Source: Lysobacteraceae bacterium
GTDB lineage: Bacteria > Pseudomonadota > Gammaproteobacteria > Xanthomonadales > Xanthomonadaceae
Direction of reading: 5' to 3'
Assembly (NCBI GenBank): GCA_004297225.1
Contig: SCUI01000013.1
Location: forward strand, 248,001-312,000
Length of the DNA: 64,000 nucleotides
Positions 1 to 64,000 of this stretch are shown piece by piece (positions within the stretch are counted from its first letter, which is position 1; every line of letters starts with the position of its first letter). The notes under the pieces were generated by a model. That model had not been told where the DNA came from, did no database searches, and was given only the letters and a program-made list of their open reading frames with translations. A program made the translations under genes and the position numbers.

Positions 1-139
1 ACGCGCAGGCGATCCCGACCGGCAGCGTGGCTGCCAGCGCGGCGATCACATCCCGCGGCGTCTTGGCGACGAGCAAGGCTGTGCTGAATTCGTGTCCCTG
101 GTCGCATTGGGGCGATCCGGGGCTGCAATCTGGGTGCAT
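1..139 (-). CDS. Partial CDS at the window edge, unknown protein
   Basis: An open frame of 46 codons starts at ATG 139 on the minus strand and runs off the left edge without a stop. An AGGGGG Shine-Dalgarno-like run lies just upstream of the ATG, which supports this start. The visible N-terminus has a polar stretch with two cysteines, followed by a hydrophobic alanine-rich segment that could begin a membrane span. It lies downstream of, and on the same strand as, the membrane-protein gene ending at 245. I do not recognise the family; the frame could also be spurious. Confidence 0.45.
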   Translation of the reverse strand, partial: MHPDCSPGSPQCDQGHEFSTALLVAKTPRDVIAALAATLPVGIACA

Positions 140-216
140 GGGTCCCCCTGGATCCGGAGGGTACCGTCCGGATTGCCCGGGAGGCGTGATGGCCGTCGCG
201 CGACGGGATTCCGGGG

Positions 217-236
217 AACGGGATGCGCATCCCGTT
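217..236. repeat. 20-bp perfect palindrome (possible terminator)
   Basis: AACGGGATGC is followed directly by its reverse complement. It could fold as a 7-bp stem with a 6-base loop. It lies just past the stop of the minus-strand gene ending at 245, so it may end that transcript, although no T run follows. Confidence 0.4.
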
Positions 237-244
237 CATGTGCG

Positions 245-1123
245 TCATCCGCGGCGCATGCGCTCCGCCGCCAGCGCGCCCAGGCCGTACAGGCGGGCGA
301 TTCGCCCGAAAGCCAGCATCGCCACGATGCCCTGGGCGGCAAGGAACCCGGACACGGCCGCGCCGCCGTCCACGCGCAGCCGAAGCCATGCGAACAGCAG
401 CGCCAGGCCATAGCCCGCGACGCTGGCGACCACGTAGACGAGCAGCGTCGCCAGCGGCCGCCGCAGCAGGAGCTTGAGGCCCCGCCACCAGGCACGGATG
501 ACCGAGCGCAGCGCCATGTCGGCGCCGAGCCAGCCACGGCCGGCTTCGACCGAGGCGTGGGCAAGCACGAACAGCACGCCGGCCACGATCATGCCGTTGC
601 GCGCCGCGGCTTCGGCCTCTGACGCGAGCACGGCGTCCTCGGCGCCCGAGGCGAACGCGGCCATCGCGCCGCTGCCGGCCAGCAACGCCAGGCCCAGCGG
701 CAGCGCCGACCACAGCAGCATGCGCGACAGCCGCCAGTATTCGGCCAGGCCGCCGCGCACCAGTTCGCCGAAGCCCAGCGTGCGTCCGGCGCGCATGGAC
801 GCGACCACCATGCCGGTCAGCCACGGCGACAGCAGCAGCATCAGCACGGTGCTGGCGCCGAGGCTGCCGGGGATCCACGCCAGGTGGTCGCCCATTTCCA
901 GCAGCCCCTCCAGCAGCAACGGCAGGTTGCGGTCGCTGGCGATGTCTTCGCCGTGCAGGGCGGTGCCGAATACCGATGCCAGCGAACTCCACAGCGGCAG
1001 CGCGACCAGCAGCGTCGGCAACAGGGTAGCCAGGATCCAGAGGAGCCAGAGTCGCCATTGCAACGCGGACTTCAGGCCGAGGACGGCGGCGCCCAGGCCG
1101 CCGCGGCGAGGGGTGCGGTTCAT
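245..1123 (-). CDS. Six-helix integral membrane protein, unknown function
   Basis: This 292-residue protein has about six hydrophobic segments, near residues 22-44, 83-105, 123-145, 165-183, 205-225 and 238-255. A short basic N-terminus precedes the first. The start ATG (1121-1123) overlaps the TGA of the upstream M1 peptidase gene as ATGA, so translation is probably coupled. The longer open frame that extends upstream of this ATG only covers the peptidase gene in another frame and was rejected. No catalytic motif is visible. The coupling suggests a partner or anchor for the peptidase; that is inference. Confidence 0.8.
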   Translation of the reverse strand: MNRTPRRGGLGAAVLGLKSALQWRLWLLWILATLLPTLLVALPLWSSLASVFGTALHGEDIASDRNLPLLLEGLLEMGDHLAWIPGSLGASTVLMLLLSPWLTGMVVASMRAGRTLGFGELVRGGLAEYWRLSRMLLWSALPLGLALLAGSGAMAAFASGAEDAVLASEAEAAARNGMIVAGVLFVLAHASVEAGRGWLGADMALRSVIRAWWRGLKLLLRRPLATLLVYVVASVAGYGLALLFAWLRLRVDGGAAVSGFLAAQGIVAMLAFGRIARLYGLGALAAERMRRG

Positions 1124-3300
1124 AGGCTCACCAGCAAGGAGAAGAAGGCTTGCAACGCGGCGCCGAACTGGGTGGCGAGCCGGCGCGGGGCCGGGCTGTC
1201 GGCTTCCAGCGTCCGGCTGTTGTCGATGCGGGTGGCGTCGAGGTAGTGCCTGCCCTCGGGATCCAGCTGCACCGACACCGCTTTCGCGTGCCGGGTCCAC
1301 TCGAAGCGTTGCCAGGGCCGCGTGCCGCTGAAGCTGGCGGTTGCGGTGCTGCCGTCGGCGAAGGTGACGCGCAGGGTCTGCGGCACGTCGGTGCCGGCCC
1401 GGCGCACCAGCACCGAGGTGCGGTACGGGAACGGGCCGGTGCCGGGCTTCGCATCCGGGTTGGCCTTCTTCCAGGCCTTGCGCTTGTCCTCGACCGCCTT
1501 GGCCAGGTCCTTGCTCGTGAGCTCCACGCGCTTGCCCTGGTGCATCACGTAGCCGGGCTGCGGCAGGACCTCGTTGCTGCGGAAGCCGGCGATCGAATCG
1601 TCGACCGGGGCGACGCCGTAGACCTGGTCGGCGAACACCCGCGCAACGACATCGGGGCGACCGGTGCCCTCGGCCAGTGCGGCGCGCAGGTCGGCGATGC
1701 TCGGGTGGCGGAACTTCCAGCGCTCGTAGTACAGCTTGAACGCGCGCTCCAGCGCCGGCGTGCCGACTTCGGCCTCGAGGTCGCGCATCGTCGTCGCGGT
1801 GCGTGAATAGACGGTGCCGTAGCTGCTGCCGGACATCCATCCCCAGGAATTGCTGCCGAGCGGATCGGCTGGATGCCTGGACATCGCGCGCATGCGATCG
1901 ACCTCGAACCCCGGCAGGCTCAGGTCGATGCCGAGTTTTTTCGTCAGCGGACTGGCCAGGTGGATGTTGCGCCCCTCGGCGCGAAGCATGCGCTGGTTCC
2001 AGTACTCGTTCAGGCCTTCGTCCAGCATCGGTTCCTCGAACTCGTTGGAGGCGAGGATCCCGTAGAAGTAGCCGTGGCCGAACTCGTGGATGGTGACGAA
2101 GTCGAGCAGGTCGCGGGCCAACGTGCCCGGTTCGACGTTGTCGAAACTACCGGCGGTGAAGAAGGTCGGGTATTCCATGCCCGCCGCCTCGCCCGCGTTG
2201 TACGGCGGGATCACCACGGTGACGGTGCGATACGGGTACGGGCCGAGCGTGCTCGAGAAATATTCCAGCGACCGCAACGTCGCGTCGAGCACGGGCTGGG
2301 CGTTGTGGGCGAATTCCGGGGTGAACAGCACGCGGACGGCGACTCGGGGGCTGCCGGGGCCTTCGTAATGGCCGACCAGCGGCTCGGCATAACGCTTGTC
2401 GGCCGTCCAGGCGAAATCGTGCACGTCGCCCTGGACGAAACGGTGGGTGACCTTGCCGTCGCGTTCGACCGGCTGCCCCGTCTCCTCGCCGGTGGCGCCG
2501 ACCGTGTAGCCCTTGGGCACGGTGAGGCGGACATCGTATTCGCCGAAGTCGGCGAAGAACTCGCTGTGCGCATGGAACTCGTGCGCATTCCAGCGTGGCG
2601 CGGTGGCGCCGCGCTCGCCCGGCAGTTCCAGCACGCCGATCTTGGGGAACCACTGCGCCACCAGGTGGAAGCTGCCGTAGTAACCGGTGCGCGCGACCAC
2701 CCGCGGCAACTGGTCGAAGAAGTCGATGTCGAGGGTGGTGCTGGCGCCGGGCGCCACCGCTTGCGGCAGGTCGAGGCGGACCACGGTGCGGTCGGTCTTC
2801 GGACCCCCATCGGGTTGCACGAAGCTCCACTTCACCGGTGCGCCGTCCTGGGCGACCTTGTCCAGGCGGATGTAGCCCCACTCGCCTTCCTTGGTGCCGA
2901 CGCCGCTGCGGAACTTGTCGTTGCCCTCGCGCAGTTCGGTCATGAAGGTGCTGCCGGGCCCTTCGAAGGCGTTGAGATAAAGGTGCAGGTAGACGCTGCA
3001 CACCGGCTGCGCGCTGCGATTGCGCCAGGTCAGTTGCTGGCGGCCGCTGATCGTGTGCTTGAGCGGATCCAGGGTGGCGTCGATCGAATACTTCACCACC
3101 CGGTCGGACAGCGTCGGCGCATCGGCGGAACGCGGGCCGCCCCAGGCGTCTTCGGCGCTGGGCACCATCACCGCCGCGGCGTCGGCGCCTGCCAGCGGAA
3201 TCGCGGCGCAATTGCCGGCGGGCGCCGCCGACCGTGCTTGCACGGCGAACGGGCACGTGGCGGCGAGCATGCCGGCCAACAGCATGGTGGAAATGCGCAT
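1120..3300 (-). CDS. M1 family zinc metallopeptidase, exported
   Basis: This 726-residue secreted aminopeptidase-like protein starts at ATG 3300, where a signal peptide (MRISTMLLAGMLAAT, cleavage near VQA) begins. An in-frame upstream ATG at 3345 would put 15 polar residues before it and was rejected. The M1 zinc motif HEFGH is at residues 405-409, and the third ligand E428 follows in DEGLNEY, giving the HEXXH-X18-E spacing of gluzincins. The region around residues 60-330 is the beta-rich N-terminal domain seen in M1 enzymes. The likely role is periplasmic peptide hydrolysis. The stop overlaps the start of the downstream membrane protein. Confidence 0.92.
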   Translation of the reverse strand: MRISTMLLAGMLAATCPFAVQARSAAPAGNCAAIPLAGADAAAVMVPSAEDAWGGPRSADAPTLSDRVVKYSIDATLDPLKHTISGRQQLTWRNRSAQPVCSVYLHLYLNAFEGPGSTFMTELREGNDKFRSGVGTKEGEWGYIRLDKVAQDGAPVKWSFVQPDGGPKTDRTVVRLDLPQAVAPGASTTLDIDFFDQLPRVVARTGYYGSFHLVAQWFPKIGVLELPGERGATAPRWNAHEFHAHSEFFADFGEYDVRLTVPKGYTVGATGEETGQPVERDGKVTHRFVQGDVHDFAWTADKRYAEPLVGHYEGPGSPRVAVRVLFTPEFAHNAQPVLDATLRSLEYFSSTLGPYPYRTVTVVIPPYNAGEAAGMEYPTFFTAGSFDNVEPGTLARDLLDFVTIHEFGHGYFYGILASNEFEEPMLDEGLNEYWNQRMLRAEGRNIHLASPLTKKLGIDLSLPGFEVDRMRAMSRHPADPLGSNSWGWMSGSSYGTVYSRTATTMRDLEAEVGTPALERAFKLYYERWKFRHPSIADLRAALAEGTGRPDVVARVFADQVYGVAPVDDSIAGFRSNEVLPQPGYVMHQGKRVELTSKDLAKAVEDKRKAWKKANPDAKPGTGPFPYRTSVLVRRAGTDVPQTLRVTFADGSTATASFSGTRPWQRFEWTRHAKAVSVQLDPEGRHYLDATRIDNSRTLEADSPAPRRLATQFGAALQAFFSLLVSL

Positions 3301-3393
3301 CGTTGCTTCCCCCGAAGACACGAAGCCCGAGGTTGCGTCAATCAACGCCGCCGGGCAATCCCCCGAAAGGCACCCCCAAGGCCGGGCGAACCT

Positions 3394-3687
3394 TCAGTCC
3401 TCTTCTTCCTCGAACTCCACCAGCACGTCCAGGTCGAAGGCCAGCGCCTCGACCGCTTCGCGCACCTTGCGCGCGGTGGAGGCGTTGCCCGCCTCGATCT
3501 CGATCTCGTGCGCGTCCGGCCCGTTGTTCTCGCTGAGCCCCGCCGAACTCGAATCGGGGTCGTCGGCCTTGTCCATCATGTCCGCCACTTCCTCGACGTG
3601 TTCGATCCCGTCCAGGCTTTGCAGCAGGTTGGAAATCGCGCGGACGTCGTTCTCGGTACCGGTCAGGCGCATGCGCAGGGTGGGCAT
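3394..3687 (-). CDS. Small acidic conserved hypothetical protein
   Basis: This 97-residue protein begins MPTLRMRLTGTENDVRAI and ends in the acidic run EFEEEED. The N-terminal half reads like a small alpha/beta fold: a strand, then a helix after TENDVRAISNLLQ, then an acidic stretch. The middle is Asp- and Ser-rich and probably flexible. It has no signal peptide, so it is likely cytoplasmic. It stands alone between the M1 peptidase and the cyclophilin, both on the same strand. I do not recognise a function. Confidence 0.75.
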   Translation of the reverse strand: MPTLRMRLTGTENDVRAISNLLQSLDGIEHVEEVADMMDKADDPDSSSAGLSENNGPDAHEIEIEAGNASTARKVREAVEALAFDLDVLVEFEEEED

Positions 3688-3752
3688 GGGGTGGCTCGCG
3701 TTGGGCTTGTCCGCAGGCTAGGCGGGGCCGGCGAAATGCCGTGTGATGGTGT

Positions 3753-4670
3753 TCAATCCGCCGGCTTCACCCGGACGGGGAGCGGCACGTTGCACAGGTC
3801 GATGTGCCCGGCCGGCAGCTTGTACCAGCCGTCGCGGCGGTTGCGGCGCATCTCCACCAGCTGGTCGAACAGGGGCGTGCCGGTGCGCAGCGCCTGCAGT
3901 TCGATGCGTTCGGCCGGCGGCAGTTCGCTGCCCAGGCGGATCGACGCGATCGGGGTGCGTTGCGCCGGGTCTTCGTAGAAGCCCATTGGCTCGGGTCCGC
4001 GCGCGATGGTGCTCAACAGCTCCATGCCCTGGACCACGCGCCCGACCACGGTGATGTTGCGGTCCAGCTGGCGCGGCGACTGTCCGACGACCACGTACAG
4101 CTCGGTGCCGTTGCTGGAATCCGCGGCGACGTCGCGACCGGCGCCAAGCGTGCCGTAGCAGTGCGCAAGCCAGGCTTGCCCGGTGGCCGGATCGCGGCCG
4201 GCGGGGAAACCGTCGGCGAATCCAACCTGGGGCGCGTAGCCGTCGGCATCGGGGAGGCGGTGGAAGTCGATGCCGTCGGCGTCGCGGGTGAATTCGGCGG
4301 GCAGGTGCGCCTTCGCCTCGCCGATCGGCTTGCGCCCGGCCTCATCTTCGGCGGGATCGCCGAACTGGACCACGAAGTTGTCCTGCGAGCGGTAGATGCT
4401 GAGGCCGTCCCAGTAGTGGCCACGGGCAAGTGCGCGGATGTTGGCGACGTGTTCGGGCGCGAACACCGGCGCAAGCTCGATCACCACGCGACCGCCGGGC
4501 AGGGTCATGTACAGGGTGTTGGCGGGATCCAGCGTGCGCCAATCGGAGGGTTGCGATGCGGCCAGGAGTTCGGCCGGCGACTTCGGCGCAGGCGTGTCGA
4601 CGGCGGCGAATGCGGGCGCCGCGGCCAGCGCGACTGCGAGGGCGAAGGGCAGGACGCGGGCAGGCGACAT
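3753..4670 (-). CDS. Periplasmic cyclophilin-type peptidyl-prolyl isomerase
   Basis: This 305-residue protein has a signal peptide of about 23 residues ([20 protein letters not shown], ending FAA), which is why ATG 4670 is preferred to the upstream ATG at 4700. The cyclophilin core follows: [16 protein letters not shown] corresponds to the family's catalytic FHRV...FMVQGGDP segment and keeps the arginine and glutamine. Further family signatures are [14 protein letters not shown] and the late [15 protein letters not shown]. The protein is longer than simple cyclophilins (about 165-190 residues) because of insertions and a C-terminal extension. It probably helps envelope proteins fold. Confidence 0.93.
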
Positions 4671-4711
4671 CGGGCGGACTCCGTGGCGGGGTCCGCCCAT
4701 GATGACGCAGC

Positions 4712-4730
4712 AGCGGTGCGACCGCTCCTA
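4712..4730 (-). repeat. TAGGAGCGG-type hairpin at a stop codon
   Basis: On the minus strand the stop TAG of the 54-residue gene runs straight into GAGCGGT-CGC-ACCGCT, a 6-bp stem with a 3-base loop. The sequence resembles the short TAGGAGCGG palindromes that are dispersed in Pseudomonas and Xanthomonas genomes. It may also serve as a terminator. Confidence 0.45.
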
Positions 4731-4892
4731 ATGCTTCTTCTTCTTGCCGCCGCCGTCCTGCTTGTTGACGGTGGCCCAGGCGATCCGCTCGGCGGTTTCC
4801 TGCGATTTGCCTTCCTTCTTCTCGCTCTGTTCGATGTGGTGCGCCTGGCGCTTCTGCTTGTCGGTGTAGCTGGACTTGTCGCCCTGGGTCAT
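4728..4892 (-). CDS. 54-residue basic protein of the plasmid-stabilisation-like family
   Basis: This short gene encodes [20 protein letters not shown] and ends in GGGKKKKH. The pattern [13 protein letters not shown]...[11 protein letters not shown] is a widespread small-protein family in proteobacteria, often labelled plasmid stabilisation protein although its function is unproven. The start is well supported by AGGAG seven bases upstream. The protein is very basic at the C-terminus and may bind nucleic acid; that is inference. It sits just upstream of the cyclophilin gene on the same strand, separated by 57 bases that include a hairpin. Confidence 0.85.
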
Positions 4893-4985
4893 GGAAGGAC
4901 TCCTGGGGTGGGGGGGGGAGGCCCAAGGATTGCGCGCGAGGGGTTAAGCGGCAGGCATGACTACTGGCACGCTCGCTATATCGAA

Positions 4986-5008
4986 GTTGGCAATAGCATG
5001 GCGCCAAC
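4986..5008 (+). promoter_or_regulatory. Possible operator upstream of the padR-like gene
   Basis: The dyad GTTGGC-N11-GCCAAC lies 17 bases before the start of the PadR-type regulator, downstream of the AT-rich hexamer TATATC (4977-4982). PadR proteins often repress their own operons by binding such dyads. The assignment rests only on position and symmetry. Confidence 0.3.
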
Positions 5009-5024
5009 CTGCTGGGAGACCCCC

Positions 5025-5396
5025 ATGCCCCCCGACCCGTCCGAGCCACTGCTGCGCAAGTTCCAGAAGGAGCTGAGCGCGGGCACCGTGTCGCTGGCGC
5101 TACTCGGCGTCCTGGCCGGCGCCGCCGAACCCATGTACGGCTACCAGATAGCCAAGCGGCTGGAGCAGGTGGGCGAGGGCGTGCTGGCGGGCAAGCAGAG
5201 CGCGTTGTACCCGGTGCTGCGCAACCTCGAAGGCGCCGGGCTGCTCGAGAGCTTCGTCGAACCTTCCGTGGCCGGACCGCCACGCCGCTATTACCGCATC
5301 ACCGCCACCGGGCGGGATGTCCTCCGCGACTGGGCCGAGGCCTGGCGCGCCACCCGTGATTCCGTCGATTCCGTCCTCCAGGGGCCAAGCGCATGA
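5025..5396 (+). CDS. PadR family transcriptional regulator
   Basis: This 123-residue protein has the PadR winged-helix layout: LLGVLAGAAEPMYGYQIAKRLEQ (helices), then KQSALYPVLRNLEGAGLLES (recognition helix), then the wing RRYYRITATGRDVLRDW. It is predicted to be a dimeric DNA-binding repressor in the cytoplasm. The start at 5025 has GGGAG five bases upstream; an in-frame ATG at 4998 lacks this. Its stop overlaps the next gene as ATGA, the usual arrangement in which a PadR regulator controls the adjacent HAAS-type membrane protein. Confidence 0.93.
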   Translation: MPPDPSEPLLRKFQKELSAGTVSLALLGVLAGAAEPMYGYQIAKRLEQVGEGVLAGKQSALYPVLRNLEGAGLLESFVEPSVAGPPRRYYRITATGRDVLRDWAEAWRATRDSVDSVLQGPSA

Positions 5397-6316
5397 ACGC
5401 CATGCACGAGCAACCGTTGCCGACCACCATCCCCGAATACCTGGCGCAGCTGCGCGCCGCGCTCGCCGGCGCCGATCCCGCGCTGGTGCAGGACGCGCTG
5501 TACGACGCCGAGGAATACCTGCGCTCGGAACTCGCCGAGCAGCCGGGCCGCGGCGAAGCCGAGGTGATCGCCTCGGTCGCCGGCAGCTACGGCGCACCCG
5601 CGGAAGTCGCGGACATCTATCGCGATACCGAGGCGAAGGTGCAGACCGCGCTGCGCCCACCGGCGCCGCCGCGGCGCGAATCGGCACTGGGCCGCTTCTT
5701 CGGCGTCGCCGCCGACGCGCGCACCTACGGCGCGATGTTCTACGCGTTGCTGGCGCTGGCCACCGGCATCTTCTACTTCACCTGGGTGGTGACCGGCGTG
5801 TCGCTGTCGCTCGGCCTGTCGGTGATCATCATCGGCATCCCGTTCGTGATCCTGTTCCTGGGCTCGGTGCGGCTGCTGTCGCTGGTGGAAGGGCGGATCG
5901 TGGAGACCATGCTCGGCGAGCGCATGCCGCGGCGACCGCTGTATGCCGACCGCGACCTGCCGTTGCTGGACCGCATCGGCCGCATGTTCACCGATCCGCG
6001 CACATGGTCGACGCTGGTCTACATGCTGGCGATGCTGCCGCTGGGCATCGTCTACTTCACCGTTGCGGTCACGTCTCTGTCGGTGTCGCTCGCGCTGGTG
6101 GTGGCGCCGGTGCTGGCCGCCTTCGGCGCCTTCGACGGCTGGTCTCTGAGCGGCGGTCGGATCGGCTACTGGGAGCCGGCGACGACGCTGGGCTGGTGGG
6201 AACTGCCGATCGCGTTCCTGTGCGGCGTGGTCCTGCTGTTCGCCACGCTGCACCTGCTGCGCGGCATCGGCAAGCTGCACGGCGCGATCGCCAAGCAGCT
6301 GCTGGTGAAGGCGTAG
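5393..6316 (+). CDS. HAAS/sensor-type membrane protein, PadR partner
   Basis: This 307-residue protein has an N-terminal helical domain (about residues 12-80, PEYLAQLRAALAG...ALYDAEEYLRSEL) typical of HAAS/DUF1700 proteins. It is followed by a membrane domain with four strongly hydrophobic stretches (near 108-150, 205-240 and 278-297) that resembles the putative-sensor domain family. Its ATG overlaps the stop of the PadR gene, so the two are translationally coupled. The likely job is a membrane sensor or regulator whose amount is set by PadR. The signal it senses cannot be read from the sequence. Confidence 0.85.
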   Translation: MNAMHEQPLPTTIPEYLAQLRAALAGADPALVQDALYDAEEYLRSELAEQPGRGEAEVIASVAGSYGAPAEVADIYRDTEAKVQTALRPPAPPRRESALGRFFGVAADARTYGAMFYALLALATGIFYFTWVVTGVSLSLGLSVIIIGIPFVILFLGSVRLLSLVEGRIVETMLGERMPRRPLYADRDLPLLDRIGRMFTDPRTWSTLVYMLAMLPLGIVYFTVAVTSLSVSLALVVAPVLAAFGAFDGWSLSGGRIGYWEPATTLGWWELPIAFLCGVVLLFATLHLLRGIGKLHGAIAKQLLVKA

Positions 6317-6320
6317 GTCT

Positions 6321-6911
6321 TCAGGGGGATTCGAGCGCCGTGGTGGTGCCGTGCAGCGCCGGCGACAGCCAGCAGTGCGAACCGAGCGGGGTGAAGCCGA
6401 GGGCGTCGAAGCGCTGGCGGTAGAAGCGGGCGGGGCGCGGCCGGAAGTCGTGCTCGTCGCCTTCGGCGGCATCCTCCCGGGTGAAGGTCTCGAGGAAGGC
6501 GACGCCGCCGCACAGCTCGGCGAGGCCGGGCAGGCCCCTGTCGAGTTCGCGGGTGGGCAGGTAATGCAGCACGTCGCTGCACACCAGCAGGTCGACCGGC
6601 GGGCACGGCCGCAGCAGGGCGAAGTCGCCGAAGCGCGCGAAGTGCAGGTTGCGGCTGCGGCCGTAGCGCTCGACCGCGTACTCGCTGGCGTCGAAGCCGA
6701 GGTAGCGGGCCTTCGGCCGCAGCATCAGCAGCGGCGCGCGCCAGGCGCCTTCCCCGCAGCCGATGTCGAGCACGGTGCGCAGCGGCCGTTCCAGGTGGTA
6801 TTCGGCGGTGGCCACGGCCAGCGCCACCTTGCGCGCGAGGCGCTTCGCGCCGCCGATCCCGCCGTGGCGGTACCAGCGGTCGAAATAGGCGCGGTCGTAG
6901 GTCTTGTCCAT
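6321..6911 (-). CDS. SAM-dependent methyltransferase, class I
   Basis: This 196-residue protein starts MDKTYDRAYFDRWYRHGG, the usual beginning of this methyltransferase group. That makes ATG 6911 preferable to the in-frame ATGs at 6920 and 6977. Motif I is VLDIGCGEGAW, an acidic residue ends strand 2 (YLGFDASEYA), and the motif IV region is VDLLVCSDVLHYLP. The substrate is not evident. It is convergent with the HAAS protein (4-base gap), and its start region overlaps the upstream region of the HemJ-like gene on the other strand. Confidence 0.9.
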   Translation of the reverse strand: MDKTYDRAYFDRWYRHGGIGGAKRLARKVALAVATAEYHLERPLRTVLDIGCGEGAWRAPLLMLRPKARYLGFDASEYAVERYGRSRNLHFARFGDFALLRPCPPVDLLVCSDVLHYLPTRELDRGLPGLAELCGGVAFLETFTREDAAEGDEHDFRPRPARFYRQRFDALGFTPLGSHCWLSPALHGTTTALESP

Positions 6912-6954
6912 GGATGGCATCCTATCGCGCGCCACTGCCGCCGACGGAGCCCCG

Positions 6955-7407
6955 ATGACCGCGTACCTGATCGCCAAGACCGCCCACCTCGTGTTCGTGA
7001 TCGCATGGATGGCGGCCTTGTTCTACCTGCCGCGGATCCTGATCAACCTGGTCGAGGCCGGCGACGACGCGAACGTGCGTGCGCGCCTGCTGCTGATGGG
7101 GCGGCGCCTCTACCGCTTCGGCCACGTGATGTTCGGGTTGTCGTTCGTGCTCGGCCTGTTGCTGTGGCTGGGCTACCGCGTGCTCGACGGCTTCCCGGCC
7201 ATGGTGGCGGCGGGCAGCGGTTGGCTGCACGCCAAGCTGCTGCTGGTGGCGCTGCTGTTCACCGGCTGGGTGGTGAGCGGCCGCTGGCTCGCGCGCGCGG
7301 CGCGCGGTGGCGCGCTGCCGTCGTCGACGATGCTGCGGGTGTTCAACGAAGTGCCGGTGCTGCTGCTGGCCGTCATCGTCTGGCTGGTGCTGGCGAAGCC
7401 GTTCTGA
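6955..7407 (+). CDS. HemJ/CopD-like membrane protein, probable protoporphyrinogen IX oxidase
   Basis: This 150-residue, four-helix membrane protein carries the hallmarks of the HemJ (UPF0093) group: a histidine in the first helix (KTAH, H11), FYLPRILI after it, and GWLHAKLLL with K94 in a later helix. HemJ converts protoporphyrinogen IX to protoporphyrin IX in heme synthesis. CopD-family naming is also common for xanthomonad relatives. The start at 6955 has a GGAG element seven bases upstream and gives the expected N-terminus. The last 35 bases overlap the convergent phosphatase gene. Confidence 0.8.
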   Translation: MTAYLIAKTAHLVFVIAWMAALFYLPRILINLVEAGDDANVRARLLLMGRRLYRFGHVMFGLSFVLGLLLWLGYRVLDGFPAMVAAGSGWLHAKLLLVALLFTGWVVSGRWLARAARGGALPSSTMLRVFNEVPVLLLAVIVWLVLAKPF

Positions 7408-9028
7408 AATTCGCGGGGTCCGGCAACTCGACGGGGATGCCGTTGCCGTCGCAATAGCCCTTGTCGCACAGCGCGCCGCGAAGGCGCGGGCTGGCCTGCA
7501 GCAGCAGGTGGAAGATCGTGTTCTGCTCGATGCTGCCGCGCACCGCCGCGGCCCCGGGGCCGCGGGCCCAGACGCCGACGTCGTCGCCACCGTGGGATTC
7601 CGCCGTCAGCGGGATCGCGGCCTCCTGCTTGTAGTCGGCCGCGGCGGTGTCGACGCCGCCGAGGTCCGGCCGGCTGTCCCCGTCACGATGGCCCGGGCCG
7701 TTGGCGTAGCCCAGCGTGGTGTAGGGCAGCCCGTTGGCGTCCGTCGCCAGCGTGCCGGGTTCCGCAACCGTGTCGGCCTTGCCCAGGATCGGATTGCCGC
7801 GCGAGGGATATCCGGCGAAGGTCAGCGTGTGCGCGTGGTCGGCGGTGACGATGATCAGCGTGTCGTCGGCCGAGGTCATCGCGTCGGCCGCCGCCACCGC
7901 CTCGGACATGGCGATGGTCTCGTCCAGCGCGCGGTAGGCGTTGCCGGCATGGTGCGCGTAGTCGATCAGCGCGCCTTCGACCAGCAGCACGTAGCCGTCG
8001 GGGTCGCCTTGCAGGCGCTCGATCGCCGCGCGCGTCATCGCGGCCAGCGTCGGTTCGCCGGCGCGGTCGTCGCCGCGTTCGTGCACGTAATGCATGACGC
8101 TGGGCTCGAACAAGCCGAGCAGCGGCGCATCCTTCGGCGCCGCCTCCAGTTGCGCGCCATTCCAGGCATAGGCGCCGCGCGGGTGTCGCTGTCGCCATTC
8201 CGCGATCAGGTCGCGCCCGTCCTGGCGCCTGCCGTGCTGGTCGGGGTATTCGGGATCGACCTGGCTGGCGGGCATGAAGTTGCCGCGGCCGCCGCCGAGC
8301 AGCACGTCCGGTCCCGTGCCGTAAGGCGACTCGACCATCTGCCGGGCGATGTCGGTGCAGCCGTGGGCGCCGGCCTTGGCGATGGCGACGTCGTCCTCCC
8401 AGTTGCGCTCCGCCGAGTGGGCGAAGGTCGCCGCGGGCGTGGCATGGGTGACGCGCGTCGTGGTGACGACGCCGGTGGCCATGCCGTTGGCGGCGGCGAG
8501 TTCCCACAGGGTCAACAGCGGCGCCTGCAGTGCGCCCTCGCAATCGCCGCGCAGCGGGCCGGGGCCTACGCCGATCACCCCGTAACGCGTCTTCGCCCCG
8601 GTCGCCATCGCCGTCATCGTGCCGGCGGAGTCCGGGGTCTGCGCGTCGGTGTTGTAGGTGCGGCTGATCGCGGTGTGCCCGAAGCGCTCCCACGCCAGCT
8701 GCGTGCCTTCACCCGGGGCGCCCTGCCGTTGCCCGGCGAGGATCCGCGCCGCGGAGACCGTCGGCAGGCTCATGCCGTCGCCGACGAACAGGATCAGGTT
8801 GCGCGCCTTGCCCGCGGGGCCGCCGCGCGCGGCCGCCTGCGCGGCGCCGTTGCGGAACCACCATGCCGCGGTTTCACCCTCCGGGTGGACGACGGCCGGC
8901 ACCGGCACGACCACCCCGGTCGCTGCCGCCGGGGACCCGGCGTCGAACGTCGGCCGGCTGGCGCACCCGGCGAGCGCGGTGGCGAACAATACGGAACAGA
9001 ACGTTGCAGCAATCGGATTCTGGCGCAT
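7373..9028 (-). CDS. Alkaline phosphatase, PhoA family lipoprotein
   Basis: This 551-residue protein begins with a lipoprotein signal whose lipobox LAGC gives Cys22. Family motifs are clear: metal-binding FVGDGMS (D84), the nucleophile in TPDSAGTMTA (S134 after D133), VTHATPAATFAH, a long insert with LLVEGALIDYAHHAG, and TADHAHTLTF. It hydrolyses phosphate monoesters at the outer or inner membrane face. At 551 residues it is longer than E. coli PhoA. Only 23 bases separate its start from the divergent symporter gene. Confidence 0.95.
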   Translation of the reverse strand: MRQNPIAATFCSVLFATALAGCASRPTFDAGSPAAATGVVVPVPAVVHPEGETAAWWFRNGAAQAAARGGPAGKARNLILFVGDGMSLPTVSAARILAGQRQGAPGEGTQLAWERFGHTAISRTYNTDAQTPDSAGTMTAMATGAKTRYGVIGVGPGPLRGDCEGALQAPLLTLWELAAANGMATGVVTTTRVTHATPAATFAHSAERNWEDDVAIAKAGAHGCTDIARQMVESPYGTGPDVLLGGGRGNFMPASQVDPEYPDQHGRRQDGRDLIAEWRQRHPRGAYAWNGAQLEAAPKDAPLLGLFEPSVMHYVHERGDDRAGEPTLAAMTRAAIERLQGDPDGYVLLVEGALIDYAHHAGNAYRALDETIAMSEAVAAADAMTSADDTLIIVTADHAHTLTFAGYPSRGNPILGKADTVAEPGTLATDANGLPYTTLGYANGPGHRDGDSRPDLGGVDTAAADYKQEAAIPLTAESHGGDDVGVWARGPGAAAVRGSIEQNTIFHLLLQASPRLRGALCDKGYCDGNGIPVELPDPANFRTASPAPARR

Positions 9029-9039
9029 GACGCCAATGG

Positions 9040-9045
9040 TATCTT
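9040..9045 (+). promoter_or_regulatory. -10-like hexamer TATCTT, six bases before the symporter ATG
   Basis: TATCTT ends exactly six bases before ATG 9052, so transcription would start at or next to the A of the start codon. No good -35 hexamer is visible 16-18 bases upstream. The same spacing occurs before surE, folP and the pirin gene. Confidence 0.5.
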
Positions 9046-9051
9046 TCGAAG

Positions 9052-10407
9052 ATGACGCTCGTCTCCGCGTGGTTCCGCATCCCGTTCTGGCAACGAGTGC
9101 TCGCAGGCTTCGTGCTCGGCGCGCTGGCCGGCTGGATCGTCGGTCCTGCCTCGGAAACCTGGTTCGGCCCGCTCGGCGACCTCTACGTCACCCTGATCAA
9201 GCTGATCGCGGCTCCGCTGGTGTTCTTCGCGGTGATCCACGCCGTGTCCTCGCTGCACGGGCAGAAATCGATGGCGGCGCTGGGCGGGCGCACCTTCGCC
9301 TGGTTCGCGGGCACCGCGGTGCTGGCGGTCGGCGTCGGCCTGCTGGTGGGCACCATCCTGCAGCCGGGCATCGGCGTGGGCGCGCTGTCGATCGCCTCGG
9401 ACTACGTGCCCAGGACCGTGCCCGATCCGGTGCGGGTGCTGCTGGACGTGGTGCCGTCGAACGCGTTCTACGCGCTGACCGGCATCGGCACCACCACCAA
9501 CGCCGCCGGCGAGACCGTGCTCGCGGCCGACAAGGGCTCGATCCTGCCCGTGATCTTCATCGCCGCGCTGGTCGGATTCGCGATGGTCAAGCTCGGCGAC
9601 CGCGTCGCCGGCGCGCGCAAGCTCGCCGGCGAAGCCAGCGAGCTGATGATCCAGGTCACCCGCTTCGTGCTCGAGGTGACGCCGATCGGCACTTTCGGCC
9701 TGATCGCCGCGCTGGTGGGCTCCTACGGCTTCGAGAAGCTGCTGCCGCTGGGCAGCTTCGTGATCGCGCTGTACCTGGCCTGCGCGATCCACATCGTGGT
9801 CGTCTACGGCGGGCTGTTGCTGGTGCACGGGTTGAACCCGCTGAAGTTCTTCCGCGGCGCGGCCTCGGGCATGCAGGTGGCATTTGTCAGCTCCTCCAGC
9901 TTCGCCTCGATGCCGGCGGCGCTGCGCAGCGTCACCCACAACCTGGGCGTGGACCGCGACTACGCCGCCTTCGCCGTGCCGCTGGGCGCGAGCATCAAGA
10001 TGGACGGCTGCGGCGCGATCTACCCGGCGCTGGCGGCGGTCTTCATCTCGCAATACACCGGCGTGCCGATGACCGCCGACCAGTACTTCGTGGTGATGAT
10101 CGCATCGGTGCTGGGCAGCTTCGGTACCGCCGGTGTGCCGGGCACGGCGGTGGTGATGGCGACGGTGGTGTTGAGCGCCGCCGGCCTGCCGCTGGAGGCG
10201 ATCGGCTACCTGTACGCCATCGACCGGGTGCTGGACATGATGCGGACGATGACCAACGTCACCGGGCAGATGCTGGTGCCGGTGCTGGTGGCACGCGAGA
10301 CCGGCCTGCTGGACCGCGAGGTCTACGAGGCCGCCTCCAGCAACATCGGCCTGGCCGCGGGCGAGGCTGGCGAACCGCACCCGGTACGCGACGCCGGCCA
10401 GGCCTGA
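9052..10407 (+). CDS. Dicarboxylate/amino acid:cation symporter (DAACS family)
   Basis: This 451-residue transporter starts WFRIPFWQRVLAGFVLGAL, typical of GltP/DctA proteins. Characteristic segments are the serine-rich reentrant loop SSSSFASMPAAL, the KMDGCGAIYPAL segment in place of the family's NMDGT, and GTAGVPGTAVVM. It imports C4-dicarboxylates or acidic amino acids with Na+ or H+ across the inner membrane. The threonine-to-cysteine change in the substrate motif could affect specificity. It diverges from the phosphatase gene and may have a leaderless mRNA. Confidence 0.94.
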   Translation: MTLVSAWFRIPFWQRVLAGFVLGALAGWIVGPASETWFGPLGDLYVTLIKLIAAPLVFFAVIHAVSSLHGQKSMAALGGRTFAWFAGTAVLAVGVGLLVGTILQPGIGVGALSIASDYVPRTVPDPVRVLLDVVPSNAFYALTGIGTTTNAAGETVLAADKGSILPVIFIAALVGFAMVKLGDRVAGARKLAGEASELMIQVTRFVLEVTPIGTFGLIAALVGSYGFEKLLPLGSFVIALYLACAIHIVVVYGGLLLVHGLNPLKFFRGAASGMQVAFVSSSSFASMPAALRSVTHNLGVDRDYAAFAVPLGASIKMDGCGAIYPALAAVFISQYTGVPMTADQYFVVMIASVLGSFGTAGVPGTAVVMATVVLSAAGLPLEAIGYLYAIDRVLDMMRTMTNVTGQMLVPVLVARETGLLDREVYEAASSNIGLAAGEAGEPHPVRDAGQA

Positions 10408-10492
10408 AGCGCCCCGCGGCCATGACTTTCGGGCGATAGCCCCGGCCCCGGGCTGCGCGTAGCTTGGCGCGGTCTCGCAACGGGGAACGCAC

Positions 10493-11881
10493 ATGCGCAA
10501 ATGGCCCATCGCCTGCCTGCTGGCGGGCCTCATGGCGACGACCACGGCCTGGGCCGCCGACGTCGCCGCGGACCAGTGGACCGTCCCGGTCGCGGTCCGC
10601 ACGCTCGACAACGGCCTCACGGTCGTCGTTTCCGAGGACCACAGTTCGCCCACGGTCGGCGTCAGCGTCGTCTACCACGTCGGCATGCGCCTGGAGCCGC
10701 GCAACCGCACCGGCTTCGCGCACCTGTTCGAGCACCTGATGTTCGAAGGCACGCCGAACGCGCCCGAGGGCGCGTTCGACCGGGTGATCACCGGCGGCGG
10801 CGGCCGCAACAACGGTTCCACCCGCCCGGACTTCACCAACTACATCGAGGTCGCGCCGGTTTCGGCGATCGAGCCGATCCTCTGGCTCGAGGCCGATCGC
10901 ATGAAGACGCTGGACTTCAATCCGGTCACGCTGAAGAACCAGCAGGACGTGGTGAAGGAGGAGATCCGGGTCAACGTGAAGAACCAGCCGTACGGCGGCT
11001 TCATGTGGATCGACATCGGCCAGCAGGCGTTCTCCAGGTGGGAGAACAACCACGACGGCTACGGCAGCTTCCAGGACCTGGAGAACGCCAGCCTCGAGGA
11101 CGTGGCCGCGTTCCACCGCGACTATTACGGCCCGAACAACGCGGTGCTCGGCCTCGCTGGCGACATCACCCCGGAGCAGGGCTTCGCGCTGGCGGAGAAG
11201 TATTTCGGCACGATCCCGTCGCGGGCGACGCCGGCGGCACCGGACTACGCGGAAGGCCTGAACACGCGCGAAAAGCGCATCGTCCAGGGCGACGCACTGG
11301 CGCAGGTTCCGGCGATCGCGGCGGCGTGGAAGATGCCCGACCGCGGCAGCCGCGACCAGGCGGCGATGGCCGTGCTCGGCGACGTGCTTGCCGGCGGCGA
11401 TGCCTCGCGCTTCTACCAGGGGCTGGTGAAGGGCCGCGAACTCGCGCTCAACGTCGATTCGCTGTACGGCCTGACCAGTCCGTGGGAATACGACGGCCCG
11501 ACCCTGTTCACCGTGTTCGCGCTGTACAAGCCGGACACGACCGCCGATGCGCTGCTGGCGGCGATGGACGAGGAAATCGCCAGGATCGCCAGCGAAGGCG
11601 TCGGCGACGCCGAGCTGGCGCGGGTCAAGACGCGGATGCTGGCCGACTGGTACAACGGCCTCGAGTTCTTCATGAGCCGCGCCGACCGCCTGGCCAAGCT
11701 GCAGACCCTGTGGGGCGACGCCAATGTCGTCAACGCGATTCCCGGCTGGATCGGGGCGGTGACCTCGGCCGACGTGCAGCGCGCCGCGCGCACCTACCTG
11801 ACCCGCGACAACCGCACCGTGATCGACCGCGTGCCCGACGCCATGCTCGCGGCGCGCAAGCAGCAGGAGCCCGCCCGATGA
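10493..11881 (+). CDS. M16B zinc peptidase, catalytic subunit, exported
   Basis: This 462-residue protein has a signal peptide (MRKWPIACLLAGLMATTTA, ending AWA) and the inverted zinc motif HLFEH at residues 77-81. The downstream glutamate region is NQQDVVKEEIRVN. Pitrilysin-like M16B enzymes cleave peptides and signal-peptide-like fragments. It ends in ATGA overlap with a second M16 gene that lacks the zinc motif, the known active/inactive heterodimer arrangement. The hexamer TAGCTT at 10460-10465 is a candidate -10 element. Confidence 0.95.
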   Translation: MRKWPIACLLAGLMATTTAWAADVAADQWTVPVAVRTLDNGLTVVVSEDHSSPTVGVSVVYHVGMRLEPRNRTGFAHLFEHLMFEGTPNAPEGAFDRVITGGGGRNNGSTRPDFTNYIEVAPVSAIEPILWLEADRMKTLDFNPVTLKNQQDVVKEEIRVNVKNQPYGGFMWIDIGQQAFSRWENNHDGYGSFQDLENASLEDVAAFHRDYYGPNNAVLGLAGDITPEQGFALAEKYFGTIPSRATPAAPDYAEGLNTREKRIVQGDALAQVPAIAAAWKMPDRGSRDQAAMAVLGDVLAGGDASRFYQGLVKGRELALNVDSLYGLTSPWEYDGPTLFTVFALYKPDTTADALLAAMDEEIARIASEGVGDAELARVKTRMLADWYNGLEFFMSRADRLAKLQTLWGDANVVNAIPGWIGAVTSADVQRAARTYLTRDNRTVIDRVPDAMLAARKQQEPAR

Positions 11882-13320
11882 GTGCGAAAACCGATTCCAT
11901 GACCTTGCGCCGCGGCGCGCTGGCCTGCGCGCTTTCCCTGCTGTTCGCCGGCACGGCCCACGCCGGTGCCGACGCGCCCTTGCCGAGGGACCTGCCGCCG
12001 TTCGCGCCGGACAAGCCGCTGCCGGTCGCCGACATCGTCCAGCGCACGCTCGACAACGGCCTGCAGGTCTGGGTGGTGCCGCGCGACGGCGTGCCGCGCG
12101 TGGACTACGTGCTGGCCGTGCGCGGCGCCGGCTACGCAGCCGATGCCGCCAACGCCGCCGGTTTCGCCGACATGCTCGCGGGGATGCTGGTGGAAGGCAC
12201 CGACGCGCATGATTCGCGCGCGATCGCCGAAGCCGCGCAGGGGTATGGCGGCAGCATCGGCGCCAGTTCCGGCGCGGACGCGATCTTCGTCAACGCCAAC
12301 GCGCTGCCCTCGCATGCGGGTGCGATGCTCGAACTGCTGGCCGAAGTTGCCCGGCAGCCGAGCTTTCCCGCCGGCGAAGTGCGCCTGCAGCAGGCGAACG
12401 CGCTGCAACAGTTGAAGGCTTCGGAAGCGCAACCCGGTTTCAAGGCGACGCGCGCATTGTTGTCGGCCGTCTACGGCGACCATCCCTATGCGCGCGTGCA
12501 GGCCAGCGAAGGCGGCATCGCCGCGGCCACCCCGGAAGCCCTGGAGGCCGCGCATGCGGCCCGCTTCCGCCCGGATCGCGCGCTGCTGGTGATCGCCGGC
12601 CGGGTCGACGCCGACGAGGCGCTGCGCATGGCCCGGCAGGCGCTGGGCGACTGGAAGGTCGACGGCGCCCCGCTGGCGGAAACCGGGCCGGCGCGGCGGA
12701 AGGCGCCGGCGTCGCACGTGCTGGTGCAGCGCGACGGCAGCGTGCAGTCGGCGATCCGGCTGGGGAGTCCGGCCATCCCCGCCACCGATGCCGACTACGT
12801 GCCGCTGCAGCTGGCGAGCACGGTGCTGGGTGGCGGCTTCAGCAGTCGCGTCAACCAGAACCTGCGCGAGGACAAGGGCTACACCTACGGCGCCAGCGCC
12901 TACCAGTCGCCTGCGCGCAACGGTGGCCGCGTGCAGGCCGGCGCCGACGTGCGCAACGAGGTCACCGGCGCGGCGATCGCGGAGTTCTTCAAGGAGTTCG
13001 AGCGCCTGGGCAACGAACAGGTGCCGGCACAGGAACTGGAGGACACCAAGCGCTACGTCGCCGGCGGCTACCTGATCAGCAACCAGCTGCAGGGCGCGGT
13101 CGCGGGGACGCTGGCCAACAACTGGGTCAACGGCTTGCCGGCCACCTTCCTCGGCCAGTACGTGCCGATGGTCCGGGCGGTGGACGCGACGCAGGTGCAG
13201 GCGATGGCGCGCAAGTACTGGGTACCGCGCGAGCAGTCGATCATCGTGGTCGGCGACGGCAAGGCGATCGCGGAACAGCTGGCCCCTTACGGCAGTTTCA
13301 CGGAGGGCGGGGCGAACTAG
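11878..13320 (+). CDS. M16B peptidase-like protein, non-catalytic subunit, exported
   Basis: This 480-residue partner of the upstream M16 enzyme starts at the ATG of an ATGA overlap (11878). The position of the HXXEH zinc motif reads FADMLAGMLVEG, so it cannot bind zinc. It keeps the Arg/Tyr substrate-binding pair late in the protein (NLREDKGYTYGASAY). In heterodimeric M16B proteases one subunit carries zinc and the other the R/Y pair, which fits here. A signal peptide is present (ALACALSLLFAGTAHA). Confidence 0.93.
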   Translation: MSAKTDSMTLRRGALACALSLLFAGTAHAGADAPLPRDLPPFAPDKPLPVADIVQRTLDNGLQVWVVPRDGVPRVDYVLAVRGAGYAADAANAAGFADMLAGMLVEGTDAHDSRAIAEAAQGYGGSIGASSGADAIFVNANALPSHAGAMLELLAEVARQPSFPAGEVRLQQANALQQLKASEAQPGFKATRALLSAVYGDHPYARVQASEGGIAAATPEALEAAHAARFRPDRALLVIAGRVDADEALRMARQALGDWKVDGAPLAETGPARRKAPASHVLVQRDGSVQSAIRLGSPAIPATDADYVPLQLASTVLGGGFSSRVNQNLREDKGYTYGASAYQSPARNGGRVQAGADVRNEVTGAAIAEFFKEFERLGNEQVPAQELEDTKRYVAGGYLISNQLQGAVAGTLANNWVNGLPATFLGQYVPMVRAVDATQVQAMARKYWVPREQSIIVVGDGKAIAEQLAPYGSFTEGGAN

Positions 13321-13345
13321 CCCCGCGGATCAGGCCCGTCGCCGG

Positions 13346-13996
13346 TCAGATGCCGGCGACGCGGCGCGCCTGCAGGAACTTGCCGCCCCAGTAACCGCCC
13401 TCGAGCGAGGACACGGTGACGTCGCGGCCGGTGCGCGGGGCGTGCACGAAGCGGCCTTCGCCCAGGTAGATGCCGACGTGGTCGACCTTGCCGCGGCGGC
13501 CGAAGAACACCAGGTCGCCGGGGGACATCTCGGTGCGGTCCACGCGCTCGCCCTGGCGGGCCATGTCGCGGGATACCCGCGGCAACTCGATGCCCAGGGT
13601 GGTGCGGAACACGTAGCCCACCAACCCGCTGCAGTCGAAGCCGGCGGTGGTGGTGCCGCCCCAGCGGTACGGCGTACCGAGCAGCGCCAATGCGCGCTTG
13701 AGCACGCCCTGGATGCGGCCACCGGTGGTGGTTTCCGCGGCGGCGGGCGCGTCGGCCACGAACTGGGTCGCGGAGAGGTCGAGGCTGGCCGGAGCGGTCG
13801 GCAGGACCGGCTTGGCCAGGGTGGCCGGCATGGCCGAACCGGTCACCGAAGCTTCCGGGGTGCCGGTTGCCGCCGTTGCCGGATTGGCGAAGGCGGGCAG
13901 GGCGGCACCGCACAGGCAGGCGGCGAGGACGGCGCCCGCGAGCGGGCGGCGGATGGCGGCAATGCGGCCGGAGGTTGTCGGGTCGGCTGTCGTCAC
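13346..13996 (-). CDS. NlpC/P60 cysteine endopeptidase, exported
   Basis: This 216-residue protein is read from GTG 13996. That start places a signal peptide (RRPLAGAVLAACLCGAALPA) correctly; the frame continues upstream but codes poorly and overlaps the neighbouring gene's 3' region. The C-terminal NlpC/P60 domain has catalytic Cys in GFDCSGLVGYVF, the His in VDHVGIYLGEG, and a second polar residue in RFVHAPRTG. Such enzymes cut peptidoglycan stem peptides. A paralogue with the same domain lies directly upstream on the same strand. No clear Shine-Dalgarno is seen, so the start is less sure than the gene. Confidence 0.9.
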   Translation of the reverse strand: MTTADPTTSGRIAAIRRPLAGAVLAACLCGAALPAFANPATAATGTPEASVTGSAMPATLAKPVLPTAPASLDLSATQFVADAPAAAETTTGGRIQGVLKRALALLGTPYRWGGTTTAGFDCSGLVGYVFRTTLGIELPRVSRDMARQGERVDRTEMSPGDLVFFGRRGKVDHVGIYLGEGRFVHAPRTGRDVTVSSLEGGYWGGKFLQARRVAGI

Positions 13997-14084
13997 GCGC
14001 TGTAGACGGAAATGAGCGATGCGTGATCCTGCCCGGAAACCAACGCCCGTTGGTTCAATTTCCGTTATTGCCGCGTGAAACCGG

Positions 14085-14654
14085 TCACAGGACGCGCTTG
14101 GCGCCGCTGTAGTGTTCACGCCACCAGGCGCCATCCAGCCGGTCCAGGCGGACCGTGCCGCCGGTGCTGGGGGCGTGCACGAAGCGGCCCTCGCCGACGT
14201 AGATGCCGACGTGGCTGACCTCGCCGCCACTGCCGAAGAACACCAGGTCCGAGGGCGCGAGGCTGCCCGGCGGAATCGGCGGGCCCTGGTAGCGGGCCAG
14301 GTCGCGCGAGGTTCGCGGCAGGCTCAGCTCGAGCATGTCGCGGAACACGTAGTTCACGAGGCCGCTGCAGTCGAAACCGCCTTCCGGGGTGTTGCCGCCA
14401 TAGCGGTAGGGCGTGCCGACCAGGCTCAACGCCCGCATCAGCACGGCGTTGGCGGCGGCGGGGTCGCCGGGCGTGGCATTGCCCCAGTGGCGAGTGGCCG
14501 GCGGCGATGCGTCGCGGACCGGCTGGTGGCCGCCACAGGCCGCGAGCAGGCCGGCCAGCAGCAGGCCGGGCGTTGCCCTGAAAGCGGCCCGCCACGGGCC
14601 AGGAACCCGCGGATTTGGCCTGTGGCCGGCGTTGCCGGGATAATGCGCCCCCAT
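14085..14654 (-). CDS. NlpC/P60 family lipoprotein
   Basis: This 189-residue protein contains a lipoprotein signal (TPGLLLAGLLAACG, lipobox LAAC) preceded by an unusually long polar n-region. ATG 14654 is the only plausible start in frame. The hydrolase domain has catalytic Cys in GFDCSGLVNYVF and His in SHVGIYVGEG, followed by RFVHAPSTG. It is a tandem paralogue of the gene ending at 13346 and shares the motif LGTPYR/LVGTPYR-GG. It probably acts on peptidoglycan at the outer membrane. It diverges from slyD with only 21 bases between starts. Confidence 0.9.
   Translation of the reverse strand: MGAHYPGNAGHRPNPRVPGPWRAAFRATPGLLLAGLLAACGGHQPVRDASPPATRHWGNATPGDPAAANAVLMRALSLVGTPYRYGGNTPEGGFDCSGLVNYVFRDMLELSLPRTSRDLARYQGPPIPPGSLAPSDLVFFGSGGEVSHVGIYVGEGRFVHAPSTGGTVRLDRLDGAWWREHYSGAKRVL
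14615..14644 (+). promoter_or_regulatory. Candidate sigma-70 promoter of the slyD-type gene
   Basis: TTGGCC (14615-14620) and GATAAT (14639-14644) are separated by 18 bases. Transcription would start near 14651 and give a leader of about 25 bases. The promoter lies inside the 5' end of the divergent NlpC/P60 gene. Confidence 0.5.
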
Positions 14655-14675
14655 TCGTTGGATGCTATCCCAGCC

Positions 14676-15155
14676 ATGAAGATCGAAAAAGACCGCGTCG
14701 TCCGCTTCCACTACGCCGTTGCCGAGCAGGGCGCCGAGCCGGTGGAGAGTTCGGAGGGACGCGAGCCGCTGGCGATCCTGGCCGGCCACGGCAACATCAT
14801 CCCGGGGCTGGAGAAGGCGATGGAAGGCCGCGAGGCCGGCGAGAAGTTCGCCGTCGAGGTGCCGGCCGCCGATGCCTACGGGGAGAAGCGAGAGGGCATG
14901 GTCCAGCGCGTGCCGAAGAAGCACTTCGGCGAACAGCGCCTGGCGCCGGGCATGCAGGTGGTGCTGAACACCAACTTCGGGCCACGCGCGGTGACCATCG
15001 AAAAGGTCGGCATGAGCGTGGTCGACGTCGACCTGAACCATCCGATGGCCGGCAAGGACCTGCATTTCGACATCGAGATCGTCGACGTGCGCGAGGCCAC
15101 CGCCGAGGAGCTGGAGCACGGCCACGTGCACGGCGAGGGCGGGCACCACCACTGA
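14676..15155 (+). CDS. SlyD-type FKBP peptidyl-prolyl isomerase
   Basis: This 159-residue cytoplasmic protein starts MKIEKDRVVRFHY and has the split FKBP domain with an inserted flap: ILAGHGNIIPGLEKAMEG (FKBP), AYGEKREGMVQRVPKKHF (insert), and LNHPMAGKDLHFDIEIVDV (FKBP). The histidine-rich tail HGHVHGEGGHHH could bind nickel or other metals, as in SlyD. It catalyses proline isomerisation and may act in metal handling. It is a single gene followed by a strong terminator. Confidence 0.95.
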   Translation: MKIEKDRVVRFHYAVAEQGAEPVESSEGREPLAILAGHGNIIPGLEKAMEGREAGEKFAVEVPAADAYGEKREGMVQRVPKKHFGEQRLAPGMQVVLNTNFGPRAVTIEKVGMSVVDVDLNHPMAGKDLHFDIEIVDVREATAEELEHGHVHGEGGHHH

Positions 15156-15180
15156 GCCGGCGGGCCAGTGCACGGAAAAG

Positions 15181-15207
15181 AAACGGCCCGCTGATCGCGG
15201 GCCGTTT
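15181..15207. terminator. Bidirectional intrinsic terminator
   Basis: A perfect 11-bp stem (AAACGGCCCGC paired with GCGGGCCGTTT) closes a five-base loop. It is A-rich on the left and T-rich on the right, so it can stop transcription from the FKBP gene (plus) and the M4 protease gene (minus), which converge here. Confidence 0.85.
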
Positions 15208-15236
15208 CCGTTGCGGCTGTCGCCGGTGGCGGGTGG

Positions 15237-16841
15237 TCAGTTGACGCTGACCGCGCTCCAGGCCGAAGCCACGCCGTTGTACTGCTGGGAACCGGAACCG
15301 TAGAGGTCCGCGGCCGCCTGCAGCGTCGCGGCGCGGGCGCCGGCGTAGTTGGTGTTGGAGGTCATGTACACCGTCAGCGCGCGGTACCAGATCTTCCCTG
15401 CCGCATCGCGGCCGATGCCGCCGGCCGAGGTGTTGCCGTTGCACACCAGCTGCGAGGCCGAGAGGTTGAAGCCCGACGGCACCGCGGCGCCTTCCGCCAT
15501 CAGGTAGTAGGCGTGGTTGGCCACGCCCGAGCTGTAGTGCACGTCGAGGTTGCCCAGGCTGCTGCTGTAGCAGTCCGGCGACGACCCGTCCAGGCTCGGC
15601 TTGAACATGTAGCGGATCGCCTTGGTGCCCGCGGCGTTGTTCATGAAGATCTCTTCGCCGATCAGGTAGTCGGGCCGGTCGCTGGCGTTGTTCGAGTAGT
15701 ACTCGACCATGGTGCCGAAGATGTCCGAGATGGCCTCGTTGAGGCCGCCGGACTCGCCCGAATAGATCAGGTCGGCGCTGCGCGAGGTGACGCCATGGGT
15801 CATTTCATGGCCGGCCACGTCGATCGCCACCAGCGGGTAGACGCTGCGGCCGTCGCCGTCGCCGAAGGTCATGCAGAAGCAGCTGTCGCTCCAGAACGCG
15901 TTGGCATAGTTGCGGCCGTAATGCACGCGGCTCAGCGCACCCTTGCCGTCGTCGGCGATGCCGCTGCGGCCGTGCACCGCCTGGTAGTAGTCCCAGGTCT
16001 CGGACACGCCGTAATGCGCATCGACCGCCACGGTGGCGCGGTTGCCGGTGGTGTTGTCGCCCCAGTTGTTGTCGGCGTCGGCGAAGACGGTGCCGGAACC
16101 GTTGGTACGGTTGGCCATGTCGGTGGTGTAGCCGCCGCCGCGCAGGGTGTCGCGCATCTGGAAGCTGCCGTCGCTGCAGCCCGCGGTGCCGATGGCGACG
16201 TCGCCGGAGAACAGCGACTGGCCGGTGCCGCTGGCCGTGGTGCCGCAGGTGCCGCCGCCGCCGCCGGGCTTGCCCTTGGCGGTCTTGACGCCGTCGTACT
16301 GGTCGAGGATCCGGCCGCTGAGGGCGTCGATGAAGTAGTGCATCTCGGTCGGGGTCTGGTCGGCCTTGGTGCCCTGCATCAGCACTTCCCAGGCGAGCAC
16401 CGGCGTGGCGCCGCGGGCATAGACGACCTTGCGGGCGGTCGGCACGCCGTCGAAACCGGTGCCGAAGGCCACGCCGGCTTCCACGATCGCGCGGCCGGAA
16501 TCGATGCCGCCGCGCAGCGCGGGCCGCATGCTGGTGCCCAGGGTCAGGCTGGCGCCGCGGAACTGGCCGTTGCGCGCATGCACCACGACATCGCCGCCGA
16601 TCACCGGCATCCCCTGCCAGGTGCGGGCGAAGCGCACGTGCTCGGTACCGTCGGCATCGACGATGACGCCGCGGGACACGAAGGCATCGGCGTCGGCGCG
16701 GCGCACGGTAGCGGCATGGCCGTCGATCAGCCCGAGGGCGCGGCTGGCGGCGGGCGTCGTGCCGGGCGTCGCGGCATGGGCGGCGGGAACTGCGAGCGCG
16801 GCGACGATCGCCACGCCGAGGAGACGAGCATTCAAGTGCAT
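15237..16841 (-). CDS. M4 family (thermolysin-like) metalloprotease, secreted
   Basis: This 534-residue preproenzyme starts at ATG 16841, giving the signal peptide MHLNARLLGVAIVAALAVPA. The propeptide (FTP/PepSY-like) covers about residues 30-200. The mature part has the zinc motif HEMTH at 345-349 with the third ligand in GGLNEAISDIFG, and the late active-site His region SSGVANHAYYLMAEG. It is a secreted endopeptidase of the lytic kind common in Lysobacteraceae. No C-terminal PPC domain is present. The upstream region may carry a promoter (see 16936-16965). Confidence 0.95.
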   Translation of the reverse strand: MHLNARLLGVAIVAALAVPAAHAATPGTTPAASRALGLIDGHAATVRRADADAFVSRGVIVDADGTEHVRFARTWQGMPVIGGDVVVHARNGQFRGASLTLGTSMRPALRGGIDSGRAIVEAGVAFGTGFDGVPTARKVVYARGATPVLAWEVLMQGTKADQTPTEMHYFIDALSGRILDQYDGVKTAKGKPGGGGGTCGTTASGTGQSLFSGDVAIGTAGCSDGSFQMRDTLRGGGYTTDMANRTNGSGTVFADADNNWGDNTTGNRATVAVDAHYGVSETWDYYQAVHGRSGIADDGKGALSRVHYGRNYANAFWSDSCFCMTFGDGDGRSVYPLVAIDVAGHEMTHGVTSRSADLIYSGESGGLNEAISDIFGTMVEYYSNNASDRPDYLIGEEIFMNNAAGTKAIRYMFKPSLDGSSPDCYSSSLGNLDVHYSSGVANHAYYLMAEGAAVPSGFNLSASQLVCNGNTSAGGIGRDAAGKIWYRALTVYMTSNTNYAGARAATLQAAADLYGSGSQQYNGVASAWSAVSVN

Positions 16842-16935
16842 CTTCTGACCCCTGGAGGATTGACGGTGGGCCGGCCGGAACCGGCAATGGAAACGCACGC
16901 GACCAGCCCGCGGCAGCGGCGCTGACAGCGCGCAG

Positions 16936-16965
16936 TAAATAGGCAGACAATGGCGGGGTTGTCAT
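16936..16965 (-). promoter_or_regulatory. Weak promoter candidate for the M4 protease gene
   Basis: On the minus strand ATGACA (16960-16965) and TATTTA (16936-16941) are 18 bases apart. The -35 matches five of six consensus bases; the -10 is weak. The dyad GACAA-N8-TTGTC (16946-16963) overlaps it and could be an operator. Position is the main evidence. Confidence 0.3.
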
Positions 16966-17052
16966 GTTGCATTGCGGCGGAAAGGCCCCGATTGCCGTCG
17001 CAAACGTTTCCATCGGGGTCCGAAACTGTCTCGTTCAGGAGAATTTGCTGCA

Positions 17053-18357
17053 ATGCAAGAAGATCCGGGGGCATCGGTCGCGGCCATGCAAGCGGCCGGT
17101 GGCGGGAAGCAAAGCGATGTCGTGGTGGTTGGAGCAGGCGTGGTCGGCCTGGCCTGTGCGCTGGCGCTGGCCGAGGCCGGGCGCGGCGTGCGCGTGGTGG
17201 ATGCCGGCACCATCGGCTGCGGCAGTTCGCACGGCAACTGCGGCACGCTGACGCCCAGCCACGCCTTGCCGCTGGCGGCGCCGGGGCAGGTGTTCCGCGC
17301 GATGCGCTGGATGCTCACGCCCGACGCGCCGCTGTACCTGAAGCCGCGCGTGGACCCGGGATTGTGGTCGTGGCTGTTGCGTTTCGCCGGCAACTGCAAC
17401 CACGCCAGGATGATGCGCAGCGGCGCCGCGCGCGCCGCGCTGCTGCAGGCTTCGCGGCGGGAGTTTCCCGAATGGCTGGCCCGGCACGGCATCGAATGCG
17501 ATTTCGCCGAAACCGGCACCGACCACGTGTTCCGCGACGAGCGCGCGCTGGATGAATACCGCCGGGACCTCGCGTGGCTGGCCGAACTGGGCATCGCCAG
17601 CGAAGTGATCGACGGCGCCACGTACCTGCGCGACGAACCGGCATTGCGCGAAGGCGTGGTCGGCGTCGCGCGCTATCCCGGCGATGCCAGCCTGCGCCCG
17701 GACCGTTACGTCGACGGCCTGGCGCGCGCCTTCCGCGAGGCCGGCGGCACGATCGACGAGGAACGCGAGGTCCTTGGCATCGAACAGGGCGGCAGCGGCT
17801 TGCGCCTGGAGACCAGCCGCGGCCCGCTGCATTGCGGCGACGTCGTGCTGGCGGTGGGCGCCTGGTCGCCGAAGGTGGCCAGGCGCCTGCGCGTGCCGCT
17901 GCTGTCGCGGGTGATGCAGCCGGGCAAGGGCTATTCGATCACCTACGAGCGACCTGCGCTGGTGCCGAAGCGGCCGCTGACGCTGCAGGAACGCAGCGTG
18001 TGCGTGAGCACCTGGTCGAGCGGTTACCGCCTGGGCAGCACGATGGAGTTCTCCGGCTACGACCAGGCGCTGACCCGGCGCCGGCTCGATGCGCTGGAGC
18101 GCGCTGCGCGCGAATACCTGCACGAGGGCGTCGGCCCGGTGAAGCAGGAAGAGTGGTATGGCTGGCGGCCGATGACGGTCGACGACGTGCCGGTGCTCGG
18201 CCCGGTGCCCGGTCGTCCGCGGCAGTGGCTCGCCACCGGCCACGGCATGCTCGGGGTCAGCATGAGCATCGCCACGGCGCACCTGCTCGCCGACCTGGTC
18301 ACCGGCAAGGCGCCGTCGATCGACCCGGCGCCGTACCGGCTGGAACGCTTCGCATGA
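17053..18357 (+). CDS. FAD-dependent D-amino acid dehydrogenase (DadA-like)
   Basis: This 434-residue flavoprotein has the dinucleotide-binding GAGVVG at residues 27-32, then SHGNCGTLTPSHALPLAAPGQ and the late motif GWRPMTVDDVPVLGPVPG, all typical of DadA-type oxidoreductases. It would oxidise a D-amino acid or related imino acid to a keto acid and pass electrons to the respiratory chain. ATG 17053 has AGGAG 10 bases upstream. It is the first gene of a three-gene run with a glutathione-reductase-like protein and an N-formylglutamate amidohydrolase. The true substrate is not evident. Confidence 0.88.
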   Translation: MQEDPGASVAAMQAAGGGKQSDVVVVGAGVVGLACALALAEAGRGVRVVDAGTIGCGSSHGNCGTLTPSHALPLAAPGQVFRAMRWMLTPDAPLYLKPRVDPGLWSWLLRFAGNCNHARMMRSGAARAALLQASRREFPEWLARHGIECDFAETGTDHVFRDERALDEYRRDLAWLAELGIASEVIDGATYLRDEPALREGVVGVARYPGDASLRPDRYVDGLARAFREAGGTIDEEREVLGIEQGGSGLRLETSRGPLHCGDVVLAVGAWSPKVARRLRVPLLSRVMQPGKGYSITYERPALVPKRPLTLQERSVCVSTWSSGYRLGSTMEFSGYDQALTRRRLDALERAAREYLHEGVGPVKQEEWYGWRPMTVDDVPVLGPVPGRPRQWLATGHGMLGVSMSIATAHLLADLVTGKAPSIDPAPYRLERFA

Positions 18358-19736
18358 GCCACGGCGTCGCCGACTTCGACCTGGTCGTGCTCGGCGGCGG
18401 TTCCGGCGGCCTGGCCGGGGCGTTCCGTGCCGCGCAACACGGCGCGCGCGTCGCATTGCTGGAACCGGGCGAACTGGGCGGCACCTGCGTCAATGTCGGT
18501 TGCGTGCCGAAGAAGGCGATGTGGCTCGCCGCCGACCTGGCGCAGAAGGTGGCGCTTGCGGCGCAGCTCGGCTTCGAACTGCCGGCGGGATTGCCGGCGC
18601 TGGACTGGCCGGCCTTCATCGCCTTCCGCCAGCGTTACATCGGCAACATCCACCAGGGCTACCAGCGGCGGCTCGAAGCGGCGGGCATCGCCCTGATGCC
18701 GGTCCGCGGACGCCTGCAAGGCGGGGGCGTGGTCGCCTGCAGCAACGGGTTGCGCCTGCGTGCGCCGCAGGTCCTGCTCGCCACCGGCGGACGGCCGCTG
18801 CGGCCCGATCTCCCCGGCGCGGAACTGGGCATCGATTCGGATGGCTTCTTCCAGCTGCAGGCCGCGCCGGCGCGGGTGGCGCTGGTCGGAGCCGGTTACG
18901 TCGCCGTCGAGCTGGCCGCGGTGCTGCAGTCGCTGGGCAGCCGGGTCGAGATGTTCGTGCGCGGCCGCCAGCTGCTCAGGCATTTCGATGCCGACGTCAC
19001 CGCGCAGCTGCTCGAGGACTATGCGCAGCAGGGCATCCGCGTGCGCTTCAGCCATGAGTTGCGCAGCCTTCACGGCGCCGCCGGCGCGGTGCTGTTGCGT
19101 GATGCCGCCGGCCATGACGAGGGGCCGTTCGACCAGGTGATCCTCGCCACCGGGCGTCGCCCGAACAGCGATGGCATCGGCCTGGCCGAAGCGGGCGTGG
19201 CGCTGGATGCGGCAGGGCACGTGGTGGTCGACGACTTCCAGCGCACCAGCGTGGAAGGAGTGCATGCGGTGGGAGACCTGACGGCCCGCGTGGCGCTGAC
19301 GCCGGTCGCGATCGCCGCCGCGCGGCGCTTGATGGATCGCCTGTTCGGCGGTGCGCCGGACGCGCGCCTGGACTACGACGCGATCCCGACGGTGGTGTTC
19401 TCGCATCCGCCGGTGGGCCAGGTCGGGCTCACCGAGGATGAGGCGCGCAACCGGCACGGCGATGCCGTTCGGGTGTACCGTGCAGGCTTCCGGCCGATGC
19501 TGCATGCGCTGGCCGATTCGCCGCAGCGCAGCCTGTTCAAGCTGGTGTGCGTCGCCGAAGGGGAAGCCGGCGCGAGCGGGCAGCGGGTCGTGGGCATCCA
19601 CCTGCTCGGGGAAGGGGTGGACGAAATCCTGCAGGGTTTCGCCGTGGCGTTGAAGCGCGGCATCACCCTCGCGGACCTGCACGATACGGTGGCGATCCAT
19701 CCCACGTCGGCCGAGGAAGTGGTGCTGATGCGCTAG
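18354..19736 (+). CDS. Glutathione-disulfide reductase-like flavoprotein
   Basis: This 460-residue pyridine-nucleotide disulfide oxidoreductase has the FAD motif GGGSGG, the redox disulfide GGTCVNVGCVPKK (C45 and C50), a second Rossmann motif GAGYVAVELA, ATGRRPNS, and the C-terminal His-Glu pair HPTSAEE (H449, E454). These are the signatures of glutathione reductase. The ATG overlaps the stop of the DadA-like gene (ATGA). NADPH use is expected but was not tested. Pairing with a D-amino acid dehydrogenase is unusual for a housekeeping gor gene. Confidence 0.9.
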   Translation: MSHGVADFDLVVLGGGSGGLAGAFRAAQHGARVALLEPGELGGTCVNVGCVPKKAMWLAADLAQKVALAAQLGFELPAGLPALDWPAFIAFRQRYIGNIHQGYQRRLEAAGIALMPVRGRLQGGGVVACSNGLRLRAPQVLLATGGRPLRPDLPGAELGIDSDGFFQLQAAPARVALVGAGYVAVELAAVLQSLGSRVEMFVRGRQLLRHFDADVTAQLLEDYAQQGIRVRFSHELRSLHGAAGAVLLRDAAGHDEGPFDQVILATGRRPNSDGIGLAEAGVALDAAGHVVVDDFQRTSVEGVHAVGDLTARVALTPVAIAAARRLMDRLFGGAPDARLDYDAIPTVVFSHPPVGQVGLTEDEARNRHGDAVRVYRAGFRPMLHALADSPQRSLFKLVCVAEGEAGASGQRVVGIHLLGEGVDEILQGFAVALKRGITLADLHDTVAIHPTSAEEVVLMR

Positions 19737-19746
19737 GAGAGGGGGC

Positions 19747-20529
19747 ATGACCGACACCATCTACACCCTGCACCGCGGCAACGCACCGCTGCTGGTGAGC
19801 CTGCCGCACGACGGCAGCGAAATCCCGAAGGCGCTGGCGGCGCGGATGACACCCTCCGCGCGGCGGGCGCCGGATACCGACTGGCACGTCGCGCGCCTGT
19901 ATGCATTCGCCATGGCGCTTGGCGCCTCGGTGCTGGCGCCCTGCTACTCGCGCTACGTGGTCGACCTCAACCGCCCGCCGGACGACGCCTCGCTGTATCC
20001 CGGGCAGAACACCACCGGCCTGTGCCCGGTGCGGCAGTTCAGCAACCAGCCCGTCTATCGCGACGGCGAGGAACCCGATGCCGCCGAAGTCGCGGCGCGC
20101 GTGGACCGCTACTGGCGGCCGTACCACGATTGCCTGCGTGCGGAACTGGAGCGCCTTCTCGGCACGCATGGGCGCGTGGTGCTGTGGGAAGGGCATTCGA
20201 TCCGCGGCGAGGTGCCGTTCCTGTTCGAAGGACGGTTGCCGGACCTCAACCTGGGCACCGCCGGCGGCACCAGCGCATCGCCGGCGCTGCAGCAACGGCT
20301 GGAAGCCGTGCTGGCCGGGCAGGCGGACTACGACTGGGTCGCCAATGGCCGCTTCAAGGGTGGCTACATCACGCGCCACTACGGCGATCCCGCGCGCGGC
20401 GTCGACGCGGTGCAGCTGGAGATCAGCCAGCGCATCTACATGGACGAGGGCAGCTTCGCCTGGGACGAGGCGAAGGCCGCGCGTGCGCAACAGGTGTTGC
20501 GCGCGCTGTTGCGGGCGGCGCTGGAGTAG
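19747..20529 (+). CDS. N-formylglutamate amidohydrolase (HutG-like)
   Basis: This 260-residue protein starts after TAGGAGAGGGGGC, a strong ribosome-binding site. Family signatures are LLVSLPHDGSEIP, TDWHVARLY, SRYVVDLNRPPDDASLYPGQ and LWEGHSIRGEVP, which contain the predicted metal-binding His, Asp and Glu. The known reaction splits N-formyl-L-glutamate to formate and glutamate, the last step of one histidine-degradation route. No other hut genes are nearby, so it may serve a different formyl-amide substrate here. It is the last gene of the operon. Confidence 0.92.
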   Translation: MTDTIYTLHRGNAPLLVSLPHDGSEIPKALAARMTPSARRAPDTDWHVARLYAFAMALGASVLAPCYSRYVVDLNRPPDDASLYPGQNTTGLCPVRQFSNQPVYRDGEEPDAAEVAARVDRYWRPYHDCLRAELERLLGTHGRVVLWEGHSIRGEVPFLFEGRLPDLNLGTAGGTSASPALQQRLEAVLAGQADYDWVANGRFKGGYITRHYGDPARGVDAVQLEISQRIYMDEGSFAWDEAKAARAQQVLRALLRAALE

Positions 20530-20548
20530 CGCCGCCGCGCGCGGCGCT
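20526..20548. terminator. GTAG hairpin shared by two convergent stop codons
   Basis: AGCGCCG and CGGCGCT form a 7-bp stem around a 7-base loop. The stop TAG of the hutG-like gene sits in the GTAG that opens the element, and the right end touches the stop of the convergent S9 peptidase. It can act in both directions but has no T run; it may be a GTAG-type REP. Confidence 0.55.
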
Positions 20549-22512
20549 CAGCGGGCGCCGTCGCCGATGTGGCGGTCGAGGAAGGCTTCCATCCGCCGGT
20601 AGAGCTCGGCGCGGTTCTCGGGCTTGTAGAAGCCATGGCCTTCGCCCTGGGCCACCATCGACTCGACCTCGACGCCACGCGCCGCGAATGCCTTCTTCAG
20701 CGCTTCGAACTGTTCCATCGGCACGCGCTGGTCGATGCTGCCCTGGGCCAGGAGCACCGGGACCTGGATCTTGTCGGCGTTCTGCGCGGGCGACCACGCC
20801 TTCAGCTGCGCCGCGTCCGTGCCGAGCACCCGCTCGAGGTAGCTGCGACCGGACCTCCTGTCGTTGATGTCGCCTTCGGCCTTCATGACTTCCAGGTCGT
20901 ACACGCCGACATAGCCGATCGCGCACTTGTAAAGCTCCGGGTAGCGGATCGGCTGCATCAGCGCGGCATAGCCGCCATAGCTGGCACCGTAGGTGCAGAT
21001 GCGCTGCGGGTCGGCGAGGCCCTGCTCGATCGCCCAGCGCACGCCGTCGGCGACGTCGTCCTGCATCTTGCCGCCCCATTCGCGGTAGCCGCTGCGCATG
21101 AAGTCCATGCCGCGGCCGCCGGAGCCGCGGTAGTTGACCTGCAGCACGGCATAGCCGCGGCTGGCGAGGAACTGCGCGTCGCTGTCGAAGCCCCAGCTGT
21201 CGTACGGGCCGTGCGGGCCGCCGTGCGGCATCACCACCAGCGGCCGGGCGCCGCCGGCCTGCGGCGCGGTGTAGAAGCCGTGCAGCACCAGGCCGTCGCG
21301 CGACTGGAAGCTGACCGGCCTGCTCGGCGACATCGCGGTGGCGTCGATCCACGGCATCAGTTCGTTGACCAGCTGCACCTTGCCCTGGTCGCGGTCGAAC
21401 AGGTAATAGGCACCCGGGTGGCGATCGCCCCAGGCCATGAACAGCACCTTGCGGTCGTCGCGGGTCCAGTCGAGCAGCGACACCATCTGCCCCGGAAACG
21501 CCTTGAGCAGGCCGACGTGCAGCTGCGCCCATTCGGACGCGGGGTCCAGGTATTCGACCGAGGGCTTGTCCTCGTCGTAGGTGACCCCGAAGGGCGCGCC
21601 ATCGTGGCCGGCATGCAGGATGCCGGCGATGGCGACGTCGTCGCGCCCGGCCAGGCGCTGGCGCGTGCCCTTGGCCAGGTCGACCCGGTACAGCTGGCTG
21701 GGTTCGCCCTTGTCCACGATCGTGGCATAGGCGGTGTTGTCGTCGGCCATGACGTGGACCAGGTCCATGTCGTAACCGGCCAGCGTCGCGGGCACCGGCA
21801 TCCAGTCGCTGGCGGGTGCAGGACGGTAGGCCAGCACCGGGTCGCCGTTGTCGTCGGTGGTGGTCTTCAGCCGCGCCTTGCCGGAATGGTCGAACTGGAA
21901 CACCGCGGTTTCGGGGGTCTGTTCGACCAGTTCGCGATGACCGGTGCGGGTATCGACCTCGTAGATCGAAGTGGTCAAATCGTCGTCGCCGCGGCTGGTG
22001 GGCCATGCGGTGAAGTCCACCAGCACCTTGCCGGGTTCGGCATCCAGCACCTTGACCACGGTGGCGAAGCCGCGGTCCTTGCGACGGCCGCGCTTGTTGC
22101 CGTTGTCGGGGACGTAGGCGAACAGGGTTTCCTGGGTCCTGCCGGCAACGTCCGAACTCATCAGCTCGCCGTAGCTGTACGGGCGCGCCTCCAGCGGTTC
22201 CATCTTCGCCCGGGAAACCACGATCTGTTCGTCGTCGCTCCAGACCAGGTCGGTGACGTGCTGCTGCCTGCCGAAGCGCAATACCTGGGTGTCGCCGCTG
22301 CCATCCAGGCGGACGATCTGCAGTTGCGTTTCCATGCCGCCCTCGTTCGGCATCGCCAGGGCGATGTACTCGCCCGAAGGCGACAGGCTCGCCGAGAACA
22401 CCTCGGCATGGCGGGCGAAGTCCCCCGCGGGCACTTGCGCACTTGCGGCGCTGGCGGCGCTGGCGGCGGCCAGCAGGATGACGGCCAGGCTCGTCGAAGC
22501 ATTTGCGCGCAT
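20548..22512 (-). CDS. S9 family prolyl oligopeptidase, exported
   Basis: This 654-residue serine peptidase has a signal peptide (ending near SAASAQ), an N-terminal beta-propeller with repeated TolB/WD-like segments to about residue 390, and a C-terminal alpha/beta hydrolase domain. The nucleophile is S511 in GASYGG, the Asp is in QGSIDQRVP, and the His is in GEGHGFYK. The oxyanion region is MPHGGPHGPYD. It probably cleaves short peptides in the periplasm. It lies downstream of parE on the same strand but 114 bases away, so it is likely its own unit. Confidence 0.95.
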   Translation of the reverse strand: MRANASTSLAVILLAAASAASAASAQVPAGDFARHAEVFSASLSPSGEYIALAMPNEGGMETQLQIVRLDGSGDTQVLRFGRQQHVTDLVWSDDEQIVVSRAKMEPLEARPYSYGELMSSDVAGRTQETLFAYVPDNGNKRGRRKDRGFATVVKVLDAEPGKVLVDFTAWPTSRGDDDLTTSIYEVDTRTGHRELVEQTPETAVFQFDHSGKARLKTTTDDNGDPVLAYRPAPASDWMPVPATLAGYDMDLVHVMADDNTAYATIVDKGEPSQLYRVDLAKGTRQRLAGRDDVAIAGILHAGHDGAPFGVTYDEDKPSVEYLDPASEWAQLHVGLLKAFPGQMVSLLDWTRDDRKVLFMAWGDRHPGAYYLFDRDQGKVQLVNELMPWIDATAMSPSRPVSFQSRDGLVLHGFYTAPQAGGARPLVVMPHGGPHGPYDSWGFDSDAQFLASRGYAVLQVNYRGSGGRGMDFMRSGYREWGGKMQDDVADGVRWAIEQGLADPQRICTYGASYGGYAALMQPIRYPELYKCAIGYVGVYDLEVMKAEGDINDRRSGRSYLERVLGTDAAQLKAWSPAQNADKIQVPVLLAQGSIDQRVPMEQFEALKKAFAARGVEVESMVAQGEGHGFYKPENRAELYRRMEAFLDRHIGDGAR

Positions 22513-22626
22513 GCGCGGTTCCCCCCCGGAAACGATGAAGACGTACGCGAGGATAAGGGCGCGCGCGTACCCGACGAAGCGCGGCGTCGGTCAGGAAGCT
22601 GAAAGCGTGATCGAGGTCCGCGCCGG

Positions 22627-24531
22627 CTAGACGTCCAGCGTGGCCAGGTCGCCCTTGCCCTCCAGCCAGGCCTTGCGGTCGCCGGCGCGCTTCTTGCCCA
22701 GCAGCATGTCCATCAGCGACGCGGTTTCCACCGCATCGTCCACCGTCAGCTGCACCAGCCGGCGGGTATCCGGATGGATGGTGGATTCACGCAGCTGCGA
22801 GGGATTCATCTCGCCCAGGCCCTTGAAGCGGGTGACGTGCACCGCGCCCTTGAGCTTCTCGCGTTCGATCTTCTCCAGCAGCAGGCGCTTTTCCTCCTCG
22901 TCCAGCGCATAGAACACCTGCTTGCCCACGTCGACGCGGAACAGCGGCGGCATCGCCACGAACACGTGGCCGTCGCGCACCAGCGACGGGAAGTGGCGCA
23001 GGAACAGAGCCGACAGCAGGGTGGCGATGTGCAGGCCGTCGGAATCGGCGTCGGCGAGGATCACCACCTTGCCGTAGCGCAGGCCGGAAATGTCGTCCTT
23101 GCCCGGATCGCAGCCGATCGCCACGGCCAGATCGTGCACCTCGCTGGAGGCGAGCACGCCGCCCGAGGCCACTTCCCAGGTGTTGAGGATCTTGCCGCGC
23201 AACGGCAGGATCGCCTGGAAATCCTTGTCCCGCGCCTGGCGCGCGCTGCCGCCGGCCGAATCGCCCTCCACCAGGAACAGTTCGGTGCGCGAGAGGTCCT
23301 GGCTGATGCAGTCGGCCAGCTTGCCGGGCAGGGCGGGGCCCTGGGTGACCTTCTTGCGGGTCACCTGCTTCTCGGTCTTCAGCCGTGCGCTGGCGCGATC
23401 GATCGCCAGCTGCGCGATCTTCCCGCCCAATTCGACGTGCTGGTTGAGCCACAGCGAGAACGCGTCGTGCGCGGCGGACTCGACGAAGCCCGCCGCCTGG
23501 CGCGAGCTCAGGCGTTCCTTGGTCTGGCCGCTGAACTGCGGCTCGGTCATCTTCAGCGACAGCACGAACGCGGCGCGGTCCCACACGTCTTCCGGCGCCA
23601 GCTTGATCCCGCGCGGCAGCAGGTTGCGGAAGTCGCAGAACTCGCGCAACGCATCGGTGCATCCGGTGCGCAGGCCGTTGACGTGCGTGCCGTGTTGCGC
23701 GGTGGGGATCAGGTTGACGTAGCTTTCCTGCACCAGGTCGCCATCGGCGACCCAGGCGATCGCCCAGTCGAGGACCTCGGTTTCCTTCTTCAGCGAGCCG
23801 GTGAACAGCTCCGGCGGCAACAGTTCCGCCTTCGCCAGCCCGCCCTTCTGCAATTCGCTGGCCAGGTACGCGCGCAGGCCGTCGTCGTAGCGCCACTCGT
23901 CGCGCTCGCCGCTGGCCTCGTCGTGCAGGCGCACGGTCAGTCCCGGGCACAGCACCGCCTTGGCGCGCAGCAGGTGGCGCAATGCGCGCAGGTTGAATTT
24001 CGGGCTGTCGAAGTACTTCGGGTCCGGCCAGAAGCGCAACCGCGTGCCGGTGTTGCGCTTGCCGACGCCGCCGACGACTTCCAGCGCGCTGGCGCGCTCG
24101 CCGCCGGCGAAGGCCATGTGGTACTCGTTGCCGTCGCGCTTGATCCAGACGTCGAGCCGCTTCGACAGTGCGTTCACCACGCTGACGCCGACGCCGTGCA
24201 GGCCGCCGGAGAAGGTGTAGTTGCGGTTGCTGAACTTGCCGCCGGCGTGCAGCCTGGTGAGGATCAGCTCGACCCCGGGCACCTGCTCCTCCGGGTGCAC
24301 GTCCACCGGCATGCCGCGGCCGTCGTCGGAAACCTCGCAGGAGCCGTCGGTCCGCAGCACGACCTCGATCTCGCGGGCGTGGCCGGCCAGGGCCTCGTCC
24401 ACCGAGTTGTCGATCACTTCCTGCGCGAGGTGGTTGGGGCGGGTGGTGTCGGTGTACATCCCCGGCCTGCGGCGGACCGGGTCGAGGCCGGAAAGGACCT
24501 CGATATCTGCGGCATCGTAACGGCTGCTCAT
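22627..24531 (-). CDS. parE: DNA topoisomerase IV subunit B
   Basis: This 634-residue GHKL ATPase has the motifs [25 protein letters not shown] and [15 protein letters not shown]. The TOPRIM motifs [16 protein letters not shown] and [13 protein letters not shown] follow, and the C-terminus is [10 protein letters not shown]. It decatenates chromosomes together with ParC. The length, without a long TOPRIM insertion, fits ParE rather than GyrB. On the minus strand GACAAT lies six bases before the ATG, which may be another leaderless -10 element. It diverges from pyrG with 48 bases between. Confidence 0.97.
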
Positions 24532-24546
24532 CCCGCCATTGTCGCG

Positions 24547-28533
<3,987 letters not shown>

Positions 28534-28546
28534 CGCCGCCACCCCG

Positions 28547-28891
28547 ATGCGCGGCCTGCGGATCGTGCTCCTGGTGTTGCTGGCGCTGCTGGCCTGGCTG
28601 CAGTACCGCCTGTGGTTCGGCAACGGTGGCGAGCGCGAGGTCGCGGCGCTGCAGTCGCGGGTCGAGCGCCAGGCGCGCGACAACACCGGCCTGCGCCAGC
28701 GCAACGATGCGCTGGCGGCCGAGGTCGAGGACCTGAAATCGGGCGAGGCCGCGGTCGAGGAACGTGCGCGCAACGAGCTGGGCATGATCAAGCCCGGCGA
28801 AACCTTCTACCGCGTGATCGAACGCCAGGACAGCGTGCCGGCCGAAGGCACGGAGCCCGATGCGCCGATCGAAGCGGAGCCGCTGCCTTGA
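28547..28891 (+). CDS. ftsB: Cell division protein FtsB
   Basis: This 114-residue bitopic protein has a cytoplasmic start MRGLR, one membrane helix (about residues 4-21, [18 protein letters not shown]), and a periplasmic coiled coil (about 28-70). The conserved segment [19 protein letters not shown] follows. It joins FtsL and FtsQ in the divisome. Its stop overlaps the TTG start of ispD as TTGA. The position directly after eno is typical of gammaproteobacteria. Confidence 0.96.
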
Positions 28892-29574
28892 CCTGGGCCG
28901 TGGTCCCCGCCGGCGGTTCGGGTGCCCGGTTCGGTGGGCCGGTGCCGAAGCAGTACATCGAAGTCGATGGCGAGCCGCTCATCGCCCATACCCTGCGCGT
29001 GCTGCTCTCGCACCCGGCGGTGGAGGGCGTGGTGGTTGCGCTCGCCGCAGGGGATGCGCACTGGCCCGGATGGCGCGAGATCGAGGGCAAGCCCGTGATC
29101 GCTTGCACCGGTGGCGCCTCGCGCGCCGATTCGGTGCTGGCTGCGCTGCAGGCCTTGCCGGACGCCGTCCGCGCCGACGACTTCGTGCTGGTGCACGACG
29201 CGGCGCGCCCGCACCTGTCCCACGCCGACCTGTCGGCGCTGCTGGAGCGCGGGCGCGCCGACCCGGTCGGCGCGATCCTCGCCGCGCCGGTGCGCGACAC
29301 CCTAAAGCGTGCCGGCGACGACGGCGGCATCGACGGCACGCAACCGCGCGAGCGGCTGTGGCGCGCATTCACGCCGCAACTGTTCCGGCGCCTGCAGCTG
29401 CAGCGCGCGCTGGAAGCCGCGCGCCGCGACGGCGTCGAGGCGACCGACGAAGCCATGGCCATGGAGCGGCAGGGCGCGCGGCCGCTGCTGGTCGAGGGCA
29501 GTGAGTCCAACCTCAAGATCACCACGCCCGCCGACCTGGCGTATTACCGTTACCTGCGAGAATCGCGCGCATGA
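28888..29574 (+). CDS. ispD: 2-C-methyl-D-erythritol 4-phosphate cytidylyltransferase
   Basis: This 228-residue enzyme of the non-mevalonate isoprenoid pathway couples CTP to methylerythritol phosphate. The start is TTG 28888, overlapping the ftsB stop; no ATG precedes the essential motif [19 protein letters not shown]. Other motifs are [22 protein letters not shown] and [14 protein letters not shown]. It is coupled to ispF by an ATGA overlap, so two sequential-pathway enzymes are made together. Confidence 0.97.
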
Positions 29575-30050
29575 ATCCCCGCATCGGCCACGGTTTCGAC
29601 GTCCACGCCTTCGGCGCAGGCCACGAGGTGATGCTCGGCGGCGTGCCGGTGCCGCACGACCGCGGTGTCGTCGCGCACAGCGACGGCGACGTCGCCATCC
29701 ACGCTCTGTGCGACGCGATCCTCGGCGCACTGGCGCTGGGCGACATCGGCCAGCACTTCCCGCCATCGGACCCGCGCTGGAAGGACGTCGACAGCATCCG
29801 TTTCCTGCGCCACTGCAAGAGCCTGATGGACGAGCACGGCATGGCGCTCGGCAATGCCGACGTGACCATCGTCTGCGAACGGCCCAGGGTCGGGCCGCAC
29901 GTGGCAGCGATGCGGTCGGCGCTGGCGGCGGCCCTGGGTGCGGACATCGGCTGCGTCAGCATCAAGGCGACCACCACCGAAGGGCTTGGCCCGACCGGCC
30001 GCGGCGAGGGCATCGCCGCGCACGCGGTGTGCCTGCTCGTGCCGGCGTGA
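29571..30050 (+). CDS. ispF: 2-C-methyl-D-erythritol 2,4-cyclodiphosphate synthase
   Basis: This 159-residue trimeric enzyme makes the cyclodiphosphate in the non-mevalonate pathway. Zinc ligands D10 and H12 (GFDVHAF) and H44 (DVAIHAL) are present, as are [15 protein letters not shown] and the late [22 protein letters not shown]. Its stop overlaps the GTG start of truD (GTGA). Confidence 0.98.
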
Positions 30051-31072
30051 GCGCCGTGGACTGGCCGGCGGCGCATGGCGCGCCGGTCCTGTCGGCGCGG
30101 ATCCGGACCACGCCCGAGGATTTCAGGGTCGAGGAACTCGATGCGTTCGAGCCCAGCGGCGCGGGCGAACACCTGCTGCTCAGCATCGAAAAGCGCGGGA
30201 TGAACACGGCGTTCGCGGCGAAGCTGCTGGCGCAATGGGCCAGCGTCGGCGAGGCCGCGGTCGGCTACGCCGGGCTGAAGGACCGGCACGCGGTCACGGT
30301 GCAACGTTTCAGCGTCCAATTGCCCGGTCGCGAGGCCCCGGACGTGGCAGCGCTGGAAGCTAACGAGGGACTACGGGTGCTGGCGATAGCGCGGCACTCA
30401 CGCAAGCTCCCGCGCGGCGCGCTGGCCGGCAACCGCTTCGTGCTGGTGCTGCGCGAGGTCGACGGCGCGCGCGACGCGATCGAGCGACGCCTGCGGGCGA
30501 TCGCCTCGCGCGGCGTGCCCAACTACTTCGGCGAGCAGCGCTTCGGCCGCGGCGGCGACAACGTCGGCAACGCGCTGGCGATGTTCGGCGGGCGCCGCGT
30601 CGCCCGCGAGCAGCGCACCCACCTGCTGTCGGCGGCGCGTTCGCAACTGTTCAACCGCGTGCTGGGTGCGCGCGTGGCGGCAGGGAACTGGGATGGCGCG
30701 CTGGACGGCGAGGTGTGGATGCTCGACGGCAGCCGCAGCGTGTTCGGCCCGCAGCCGTTCGACGACATCCTGGCCGGACGCTTGGCGGCGTTCGACATCC
30801 ATCCCACCGCGCCGCTGTGGGGTCGCGGCGCGTTGCGCAGCGAATCCGGCGCCGCGGCGCTCGAGCACGAGGCACTGGCGGATCCGGAATCGCTGGCGCT
30901 GCGCGCGGGGCTGGAAGCGGCCGGGTTGAAGCAGGAGCGCCGCGCCACGCGCCTGCGTCCGCAGGGACTGGAGTGGGCGTGGCCCGACGACGCGGTGCTG
31001 GAACTGCGCTTCGGCCTGCCGCCAGGGGCATATGCCACCACGCTGCTAGCGGAGCTGGGGGCGCTTCAGTAA
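30047..31072 (+). CDS. truD: tRNA pseudouridine(13) synthase
   Basis: This 341-residue enzyme forms pseudouridine 13 in tRNA-Glu. The catalytic Asp is D79 in [14 protein letters not shown]. Further TruD motifs are [19 protein letters not shown] and [12 protein letters not shown]. The start is GTG 30047, which overlaps the ispF stop; a second GTG nine bases on is less likely. The last 27 bases overlap the convergent smr gene. Confidence 0.96.
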
Positions 31073-31606
31073 CACCAGCACGGCGCCCGCACCGCCCTGC
31101 GCCGCCGGCGCCGATGCGAACGCGAGCACGTCGCCACGCTGGCGCAGCATGCGGTCCACCAGGTTCTTCAGCACCGGCACGCCGCTGTCCGAATGCAGGC
31201 CCTTGCCGTGGACGATGCGCACGCAACCCAGGCCCGCGCCGCGCGCGCCGGCGAGGAAGGCGCGCAGCAGCGCTTCGGCCTGCGCGGTATCGCTACAGTG
31301 CAGGTCGAGTTCGTCCTGCGCGGCGTACTGGCCCTTGCGCAGGCGTTGCAGCACGCGGCCGGGGACCTCATCGCGGCGGTAGCAGAGCGCGTCGCCCGCT
31401 TCGAGAGTGTCGCCGGCCATCGCGCGGCGGAATTCGCCGACGGCTTCCTCATGGTCGCGCGCCGCCATCCGCGGCACCGCGCGGGGCGGGGCCTTGCGCG
31501 GCGGCTCGGGAACCGGCGGCAACTCGCGCACCGGGCCGATCGCATCGCGGAACAGGGCGGCGTCGTCGACGTCGTTTCCTGGCGGCGGCTCGCGGTTTTT
31601 ACCCAT
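31046..31606 (-). CDS. Smr domain protein
   Basis: This 186-residue protein has an N-terminal linker rich in Pro and Arg and a C-terminal Smr domain: [21 protein letters not shown], then [22 protein letters not shown]. The DLH and HGKG motifs are typical of Smr nucleases or mRNA-binding proteins such as SmrA/SmrB. ATG 31606 follows a clean break from upstream frames. It is convergent with truD, overlapping it by 27 bases, and diverges from surE with a 21-base gap. Confidence 0.93.
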
Positions 31607-31615
31607 GCCCCACGC

Positions 31616-31621
31616 TATCAT
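31616..31621 (+). promoter_or_regulatory. -10-like hexamer TATCAT, six bases before the surE ATG
   Basis: TATCAT ends six bases before ATG 31628, so the surE mRNA would be leaderless or nearly so. There is no Shine-Dalgarno sequence in the 21-base gap to smr. Confidence 0.5.
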
Positions 31622-31627
31622 GGCGAC

Positions 31628-32425
31628 ATGCGCGTACTGGTCTGCAACGACGACGGCGTCGACGCCCCTGGCATCCAGGTCCTTGCCGCCGGCCTGCGTG
31701 CCGCCGGCCACGACGTGATCGTGGTCGCGCCGGATCGCGACCGTTCCGGCGCCAGCAATTCGCTGACCCTGGACATGCCGGTCCGCGTGGTCCGCCTGGA
31801 CGAACACACCTGGCGCGTGCACGGCACGCCGACCGACTGCGTGCACGTGGCCATCACCGGCATGCTCGAGCAGGAGCCGGACATGGTGGTGTCCGGGATC
31901 AACAACACCGCCAACCTCGGCGATGACGTGATCTATTCGGGCACCGTCGCCGCGGCGATGGAAGGGCGCTTCCTCGGCCTGCCCGCGGTCGCGGTGTCGC
32001 TGGCCACCGCCGACCGCCTGCCCAACCACTACGAAACCGCCGCGCGCGCCGTGGTCGGGATCATCGCCCGGCTGAAGACCGATCCGCTGCCGGCCGACAC
32101 GATCCTCAACGTCAACGTGCCGGACCTGCCCTGGAGCGACGTGCGCGGGGTCGAAGTCGCGCGCCTGGGCAACCGCCACCGTGCCGAACCCTGCGTGCAG
32201 CAGGAGGATCCGCGCGGCCGCAAGTGGTGGTGGATCGGGCCCGCCGGACCGGAACTGGACTCGGGGCCGGGCACCGATTTCCACGCGGTGCGCACCGGCC
32301 ACATCTCGATCACTCCGATCCAGGTCGACCTGACCCGCTACCAGGCGCTGGAACAGGTGGCCAGCTGGGTCGGCGGGCTGGAAGCCTCGCTCCGCGCGCA
32401 ACCGCCCCGCGGGGAGGCGGCATGA
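31628..32425 (+). CDS. surE: 5'/3'-nucleotidase SurE
   Basis: This 265-residue survival protein hydrolyses nucleoside monophosphates and short polyphosphates. Metal ligands lie in [10 protein letters not shown] (D8, D9), [11 protein letters not shown] and [21 protein letters not shown]. It heads the surE-pcm-yqaA-nlpD run, in which each junction through yqaA overlaps by four bases. This order matches stress-survival clusters of gammaproteobacteria. Confidence 0.97.
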
Positions 32426-33120
32426 CCGCGCGGATGCGCCTGAAGCCGGAAGCGGTCGGCGTCGGCATGACCTCGCAGCGCGTGCGCGACCGGTTGATCG
32501 AGCGCCTGCGCGCCGGTCCCGTCCCCGGCGCGGGCATCACCGACGAGCGCGTGCTCAACGCGATCCGCACCGTGCCGCGGCACCTGTTCGTGGACGAGGC
32601 CTTCGCCACCCGCGCCTACGAGGACACGGCCTTGCCGATCGGCCACGGCCAGACCATTTCCCAGCCCTGGGTGGTGGCGAAGATGACCGAGGCATTGTTC
32701 GCCGACCGCGCACAGCCGAAAAAGGTGCTGGAAATCGGTACCGGTTCCGGTTACCAGGGCGCGATCCTCGCCGCGCTGGGCCTGGAAGTGTTCACCGTCG
32801 AGCGCATCGGCGACTTGCTGCGGCAGGCGCGCAAGCGCTTCCGCGCGCTCGGACTGACCGTGCGCAGCCGCCACGACGACGGCCGCATCGGCTGGCCGGA
32901 AGCCGCGCCGTTCGACGCCATCGTCGTCACCGCCGCGGCGCCGGCGCTGGTCGATGCGCTGACCGAGCAACTCGCGCCCGGCGGCACACTGGTCGCGCCC
33001 GTCGGCGGCGCCGACGCGCAGTCGCTGCTGCGCCTGCGCAAGGACGCCGAAGGCCGGATCACCCGCGAGGACCTGGGCCCGGTGGTGTTCGTGCCGCTGC
33101 TGTCGGGAATGCTCGATTGA
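32422..33120 (+). CDS. pcm: Protein-L-isoaspartate O-methyltransferase
   Basis: This 232-residue enzyme uses SAM to repair isoaspartyl residues in aged proteins. Motifs are [25 protein letters not shown] and the SAM-binding [15 protein letters not shown]. It starts in the ATGA overlap with surE and ends in the TTGA overlap with the next gene. Confidence 0.97.
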
Positions 33121-33728
33121 AGCTGTTCGGGCCGCTCTACGAGCGCGCACTGGCGTGGGCCCGTCACCGCAACGCGCCGGCGCTGCTGACCCTGCTCAGT
33201 TTCGCCGAGGCGGTGTTCTTCCCGGTGGTCCCGGAAATCATGCTGGCGCCGATGGCGCTGGCGCAGCCGCGGCGCGCGTTCCACTTCGCCACGCTGAGCC
33301 TCGCCGGCTCGCTGGTCGGTGCGCTGGTCGGCTATTTCCTCGGCCATTACGCCTTCGAACTGGTCAAGCCGCTGTTTGCCGAACTCGGCTGGCTGCACAA
33401 GATAAACGAGCAGGTGGTGTACCTGCGCGAGATCGCGATCGAGTCGCCGTGGAAGGCGTTCTGGATCCTGGTGCTGGCCGGTTTCACCCCGATCCCCCTG
33501 AAGTTCTTCACCTGGGCTTCCGGCATCGTCGGCGTGCCCCTGTTCCCGTTCATGGCCAGCATGTTCGTCGGCCGCGGCAAGCGCGTGTATCTGGTCGCCG
33601 GCGCGATCCGCCTCGGCGGCGCCCGCGCCGAGGCGGCACTGCGCCGCTGGATCGAGCCGCTTGGCTGGATCGCCACGGTGTTGCTGCTCGGCGCCATCGG
33701 CTACCTTGTCTGGCATGCGTACGCATGA
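33117..33728 (+). CDS. YqaA-type VTT/DedA-like membrane protein
   Basis: This 203-residue inner-membrane protein starts at TTG 33117 (TTGA overlap with pcm). It has the SNARE-associated/VTT pattern: [20 protein letters not shown], a glycine-rich YFLGHYAFE, and [18 protein letters not shown]. Relatives are lipid-handling or stress proteins, and YqaA is usual next to pcm and nlpD in xanthomonads. The function is inferred from the family only. Confidence 0.92.
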
Positions 33729-33738
33729 GGTGGTGCGG

Positions 33739-34488
33739 ATGAAGGCGGGCGCGCTGGCGGGACTGGCGCTGGCTTGCCTGGTGCTCGCGGGTTGCGGCAG
33801 CAGCCACGTGGTGCGCCGCGCGCCCACCGGCAGCGCCCCGGTTTCGGTGTCGACGCCCAAGTACGGCGTCACCACCACCGTGCAGCGCGGGCAGAACCTG
33901 TACCGCATCGCCGCCGACAACGGCATCACCCTGCGCGACCTCGCCGCCTGGAACGGCATCCCGGCGCCATACACCATCTATCCCGGGCAACGCCTGCGGC
34001 TGTATCCAGGCGCCGGCGGCAGCACCGCCCGGCCGCGCAGTGGCGGCGGTTCCGCGTCGAGCCGGCCGAAACCGGCAGCGCCGGCGCCCAGGCCCGCGCC
34101 GGCACCTCCCGCCTCGCCGTTCGCCTGGCGCTGGCCGGCCGATGGCGTGCTGCTGTCGCGCTACGTCGCCGGCGAACCGACCAAGCAGGGCATCGACATC
34201 GGCGGCAGCGAAGGCGCGCCGGTGCGCGCCGCGGCCGACGGCGTGGTGGTGTATTCGGGTTCGGGACTGGTCGGCTATGGCGAGCTGGTGATCGTGAAGC
34301 ACGACGACCAGTGGCTATCGGCGTACGGCCACAACCGCGCGCGCCTGGTGAACGAGGGCGCCATGGTCAAGGCGGGGCAGGCGATTGCGGAGCTCGGCCA
34401 CAGTGGCGCCGCCCGCGACATGCTGCACTTCGAGATCCGTTACAACGGCAAGCCGGTGGATCCGCTGGCCTACCTGCCGAAACGCTGA
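33739..34488 (+). CDS. nlpD: NlpD-type murein hydrolase activator lipoprotein
   Basis: This 249-residue lipoprotein has lipobox LAGC (MKAGALAGLALACLVLAGCG), one LysM domain (about residues 45-93, GQNLYRIAADNGITLRDLAAWN), a Pro/Ala linker, and a degenerate M23 domain. At the zinc sites the usual HxGxD reads KQGID and HLHFE reads MLHFE, so it is not an enzyme but an amidase activator, as E. coli NlpD is. ATG 33739 has GAGG upstream; an alternative in-frame ATG lies at 33715. No rpoS follows. Confidence 0.94.
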   Translation: MKAGALAGLALACLVLAGCGSSHVVRRAPTGSAPVSVSTPKYGVTTTVQRGQNLYRIAADNGITLRDLAAWNGIPAPYTIYPGQRLRLYPGAGGSTARPRSGGGSASSRPKPAAPAPRPAPAPPASPFAWRWPADGVLLSRYVAGEPTKQGIDIGGSEGAPVRAAADGVVVYSGSGLVGYGELVIVKHDDQWLSAYGHNRARLVNEGAMVKAGQAIAELGHSGAARDMLHFEIRYNGKPVDPLAYLPKR

Positions 34489-34494
34489 TCCGCT

Positions 34495-34878
34495 CTATGA
34501 ACCGTCCGCGGGAATGATGAAAGCGGCCACGACGCGCCGCCCTTCGCCCGCCAGCACGCTGTAGGTCCGGGCGGCGGCGGCGTTGGTCATCGCCTCCAGG
34601 CCGATCCCGCGCCGCAGGCAGGCGGCCTGGGTCGCGGGCGGAGCGAACGCCTGCGCCGCGCCGGTACCCAGCAATACCACTTCCGGCTCCAGCGCCAGCA
34701 GCGGCGAAAGATCCTCGGGCCGCAGCGCGCCCGCGTCGGTCACCGGCCAGTCCTCCACCAGGGCGCCGGGAGCGACGATGAAACTGCGGCGCAGGGTGCG
34801 TTCGTTGACCAGCGCCGACTCGCCGTCGGCGCCGCGCAGGACGTAGTCGTAGTCCGGCTTGTCCTCGTGAAGCTGCAT
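34495..34878 (-). CDS. Mth938/DUF498 domain protein
   Basis: This 127-residue protein has the small alpha/beta Mth938 fold sequence: FIVAPGALVEDWPVTDAGALRPEDLSPLL, VVLLGTGAAQAFAP and the late GIGLEAMTNAAAARTYSVLAGEGRRVVAAF. Homologues include the NDUFAF3 assembly factor; the bacterial role is unknown. It lies one base downstream of yhbY on the same strand and is probably co-transcribed with it. It is convergent with nlpD (6-base gap). Confidence 0.9.
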   Translation of the reverse strand: MQLHEDKPDYDYVLRGADGESALVNERTLRRSFIVAPGALVEDWPVTDAGALRPEDLSPLLALEPEVVLLGTGAAQAFAPPATQAACLRRGIGLEAMTNAAAARTYSVLAGEGRRVVAAFIIPADGS

Positions 34879-34879
34879 C

Positions 34880-35185
34880 TCAGGCGCGGGGCAGCACGAT
34901 CTGCCGGCGGTCCTTCGAGGGGCGGTAAAGCACCGCGGTGTGGCCGATGCGCTGCACCAGCGCGGCGCCGGTGCGCTCGGCCAATGTGCCGATCATGGCG
35001 TCGCGGGCCTCGCGGTCCTCGCCGCCGACCTTCACCTTGATCAGCTCGTGGTGTTCCAGGGCCAGTTCCACCTCGGCGACGAGCGCGTCGCTGATGCCCT
35101 TGCCCCCGACCTGCAACATGGCCTTGAGGTCATGCGCCTGGCCGCGCAGGAAACGGGTCTGGGCGCTGGTGAGGGCTGTCGTCAT
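34880..35185 (-). CDS. yhbY: CRS1-YhbY RNA-binding ribosome assembly protein
   Basis: This 101-residue protein matches the YhbY/CRM domain: [34 protein letters not shown] and the C-terminal [12 protein letters not shown]. In E. coli it associates with pre-50S particles. It diverges from the 23S rRNA methyltransferase gene rlmE, a common arrangement before ftsH. No Shine-Dalgarno or -10 is obvious in the short upstream gap. Confidence 0.95.
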
Positions 35186-35222
35186 CGGGGTGGTGCGGGG
35201 CGTCCGGTCAGGCTTGGCAGGG

Positions 35223-35228
35223 TATCAT
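35223..35228 (+). promoter_or_regulatory. -10-like hexamer TATCAT before rlmE
   Basis: TATCAT ends ten bases before the preferred ATG 35239. It overlaps the alternative ATG 35227, which argues against that start if the hexamer is functional. The leader would be only about four bases. Confidence 0.4.
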
Positions 35229-35238
35229 GGCGGCACGC

Positions 35239-35870
35239 ATGGCCACCCGCAGCAAGTCCAGCCAGCGCTGGCTGAAGGAGCATTTTTCCGACCCCTACGT
35301 GAAGAAGGCGCAGGCGGAAGGGCTGCGCTCGCGCGCGGCGTACAAGCTGGAGGAACTGGTCGAGCGCGATCGCCTGCTCAAGCCGGGCATGGTCGTGGTC
35401 GACCTGGGCGCGGCGCCGGGTGGCTGGTCGCAGTGGGTGCGGCAGGCGCTGGGCGACAGCGGCCGCGTCGTCGCGTTGGACATCCTCGAGATGCCCACGC
35501 TGGCCGGGGTCGAATTCCTTCATGGCGACTTCAGGGAGGATGCGGTCCTATCGCGTCTAGAGGCGACGCTCGGCGGCGCCCCTGTGGACCTTGTCCTGTC
35601 CGACATGGCCCCCAATAAGAGTGGCATGGATGCCGTCGACCAGCCGCGGATGATGCACCTGGCGGAACTGGCCATGGACTTCGCCGACCGGCACCTGCGC
35701 CCCGGCGGGGATTTCCTGATCAAGCTGTTCCAGGGCGCCGGGTTCGACGATTACCTGCGGGACTTGCGCCGCCGGTATGCGAAAGTCTCCATCCGCAAGC
35801 CGGCCGCCTCGCGCAAGCGCTCGCCGGAAGTCTATGCACTCGCGCAAGGCAAACTGACGGAAGTGAAATC

Positions 35871-35874
<4 letters not shown>
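35239..35874 (+). CDS. rlmE: 23S rRNA (uridine-2'-O)-methyltransferase RlmE
   Basis: This 211-residue FtsJ-family enzyme methylates U2552 of 23S rRNA. It aligns with the E. coli protein from [15 protein letters not shown]. Motifs are [14 protein letters not shown] (SAM), [10 protein letters not shown] and [10 protein letters not shown], with late [16 protein letters not shown] 35239 gives the N-terminus expected from E. coli; ATG 35227 would add four residues. The gene overlaps ftsH as GTGA, the conserved rlmE-ftsH pair. Confidence 0.96.
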
Positions 35875-37757
<1,883 letters not shown>

Positions 37758-37780
37758 GGGCTCTGCCTTCGGGGGGCTTT

Positions 37781-37866
37781 TGCCGGGCGGGGCAGCCCCT
37801 TGGGCGAATGTCCCCCGGCCTTCGGCCTCCTCCTTTAGTTCGCCCAAGGGGCTGCCCCGCCCGGCA
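37781..37866. repeat. Perfect 28-bp inverted repeat with a 30-base centre
   Basis: Arms 37781-37808 and 37839-37866 are exact reverse complements (each begins or ends in TGCCGGGCGGGGCAGCCCC or its complement). The centre holds a small GGCC-TTC-GGCC hairpin and CCTCCTCCTTTAG. It lies between ftsH and folP and is probably a dispersed palindromic repeat that can also terminate or stabilise the ftsH mRNA. Confidence 0.85.
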
Positions 37867-37969
37867 GCGCGTGCCCCAAGCGGATAGCGCGCACTCGGCT
37901 ACAAGAAGCGAGGAGCTCCGGATTCGATGCGAGAGCGCCGATCCGAAGTTCCTATCCTCCGGCTCCGGG

Positions 37970-37975
37970 TATGCT
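37970..37975 (+). promoter_or_regulatory. -10-like hexamer TATGCT, six bases before the folP ATG
   Basis: TATGCT ends exactly six bases before ATG 37982, the same geometry as before surE, the symporter and pirin. No Shine-Dalgarno sequence lies in between. Confidence 0.5.
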
Positions 37976-37981
37976 TTCGGG

Positions 37982-38881
37982 ATGTTCGACACGTCCCCCC
38001 AACTCGACTGCGCCGGTCGGATCCTGAAGCTCGACCGCCCGCGCGTCATGGGTATCGTCAACGTCACTCCCGATTCGTTCTCCGACGGCGGCGAGCACGC
38101 CAGCCTCGAGGACGCGGTCGCCCACGGCCTGAAGCTGGCAGGCGAGGGCGCGGACATCCTCGACGTCGGTGGCGAATCGACCCGGCCGGGCGCGGCGGAA
38201 GTGCCGCTCGAGGAAGAATTGCGCCGCGTCGTGCCGGTGGTCACCCAGCTGGCGCGCGAAACCGGCCTGCCGGTGAGCGTCGACACCTCGAAGCCGGAAG
38301 TCATGCGCGCCGCGGTCGAGGCCGGCGCCGGCATGATCAACGACGTCTACGCATTGCGCCGCGAGGGCGCGCTCGACACCGCCGCGCGACTGGGCGTGCC
38401 GGTGGTGCTGATGCACATGCTCGGCGAGCCGCGCTCGATGCAGCAGGACCCGCGCTACGACGACGTCGTCGCCGAGGTCCACCGCTTCCTCGCCGAGCGC
38501 GTCTTCGCCGCGGAGATGGGCGGCATCGACAAGAAGCGGATCGTGGTCGATCCGGGCTTCGGCTTCGGCAAGACGCGCGAGCACAACCTCGTGCTGCTGG
38601 CGCAGCTTGAGCGCTTCACCGAGCTCGGGGTGCCGCTGCTCGCCGGCCTGTCGCGCAAGAAGACCATCGGCGAGCTCACCGGCCGCCAGGATCCGCGGGA
38701 ACGCGTCCACGGTTCGGTCGCCGCGCACCTGGTCGCCGCCCAGCGCGGCGCGAAGTTGCTGCGCGTGCACGACGTCGCCGCCACCGTGGACGCGCTCAAG
38801 GTCTGGAACGCGGTCGCCGCGCAGCCGATGCCGCGGCCGAAGACCGCGACCCCGGCAATCCGCTGGCCCGACGACGAGTGA
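37982..38881 (+). CDS. folP: Dihydropteroate synthase
   Basis: This 299-residue TIM-barrel enzyme joins p-aminobenzoate to dihydropterin pyrophosphate in folate synthesis and is the sulfonamide target. Motifs are VMGIVNVTPDSFSDGG, LDVGGESTRPGA, SVDTSKPEVM, MINDVYAL, DPGFGFGKTREHN and the late GSVAAHLVAA. The position after ftsH is conserved in gammaproteobacteria, but here a palindrome and 224 bases separate them. glmM, often next, is absent. Confidence 0.97.
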   Translation: MFDTSPQLDCAGRILKLDRPRVMGIVNVTPDSFSDGGEHASLEDAVAHGLKLAGEGADILDVGGESTRPGAAEVPLEEELRRVVPVVTQLARETGLPVSVDTSKPEVMRAAVEAGAGMINDVYALRREGALDTAARLGVPVVLMHMLGEPRSMQQDPRYDDVVAEVHRFLAERVFAAEMGGIDKKRIVVDPGFGFGKTREHNLVLLAQLERFTELGVPLLAGLSRKKTIGELTGRQDPRERVHGSVAAHLVAAQRGAKLLRVHDVAATVDALKVWNAVAAQPMPRPKTATPAIRWPDDE

Positions 38882-38888
38882 CCCCGGG

Positions 38889-38916
38889 CCGCGCCCTTGC
38901 GGGGCGGCGGGCGCGG
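38889..38916 (+). terminator. GC-rich hairpin after folP
   Basis: CCGCGCCC and GGGCGCGG form an 8-bp stem around a 12-base loop, seven bases past the folP stop. There is no T run, so termination is uncertain. Confidence 0.4.
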
Positions 38917-38925
38917 ACGTAGGCT
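38897..38925 (+). promoter_or_regulatory. Candidate promoter of the TPR-sulfotransferase gene
   Basis: TTGCGG (38897-38902) and TAGGCT (38920-38925) are 17 bases apart. Each matches three of six consensus bases. Transcription would start about 18 bases before ATG 38950, leaving room for the GGGAGGG ribosome-binding site. Confidence 0.35.
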
Positions 38926-38949
38926 CGACCCAAACCTCGGGGGAGGGTC

Positions 38950-40605
38950 ATGGAGCAGGCTGCAACCGGAGCCACCAGCAGGGTTGGCGACGCGCTTCGA
39001 CGCGCCACCGCGGATCGCCAGCTCCTCGCCGCCGGCCACGCCCTGGCCATCGACGACCTTCCCCGGGCCGAATCGCTGCTCCGCGAACGCCTGCGCCGCT
39101 CGCCCACCGACGTCGCGGCGATCCGCATGCTCGCCGAGGTAGCTGCCCGCCTCGGCCGCTACGAGGACGCGACCACGCTGCTGGAACGCTGCCTCGAACT
39201 CGCGCCAGGCTTCGACGCCGCGCGCCAGAACTACGCGATGGTCCTGCACCGCCACAACCGTCCGGCCGAAGCGCTGGCGCAGGTGGAGCAACTGCTGGAA
39301 CGCAATCCCGCCGACGCCGGCTGCCGCAACCTCAAGGCGGTGGTCCTGTGCCGCACCGGCGATTACGAGGCGGCGATCGACCTTTACCAGGGCATCCTCG
39401 CCCAGTTCCCGGGGCAACCACGCCTCTGGCTCAGCCTTGGACACGCGCTGAAGACCGCCGGCCATGCGGGCCGCGCGGTCGATGCGTACCGCCGCGCCGC
39501 CGCGCTCGAACCCGCGTTCGGCGATGCCTGGTGGAGCCTGGCCAACCTCAAGACCTTCCGCTTCGACGATGAAGACCTGGCGGCGATGCGGGCGCAATTG
39601 CGGCGCGGCGACCTGCGCGACGAGGACCGCCTGCACCTGGAGTTCGCCCTGGCCAAGGCACTGGAGGATCGCGGCGAGGACGAGGCCGCCTTCCGCCACT
39701 ACGCCGACGGCAACGCCCGGCGGCTGGCACGGGTGCCGTATTCGGCGGACGAGAACAGCGCGCGCATCGACCGCGCGATCGAGCTGTACACCGCAGCGTT
39801 CTTCCGCGAGCGCGCCGGCAGCGGCGCGCCCGACCGCGATCCGATCTTCATCGTCGGCATGCCCCGCGCCGGCTCGACCCTGGTCGAGCAGATCCTGGCC
39901 AGCCATTCGCAGGTCGAAGGCACGATGGAACTGCCGGAGCTCACCTCGCTGGCGAGGGTGCTGCGGCTGCAGGGCAACGACGTCGATTCCCCCGCGCGCT
40001 ACCACGAAGCGCTGGCAGCGCTGGCCCCCGGCGAGTTGCGCGCGCTGGGCGAGCGCTACCTCGCCAATACCCGGATCCAGCGCAAGACCGATGCGCCGCG
40101 GTTCATCGACAAGATGCCGAACAACTTCGCGCACGTCGGCCTGCTGCAGCTGGCGCTGCCCAACGCCACGATCATCGACGTGCGCCGGCATCCCATGGCC
40201 TGCGGCTTCTCGCTGTTCCGCCAGCATTTCGCCCGCGGCCAGGACTTCGCCTACAGCCTCGCCGACATCGGCCGCTTCTACCGCGATTACGTGCGGCTGA
40301 TGGCGCACTTCGACGCGGTGCTGCCCGGGCGCGTGCACCGCGTGCTCTACGAGGACCTGGTGGCCGACACCGAGGGCGAGGTGCGCAGGCTGCTCGCGCA
40401 TTGCGGCCTCGAGTTCGAACCCGGATGCCTGCGCTTCTTCGAGAACGAGCGCGCGGTGCGTACCGCCAGCTCCGAACAGGTGCGCCAGCCGATCTACCGC
40501 GGCGGCCTGGACCATTGGACCCGCTTCGAACCATGGCTGGAACCGCTGGAACAGGCACTGGGCCCCGTGCTCCAGGCCTGGCCGGGGGTGCCGGCTTCGC
40601 CGTGA
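38950..40605 (+). CDS. TPR-repeat sulfotransferase
   Basis: This 551-residue cytoplasmic protein has at least five TPR units (about residues 25-210, with ALAEA- and YEDATTLLERCLELAPGF-type helices). A sulfotransferase domain follows from about 290. The PAPS-binding loop is FIVGMPRAGSTLVEQ (G303-T310), the 3'-phosphate motif region is IIDVRRHPMACGFS, and the C-terminal helix is SSEQVRQPIYRGGLDHW. It would move sulfate from PAPS to an unknown acceptor, with the TPR part choosing the partner. GGGAGGG precedes the start. A TonB-dependent receptor gene lies 22 bases downstream, a recurring but unexplained pairing. Confidence 0.92.
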   Translation: MEQAATGATSRVGDALRRATADRQLLAAGHALAIDDLPRAESLLRERLRRSPTDVAAIRMLAEVAARLGRYEDATTLLERCLELAPGFDAARQNYAMVLHRHNRPAEALAQVEQLLERNPADAGCRNLKAVVLCRTGDYEAAIDLYQGILAQFPGQPRLWLSLGHALKTAGHAGRAVDAYRRAAALEPAFGDAWWSLANLKTFRFDDEDLAAMRAQLRRGDLRDEDRLHLEFALAKALEDRGEDEAAFRHYADGNARRLARVPYSADENSARIDRAIELYTAAFFRERAGSGAPDRDPIFIVGMPRAGSTLVEQILASHSQVEGTMELPELTSLARVLRLQGNDVDSPARYHEALAALAPGELRALGERYLANTRIQRKTDAPRFIDKMPNNFAHVGLLQLALPNATIIDVRRHPMACGFSLFRQHFARGQDFAYSLADIGRFYRDYVRLMAHFDAVLPGRVHRVLYEDLVADTEGEVRRLLAHCGLEFEPGCLRFFENERAVRTASSEQVRQPIYRGGLDHWTRFEPWLEPLEQALGPVLQAWPGVPASP

Positions 40606-40627
40606 ACCACAAGGAGGAGGGAGTGCG

Positions 40628-43084
40628 ATGAAGATGTCGGGGAGGGGAGTGGCACAACGAAAGCGGGCGCGCGCGCTGGCGCGGGTGCCGCTCGCGGTGG
40701 CGGTGTGCATGGCGCTGCAGTGGCCGGCACTGGCGCTGGCGCAGGACGGCGGCACCCAACAGGACGATGCGGCGCAATCGCAGGACCAGCCGCGCACCCT
40801 GGGCAAGGTGACGGTGACGGCGCAGAAGCGCGAGGAGAACCTCCAGGAAGTGCCGATCAGCATCCAGGCGCTGGGCGAGCAGACCCTGGAACAGCACGAC
40901 GTCGCCGACTTCGACGATTTCGCCAAGCTCGTCCCCAGCCTGTCCTACGGCACCGCCGGCGGCGGCGTGTTCTCCGGGCCGGGGTTCCTGCAGGTGTACA
41001 TGCGCGGCGTCGCCAGCGGCGGCGACGGCAACCATTCGGGTTCGCGCCCGAGCGTGGGCGTGTACCTGGACGAACAGCCGATCACCACCATCACCGGCGC
41101 GCTGGACGTGCACATGTTCGACATCGCCCGGGTCGAGGCGCTGGCGGGGCCGCAGGGCACGCTGTACGGCGCCAGTTCGCAGGCCGGCACGCTGCGCATC
41201 ATCACCAACAAGCCCGATCCCTCCGGATTCGAGGCGAAGGTGGCGGCCGAGCTCAACACGATCGAGAAGGGCGGCACGGGCCACGTGCTCGAGGCGATGG
41301 CCAACCTGCCACTGTCGCCGGCGTCCGCGTTGCGCCTGGTCGGATGGCAGAAGCACGAGGCCGGCTACGTGGACAACGTGCCCGGCACCGTGACCTTCCC
41401 GACCTCGGGGATCGTCGCCGACAACGAGGGCTTCGTCGAGGACAACTACAACGAGGCGTTCACCGCCGGCGCCCGCGCCGCGCTGCGCATCGACCTGGAC
41501 GACAACTGGACCATCAGCCCGACGGTCATGGGCCAGACCCAGGACGCGTACGGCAGCAACGGCTACGACCCAAGTGTCGGCGAGCTGGAGGTGTCGCACG
41601 GCTATCCCGAGTATTCGAAGGACAAGTGGCTGCAGGCGGCGCTGACGGTGGAGGGCAAGATCGGCAACTTCGACCTCACCTACACCTGGGCGCACCTGCG
41701 TCGCGACGTCGACTCGGCGGCCGACTACACCGACTACGGGTTCTGGTACGACACGCTCGCCGGCTACGGCGCCTACATGTGCTCCGACTTCGACCCGGTG
41801 TCCTTCACCTGCGACCCGGATACCTACGTCAATCCGTCGCAGCACATCTTCGCCAGCGACGCTTACCGCACCGACACCCACGAACTGCGCATCGCCAGCC
41901 CCGCGGACAACCGCTGGCGCCTGGTCGCGGGCCTGTTCTGGCAGGAGCAGCGCCACGACATCGAACAGGACTACAAGGTCGACGGACTGTCCACCGTGCA
42001 GGAAGTGCCCGGCTGGTCGGACACCCTCTGGCTGACCCAGCAGCAGCGCATCGATCGCGACGAGGCGGTGTTCGGCGAATTGTCCTTCGACATCACGCCG
42101 GCGCTGACCGCCACCGCGGGCCTGCGCCATTTCCGCGCCGACAACAGCCTGAAGGGCTTCTTCGGCTACGGCGACTGGGGCTGGAGCAGCTCCTCGGGGG
42201 TGGTCGCCTGCTTCAGCGACGAGCAGTTCCACGGCGCGCCCTGCGTCAACCTCGACAAGCGCGTGGAGGAGGACGACACCATCGGCCGCTTCAACCTCAG
42301 CTGGCAGCTGGACGAGGACAGGATGGTGTACGCGACCTGGTCGGAAGGCTACCGGCCGGGCGGCATCAACCGCCGCGGCACCGTGCCGCCGTACACCTCG
42401 GACTACCTCACCAACATCGAGTTCGGCTGGAAGACCTCCTGGGCCGGCGACCGGCTGATCCTCAACGGTGCGGTGTTCCGCGAGGACTGGGACGACTTCC
42501 AGTTCTCTTACCTGGGGCTCAACGGCCTGACGGAGATCCGGAACGCCAACGCTGCCCGCATCGACGGAACCGAGGTGGAGCTGCAGTGGGCGGCGACCTA
42601 CAACTTCACCCTCAGTGGCGGGTTTGCCTGGTACGACGCGAAGCTGAAGGAGGACTACTGCGGCTTCAACGGGCCGGACGGCAATCCAGCCACCGACTGC
42701 CCGGACCCGCTGGCCCGCGAAGGCACGCGCCTGCCGATCACCGCGCGCTTCAAGGGCAACCTCACCGGCCGTTACACGTGGGACGTTGGCAGCGGCGAGG
42801 CGCATGTGCAGGGCGCGCTGTTCCACCAGGGCAGTCGCCGCGCCGACCTGCGCGACGCGGAGAACGCGCTGCTGGGCGAACTCGACGCCTACAGCCTGTT
42901 CGACTTCTCGGCCGGGTACACCTGGGGCTCGTGGGACCTGGACGTGTTCGTCAAGAACGTGTTCGACACGCGCACCGAACTGACCCGCTTCGCCGAATGC
43001 GCGACGCTGACGTGCGGCTACCAGCCGTACACCGTCACCTCGCCGCCGCGGACCATCGGGCTTCGCATCGCCAGGGAGTTCTGA
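40628..43084 (+). CDS. TonB-dependent outer-membrane receptor (TPR-sulfotransferase-linked)
   Basis: This 818-residue receptor has a long signal peptide (to about residue 39, ending LALAQ). The plug domain follows (about 55-180, beginning VTVTAQKREENLQEVPISI and including YMRGVAS, VEALAGPQGTLYGASSQAGTLRIITNKP). The rest is a beta barrel ending in IGLRIAREF with C-terminal Phe. AAGGAGGAGG is a very strong ribosome-binding site. Extracellular loops carry several cysteine pairs. The substrate is unknown. It is probably co-transcribed with the sulfotransferase gene and ends in a strong hairpin. Confidence 0.94.
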   Translation: MKMSGRGVAQRKRARALARVPLAVAVCMALQWPALALAQDGGTQQDDAAQSQDQPRTLGKVTVTAQKREENLQEVPISIQALGEQTLEQHDVADFDDFAKLVPSLSYGTAGGGVFSGPGFLQVYMRGVASGGDGNHSGSRPSVGVYLDEQPITTITGALDVHMFDIARVEALAGPQGTLYGASSQAGTLRIITNKPDPSGFEAKVAAELNTIEKGGTGHVLEAMANLPLSPASALRLVGWQKHEAGYVDNVPGTVTFPTSGIVADNEGFVEDNYNEAFTAGARAALRIDLDDNWTISPTVMGQTQDAYGSNGYDPSVGELEVSHGYPEYSKDKWLQAALTVEGKIGNFDLTYTWAHLRRDVDSAADYTDYGFWYDTLAGYGAYMCSDFDPVSFTCDPDTYVNPSQHIFASDAYRTDTHELRIASPADNRWRLVAGLFWQEQRHDIEQDYKVDGLSTVQEVPGWSDTLWLTQQQRIDRDEAVFGELSFDITPALTATAGLRHFRADNSLKGFFGYGDWGWSSSSGVVACFSDEQFHGAPCVNLDKRVEEDDTIGRFNLSWQLDEDRMVYATWSEGYRPGGINRRGTVPPYTSDYLTNIEFGWKTSWAGDRLILNGAVFREDWDDFQFSYLGLNGLTEIRNANAARIDGTEVELQWAATYNFTLSGGFAWYDAKLKEDYCGFNGPDGNPATDCPDPLAREGTRLPITARFKGNLTGRYTWDVGSGEAHVQGALFHQGSRRADLRDAENALLGELDAYSLFDFSAGYTWGSWDLDVFVKNVFDTRTELTRFAECATLTCGYQPYTVTSPPRTIGLRIAREF

Positions 43085-43092
43085 GGCAAGAT

Positions 43093-43119
43093 GCGGCCGG
43101 GGCGTCGTGCCCCGGCCGC
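43093..43119 (+). terminator. Strong hairpin after the TonB receptor gene
   Basis: GCGGCCGGGGC and GCCCCGGCCGC form a perfect 11-bp stem with a GTCGT loop, nine bases past the receptor stop. No T run follows; it may be a terminator or a 3' stabiliser before putP. Confidence 0.6.
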
Positions 43120-43133
43120 AACCCCGAGACCGC

Positions 43134-44639
43134 ATGACCGCCAGCACCCCGTTGCTCGCCACCTTCGCCGCCTACCTGCTGCTGATGGTCGGCATCGGAT
43201 TCTGGGCCTGGCGTTCCACCCGCAACTTCGACGACTACATCCTTGGCGGCCGCTCGCTGGGCAGCTACGTCACCGCGCTGTCGGCCGGCGCCTCGGACAT
43301 GAGCGGCTGGCTGTTGCTGGGGTTGCCCGGAGCGCTCTACCTGGGTGGCGTTTCGGAAGGCTGGATCGCGGTCGGCCTGCTGCTGGGCGCGTGGGCCAAC
43401 TGGAAGTTCGTCGCCGGCCCGCTGCGCGTGTACACCGAACACGCCAGCAACGCGTTGACCTTGCCGGATTACTTCACCAACCGCTTCGCCGACGAGCACA
43501 AGCTGCTGCGGGTGATCGCCGCGCTGGTGATCCTGGTGTTCTTCGCCGTGTACTGCGCCAGCGGGATCGTGGCGGGCGCGCGGCTGTTCGAGAGCGTGTT
43601 CGGCCTGCCGTATGCGCAGGCGCTGTGGTGGGGCGCCGCCGCCACCATCCTCTACACCCTGGTCGGCGGCTTCCTCGCGGTGAGCTGGACCGATACCGTG
43701 CAGGCGACGCTGATGATCTTCGCGCTGGTGCTGACGCCGGTGGTGGTGATCGCCGGCAGCGGCGGGCTTGGCGCCAGCCTGGCGCTGATCGAGCAGGTCG
43801 ACCCGGCGAAGCTGGACTGGTTCCGTGGCGGTGCGCTCGGCTTCGTCGGCATCGTCTCGCTGCTGGCCTGGGGGCTGGGCTATTTCGGCCAGCCGCACGT
43901 GCTGGCGCGGTTCATGGCCGCCGACAACCTGGCCACGATCCCGCCCGCGCGCCGGATCGGCATGACCTGGATGTTCCTGTGCCTGCTCGGGGCGATGGCG
44001 GTGGGCCTGTTCGGCAATGCATATTTCGCCGCGCACCCGGGCCTGGAAGCCGCGCTGGGCGGCAATCCCGAGCGCATCTTCATCGCGCTGGCGACGTTGC
44101 TGTTCAATCCGTGGGTCGCGGGCGTGCTGCTGTCGGCGATCCTCGCGGCGATCATGAGCACGCTGTCGTGCCAGCTGCTGGTGTGCTCGAGCGCGCTCAC
44201 GGAAGACCTGTACCGCGGCTTCCTGCGGCCGCTGGCGTCGCAGCGTGAACTCGTCTGGGTGGGCCGGGCGATGGTGCTTGCCGTGGCCCTGCTCGCGATC
44301 TGGATCGCGCGCGATCCCGACAGCCGGGTGCTGGGACTGGTCAGCTACGCCTGGGCCGGCTTCGGCGCGGCGTTCGGTCCGGTCGTGCTGCTGTCGCTGT
44401 CGTGGAAGCGGATGACCCGCAACGGCGCGCTGGCGGGAATGCTGGTGGGCGCGATCGTGGTGATCGCGTGGAAGGAGATTGCCGTGGGCCAGTACGGCAG
44501 CGGACTGTACGAGATGGTGCCCGGCTTCTTCGGCGCGGTGCTGGCGATCATCGGCGTGAGCCTGCTCGATCGCCCGCCACCCGGACACGTCCAGCGCACC
44601 CACGACCAGGTCCGGGCCGAGCTGTCCGCCGGCTACTGA
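43134..44639 (+). CDS. putP: Sodium/proline symporter (SSS family)
   Basis: This 501-residue transporter of about 12-13 helices matches Put[38 protein letters not shown], with the sodium-site serines, and [18 protein letters not shown]. It imports proline with Na+. ATG 43134 is preferred because it starts at the first helix; an ATG nine codons upstream adds a basic stretch from the hairpin. No putA is nearby. Its stop overlaps the miaA start by one base (TGATG). Confidence 0.94.
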
Positions 44640-45631
44640 TGGCGCGCCCGCCGGCGATCGCGCTGATGGGCCCGACCGCGTCGGGCAAGTCGGCGCTGGC
44701 GCTGGAGTGGGCCGAGCGCTTCGATGGCGAAATCGTCAGCGTCGATTCGGCGCTGGTCTACCGCAGCCTGGACATCGGTGCCGCCAAGCCGACGCGCGAG
44801 GAACAGGCGCGCGTGCGCCACCACCTGGTGGACGTGCGCGACCCCTGGCAACCGTATTCCGCCGCCGAGTTCGCGCAGGATGCGCGCGCCGCGGTGGCAG
44901 GCATCCTGGCGCGCGGCAAGCTGCCGATCCTCGCCGGCGGCACCGGGTTGTATTTCCGCGCGTTGCTGCACGGGCTGGCCGACATGCCGGCGGCCGATCC
45001 CGCAATGCGGGCGCAACTGGAACGCGAAGCAGCGGGCCGCGGCTGGGCGGCACTGCATGCCGAGCTCGCGACGGTGGATCCCGCGGCCGCGGCACGGATC
45101 CATGCCACCGACGCGCAACGGATCCAGCGCGCGCTGGAGGTGTGGCGGCTCAGCGGGCGACCGATCAGCGAATGGCAGCGCCAGCGCCGTGGTGCCAGGT
45201 TGCCGGCCCGGGTCCTGCAACTGGTGCTGGCGCCGCGCGACCGGAGCACGCTGCACGAGCGCATCGAGCGGCGATTCGACGGGATGCTGGAACAGGGTTT
45301 CCTCGACGAGGTGCGCGCCCTGCGGGCACGGCCGGCACTCGCAGCGCACCCGGCGCCGCTGGAGCTGCCTGCGCTGCGCGCCGTCGGCTACCGCCAGGCC
45401 TGGGAGCACCTGGATGGCCTCACCGACGCGGCGACCTTCCGCGATCGTGCGATCTTCGCCACCCGCCAACTGGCCAAGCGCCAGATCACCTGGTTGCGGG
45501 GCGAGCTCGGCGCGCGCTGGTTCGACCCGGAATGTGACCGCGGTCCGCTCGAACAGGCGCTGGCCGCGTTTGCGGTAACATCGGCCGGTCGCCGCCATGG
45601 GGAAGGTGGGTCGGGCGATGCGGCGCCTTGA
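44639..45631 (+). CDS. miaA: tRNA dimethylallyltransferase
   Basis: This 330-residue enzyme adds a dimethylallyl group to A37 of tRNAs. The P-loop is GPTASGKS at residues 11-18, then [37 protein letters not shown] and the substrate segment [15 protein letters not shown]. It starts at the A of TGATG shared with putP. It is first in the conserved miaA-hfq-hflX-hflK-hflC series, with 51 bases to hfq. Confidence 0.97.
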
Positions 45632-45682
45632 GGGAGCGCCGGGAAAACAACACACAAATCATAAGATTGCAGGGGAAACACC

Positions 45683-45943
45683 ATGTCCAAGGGACAATCG
45701 CTCCAGGACCCGTTCCTGAACGCCTTGCGCCGCGAGCGCGTACCCGTCTCCATCTACCTGGTCAACGGCATCAAGCTGCAGGGCACGGTCGAGTCCTTCG
45801 ACCAGTTCGTGGTCCTGCTGCGCAATACCGTGAGCCAGATGGTCTACAAGCACGCCATTTCCACCGTGGTCCCGGCCCGCAACGTCCGCGTCGGCGCCCC
45901 GGCGGCCGGCGGCGAGGAAGCCGAGGCGGCCGAAGAGGCTTGA
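45683..45943 (+). CDS. hfq: RNA chaperone Hfq
   Basis: This 86-residue hexameric Sm-like protein pairs small RNAs with mRNAs. Conserved residues are Q8, D9, F39/F42 and the YKHAIS motif (Y55, K56, H57). The short acidic tail [11 protein letters not shown] resembles the acidic C-terminal tips that help recycle RNA in other Hfqs. AGGGG precedes the ATG. A small GC hairpin (45947-45963) lies just past the stop. Confidence 0.98.
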
Positions 45944-45946
45944 TCC

Positions 45947-45963
45947 GGGGCCGCGCCGGCCCC
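45947..45963 (+). terminator. Weak hairpin between hfq and hflX
   Basis: GGGGCC and GGCCCC pair around a 5-base loop directly after the hfq stop. Without a T run it would at most attenuate transcription into hflX. Confidence 0.3.
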
Positions 45964-45974
45964 ATTGAGCAGCG

Positions 45975-47306
45975 ATGCCGACCACGCTTTTCGAACGCTC
46001 GCGCAAGGGCGAGCACGCGCTGCTCATCCAGCCGCACGCCGGCGGCCCGCCGGACGAGGGGTTGGTCGAGGAGTTCGCCGACCTGGCGCGTTCGGCGGGG
46101 GCCACCGTGGCCGCGATGCTCCCGGCGCGGATCGACCGCCCGAACCCCGCGACACTGATCGGCAGCGGCAAGCTCGAGGAAGTGAAGGCCGCCGCCGATG
46201 CCACGGGCGCGGACCTCGTGCTGGTGAACCACCCGCTCAGCCCGATCCAGGAGCGCAACCTGGAGAAGGCGCTGGAACGCCGCGTGGTGGACCGGACCGG
46301 CCTGATCCTGGACATTTTTTCGCAGCGCGCGCGCAGCGCCGAGGGCAAGCTGCAGGTCGAGCTGGCCCAGCTCAGGCACATGGCCACCCGCCTGGTGCGT
46401 GGCTGGACCCACCTGGAGCGCCAGCGCGGCGGTTCGATCGGCCTGCGCGGCCCCGGTGAAACCCAGCTGGAAACCGACCGCCGGCTGCTGCAGAAGCGCG
46501 TCGAGCAATTGCAGAAGCGGCTCGACAAGGTCGAGGTGCAGCGCACCCAGATGCGCCGCGCCCGCGTCCGCAGCGAACTGCCGCGCGTGGCCCTCGTGGG
46601 CTACACCAACGCCGGCAAGTCGACCCTGTTCAACGCCCTCAGCGGCGCCGACGCCTACGCGGACGACCGCTTGTTCGCAACCCTGGACCCGACCGTGCGC
46701 CGGATCGCGTTGCCCACCGGCAACGTGGTGCTGGCCGACACCGTCGGGTTCGTCCGCGACCTGCCGCACGAACTGGTGGCGGCGTTCCGTTCGACCCTGG
46801 GCGAGGCGCGCGAAGCCGACCTGCTGCTGCACGTGGTCGACGCCGCCGATCCGCTGCGGGACGAACGCATCGCCCAGGTCGACGCGGTGCTGGCCGAGGT
46901 CGGCGCCGGCGACCTGCCGCAGCTGCTGGTCTACAACAAGATCGACCGCCTCGAGGACTCGCGGTCGCGCCACGACCTGCCCGGGGCTTCCGCCGAACAG
47001 CCGGGCCTGCGCGAGCGCGTGTGGGTGTCCGCGCGCGACGGCCTCGGCCTGGACCTGCTGCGCGCCGCGCTGGGCGGCCTGCTCGGCTTGCGCCGCATCC
47101 ATGGCCAGGTGCGCCTGCCGACGGATGCCGGCCGCCTGCGCGCACGCCTGCACGAGCTCGGCGCGGTGAGGGGTGAAGCCCACGACGAGGCCGGCTGGTC
47201 GCTGCAGCTGGACCTGGCCCGGGCCGATGCCCAGCGCCTCGCCAGCCAGCCCTGGGGCGCGGCGCTGCAGCCGCTGTTGGTTGAGACGGCCGGAGCCGAC
47301 GCCTAG
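45975..47306 (+). CDS. hflX: GTPase HflX
   Basis: This 443-residue ribosome-associated GTPase has an N-terminal HflX domain, a helical linker (QLRHMATRLVRGWTHLERQRGGSIGLRGPGETQLETDRR), and the G domain: G1 GYTNAGKST, G3 DTVGFVRDLPHELV, G4 NKID. It splits stalled ribosomes under stress. Its C-terminus carries a near-consensus promoter (47281-47309) for hflK. Confidence 0.97.
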   Translation: MPTTLFERSRKGEHALLIQPHAGGPPDEGLVEEFADLARSAGATVAAMLPARIDRPNPATLIGSGKLEEVKAAADATGADLVLVNHPLSPIQERNLEKALERRVVDRTGLILDIFSQRARSAEGKLQVELAQLRHMATRLVRGWTHLERQRGGSIGLRGPGETQLETDRRLLQKRVEQLQKRLDKVEVQRTQMRRARVRSELPRVALVGYTNAGKSTLFNALSGADAYADDRLFATLDPTVRRIALPTGNVVLADTVGFVRDLPHELVAAFRSTLGEAREADLLLHVVDAADPLRDERIAQVDAVLAEVGAGDLPQLLVYNKIDRLEDSRSRHDLPGASAEQPGLRERVWVSARDGLGLDLLRAALGGLLGLRRIHGQVRLPTDAGRLRARLHELGAVRGEAHDEAGWSLQLDLARADAQRLASQPWGAALQPLLVETAGADA

Positions 47307-47309
47307 AAT
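47281..47309 (+). promoter_or_regulatory. Near-consensus sigma-70 promoter for hflK
   Basis: TTGAGA (47281-47286) and TAGAAT (47304-47309) are separated by exactly 17 bases, and each matches five of six consensus bases. The promoter overlaps the last codons and stop of hflX. Transcription would start near 47316, about 59 bases before hflK. Confidence 0.7.
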
Positions 47310-47320
47310 CGACCGGATGC

Positions 47321-47359
47321 ACGTGCCGGGCGCCGTTCGCGCCGGCGCGCCACGTTTTT
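47321..47359 (+). terminator. Hairpin plus T5 in the hflK leader (attenuator candidate)
   Basis: ACGTG (47321-47325) pairs with CACGT (47351-47355) around an imperfect GC stem with a GGCGC-CGTTC-GCGCC core. T55-T59 then give a run of five T. It lies between the hflK promoter and the hflK ribosome-binding site (GGAG), so it could cap hflK transcription. Confidence 0.45.
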
Positions 47360-47374
47360 CTCCCTGGAGTACCG

Positions 47375-48484
47375 ATGGCCTGGAACATCCCCGGTGGGTC
47401 CGGCAAGGACGGCCGCAACCCGCAGCGACGCGGCGGCGGCGGCCCCCTCGACCGACTGCTCGACCCTCTGCGCGGCCTGTTCGGCGGCAGCGCCGGCAGC
47501 GGCGGGCCTGGTCCCGGCCGCTGGATCGCGATCCTGCTGGCCTTGTGGCTGGTGTTCAATTCCTTCGTGCTGGTGACCGAACAGCAGCGCGGCGTGGTCC
47601 TGCGCTTCGGCCAGGTGGCGCGCGTGCTGCAGCCGGGCCCGCACCTGAAGTGGCCCTGGCCGATCGAGCGCGTGATCAAGGTCCAGGCCACGCAGATCAA
47701 GACCTTCAGCGACACCGTGCCGGTGCTGACCCGCGACGAGAACATCGTCACCGTGGAAGTGAACGTGCAGTACCGCGTCGACGACGCCATCCTCTACCTG
47801 TTCGGCACCCGCAACGCCGAGGAAGTGCTGACCCAGGCCACCCTAAGCGCGGTGCGCGAGCAGGTCGGCCGCTCCGACCTCGACACCGTACTCAGCGCGC
47901 GCAACGCGCTGTCGGTGTCGGCGCGCGAGCGCTTGCAGGAATCGCTCAGGGAGTACCGCACGGGCTTGCTGGTGACCGAGCTCAACCTGCCCAACGCGCG
48001 GCCGCCGGAGGAAGTAAAGCCTGCCTTCGACGACGTCAACAGCGCACAGCAGGACAAGGACCGCCTGAAGAACGAGGCCGAGGCCTACGCCAGCAAGATC
48101 GTGCCCGAGGCGCGCGGCCATGCCGCCCGCGTGCGCACCGTGGCGGAAGGCTACAAGGAAGCCTCGATCGCGCGCGCGACCGGCGACAGCGAACGCTTCT
48201 CGTTGCTGCGCGAGCAGTACGAGGCCGCGCCGGGGGTGACCCGCAAGCGCCTGTGGCTGGAAACCGTGGAGGACGTGCTGCGTGGCAACCGTACCGTGGT
48301 CGGCGCCGACGGCCGTGAACTGATCTACCTGCCGATGCCGGGCACCGCGCCGGCCGCGCCGGCGACCACGACCGCGCCGCTGCTGGCGCCCGAGATGGTG
48401 GCGCCGCCGGTCGATGCGTCGCCTTCGACGCCGCGACCCGGGCGTGATCCCCGCCCGGCGGGCCGCGAGGAGTTGGGCCGATGA
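47375..48484 (+). CDS. hflK: FtsH modulator HflK
   Basis: This 369-residue inner-membrane SPFH/band-7 protein has a Gly/Arg-rich cytoplasmic N-terminus (MAWNIPGGSGKDGRN), a membrane helix near residues 48-67, the band-7 domain (VLRFGQVARVLQPGPHLKWPWPIERV) and a coiled coil. With HflC it forms a large cage around FtsH that limits proteolysis. The stop overlaps the hflC start (ATGA). Confidence 0.97.
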   Translation: MAWNIPGGSGKDGRNPQRRGGGGPLDRLLDPLRGLFGGSAGSGGPGPGRWIAILLALWLVFNSFVLVTEQQRGVVLRFGQVARVLQPGPHLKWPWPIERVIKVQATQIKTFSDTVPVLTRDENIVTVEVNVQYRVDDAILYLFGTRNAEEVLTQATLSAVREQVGRSDLDTVLSARNALSVSARERLQESLREYRTGLLVTELNLPNARPPEEVKPAFDDVNSAQQDKDRLKNEAEAYASKIVPEARGHAARVRTVAEGYKEASIARATGDSERFSLLREQYEAAPGVTRKRLWLETVEDVLRGNRTVVGADGRELIYLPMPGTAPAAPATTTAPLLAPEMVAPPVDASPSTPRPGRDPRPAGREELGR

Positions 48485-49341
48485 GACTGAACCTGTGGAT
48501 TCCCGCGGCCGTCGTCGCGCTGCTGGCGCTGGTGAGCTCGGTGTTCGTGGTCAACGAGGGCCACGTTGGCATCGTTCTCAACCTCGGCCGGGTGGTGCGC
48601 TCGGACATCGAGCCGGGCCTGCACTTCAAGTGGCCGCTGGTGGAAACCGCCCATGTCTACGACACACGCCTGCAGGTGCTCGACGCCGAACCCGAGCGCT
48701 ACCTGACCAGCGAGAAGAAGGACGTCAGCGTCGACTTCTTCTCGATCGGCCAGATCGAGGACGTGCGCACCTTCTACCGCGCCACCGGTGGCGACGAGTC
48801 GGTGGCGGTCGCGCGTCTTGCGCCGATCATCAAGGACTCGCTGCGCAACGAGATCAACTCGCGCACGCTGCAGCAGGTGGTCTCGGGCGACCGCAACGAA
48901 ATGGTCGCCGACCAGCTGGACGCCATCAACAAGGGTGCCGCCACGCTGGGCGTGAGGATCGTCGACATCCGCATCAAGCGCATCGACCTGCCGCCCGGCG
49001 GCGAGGTGATCGAGCAGGTGTACCGGCGCATGCGCGCCCAGCGGCAGCAGGTGGCGTCCGCCTTGCGCGCCGAGGGCGAGGAGTTGTCGCAGACGATCCG
49101 TGCCGAGGCCGACCGCCAGCAGCAGGTGATCCTGGCCAACGCCGAGCGCGACGCGCAGAAGCTGCGCGGCGAGGGCGACGCCGAGGCGGCGCGGATCTAT
49201 GCCGAGGCGTACAGCAAGGATCCGGCGTTCTACGCCTTCCACCGCAGCCTCGAGGCCTACCGCAAGGCCTTCGACGGCAACGCCGCGATCGTGCTCGACG
49301 ACAACGACCCGTTCCTCCAGTACCTTCGCGACGACCGATGA
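48481..49341 (+). CDS. hflC: FtsH modulator HflC
   Basis: This 286-residue partner of HflK has one N-terminal membrane helix (residues 4-22, LWIPAAVVALLALVSSVFV) and a band-7 domain (GIVLNLGRVVRSDIEPGLHFKWPL). A long charged coiled coil follows (RRMRAQRQQVASALRAEGEE). Translation is coupled to HflK and, by another ATGA overlap, to the small membrane protein that follows. Confidence 0.97.
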   Translation: MRLNLWIPAAVVALLALVSSVFVVNEGHVGIVLNLGRVVRSDIEPGLHFKWPLVETAHVYDTRLQVLDAEPERYLTSEKKDVSVDFFSIGQIEDVRTFYRATGGDESVAVARLAPIIKDSLRNEINSRTLQQVVSGDRNEMVADQLDAINKGAATLGVRIVDIRIKRIDLPPGGEVIEQVYRRMRAQRQQVASALRAEGEELSQTIRAEADRQQQVILANAERDAQKLRGEGDAEAARIYAEAYSKDPAFYAFHRSLEAYRKAFDGNAAIVLDDNDPFLQYLRDDR

Positions 49342-49523
49342 CCGACCTGTGGTCGGCCCTGTGCCTCGTGGCGGTGCTCGAGGGCTTGTTGCTTTTTGCC
49401 ATGCCGGACGCATGGCGCCGTGCCGCCGAGCAGCTGCATGCCATGCCCAACGGCAAGCTCCGCGCGGTCGGCGCCCTGGTCGTCGCCATTGGCCTGGCGG
49501 CACTGGTCCTCGTGAGAATGTAG
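49338..49523 (+). CDS. DUF2065 (YjeT-type) small membrane protein
   Basis: This 61-residue protein has two hydrophobic helices (about residues 4-22 and 44-59) joined by a basic loop (PDAWRRAAEQLHAMPNGKLR). It belongs to the YjeT/DUF2065 group found between hflC and purA in many gammaproteobacteria. The function is unknown. The start overlaps the hflC stop, and its TAG stop is the last three bases of the GTAG opening a palindromic repeat. Confidence 0.92.
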   Translation: MTDLWSALCLVAVLEGLLLFAMPDAWRRAAEQLHAMPNGKLRAVGALVVAIGLAALVLVRM

Positions 49524-49547
49524 CGCCGACCCATGTTCGGTTGGCGT
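49520..49547 (+). repeat. GTAG palindromic repeat, copy 1
   Basis: GTAGCGCCGACCCATGTTCG is followed by GTTGGCG, which pairs back as an imperfect stem. The first 21 bases match copy 2 at 61456 at 19 positions. The GTAG start is the mark of RAYT-associated REP elements. Confidence 0.75.
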
Positions 49548-49575
49548 GCGGCTGGCCCCCTTCACCCAAAACCCG

Positions 49576-50933
<1,358 letters not shown>

Positions 50934-50942
50934 CGAGGCCGC

Positions 50943-50975
50943 CTGGCCGCCCGGGGCACGCCCCGGGACGGCCAG
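50943..50975. terminator. Bidirectional hairpin between purA and a TonB receptor gene
   Basis: CTGGCCG-CCCGGGG pairs with CCCCGGG-(A)-CGGCCAG, 14 bp with one bulge and a four-base loop. It lies between the purA stop and the stop of the convergent receptor gene and can serve both. Confidence 0.65.
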
Positions 50976-50984
50976 CTACCGGCT

Positions 50985-53843
50985 TCAGAACGTGTATTCG
51001 GCCAGCAGCGTGTACGAACGACCGCGCGGATCGGCGATGCGCGGCTCCCAGCCGGCGCCCGCCGCGAAGTCGTTCATGTGCGCGGTGAACGGCGGGTCCG
51101 TGTCGAGCAGGTTCTTGATGCCGAAGCCGAGCTTGAGGTCCGGGATCCCGGTCCACACCACGCTGTAGTTGTAGACCGTGTAGTCCTCCACGCGCGGGTC
51201 CCACGCCGGCGGCACGTAGCTGCCGTTGGCGACGCTGACCGGCTCCTCGTCCAGGTAGCCGTTGCGGTACACCTGCACCAGGGTGTGCGCCCAGTCGCCG
51301 CGCTGGTAGCCGAACGCCAGCGTGTGCTTCCAGCGGATCGGCAGGTTGTAGTAGCGCACGTAGCTGCCGACGAGGTTGTCGCCGTAGGGCAGGGTCTCCA
51401 GCGGCTTGGTCTTGAACAGCTGCGCGTAGCTGCCGTTGAGGTGCACGGTCCAGCGGCCGCCGGCCACGTCGCCCGAGAGGTTGGCATCCACTTCCACGCC
51501 GCGGGTCAGGCTGCCGCCGGAGTTGATGTAGCGGCGATCGATCGCCACGACCTCGCCGGAGGCGTCGCGGATCCAGTTGTCGCGAAACACGTCGTAGTAG
51601 TCGATCAGCACGTCGCGGGGCGCCGAGCGGATCGTGTTCTCGCGCTCGATCTCCCACCAGTCCAGGGCGATGTCGAAGCGCTCGCCGGGCGCGAACACCA
51701 CGCCGAGGCTCTTCTGCGTCGATTCCTCGGGCTTCAGGTCCTCCTTGCCGCCGAACAGCTCGACCGGCCGGATCGCCTCGCAGCCCGGCACGCCTTCCTC
51801 GGCGACGCCACCGGGGCAACTCTCCGGGTCGGCGAGGTCCAGGCCGGTGTACTGCACCTCGGACACGCCGTTGAACAGCTGGTTGAAGGACGGCACCTTG
51901 AAGCCGGTGCTGTAGGCGCCGCGGAACAGCAGCGAGTCCAGCGGGCGGAAGCGGAACGAGACCTTCGGATTGAAGGTGCTGCCGAAGCCGCTGTAGTCGT
52001 CGTAGCGGCCGGCGAGGGTGACATCGAGGCTGCGCAGCAGGGGCAGGTAGGTCTCCACGTAGGCGGCACGGATGTCGCGCGAGACGCTCTCCAGCGCGTT
52101 GGCGTCGTCGAACGGCGCATTGAACACCGGCCTGCCGTCGACGCGCTGGTCGCCGTTGAAGCGGAATTCCTCGCGGCGCAGGTCCACGCCCGTGGCCAGC
52201 GCGATCGTGCCGCCCGGCAGGGACAGGCCGATGTCGCCACTCACGCTGGCATCCAGCGCGGTGACGATTGACTCGCCGCCGTACAAGGTGACGCCGCGCG
52301 CCGACGCCGCCTCCAGCGCCGCCATCGCCTCGGGCGACTGCGACTGGCCAGGCAGCAGGAATGGATTCAGCAGGCCGCTGCCGAGCATCGCCTGCAGCGC
52401 GTCGGTGTAGTGGAAGCCGCTGCCCAGCACCGATTCGGACTCGCTCGACGCGCGCGACAGGCCGACGTCGTAGCTCCACCCGCCGACCAGGCCGCCAATG
52501 CCGGCCAGCACGCGATAGGCGTCGGTGGTGGTCTCGATCTGTCGCGGCCCGCAGGGGATGCAGCGCCAGCGGTAGGCGATCGGCTGGCCGTACCGCAGCT
52601 GGTCGGCGCCGAAGTAGTCGGCCAGCGCCTCGTAGACCATGTCGTAGGACTCGCCGGTGGACGGATACCACGTGCTCGGCCCGAAGGTGGAGCCGGGCGA
52701 GATCTGGTTCTCCTCGAAGGTCTTGGCGACCTCCACGCGGGAGGCGCTCACCTCGAGGTATGCCTCGTGCGTCTGGCCGATGCGCAGGGTGCCGCGGCCG
52801 ATGAAGTCGATGCTGTCCTGCGGCTGCTGGATGACCGCGGCGGACGGATAGTCCCAGGCACAGGCGAACCGCGAGCCGGGCACGCCCCAGAGCTGGTGGT
52901 CGTAGGGCCCCATGTTCTCGCCACCGGACTCGCAGCCGGCGCCGCCCGGGAGGTCGAGGATGTTGATCGCGGTGAGCAGGGTGCCGTCCGGATCGCGCAA
53001 GCCGCCGCCGATCAGGTTCATCCCGGCCTGGCTGCCGGGGCGGTTGAAGACCGTCGCGAACGGCGTGCCGCGCGTGTCGGGCGACAGCCCGCGCTCGGGC
53101 TGGAAGCCGTTGGAGAAGTCGCCGTCGCGACCGCCGAGCTCCGTGTTGCGCTTGACGCTCACCGTGCCGAAAGCATTCCAGCCGTCGCGGTCGAGATCGC
53201 CGCTGCCCACCAGCAGGCTGCTGCGGTAGATGTTGGCACCGCCGGCCTCGGTGGCGTCGACGAACGCCGACACCTGCGCGCCCCGGAAGTCGCGCCGGGT
53301 GATGAAGTTGATCACGCCGCCGATCGCGTCGGTGCCGTAGATCGCGGACGCGCCGTCGCGGAGCACCTCCACGCGCTCGATCGCGGCGAAGGGAATGGCG
53401 TTGAGGTCCACCGCGCGCCCCTTGAGGCCGTGGGTGGCGACGCGGCGACCGTTGAGCAGCACCAGGGTCGCGTCGGCACCCTGGCCGCGCAGGTTGGCGC
53501 CGGACACGCCGTTGTTGCCGCGTTGGTCCTCGTGGACGATGCCGCTGTTGCTGGCGAGGTTGTCGGAGCCGTTGCCGGCCACGTTGAGGTACATCAGCAA
53601 CTGCTCGGCGGAGGTGATGCCCTGTCGGTCGATCTCCTCGCGGGTGACAGAGGTGATGGGCAGCGCCTCCTCGACCTCGAGGCGCTTGATCCGCGACCCG
53701 GTGACGGTGAGCCGGTCGAGCGTCTTCACCCCGGGCTCGGCCGGGGTCTCGGGATCGGTCGACTGCTGCGCCATGGCCGGGAAGGCGACGGCGGCGATGA
53801 TGGCGGCACACAGCAGGCGGAGCCTGGGCGGCTTGGCGGACAT
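50985..53843 (-). CDS. TonB-dependent outer-membrane receptor
   Basis: This 952-residue receptor has a signal peptide (to AMAQ, about residue 25) and a plug domain (TVTGSRIKRLEVEEALPITSV, LLNGRRVATHGL, VEVLRDGASAIYGTDAIGGVINFITRRDF). The rest is a large barrel ending SYTLLAEYTF with C-terminal Phe. The sequence type resembles oligopeptide or carbohydrate receptors abundant in xanthomonads. Loop cysteines (CESGGENMG..., CIPCGP) suggest disulfides. GGGGAGGAA precedes the ATG. No neighbouring transport genes reveal the substrate. Confidence 0.94.
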   Translation of the reverse strand: MSAKPPRLRLLCAAIIAAVAFPAMAQQSTDPETPAEPGVKTLDRLTVTGSRIKRLEVEEALPITSVTREEIDRQGITSAEQLLMYLNVAGNGSDNLASNSGIVHEDQRGNNGVSGANLRGQGADATLVLLNGRRVATHGLKGRAVDLNAIPFAAIERVEVLRDGASAIYGTDAIGGVINFITRRDFRGAQVSAFVDATEAGGANIYRSSLLVGSGDLDRDGWNAFGTVSVKRNTELGGRDGDFSNGFQPERGLSPDTRGTPFATVFNRPGSQAGMNLIGGGLRDPDGTLLTAINILDLPGGAGCESGGENMGPYDHQLWGVPGSRFACAWDYPSAAVIQQPQDSIDFIGRGTLRIGQTHEAYLEVSASRVEVAKTFEENQISPGSTFGPSTWYPSTGESYDMVYEALADYFGADQLRYGQPIAYRWRCIPCGPRQIETTTDAYRVLAGIGGLVGGWSYDVGLSRASSESESVLGSGFHYTDALQAMLGSGLLNPFLLPGQSQSPEAMAALEAASARGVTLYGGESIVTALDASVSGDIGLSLPGGTIALATGVDLRREEFRFNGDQRVDGRPVFNAPFDDANALESVSRDIRAAYVETYLPLLRSLDVTLAGRYDDYSGFGSTFNPKVSFRFRPLDSLLFRGAYSTGFKVPSFNQLFNGVSEVQYTGLDLADPESCPGGVAEEGVPGCEAIRPVELFGGKEDLKPEESTQKSLGVVFAPGERFDIALDWWEIERENTIRSAPRDVLIDYYDVFRDNWIRDASGEVVAIDRRYINSGGSLTRGVEVDANLSGDVAGGRWTVHLNGSYAQLFKTKPLETLPYGDNLVGSYVRYYNLPIRWKHTLAFGYQRGDWAHTLVQVYRNGYLDEEPVSVANGSYVPPAWDPRVEDYTVYNYSVVWTGIPDLKLGFGIKNLLDTDPPFTAHMNDFAAGAGWEPRIADPRGRSYTLLAEYTF

Positions 53844-53995
53844 GGTTCCTCCCCGGAACGGTTGCTGGACGAATGGGCATTGCGCGTATCGCGCCGCCGT
53901 CGCTCCCCCGAACGCACCGGCCAGCCCAAGGCTACTGTAAACAGATTCCGGGACCCGGGCGCATTCACGACCCCGCCACCGGGACCGGGGGACCC

Positions 53996-54001
53996 TACAA
54001 T
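53996..54001 (+). promoter_or_regulatory. Candidate -10 element of the DUF4136 gene
   Basis: TACAAT matches five of six consensus bases and would start transcription about 20 bases before the AGGAGG-led ATG 54029. The -35 region is weak. Confidence 0.4.
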
Positions 54002-54028
54002 CGCCCGGAACCCGCCAGGAGGACTGCC

Positions 54029-54571
54029 ATGACCCGCCTGTTCCCCGCCGTGGTGTGCGCGCTCGCGCTGGGCGCCTGCGCCAGCATCCCGGACGTATAC
54101 ACCGACCACGACCCGGCGGTGGACTTCAGCCGATATCACACCTACAGCTGGCGGCAGAAACCCGAAGGCGGGACGGCCCTGCACATGCAGCGGATCGTCA
54201 CCCGCATCGACCAGCAACTGATGGCCAAGGGCTGGCAACTGGTGCCCGCGGACGGCGACGTGGCGATCGCCGCGCACGTGGCCAGTCGCCAGGAGCATCG
54301 GCTGGATACGTTCTACGACGCGCCCATGTGGGGCGGCTGGGGTTGGTACGGCCCGTACTCGTGGTGGGGCCCGGACCCGTACATGCGCAGCCGCGTGACC
54401 AGCTACAACGTCGGCACGCTGGTCGTGGACATGTTCGATGCGAAGAGCAAGCGCGCGATCTGGAGCGCGACGGCCGAGGACGTCATCCCCGACACACCGT
54501 CGGAAATCAACGCCGACATCGACAACGCGGTGGCGAAGATGTTCATCGATTTCCCGCCGGGCCCGCGCTGA
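54029..54571 (+). CDS. DUF4136 family lipoprotein
   Basis: This 180-residue protein begins with a lipoprotein signal (MTRLFPAVVCALALGACAS, lipobox LGAC). The DUF4136 body follows: DHDPAVDFSRYHTYSW, then MQRIVTRIDQQLMAKGWQLV, a Trp/Gly/Tyr-rich segment (WGGWGWYGPYSWWGP), TLVVDMFDAKSKRAIWSATAE and a final helix. It is probably anchored in the outer membrane; function is unknown. AGGAGG precedes the ATG. The SRAP gene starts 25 bases after its stop. Confidence 0.92.
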   Translation: MTRLFPAVVCALALGACASIPDVYTDHDPAVDFSRYHTYSWRQKPEGGTALHMQRIVTRIDQQLMAKGWQLVPADGDVAIAAHVASRQEHRLDTFYDAPMWGGWGWYGPYSWWGPDPYMRSRVTSYNVGTLVVDMFDAKSKRAIWSATAEDVIPDTPSEINADIDNAVAKMFIDFPPGPR

Positions 54572-54595
54572 CCGCGCACGGAGGCGGCAGGCGGC

Positions 54596-55555
54596 ATGTG
54601 CTATTCCGCCCAGATCCGGCAGGACTACCGCAAGTTCGTCCGCGAAATCGGTGCGCGCATCGACATCGACGAGTTCGTGCGCCTGTACTGGGAACGCCAG
54701 CAGGGTTCCGGCGCGAAGATCCCGCGGGCGATGGACGCGATGTTCGCGCAGCCGCAAACGGCCGATGAGCGCAGGATCGCGGACCTGATCGCCGGGTTCG
54801 ACCGCGACGAGACGGTGCGACTGGAACAACTTCTGTTCAAGCAACGCCAACGACTGGCAGATGCGGAGCGTTCGCTGAAGGGCAAGCCGACGAAGGCGGC
54901 GACGGAAAGCGCGCGCATCGCCCGGCGCAAGGTGGCGTGGGCGATGGGCAAGCTGGCGCAGCTGCGGCGGCGTTCGCTGGCTGCCGACGATGCGCGCATC
55001 TTCCCTGGCTGGCACGCACCCGTGCTGGTCGGCGACAACGGCCAGCGCGTGGTCCGGCCGATGCGCTACCAATGCCGGCCCGAGGGCAAGCCGGCGAACT
55101 ACGACCGGCGGTATCCCGGCACGTACAACGCGCGCCGCGACAACCTCGGCAGGTTCTGGAAGCCGCTGTTCGGGCGCCGCCACGGGATCCTCGCGGTGGA
55201 GGTCTTCTTCGAGAACGTCGCCCTGCATCGCGTGGAGCAACGCGAGCTCGGGCCGGGCGAGGCCGAACGCAACGTGGTGCTCGAATTCCGGCCGCGGCCG
55301 GCGCAGCAGATGCTGGTCGCGTGCCTGTGGTCGCCATGGTCGGGGGCGGGCGAACCCGACCTGCTGTCGTTCGCTGCGATCACGGACGAGCCACCCGCCG
55401 AAATCGCCGCGGCGGGACACGACCGCTGCGTCGTGCCGATCCTGTCGCGCAACATCGATGCATGGCTGAACCCGGACCCGCGCGATCTCGCGGCGCAGCA
55501 ACGCATCCTCGATGAACGGGCGCGCCCGTACTACGAACACCGCATGGCGGCGTGA
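54596..55555 (+). CDS. SRAP (HMCES/YedK) family DNA-repair peptidase with a basic insertion
   Basis: This 319-residue protein starts MC, exposing Cys2, the residue that crosslinks to abasic DNA in SRAP proteins. Other family positions are visible: the Asn in TYNARRDN, a Glu in LAVEVFFENV and the His in AGHDRCVVPILSRN. It is about 100 residues longer than E. coli YedK because of a charged helical insertion (about residues 55-130, rich in Arg, Lys and Glu) between Cys2 and the Asn motif. The likely role is shielding abasic sites in single-stranded DNA. Confidence 0.88.
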   Translation: MCYSAQIRQDYRKFVREIGARIDIDEFVRLYWERQQGSGAKIPRAMDAMFAQPQTADERRIADLIAGFDRDETVRLEQLLFKQRQRLADAERSLKGKPTKAATESARIARRKVAWAMGKLAQLRRRSLAADDARIFPGWHAPVLVGDNGQRVVRPMRYQCRPEGKPANYDRRYPGTYNARRDNLGRFWKPLFGRRHGILAVEVFFENVALHRVEQRELGPGEAERNVVLEFRPRPAQQMLVACLWSPWSGAGEPDLLSFAAITDEPPAEIAAAGHDRCVVPILSRNIDAWLNPDPRDLAAQQRILDERARPYYEHRMAA

Positions 55556-55666
55556 GAAAAAAACTGAACCGGGCGAACCTCCACCCATCGCTTCACGTTG
55601 GTTGGATGTGGAGTTGCGCATCCTGTGTTCCGGCAATCGGCCGACGAACGACAGGAGAAGAGCGAC

Positions 55667-56128
55667 ATGGCTGACATGAAGAATGAACACGGACTCGGCA
55701 AGGGCACGGGTGCCGCGGCGGGCGCGGTGACCGGTGGCGCGATCGGCTCGGCGGCCGGTCCGGTCGGCACGGTCGCCGGCGCGGTGGTCGGCGGCGTGGC
55801 CGGTTACGCGGCCGGTGGCGCGATCGCCGAGTCGGTGAACCCGACCGAGTACGACGACCACTTCCGCACCAGCTACAGTTCGGCGCCGTACTACAGCGAC
55901 CGCTACAGCTGGAACGACTACCAGCCGGCCTACCAGTACGGCTACAACACGTTCGGCCAGTACAAGGGCCAGCGTTTCGAGGACGTGGAGTCGCAGCTGG
56001 AGCGCGACTGGAACAACGTCCGCGGACAGTCGTCGCTGGCCTGGAACGACGCCAAGGGCGCCGTGCGCGAGGGCTGGGACTACATCGAGCGCGCGATGCC
56101 GGGCGACTTCGACCGCGACGGTCGCTGA
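55667..56128 (+). CDS. Glycine-zipper membrane-associated protein
   Basis: This 153-residue protein has a glycine-zipper region (about residues 10-55: GKGTGAAAGAVTGGAIGSAA and GTVAGAVVGGVAGYAAGG), which can insert into membranes. A Tyr- and Asp-rich hydrophilic half follows (YYSDRYSWNDYQPAYQYGYN), then DVESQLERDWNNVRG. No signal peptide is evident. AGGAG lies upstream of ATG 55667. Similar proteins are stress-linked in xanthomonads, but no specific function can be given. Confidence 0.85.
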   Translation: MADMKNEHGLGKGTGAAAGAVTGGAIGSAAGPVGTVAGAVVGGVAGYAAGGAIAESVNPTEYDDHFRTSYSSAPYYSDRYSWNDYQPAYQYGYNTFGQYKGQRFEDVESQLERDWNNVRGQSSLAWNDAKGAVREGWDYIERAMPGDFDRDGR

Positions 56129-56160
56129 GCCTGGACGATGGGTGACGCCCGCCGGCTGGG

Positions 56161-56352
56161 CTAGCGGCGGGCGTCTTCCCACGCCTGGCGAGCGGGGTCC
56201 CGGACCTCGTCCCAGGGAGCGTCGTGGGCCATGGCGTTCCAGGCCTTGCGGATGTGTTCTTCCACGAGGGCCCATTCCTGCCCCGCAAACCTGTCGTGGG
56301 CCGCATGCAGGATCGCTTCCAGCATGGGGGGCAGCTGTAGGTTGGTCGCCAT
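56161..56352 (-). CDS. Small hypothetical protein
   Basis: This 63-residue reading starts at ATG 56352 (MATNLQLPPMLEAIL). Alternative starts in frame are ATG 56364 and GTG 56403, but their codons (TTA, CGA, TCT, ATT) are unlike the high-GC usage here. No Shine-Dalgarno is clear for any of them. The sequence is helical with three tryptophans and a charged end (DEVRDPARQAWEDARR). It is downstream of the Crp/Fnr-type gene on the same strand. Confidence 0.6.
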   Translation of the reverse strand: MATNLQLPPMLEAILHAAHDRFAGQEWALVEEHIRKAWNAMAHDAPWDEVRDPARQAWEDARR

Positions 56353-56416
56353 TGCAGGCGACATTAATCGCAGTTGAATGAAAGACTCGGTGCGCTGGCG
56401 CACACTGCGATGACGG

Positions 56417-57163
56417 TCACCCCCCGAAGGGCGGACCCATGCAGAGTTGGCGATAATCGTGGTGCAGCAATGCGAAACATTCGCATGCGCGCTGCTCCAA
56501 TGCCTTGCGCTGCTGCAGGCGAATGCAGCCGCGGCTGTAGCTGATGGCGCCGGCTTCCTGCAGGCGACCTGCCGCTTCGGTCACGCCCTCGCGGCGCACC
56601 CCCAGCAGGTTGGCCAGCGCCTCGTGGGTGATGCGCAACTCGCCGCAGCCGCCCTGGCGATCGAAGCCGAGCAGCAGCCAGCGGCATAGTTGTTTCTCGA
56701 TCGAATGGTGGCGATTGCAGATCGCCGCCTGTGCCAGTTGCGCCAGCAACCAGCGGGTATGGGCGAGCACCATGGCCTGGAAGGCCCCGCCCCGGTTGAA
56801 TTCACGCTCGAAGACATCCATGCGCAAGGCGAAGGCTTCGCCCGGCGCCTGCACGACCGCGCGGGTGCCCACGCGCGGACTGCCGGCGAGCAGCATCATG
56901 CCCACCATGCCTTCGTTGCCGACGCTGGCGATCTCGCCGGAATCGCCGTTGGCGGTGAGGTACAACACCGAGACGATGCCGCTGCGGATGAAGTAGACGT
57001 GGTGGCCGTTGCCGCCCTCGCCGTGCCCGTTGCCCGCATCAAGCAGGACCTTGCCGACCGGCAGGTCGACCGGTTGCAGGTCAGGCGCCAGGCGGGTGCA
57101 GATGGCGGGGGGCAAGCGGTCGAGCAGGCAACTCCTCGGCTTCCATTCCAGCGGCGGCAGCAT
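56417..57163 (-). CDS. Crp/Fnr family transcriptional regulator
   Basis: This 248-residue protein has a cyclic-nucleotide-binding-type beta-roll (about residues 15-135, PVGKVLLDAG, VYFIRSGIVSVLYLT, GEIASVGNEGMVGMMLL) and a C-terminal winged helix (ITHEALANLLGVRREGVTEAAGRL). The FNR cysteine cluster is absent, so it is not an iron-sulfur oxygen sensor. ATG 57163 has AGGAG 12 bases upstream; the longer open frame upstream is not coding. A TGTG-N8-CACA dyad 60 bases upstream suggests autoregulation. Confidence 0.93.
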   Translation of the reverse strand: MLPPLEWKPRSCLLDRLPPAICTRLAPDLQPVDLPVGKVLLDAGNGHGEGGNGHHVYFIRSGIVSVLYLTANGDSGEIASVGNEGMVGMMLLAGSPRVGTRAVVQAPGEAFALRMDVFEREFNRGGAFQAMVLAHTRWLLAQLAQAAICNRHHSIEKQLCRWLLLGFDRQGGCGELRITHEALANLLGVRREGVTEAAGRLQEAGAISYSRGCIRLQQRKALEQRACECFALLHHDYRQLCMGPPFGG

Positions 57164-57222
57164 TGCGTCCGGTATCTCCTCGGCAAACCAAACGATTCTT
57201 GCGAACCGCCTGAATGCGCGAC

Positions 57223-57238
57223 TGTGCGACACCGCACA
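57223..57238. promoter_or_regulatory. Crp-type dyad upstream of the Crp/Fnr gene
   Basis: TGTGCG-ACAC-CGCACA is a perfect 6-bp inverted repeat whose half-sites have the TGTG-N8-CACA spacing of Crp/Clp operators. It is centred about 67 bases before ATG 57163 and 80 bases from the stop of the next gene. Confidence 0.6.
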
Positions 57239-57311
57239 AAGTGCTTCCAGGCTGTTGTCGGCGAGGTGAAAAACGCGGGCGGCGCCGTGATTCCCGGCTG
57301 AATCGTTCAGG

Positions 57312-57860
57312 TTAAAGGTGGCGGGCCAGACCGGTGTCCAACTGCATCGACTCGCGCAGCACGCGGATCGCGCGGTCGTTGCGGGCGCGCGTGATGGACG
57401 CGCAACAGTCCGGCGGCACGCTGACATCGAACTCGCGCATGTGCGCATCGATCGCAGTCGAGAGCACGCAGCCGTCGCCGGCGATGCCGGTGACCACGAC
57501 ATGGCGGACTCCGAGTTGCGACAGCAACACTTCCAGTGGCGTGGCGAAGAAGGCGGAATGCCTTGGCTTGAGCACCAGGTAGTCGTCGTGTTCGGGTGGC
57601 AATGCCCGGGCCAGGGCCGCACCGGGCGCGTCGGGCTGGCTGCAGATCGCCACCAGCTCCCGGAAATCCTGCAACCAGTGCGTGAAGTTGTCGTTGACGT
57701 ACACCACCGGCACGCCACGCGCCTTGAGTCGATGCTTCAGCCGCGCCAGCGAGGGCAACATCGCCTCGGCCTGCCGGCGCAGGCGACCGGCGCCGGGGAA
57801 ATCAAGCGGGTTGATGATGTCGACGACCAGCAGCGCCGAGTGGCCGGCGGCGGCCCTCAT
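57312..57860 (-). CDS. Isochorismatase-like cysteine hydrolase
   Basis: This 182-residue protein has the cysteine hydrolase triad pattern: D14 in LLVVDIINPLDF, Lys in LVLKPRHSAF, and Cys in GIAGDGCVLSTAIDAHM. Related enzymes hydrolyse nicotinamide, isochorismate or N-carbamoyl compounds; the substrate cannot be told. The ATG overlaps the stop of the upstream thioredoxin gene (ATGA), so the two are co-translated. Confidence 0.9.
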   Translation of the reverse strand: MRAAAGHSALLVVDIINPLDFPGAGRLRRQAEAMLPSLARLKHRLKARGVPVVYVNDNFTHWLQDFRELVAICSQPDAPGAALARALPPEHDDYLVLKPRHSAFFATPLEVLLSQLGVRHVVVTGIAGDGCVLSTAIDAHMREFDVSVPPDCCASITRARNDRAIRVLRESMQLDTGLARHL

Positions 57861-58198
57861 GGCACGGCGTGCGCGCCAGGGTCGATGCCGTGGAAGGCGC
57901 CGATCAACTCGGCCGGGTCCCCGGGGCGCACCACGCGCGCGACTTCCTCTCCATCGAGCAGGAACACGAGCGTCGGCCAGAGCTTCACCCGGAAAGAGCG
58001 CCCGAGCACGCGCCCGGGGCCGTCTTCGACCCTGACGTGGCGAACGCCCGGGTGATCCTGGAACGCACGTTCGACCAGCGGTTGCGCCGCGCGGCAGTAA
58101 CCGCACCAGTTGGTGCCGAACTCCAGGACCGCCGGTCCTGGCCAGCGTTCGACCTCCATCCGGTCCGGCGCCTGCGGCGCATATGGTTGCATTGCCAT
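57857..58198 (-). CDS. Thioredoxin-family protein
   Basis: This 113-residue protein has the thioredoxin fold and the active site WCGYC (W31, C32, C35), with LWPTLVFLLDGEEVARVVRPG (cis-Pro region) following. The usual CGPC dipeptide is replaced by Gly-Tyr, which should shift the redox potential. No signal peptide is seen, so it is probably cytoplasmic. It is coupled to the cysteine hydrolase and lies 53 bases after gcvP. Confidence 0.9.
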   Translation of the reverse strand: MAMQPYAPQAPDRMEVERWPGPAVLEFGTNWCGYCRAAQPLVERAFQDHPGVRHVRVEDGPGRVLGRSFRVKLWPTLVFLLDGEEVARVVRPGDPAELIGAFHGIDPGAHAVP

Positions 58199-58251
58199 GC
58201 GCGCAGGATCACCCGCGCCCGTTCACCGCGCCGTGAAAGGATGCGCGAGGG

Positions 58252-61200
<2,949 letters not shown>

Positions 61201-61227
61201 GGCGGGGGCGTCATGGGAAAGGGGCGC

Positions 61228-61334
61228 CCCTCTGTCCTTTTGCCTGAGAGTTTCGAAGCGCTGGGGGAGGTGCGCGCTTCTTGCCCCTTCGGCGCCGGTT
61301 GGGCCGCGGACGGCCTTCCGGTCTCTCCAGAGTG
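61228..61334 (-). promoter_or_regulatory. Glycine riboswitch, aptamer II (proximal)
   Basis: On the minus strand the conserved parts of a gcvT-type glycine aptamer are all present: GGAGAGACC (61320-61328), CCGAAGGGGCAA (61281-61292) and CTCTCAGGCAAAAGG-ACAGAG (61230-61250). It ends 28 bases before the gcvP ATG. Confidence 0.93.
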
Positions 61335-61341
61335 TGCACAC

Positions 61342-61430
61342 GCGGCGGTGGTTGGGGCCTGAGCGATTACGGGCGTTTGCGCCTTCGGCAGCGACCCGAC
61401 CCATGCGGGCATGGGGGCCGCTTCTCCCAC
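61342..61430 (-). promoter_or_regulatory. Glycine riboswitch, aptamer I (distal)
   Basis: The first aptamer has GGAGAAG (61421-61427), CCGAAGGCGCAA (61377-61388) and CTCAGGCC (61356-61363). It is shorter and less canonical than aptamer II, with about eight bases linking the two. Tandem aptamers commonly act together to turn on gcv genes when glycine is high. Confidence 0.85.
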
Positions 61431-61447
61431 CGCGTGCTTGCCCGCCA

Positions 61448-61453
61448 ATCATA
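61448..61453 (-). promoter_or_regulatory. Candidate -10 element of gcvP
   Basis: TATGAT on the minus strand would start transcription near 61441, about ten bases before aptamer I. The -35 region is occupied by the GTAG palindromic repeat. Confidence 0.55.
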
Positions 61454-61455
61454 CC

Positions 61456-61480
61456 GTAGAGCCGACCCATGGTCGGCTGC
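61456..61480 (+). repeat. GTAG palindromic repeat, copy 2
   Basis: GTAGAGCCGACC-CAT-GGTCGGC is a perfect 7-bp stem with a 3-base loop headed by GTAG. It matches copy 1 at 49520 in 19 of the first 21 bases and overlaps the expected -35 region of gcvP. Confidence 0.8.
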
Positions 61481-61488
61481 CCCTGGCG

Positions 61489-62391
61489 TCAGGACATCGG
61501 CTCGGGGGGGGCCGTTTCCGGGTCCCCGGGCAACGGGATCCATTCCCCGTGGTCCAGGTCGGGCAGCTTCATCCGGCCGGCACGCCAGTCCGCCTTCGCC
61601 TGCTCGATGCGCTCCTTCGAGGATGAGACGAAGTTCCACTCGATGAAGCGCTGGCCGACGGGTTCGCCACCCAGCAGCATCAGCACCGCCGGCCCGCAGG
61701 TGGCCGTCAGCTGCACCGGTTTGCCGGCGGCGAACACCAGCATCCGTCCTTCCTCATGGCAGCTGCCGTCGGCCTCGATGCTGCCGCGGACGACATAGGC
61801 GGCGCGCTCGGGTGCCAACGCGGGCAGGGTGATGCTCGCGCCTTCCTCGAGTTCGCAATGCAGGTAGAACAACGGCGAATGCGTGCGCACCGGCGAGGCC
61901 AGGCCGAAGGCGCTGCCGGCGACCAGGCGCCCACGCACGCCGGCTTCGTCGAATTCCGGCAACTGCGCGCCCGCGTAATGGCTGAATTCCGGGTCGGTCT
62001 CCTCTGCCTCGGTGGGTAGCGCCACCCAGGCCTGGATACCGTGCATCGGGCCGCCGTGCTCGCGCGCCTGTTCGAAGCGTTCCGAATGGGTGATGCCGCG
62101 GCCGGCGGTCATCCAGTTCACCTCGCCCGGGCGGATCGGCTGCGCCGAACCGACGCTGTCGCGGTGCATCATCTCGCCGGCGAACAGGTAGGTGATCGTC
62201 GACAGGCCGATGTGCGGGTGCGGGCGCACGTCCATCGAGCGCGGGATACCCGGCGGGAAATCGACCGGGCCGATGTGGTCGAAGAAGATGAACGGCCCGA
62301 CCATCCGCTGCAGCCGGAACGGCAGCACGCGACCGACCTCGAAGCCGCCGCCGAGGTCCTTGCGCCGTTGTTCGATGATCCGTTCGACCAT
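61489..62391 (-). CDS. Pirin family protein
   Basis: This 300-residue bicupin has the pirin signatures FIFFDHIGPVDFPPG, MDVRPHPHIGLSTITYLFAGEMMHRDS and GEVNWMTAGRGITHSER, which hold the metal-binding histidines and glutamate. Bacterial pirins act as quercetinases or as regulators of central metabolism. The start is ATG 62391; the very long frame upstream is antisense to the transporter gene. TATTAT lies six bases before the ATG. Confidence 0.95.
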   Translation of the reverse strand: MVERIIEQRRKDLGGGFEVGRVLPFRLQRMVGPFIFFDHIGPVDFPPGIPRSMDVRPHPHIGLSTITYLFAGEMMHRDSVGSAQPIRPGEVNWMTAGRGITHSERFEQAREHGGPMHGIQAWVALPTEAEETDPEFSHYAGAQLPEFDEAGVRGRLVAGSAFGLASPVRTHSPLFYLHCELEEGASITLPALAPERAAYVVRGSIEADGSCHEEGRMLVFAAGKPVQLTATCGPAVLMLLGGEPVGQRFIEWNFVSSSKERIEQAKADWRAGRMKLPDLDHGEWIPLPGDPETAPPEPMS

Positions 62392-62397
62392 GCCCCG

Positions 62398-62403
62398 ATA
62401 ATA
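62398..62403 (-). promoter_or_regulatory. -10-like hexamer TATTAT, six bases before the pirin ATG
   Basis: TATTAT on the minus strand ends six bases before ATG 62391. With CGGGGC in between there is no real Shine-Dalgarno spacing, so the mRNA may be leaderless. Confidence 0.5.
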
Positions 62404-62472
62404 CCCGGATGCTTCCGGCCGGTCGCCCGAGCCTGTACCGTTCGCTGTTGCAGTCGCCGGGGAACCTTGGGA

Positions 62473-63681
62473 ATGGAGGCGGAGCGCTCGCGGAGCCAGG
62501 TGGTCCCGATGCGCCGGCTGGCCTTGCTGCTGGGCGGGCTGGCGATGTTCGGCCCGTTCTCGATCGACACGATCTTCCCGGCGTTCCCGGCGATCGGTGC
62601 GGAACTGGGCGCCGACAAGCTGGCGATGCAGCAGACCATCAGCATCTACCTGGTCGCCTACGCGCTGATGAGCGTGGTGCACGGACCGCTGTCGGATGCG
62701 ATCGGGCGCCGCAAGGTGATCCTCGGCGGCCTGGCGGTGTTCGCGATCGCCTCCGCCGGCTGCGCGCTGGCGACCGATTTCGGCACGCTGCTGGCGTTCC
62801 GCACGCTGCAGGGATTGTCCGCCGGCGTCGGCCTGATCGTCGGCCGCGCGGTGATCCGCGACGTGCTGCATGGCGACGACGCGCAGCGGCTGATGAGCCA
62901 GGTGTCGATGATCTTCGGCATCGCACCCGCGATCGCGCCGATCATCGGCGGCTGGCTGCTCGGCTGGAGCCACTGGCCGATGATCTTCTGGTTCCTGGTG
63001 GCCTGGGCGCTGGCGCTGCTGGCTGCCACCTGGTGGGGCCTGCCGGAAACCCACCCGGCCGCGGAGCGGCTGGTGCCCGAACCGTCGCGGCTGCTGCGCG
63101 ACTACTGGGGCATCTTCGCCAATCCGCGCTTCCAGCGGCTGGCGGCGGCGGGTACCTTCAACTTCGGCGCGCTGTTCCTTTACATCGCCTCGGCGCCGGC
63201 GTTCGTGCTCGACCTGCTGCGCCTGGACGAAAAGAGTTTCGCCTGGTTCTTCGTGCCGATGATCGGGGGGATGATGCTGGGGGCGTGGACCTCGGGTCGC
63301 ATCGCCGGCAAGGTCGCGGGCGTGAGCCAGGTGCGCGCGGGCTTCGCCTGCTGCGGCGTGGCGATGGTGGCCAACCTGGGTTATTACGCACTGGTGGCGG
63401 AACCGTCGGTGCCGTGGGCGGTGATGCCGATGGCGCTGAATTCGTTCGGCATCGCGCTCGTGTTCCCGATCCTGACGCTGGCGATCCTGGACATGTACCC
63501 GCGCCAGCGCGGCAGCGCCTCCTCGTTGCAGGCCTTCACCGGCCTGGTGATCAACGCGCTGATCGCCGGCGTGCTTTCGCCGATGGTCAGCGGCAGCGGC
63601 ATCGCGCTGGCGATCGGCGCCGCGCTGTTCGCCTTCGCCGCCTGGGCGTTCTGGCGCTGGGAACTCCACGCCAGCGGCTAG
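62473..63681 (+). CDS. Bcr/CflA-type MFS multidrug efflux transporter
   Basis: This 402-residue, 12-helix transporter has the DHA1 motifs IDTIFPAFPAIGAELG (helix 1), HGPLSDAIGRRKVILGG (loop 2-3) and FRTLQGLSAGVGLIVGRAVIRD. Bcr/CflA members export bicyclomycin, chloramphenicol or similar compounds. ATG 62473 and ATG 62509 (MRRLALLLGG) are both possible; the longer one is listed. Its stop overlaps the stop of the convergent oxygenase gene. Confidence 0.92.
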   Translation: MEAERSRSQVVPMRRLALLLGGLAMFGPFSIDTIFPAFPAIGAELGADKLAMQQTISIYLVAYALMSVVHGPLSDAIGRRKVILGGLAVFAIASAGCALATDFGTLLAFRTLQGLSAGVGLIVGRAVIRDVLHGDDAQRLMSQVSMIFGIAPAIAPIIGGWLLGWSHWPMIFWFLVAWALALLAATWWGLPETHPAAERLVPEPSRLLRDYWGIFANPRFQRLAAAGTFNFGALFLYIASAPAFVLDLLRLDEKSFAWFFVPMIGGMMLGAWTSGRIAGKVAGVSQVRAGFACCGVAMVANLGYYALVAEPSVPWAVMPMALNSFGIALVFPILTLAILDMYPRQRGSASSLQAFTGLVINALIAGVLSPMVSGSGIALAIGAALFAFAAWAFWRWELHASG

Positions 63682-64000
63682 GTCCCTTCGTACGCCTCGC
63701 GGAGCAAGGCATGGAAGTGGGCGAGGGCGGTTTCGCGCAGGGGATTGAGCGGGCCGCTGGAGTAGGAGCCAGAGGCGAGACCGCGCTGCACGGTCTCGCA
63801 GATCCCGATGTCCTCGTGCTGCACCTCGTCGCTGAAGGCGAGGTCGGCATCGGCGGATTGCTCGTTGCCGGGCGCGTAATAGGTGTCGAACTCGACCCGG
63901 CAGCGATCCACGCCCAGCGGCACCACGCGATTGGTCTGCAGGCGGCCCGGCAGCACGTTGAGCATGGTGTTCGGCCACAGCCACCAGTACAGGGCATCGC
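63678..64000 (-). CDS. Ring-hydroxylating oxygenase alpha subunit, C-terminal part (partial)
   Basis: The last 107 codons of a Rieske-type oxygenase are visible; the 5' part lies beyond the right edge. The segment DALYWWLWPNTMLNVLPGRL and RVVPLGVDRCRVEFDTYYAPG is typical of the catalytic C-terminal domain of carnitine/choline-type or aromatic oxygenases. FSDEVQHEDIGICETVQRGLAS-G follows, where the Asp/Glu/Asp region near the iron site lies. The substrate cannot be told without the N-terminal half. Confidence 0.88.
   Translation of the reverse strand, partial: DALYWWLWPNTMLNVLPGRLQTNRVVPLGVDRCRVEFDTYYAPGNEQSADADLAFSDEVQHEDIGICETVQRGLASGSYSSGPLNPLRETALAHFHALLREAYEGT

Follow-up and report, generated by a model that had tools for sequence, protein, structure and literature searches.

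Genes and hexamers in the window

The window, a 64,000-nucleotide part of contig C27 in a genome of 2.52 Mb (229 contigs), contains four genes, for a sodium:dicarboxylate symporter, SurE, FolP and a pirin, in which a TATNNT hexamer stands exactly six bases before ATG (Table 1). All four sites lie where a preliminary description of this DNA had placed them. Its statement that none of the four genes has a usable Shine-Dalgarno (SD) sequence agrees with the absence of GGAG, GAGG, AGGA and AAGG upstream of each, and parE does carry the GACAAT-N6-ATG reported there, a hexamer that is not TANNNT. Among the 58 window starts examined, TATNNT occurs at spacer 6 in four and TANNNT at spacers 5-7 in eight. 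Orthologs whose alignment begins at residue 1 support the four starts (Table 1).

Two of the four sites prove to be head-to-head arrangements, both of which the preliminary description had missed. The symporter gene faces an alkaline phosphatase gene, whose product has a lipoprotein-like N-terminus with an LAGC that we take to be the lipobox, in the layout CAT(9026-9028)-N7-ATGG[TA]TCTT-N6-ATG(9052), and surE faces an Smr-domain gene in the layout CAT(31604-31606)-N5-ACGC[TA]TCAT-N6-ATG(31628). At each site the central TA forms the first two bases of both hexamers, with the starts 5-7 bases away. The candidate Smr box is the weaker one, spacer 5 being little enriched, and the start of the Smr gene is uncertain, as a second in-frame ATG lies upstream of it, inside the surE box.

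Elsewhere in the window, the called starts at 33715 (+) and 6911 (−) have TANNNT at spacer 7 (TACCTT and TAGGAT, respectively), the latter together with an SD-like match. Two tandem glycine riboswitch aptamers lie at 61228-61439 (minus strand), upstream of a gene called at 58252-61200.

Table 1. Putative -10 boxes and the genes they precede in the window.
Feature	Position	Strand	Remarks
TATCTT, putative -10 box of symporter gene	9040..9045	+	6 bases 5' of ATG 9052; hexamer to ATG 9040-9054; based on spacer statistics
TACCAT, putative -10 box of divergent alkaline phosphatase gene	9036..9041	−	7 bases 5' of its ATG at 9028; TA 9040-9041 common with symporter box
Sodium:dicarboxylate symporter (SDF) gene, probably leaderless	9052..10407	+	8 of 9 compared ortholog rows align from residue 1
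Alkaline phosphatase gene, divergent partner of symporter, probably leaderless	7373..9028	−	PF00245 (Pfam)
TATCAT, putative -10 box of surE	31616..31621	+	6 bases 5' of ATG 31628; hexamer to ATG 31616-31630; in many orthologs present but further upstream
TAGCGT, candidate -10 box of Smr gene	31612..31617	−	5 bases 5' of its ATG at 31606; TA 31616-31617 common with surE box
surE, probably leaderless	31628..32425	+	PF01975; alignment from residue 1 in all 100 orthologs compared
Smr-domain gene, divergent from surE	31046..31606	−	PF01713
TATGCT, putative -10 box of folP	37970..37975	+	hexamer to ATG 37970-37984; L063 has the identical box and spacer, L066 has TATCCT
folP (pterin-binding enzyme), probably leaderless	37982..38881	+	PF00809; 13 of 21 compared rows align from residue 1
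TATTAT, putative -10 box of pirin gene	62398..62403	−	hexamer to ATG 62403-62389, minus
Pirin gene, probably leaderless	61489..62391	−	PF02678; 8 of 15 compared rows align from residue 1; the only one of these 8 starts with a box at spacer 6

A hexamer enriched at one distance from the start codon

In an 864-kb sample of the genome, made up of 40 stretches and the window, TATNNT precedes ATG 28 times at spacer 6 and 0-6 times at each of the 25 other spacers from 0 to 25, and no comparable TATNNT peak appears by spacer for GTG or TTG starts in the same sample. The whole genome holds 45 matches at spacer 6 versus 11 at spacer 9. The preliminary description had named a lack of enrichment at offset six as refuting its reading; the enrichment is found both in the 864 kb by spacer and, for spacers 6 and 9, genome-wide. 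TATNNT is thus a real signal at spacer 6, but as a definition it is too narrow, the actual signal being TANNNT, with a hexamer logo of TA(G/T)A(A/C)T.

TANNNT stands at spacer 6 in 60 of the 755 starts examined (759 genes called), so that about one gene in twelve (about 8%) has the core box at the position expected for a leaderless gene; 13 starts have it at spacer 7 and four at spacer 5, and each of the remaining spacers from 0 to 25 has 0-8. When the upstream 30 bases were shuffled by mononucleotide for 200 rounds, TANNNT at a fixed offset occurred 2.4 times on average and at most seven times, as against the 60 observed, and with the spacer-6 peak in the 864 kb this makes the signal more than chance. 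The enrichment falls mainly on open reading frames of at least 81 codons in the 864-kb sample (67 at spacer 6 versus 1-21 at other spacers), but shorter frames too have a slight excess (19 versus 0-15 elsewhere). Across spacers 26-31 TANNNT rises again, broadly, to 6-14 per spacer, which fits the promoters of leadered genes. The gene caller set starts by position-specific GC and used no upstream signal; it misplaced some starts, namely those of alkaline phosphatase and of surE, the latter also in the congener G001, and these we corrected from orthologs and the N-terminus.

The genes with the box at spacer 6 differ from the others in several further properties, the comparison group of 682 excluding the 13 genes with a box at spacer 7. 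An SD sequence is present in two of the 60 versus 250 of the 682, and ATG is the start codon in 57 of 60 versus 550 of 682. The upstream gene lies on the opposite strand in half of the class (30/60 versus 199/682), and a same-strand upstream gene at a gap of 5 bases or less is found once in 60, versus 160 times in 682. No -35 element was detected in the leaderless set (best match 2.25 versus 2.22 at control positions), nor was one clearly found in 48 leadered candidates. What is directly observed is the box at its fixed offset, the scarcity of SD sequences and the biases in gene context and towards ATG. The depletion of SD sequences and of tight operons and the preference for ATG fit leaderless mRNAs, and together with the enrichment at offset six they bear out the proposal in the preliminary description that a set of genes here is translated leaderless. 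A leaderless class, TANNNT-N6-ATG, is thus well supported by inference in this genome, and its mRNA 5' ends would lie at the A of ATG.

Divergent genes that share one TA step

Overlapping opposite-strand boxes, one mark of a bidirectional promoter, are found at window positions 9026-9054 and 31604-31630 and in 25 of 28 queG/nnr loci (below). Spacers of 21-23 bases with a similar layout recur in the Xanthomonas/Lysobacter family, with a start-to-start distance, taken from the start codons, of 22-24. In 1.66 Mb from three congeners (G000, the window's own genome, G001 and G002), a scan for the TA-centred layout that required ATG and an open reading frame of at least 80 codons on both sides gave eight hits over spacers 2-12, seven of them at spacers 5-7; counted as independent loci these are five of six, the surE and amidase loci having been counted twice as G000/G001 orthologs. 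The other fifteen centre dinucleotides together gave 17 hits at spacers 5-7 versus seven for TA, a dinucleotide that is rare in DNA of 69-70% GC.

In these three genomes 14 divergent pairs have a called gap of 13-40 bases, and every one of them has TANNNT at spacers 5-7 on at least one side, as does one of the next three, at gaps 41, 42 and 45; among the 14, the called gap of 13 at G001 surE is really the surE/Smr site. Of two distant genomes, G016 has one such pair at gap 13-40, with no TANNNT at spacers 5-7 (0/1), and G014 has no such pair. At the divergent pair 177749/177775 of contig C27 (gap 25), opposite-strand boxes at spacers 5 and 6 adjoin and the TA is not common to both. A gap histogram of all CAT..ATG pairs was swamped by overlapping frames and was set aside.

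Searched without an open reading frame filter across 36 family genomes, the strict pattern CAT-N6-ANNNTANNNT-N6-ATG was matched 29 times, in 20 of them, as against two matches for the reversed control and 14 for the AT-centred control; in 24 genomes outside the family it has 28 matches versus 66 for the AT-centred control, so only the family shows an excess. When 20 of the 57 matches were cut out, both open reading frames reached at least 100 codons at nine of ten family loci and at three of ten non-family loci. The window's own genome lacks the strict 6/6 pattern with two ATG starts; its head-to-head sites have spacers of 5/6, 7/6 or 6/7, or a GTG start.

The queG/nnr locus

The recurring pair queG/nnr was surveyed in 30 family genomes, from 58 genomes with a match, taking the box with the spacer closest to 6 in a range of 150 bases, a choice that leans towards short spacers. 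TATACT or TATAAT precedes queG in 30 of 30 loci, at spacer 6 in 14, 7 in three, 8 in two, 9 in nine and 10 in two. On the nnr side, aligned in 28 loci, TAGAAT or TAAAAT stands at spacer 6 in 19, 7 in five, 8 in three and 3 in one (L308, where a same-frame ATG stands also at spacer 6). The TA is common to both boxes in the 25 of 28 loci noted above, in all of which both genes are aligned. In the remaining three (L305, L321 and L334) the boxes are 57-79 bases apart, each 6-7 bases from its own ATG. The same core occurs in the window's own genome (L306), where one gene has ATG at spacer 7 and its partner has GTG at spacer 6.

In 11 of the 30 loci queG starts 9-10 bases from the box and is not strictly leaderless on that side. 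The start is GTG in ten of these and ATG in the eleventh (L318). ATC or ATT stands just 5' of the GTG in six of the ten (L308, L313, L314, L320, L329 and L331), which would mean that the mRNA has a leader of three bases or that translation starts, at the leaderless position, on a codon other than ATG.

Stop codons that open the next box

Among same-strand neighbours pooled from G000, G001 and G002, which may share orthologs, a TAA or TAG that ends nine bases before the next start opens a hexamer with T as its sixth base in nine of 11 cases. At ten bases this holds for three of eight, and at 6-8 and 11-13 bases for none of 24 (9/11 versus 0/24, Fisher, 8e-7). At the nine-base distance the stop codon thus supplies the first three bases of a TANNNT box. 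The distant genomes G014 and G016 have the fusion at this distance in neither of two cases (0/2), and it occurs in none of the window's four genes.

Occurrence and turnover among relatives

Counts at spacer 6 were compared in other genomes with those at spacer 9, which together with the AT-centred pattern supplemented the reversed-pattern control. Eight congeners, as whole genomes, have 25-46 matches at spacer 6 versus 6-11 at spacer 9. The corresponding counts are 53/20, 22/5, 41/40 and 39/20 in four genomes of the same family (G009 to G012), and in eight genomes of other families (G013 to G020) they are 40/21, 91/93, 113/72, 18/6, 72/49, 81/38, 973/961 and 45/23, in that order, a ratio of 1.0-3.0. 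In 400-kb samples, TANNNT-N6 precedes 23 of 340 starts in G001, 12 of 344 in G002, none of 247 in G014 and three of 332 in G016.

At the level of single genes, the leaderless state of the four window genes is poorly conserved and turns over quickly between relatives. For surE we compared 20 of the 21 loci of one search and all of the best 80 of 571 SurE relatives, which are 76-86% identical and carry names including Luteimonas, Lysobacter, Vulcaniibacterium, Pseudoxanthomonas, Stenotrophomonas and Xanthomonas and so assign the organism to the Xanthomonas/Lysobacter family; for folP, the symporter and pirin, with distant paralogs left out, 21, nine and 15 of 21 loci, respectively. The leaderless counts use only those rows whose alignment begins at residue 1, the window gene among them: TANNNT stands at spacer 6-7 in four of 100 for surE, three of 13 for folP, three of eight for the symporter and one of eight for pirin. 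The four surE rows come from the window genome, from two congeners and, as L060, from an AT-rich genome that does not belong to the Xanthomonas family. An SD sequence is present in 43 of the 100 surE rows, and the nearest TATNNT lies at spacers 22-24 in 29 of the 100, Xanthomonas and Pseudoxanthomonas included, of which 26 have an SD-like tetramer, so that many lineages appear to keep the -10 box and to differ in the leader. Of 38 ortholog pairs between G000 and G001, the four that are leaderless in G000 have spacer 6 (three) or 7 (one) in G001; of 84 pairs between G000 and G002, six are leaderless in G000, and of these one is leaderless and three have an SD sequence in G002.

In two Thermomonas genomes (L153, L201) and two metagenome-assembled genomes (L166, L197), TATCAT-N6-ATG opens a short frame before surE, whose TGA overlaps the surE ATG (TGATG). 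Read by eye, this frame resembles a leaderless leader peptide coupled to surE, and a coupled mini-ORF was likewise read by eye at the symporter of L087. As a class such coupled mini-ORFs were rejected, with one case at spacer 6 versus 0-2 at other spacers in the 864 kb.

Discussion

RNA polymerase starts transcription about seven bases past the last T of the -10 element. At these genes that position falls on the A of ATG, and the mRNA would begin with AUG. Very probably, then, TANNNT acts here as a sigma-70-type -10 element fused to the start codon and specifies leaderless mRNAs, and the spacers with a shared TA are bidirectional promoters for two of them. Polymerase would open the box and start at the A of ATG, giving an mRNA with neither leader nor SD sequence, whose 5'-terminal AUG would be engaged directly by the ribosome. 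At the two head-to-head window sites and the recurring family loci, one TA step would belong to a -10 box on each strand, the two boxes overlapping, and would make the 21-23-base spacer a promoter for both mRNAs. For the family as a whole we regard a broader arrangement as likely: a set of conserved divergent pairs is driven from one symmetric box (two -10 elements sharing TA, flanked by two discriminators of about six bases, in a spacer of about 22 bases) that gives two leaderless mRNAs, and in tandem genes the upstream TAA or TAG provides the TA of the next promoter, intergenic DNA thus being at its lower limit.

The boxes might be real promoters from which transcription starts a few bases away, leaving a leader of 1-5 bases or beginning inside the gene with use of a downstream start codon. 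The 13 genes with a box at spacer 7 and the queG spacers of 9-10 bases in 11 of 30 loci point this way, but the peak is sharp at spacer 6, with four genes at 5 and those 13 at 7, and orthologs aligned from residue 1 keep the same ATG, the exceptions among 100 surE genes being ATA (L185) and GTG (L059). On balance we think this improbable. It is a little less probable still that the symmetric cores ATTCTATACT and ATGCTAGCAT are transcription factor operators, even though ATGCTAGCAT is perfectly palindromic and both cores recur across genera: different sites carry unrelated genes, discriminator bases vary where spacing mostly holds, and the halves separate in three of 28 queG/nnr loci, each staying close to its own ATG. 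This last pattern, which comes from queG/nnr and not from the ATGCTAGCAT locus, speaks in favour of two -10 boxes that can be separated, and against a single operator. Chance in GC-rich DNA, for which it might be said that the four sites were picked after the fact, is refuted at the class level by the shuffles and has a negligible probability. The preferred reading remains that of -10 boxes fused to the start codon.

The class itself is in print. Zheng 2011 (PMC3160421) describes leaderless genes with TANNNT about 12 bases before the start, a hexamer and offset identical to those found here, and names Xanthomonadales, with Legionellales, as the gamma-proteobacteria richest in leaderless genes, in line with the remark in the preliminary description that leaderless mRNAs are known in xanthomonads; we did not find head-to-head sharing or stop-codon fusion described in the available text of that report. 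In Deinococcus-Thermus (PMC12340547) TANNNT likewise adjoins the open reading frame and acts as a -10 element, its substitution lowering expression and transcription, and it precedes on average about 30% of open reading frames as against about 8% here; the terms bidirectional, divergent, head-to-head and stop codon are absent from the main text. The leaderless transcriptome of M. tuberculosis (PMC3898074) shares with our set a TANNNT without a conserved -35 element. Its divergent pair Rv1129c/Rv1130 is leaderless on both sides and closely juxtaposed divergent promoters are called common there, but in the available text of that report we did not find one TA shared by two leaderless genes. For bidirectional promoters with a symmetric -10 element (PMC12825309, PMC10268837), pairs of transcription start sites 18 bp apart are the commonest, and 10 and 23 bp are also common. 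The start-to-start distance of 22-24 deduced here from start codons matches the 23-bp class (PMC12825309); the word leaderless is absent from the main texts of both reports, whereas here both transcripts would start at the A of a start codon. The head-to-head layout therefore seems less known than the leaderless class, and the sharing of one box by two leaderless genes may be new, a literature search, mostly at title level, having returned no such title.

With these findings, leaderless expression in gamma-proteobacteria, so far a statistical signal, would be tied to named loci that are open to testing. The surE genes of relatives, in which the -10 box persists with or without an SD leader, suggest how leadered expression might give way to leaderless expression. 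Two features known separately, the symmetry of bidirectional -10 elements and leaderless mRNA, would be joined in one conserved architecture, and a single box that drives back-to-back genes in both directions would be a highly compact means of expressing two genes. Since one polymerase can bind such a box in only one direction at a time, pairs that share a TA should show mutually exclusive expression.
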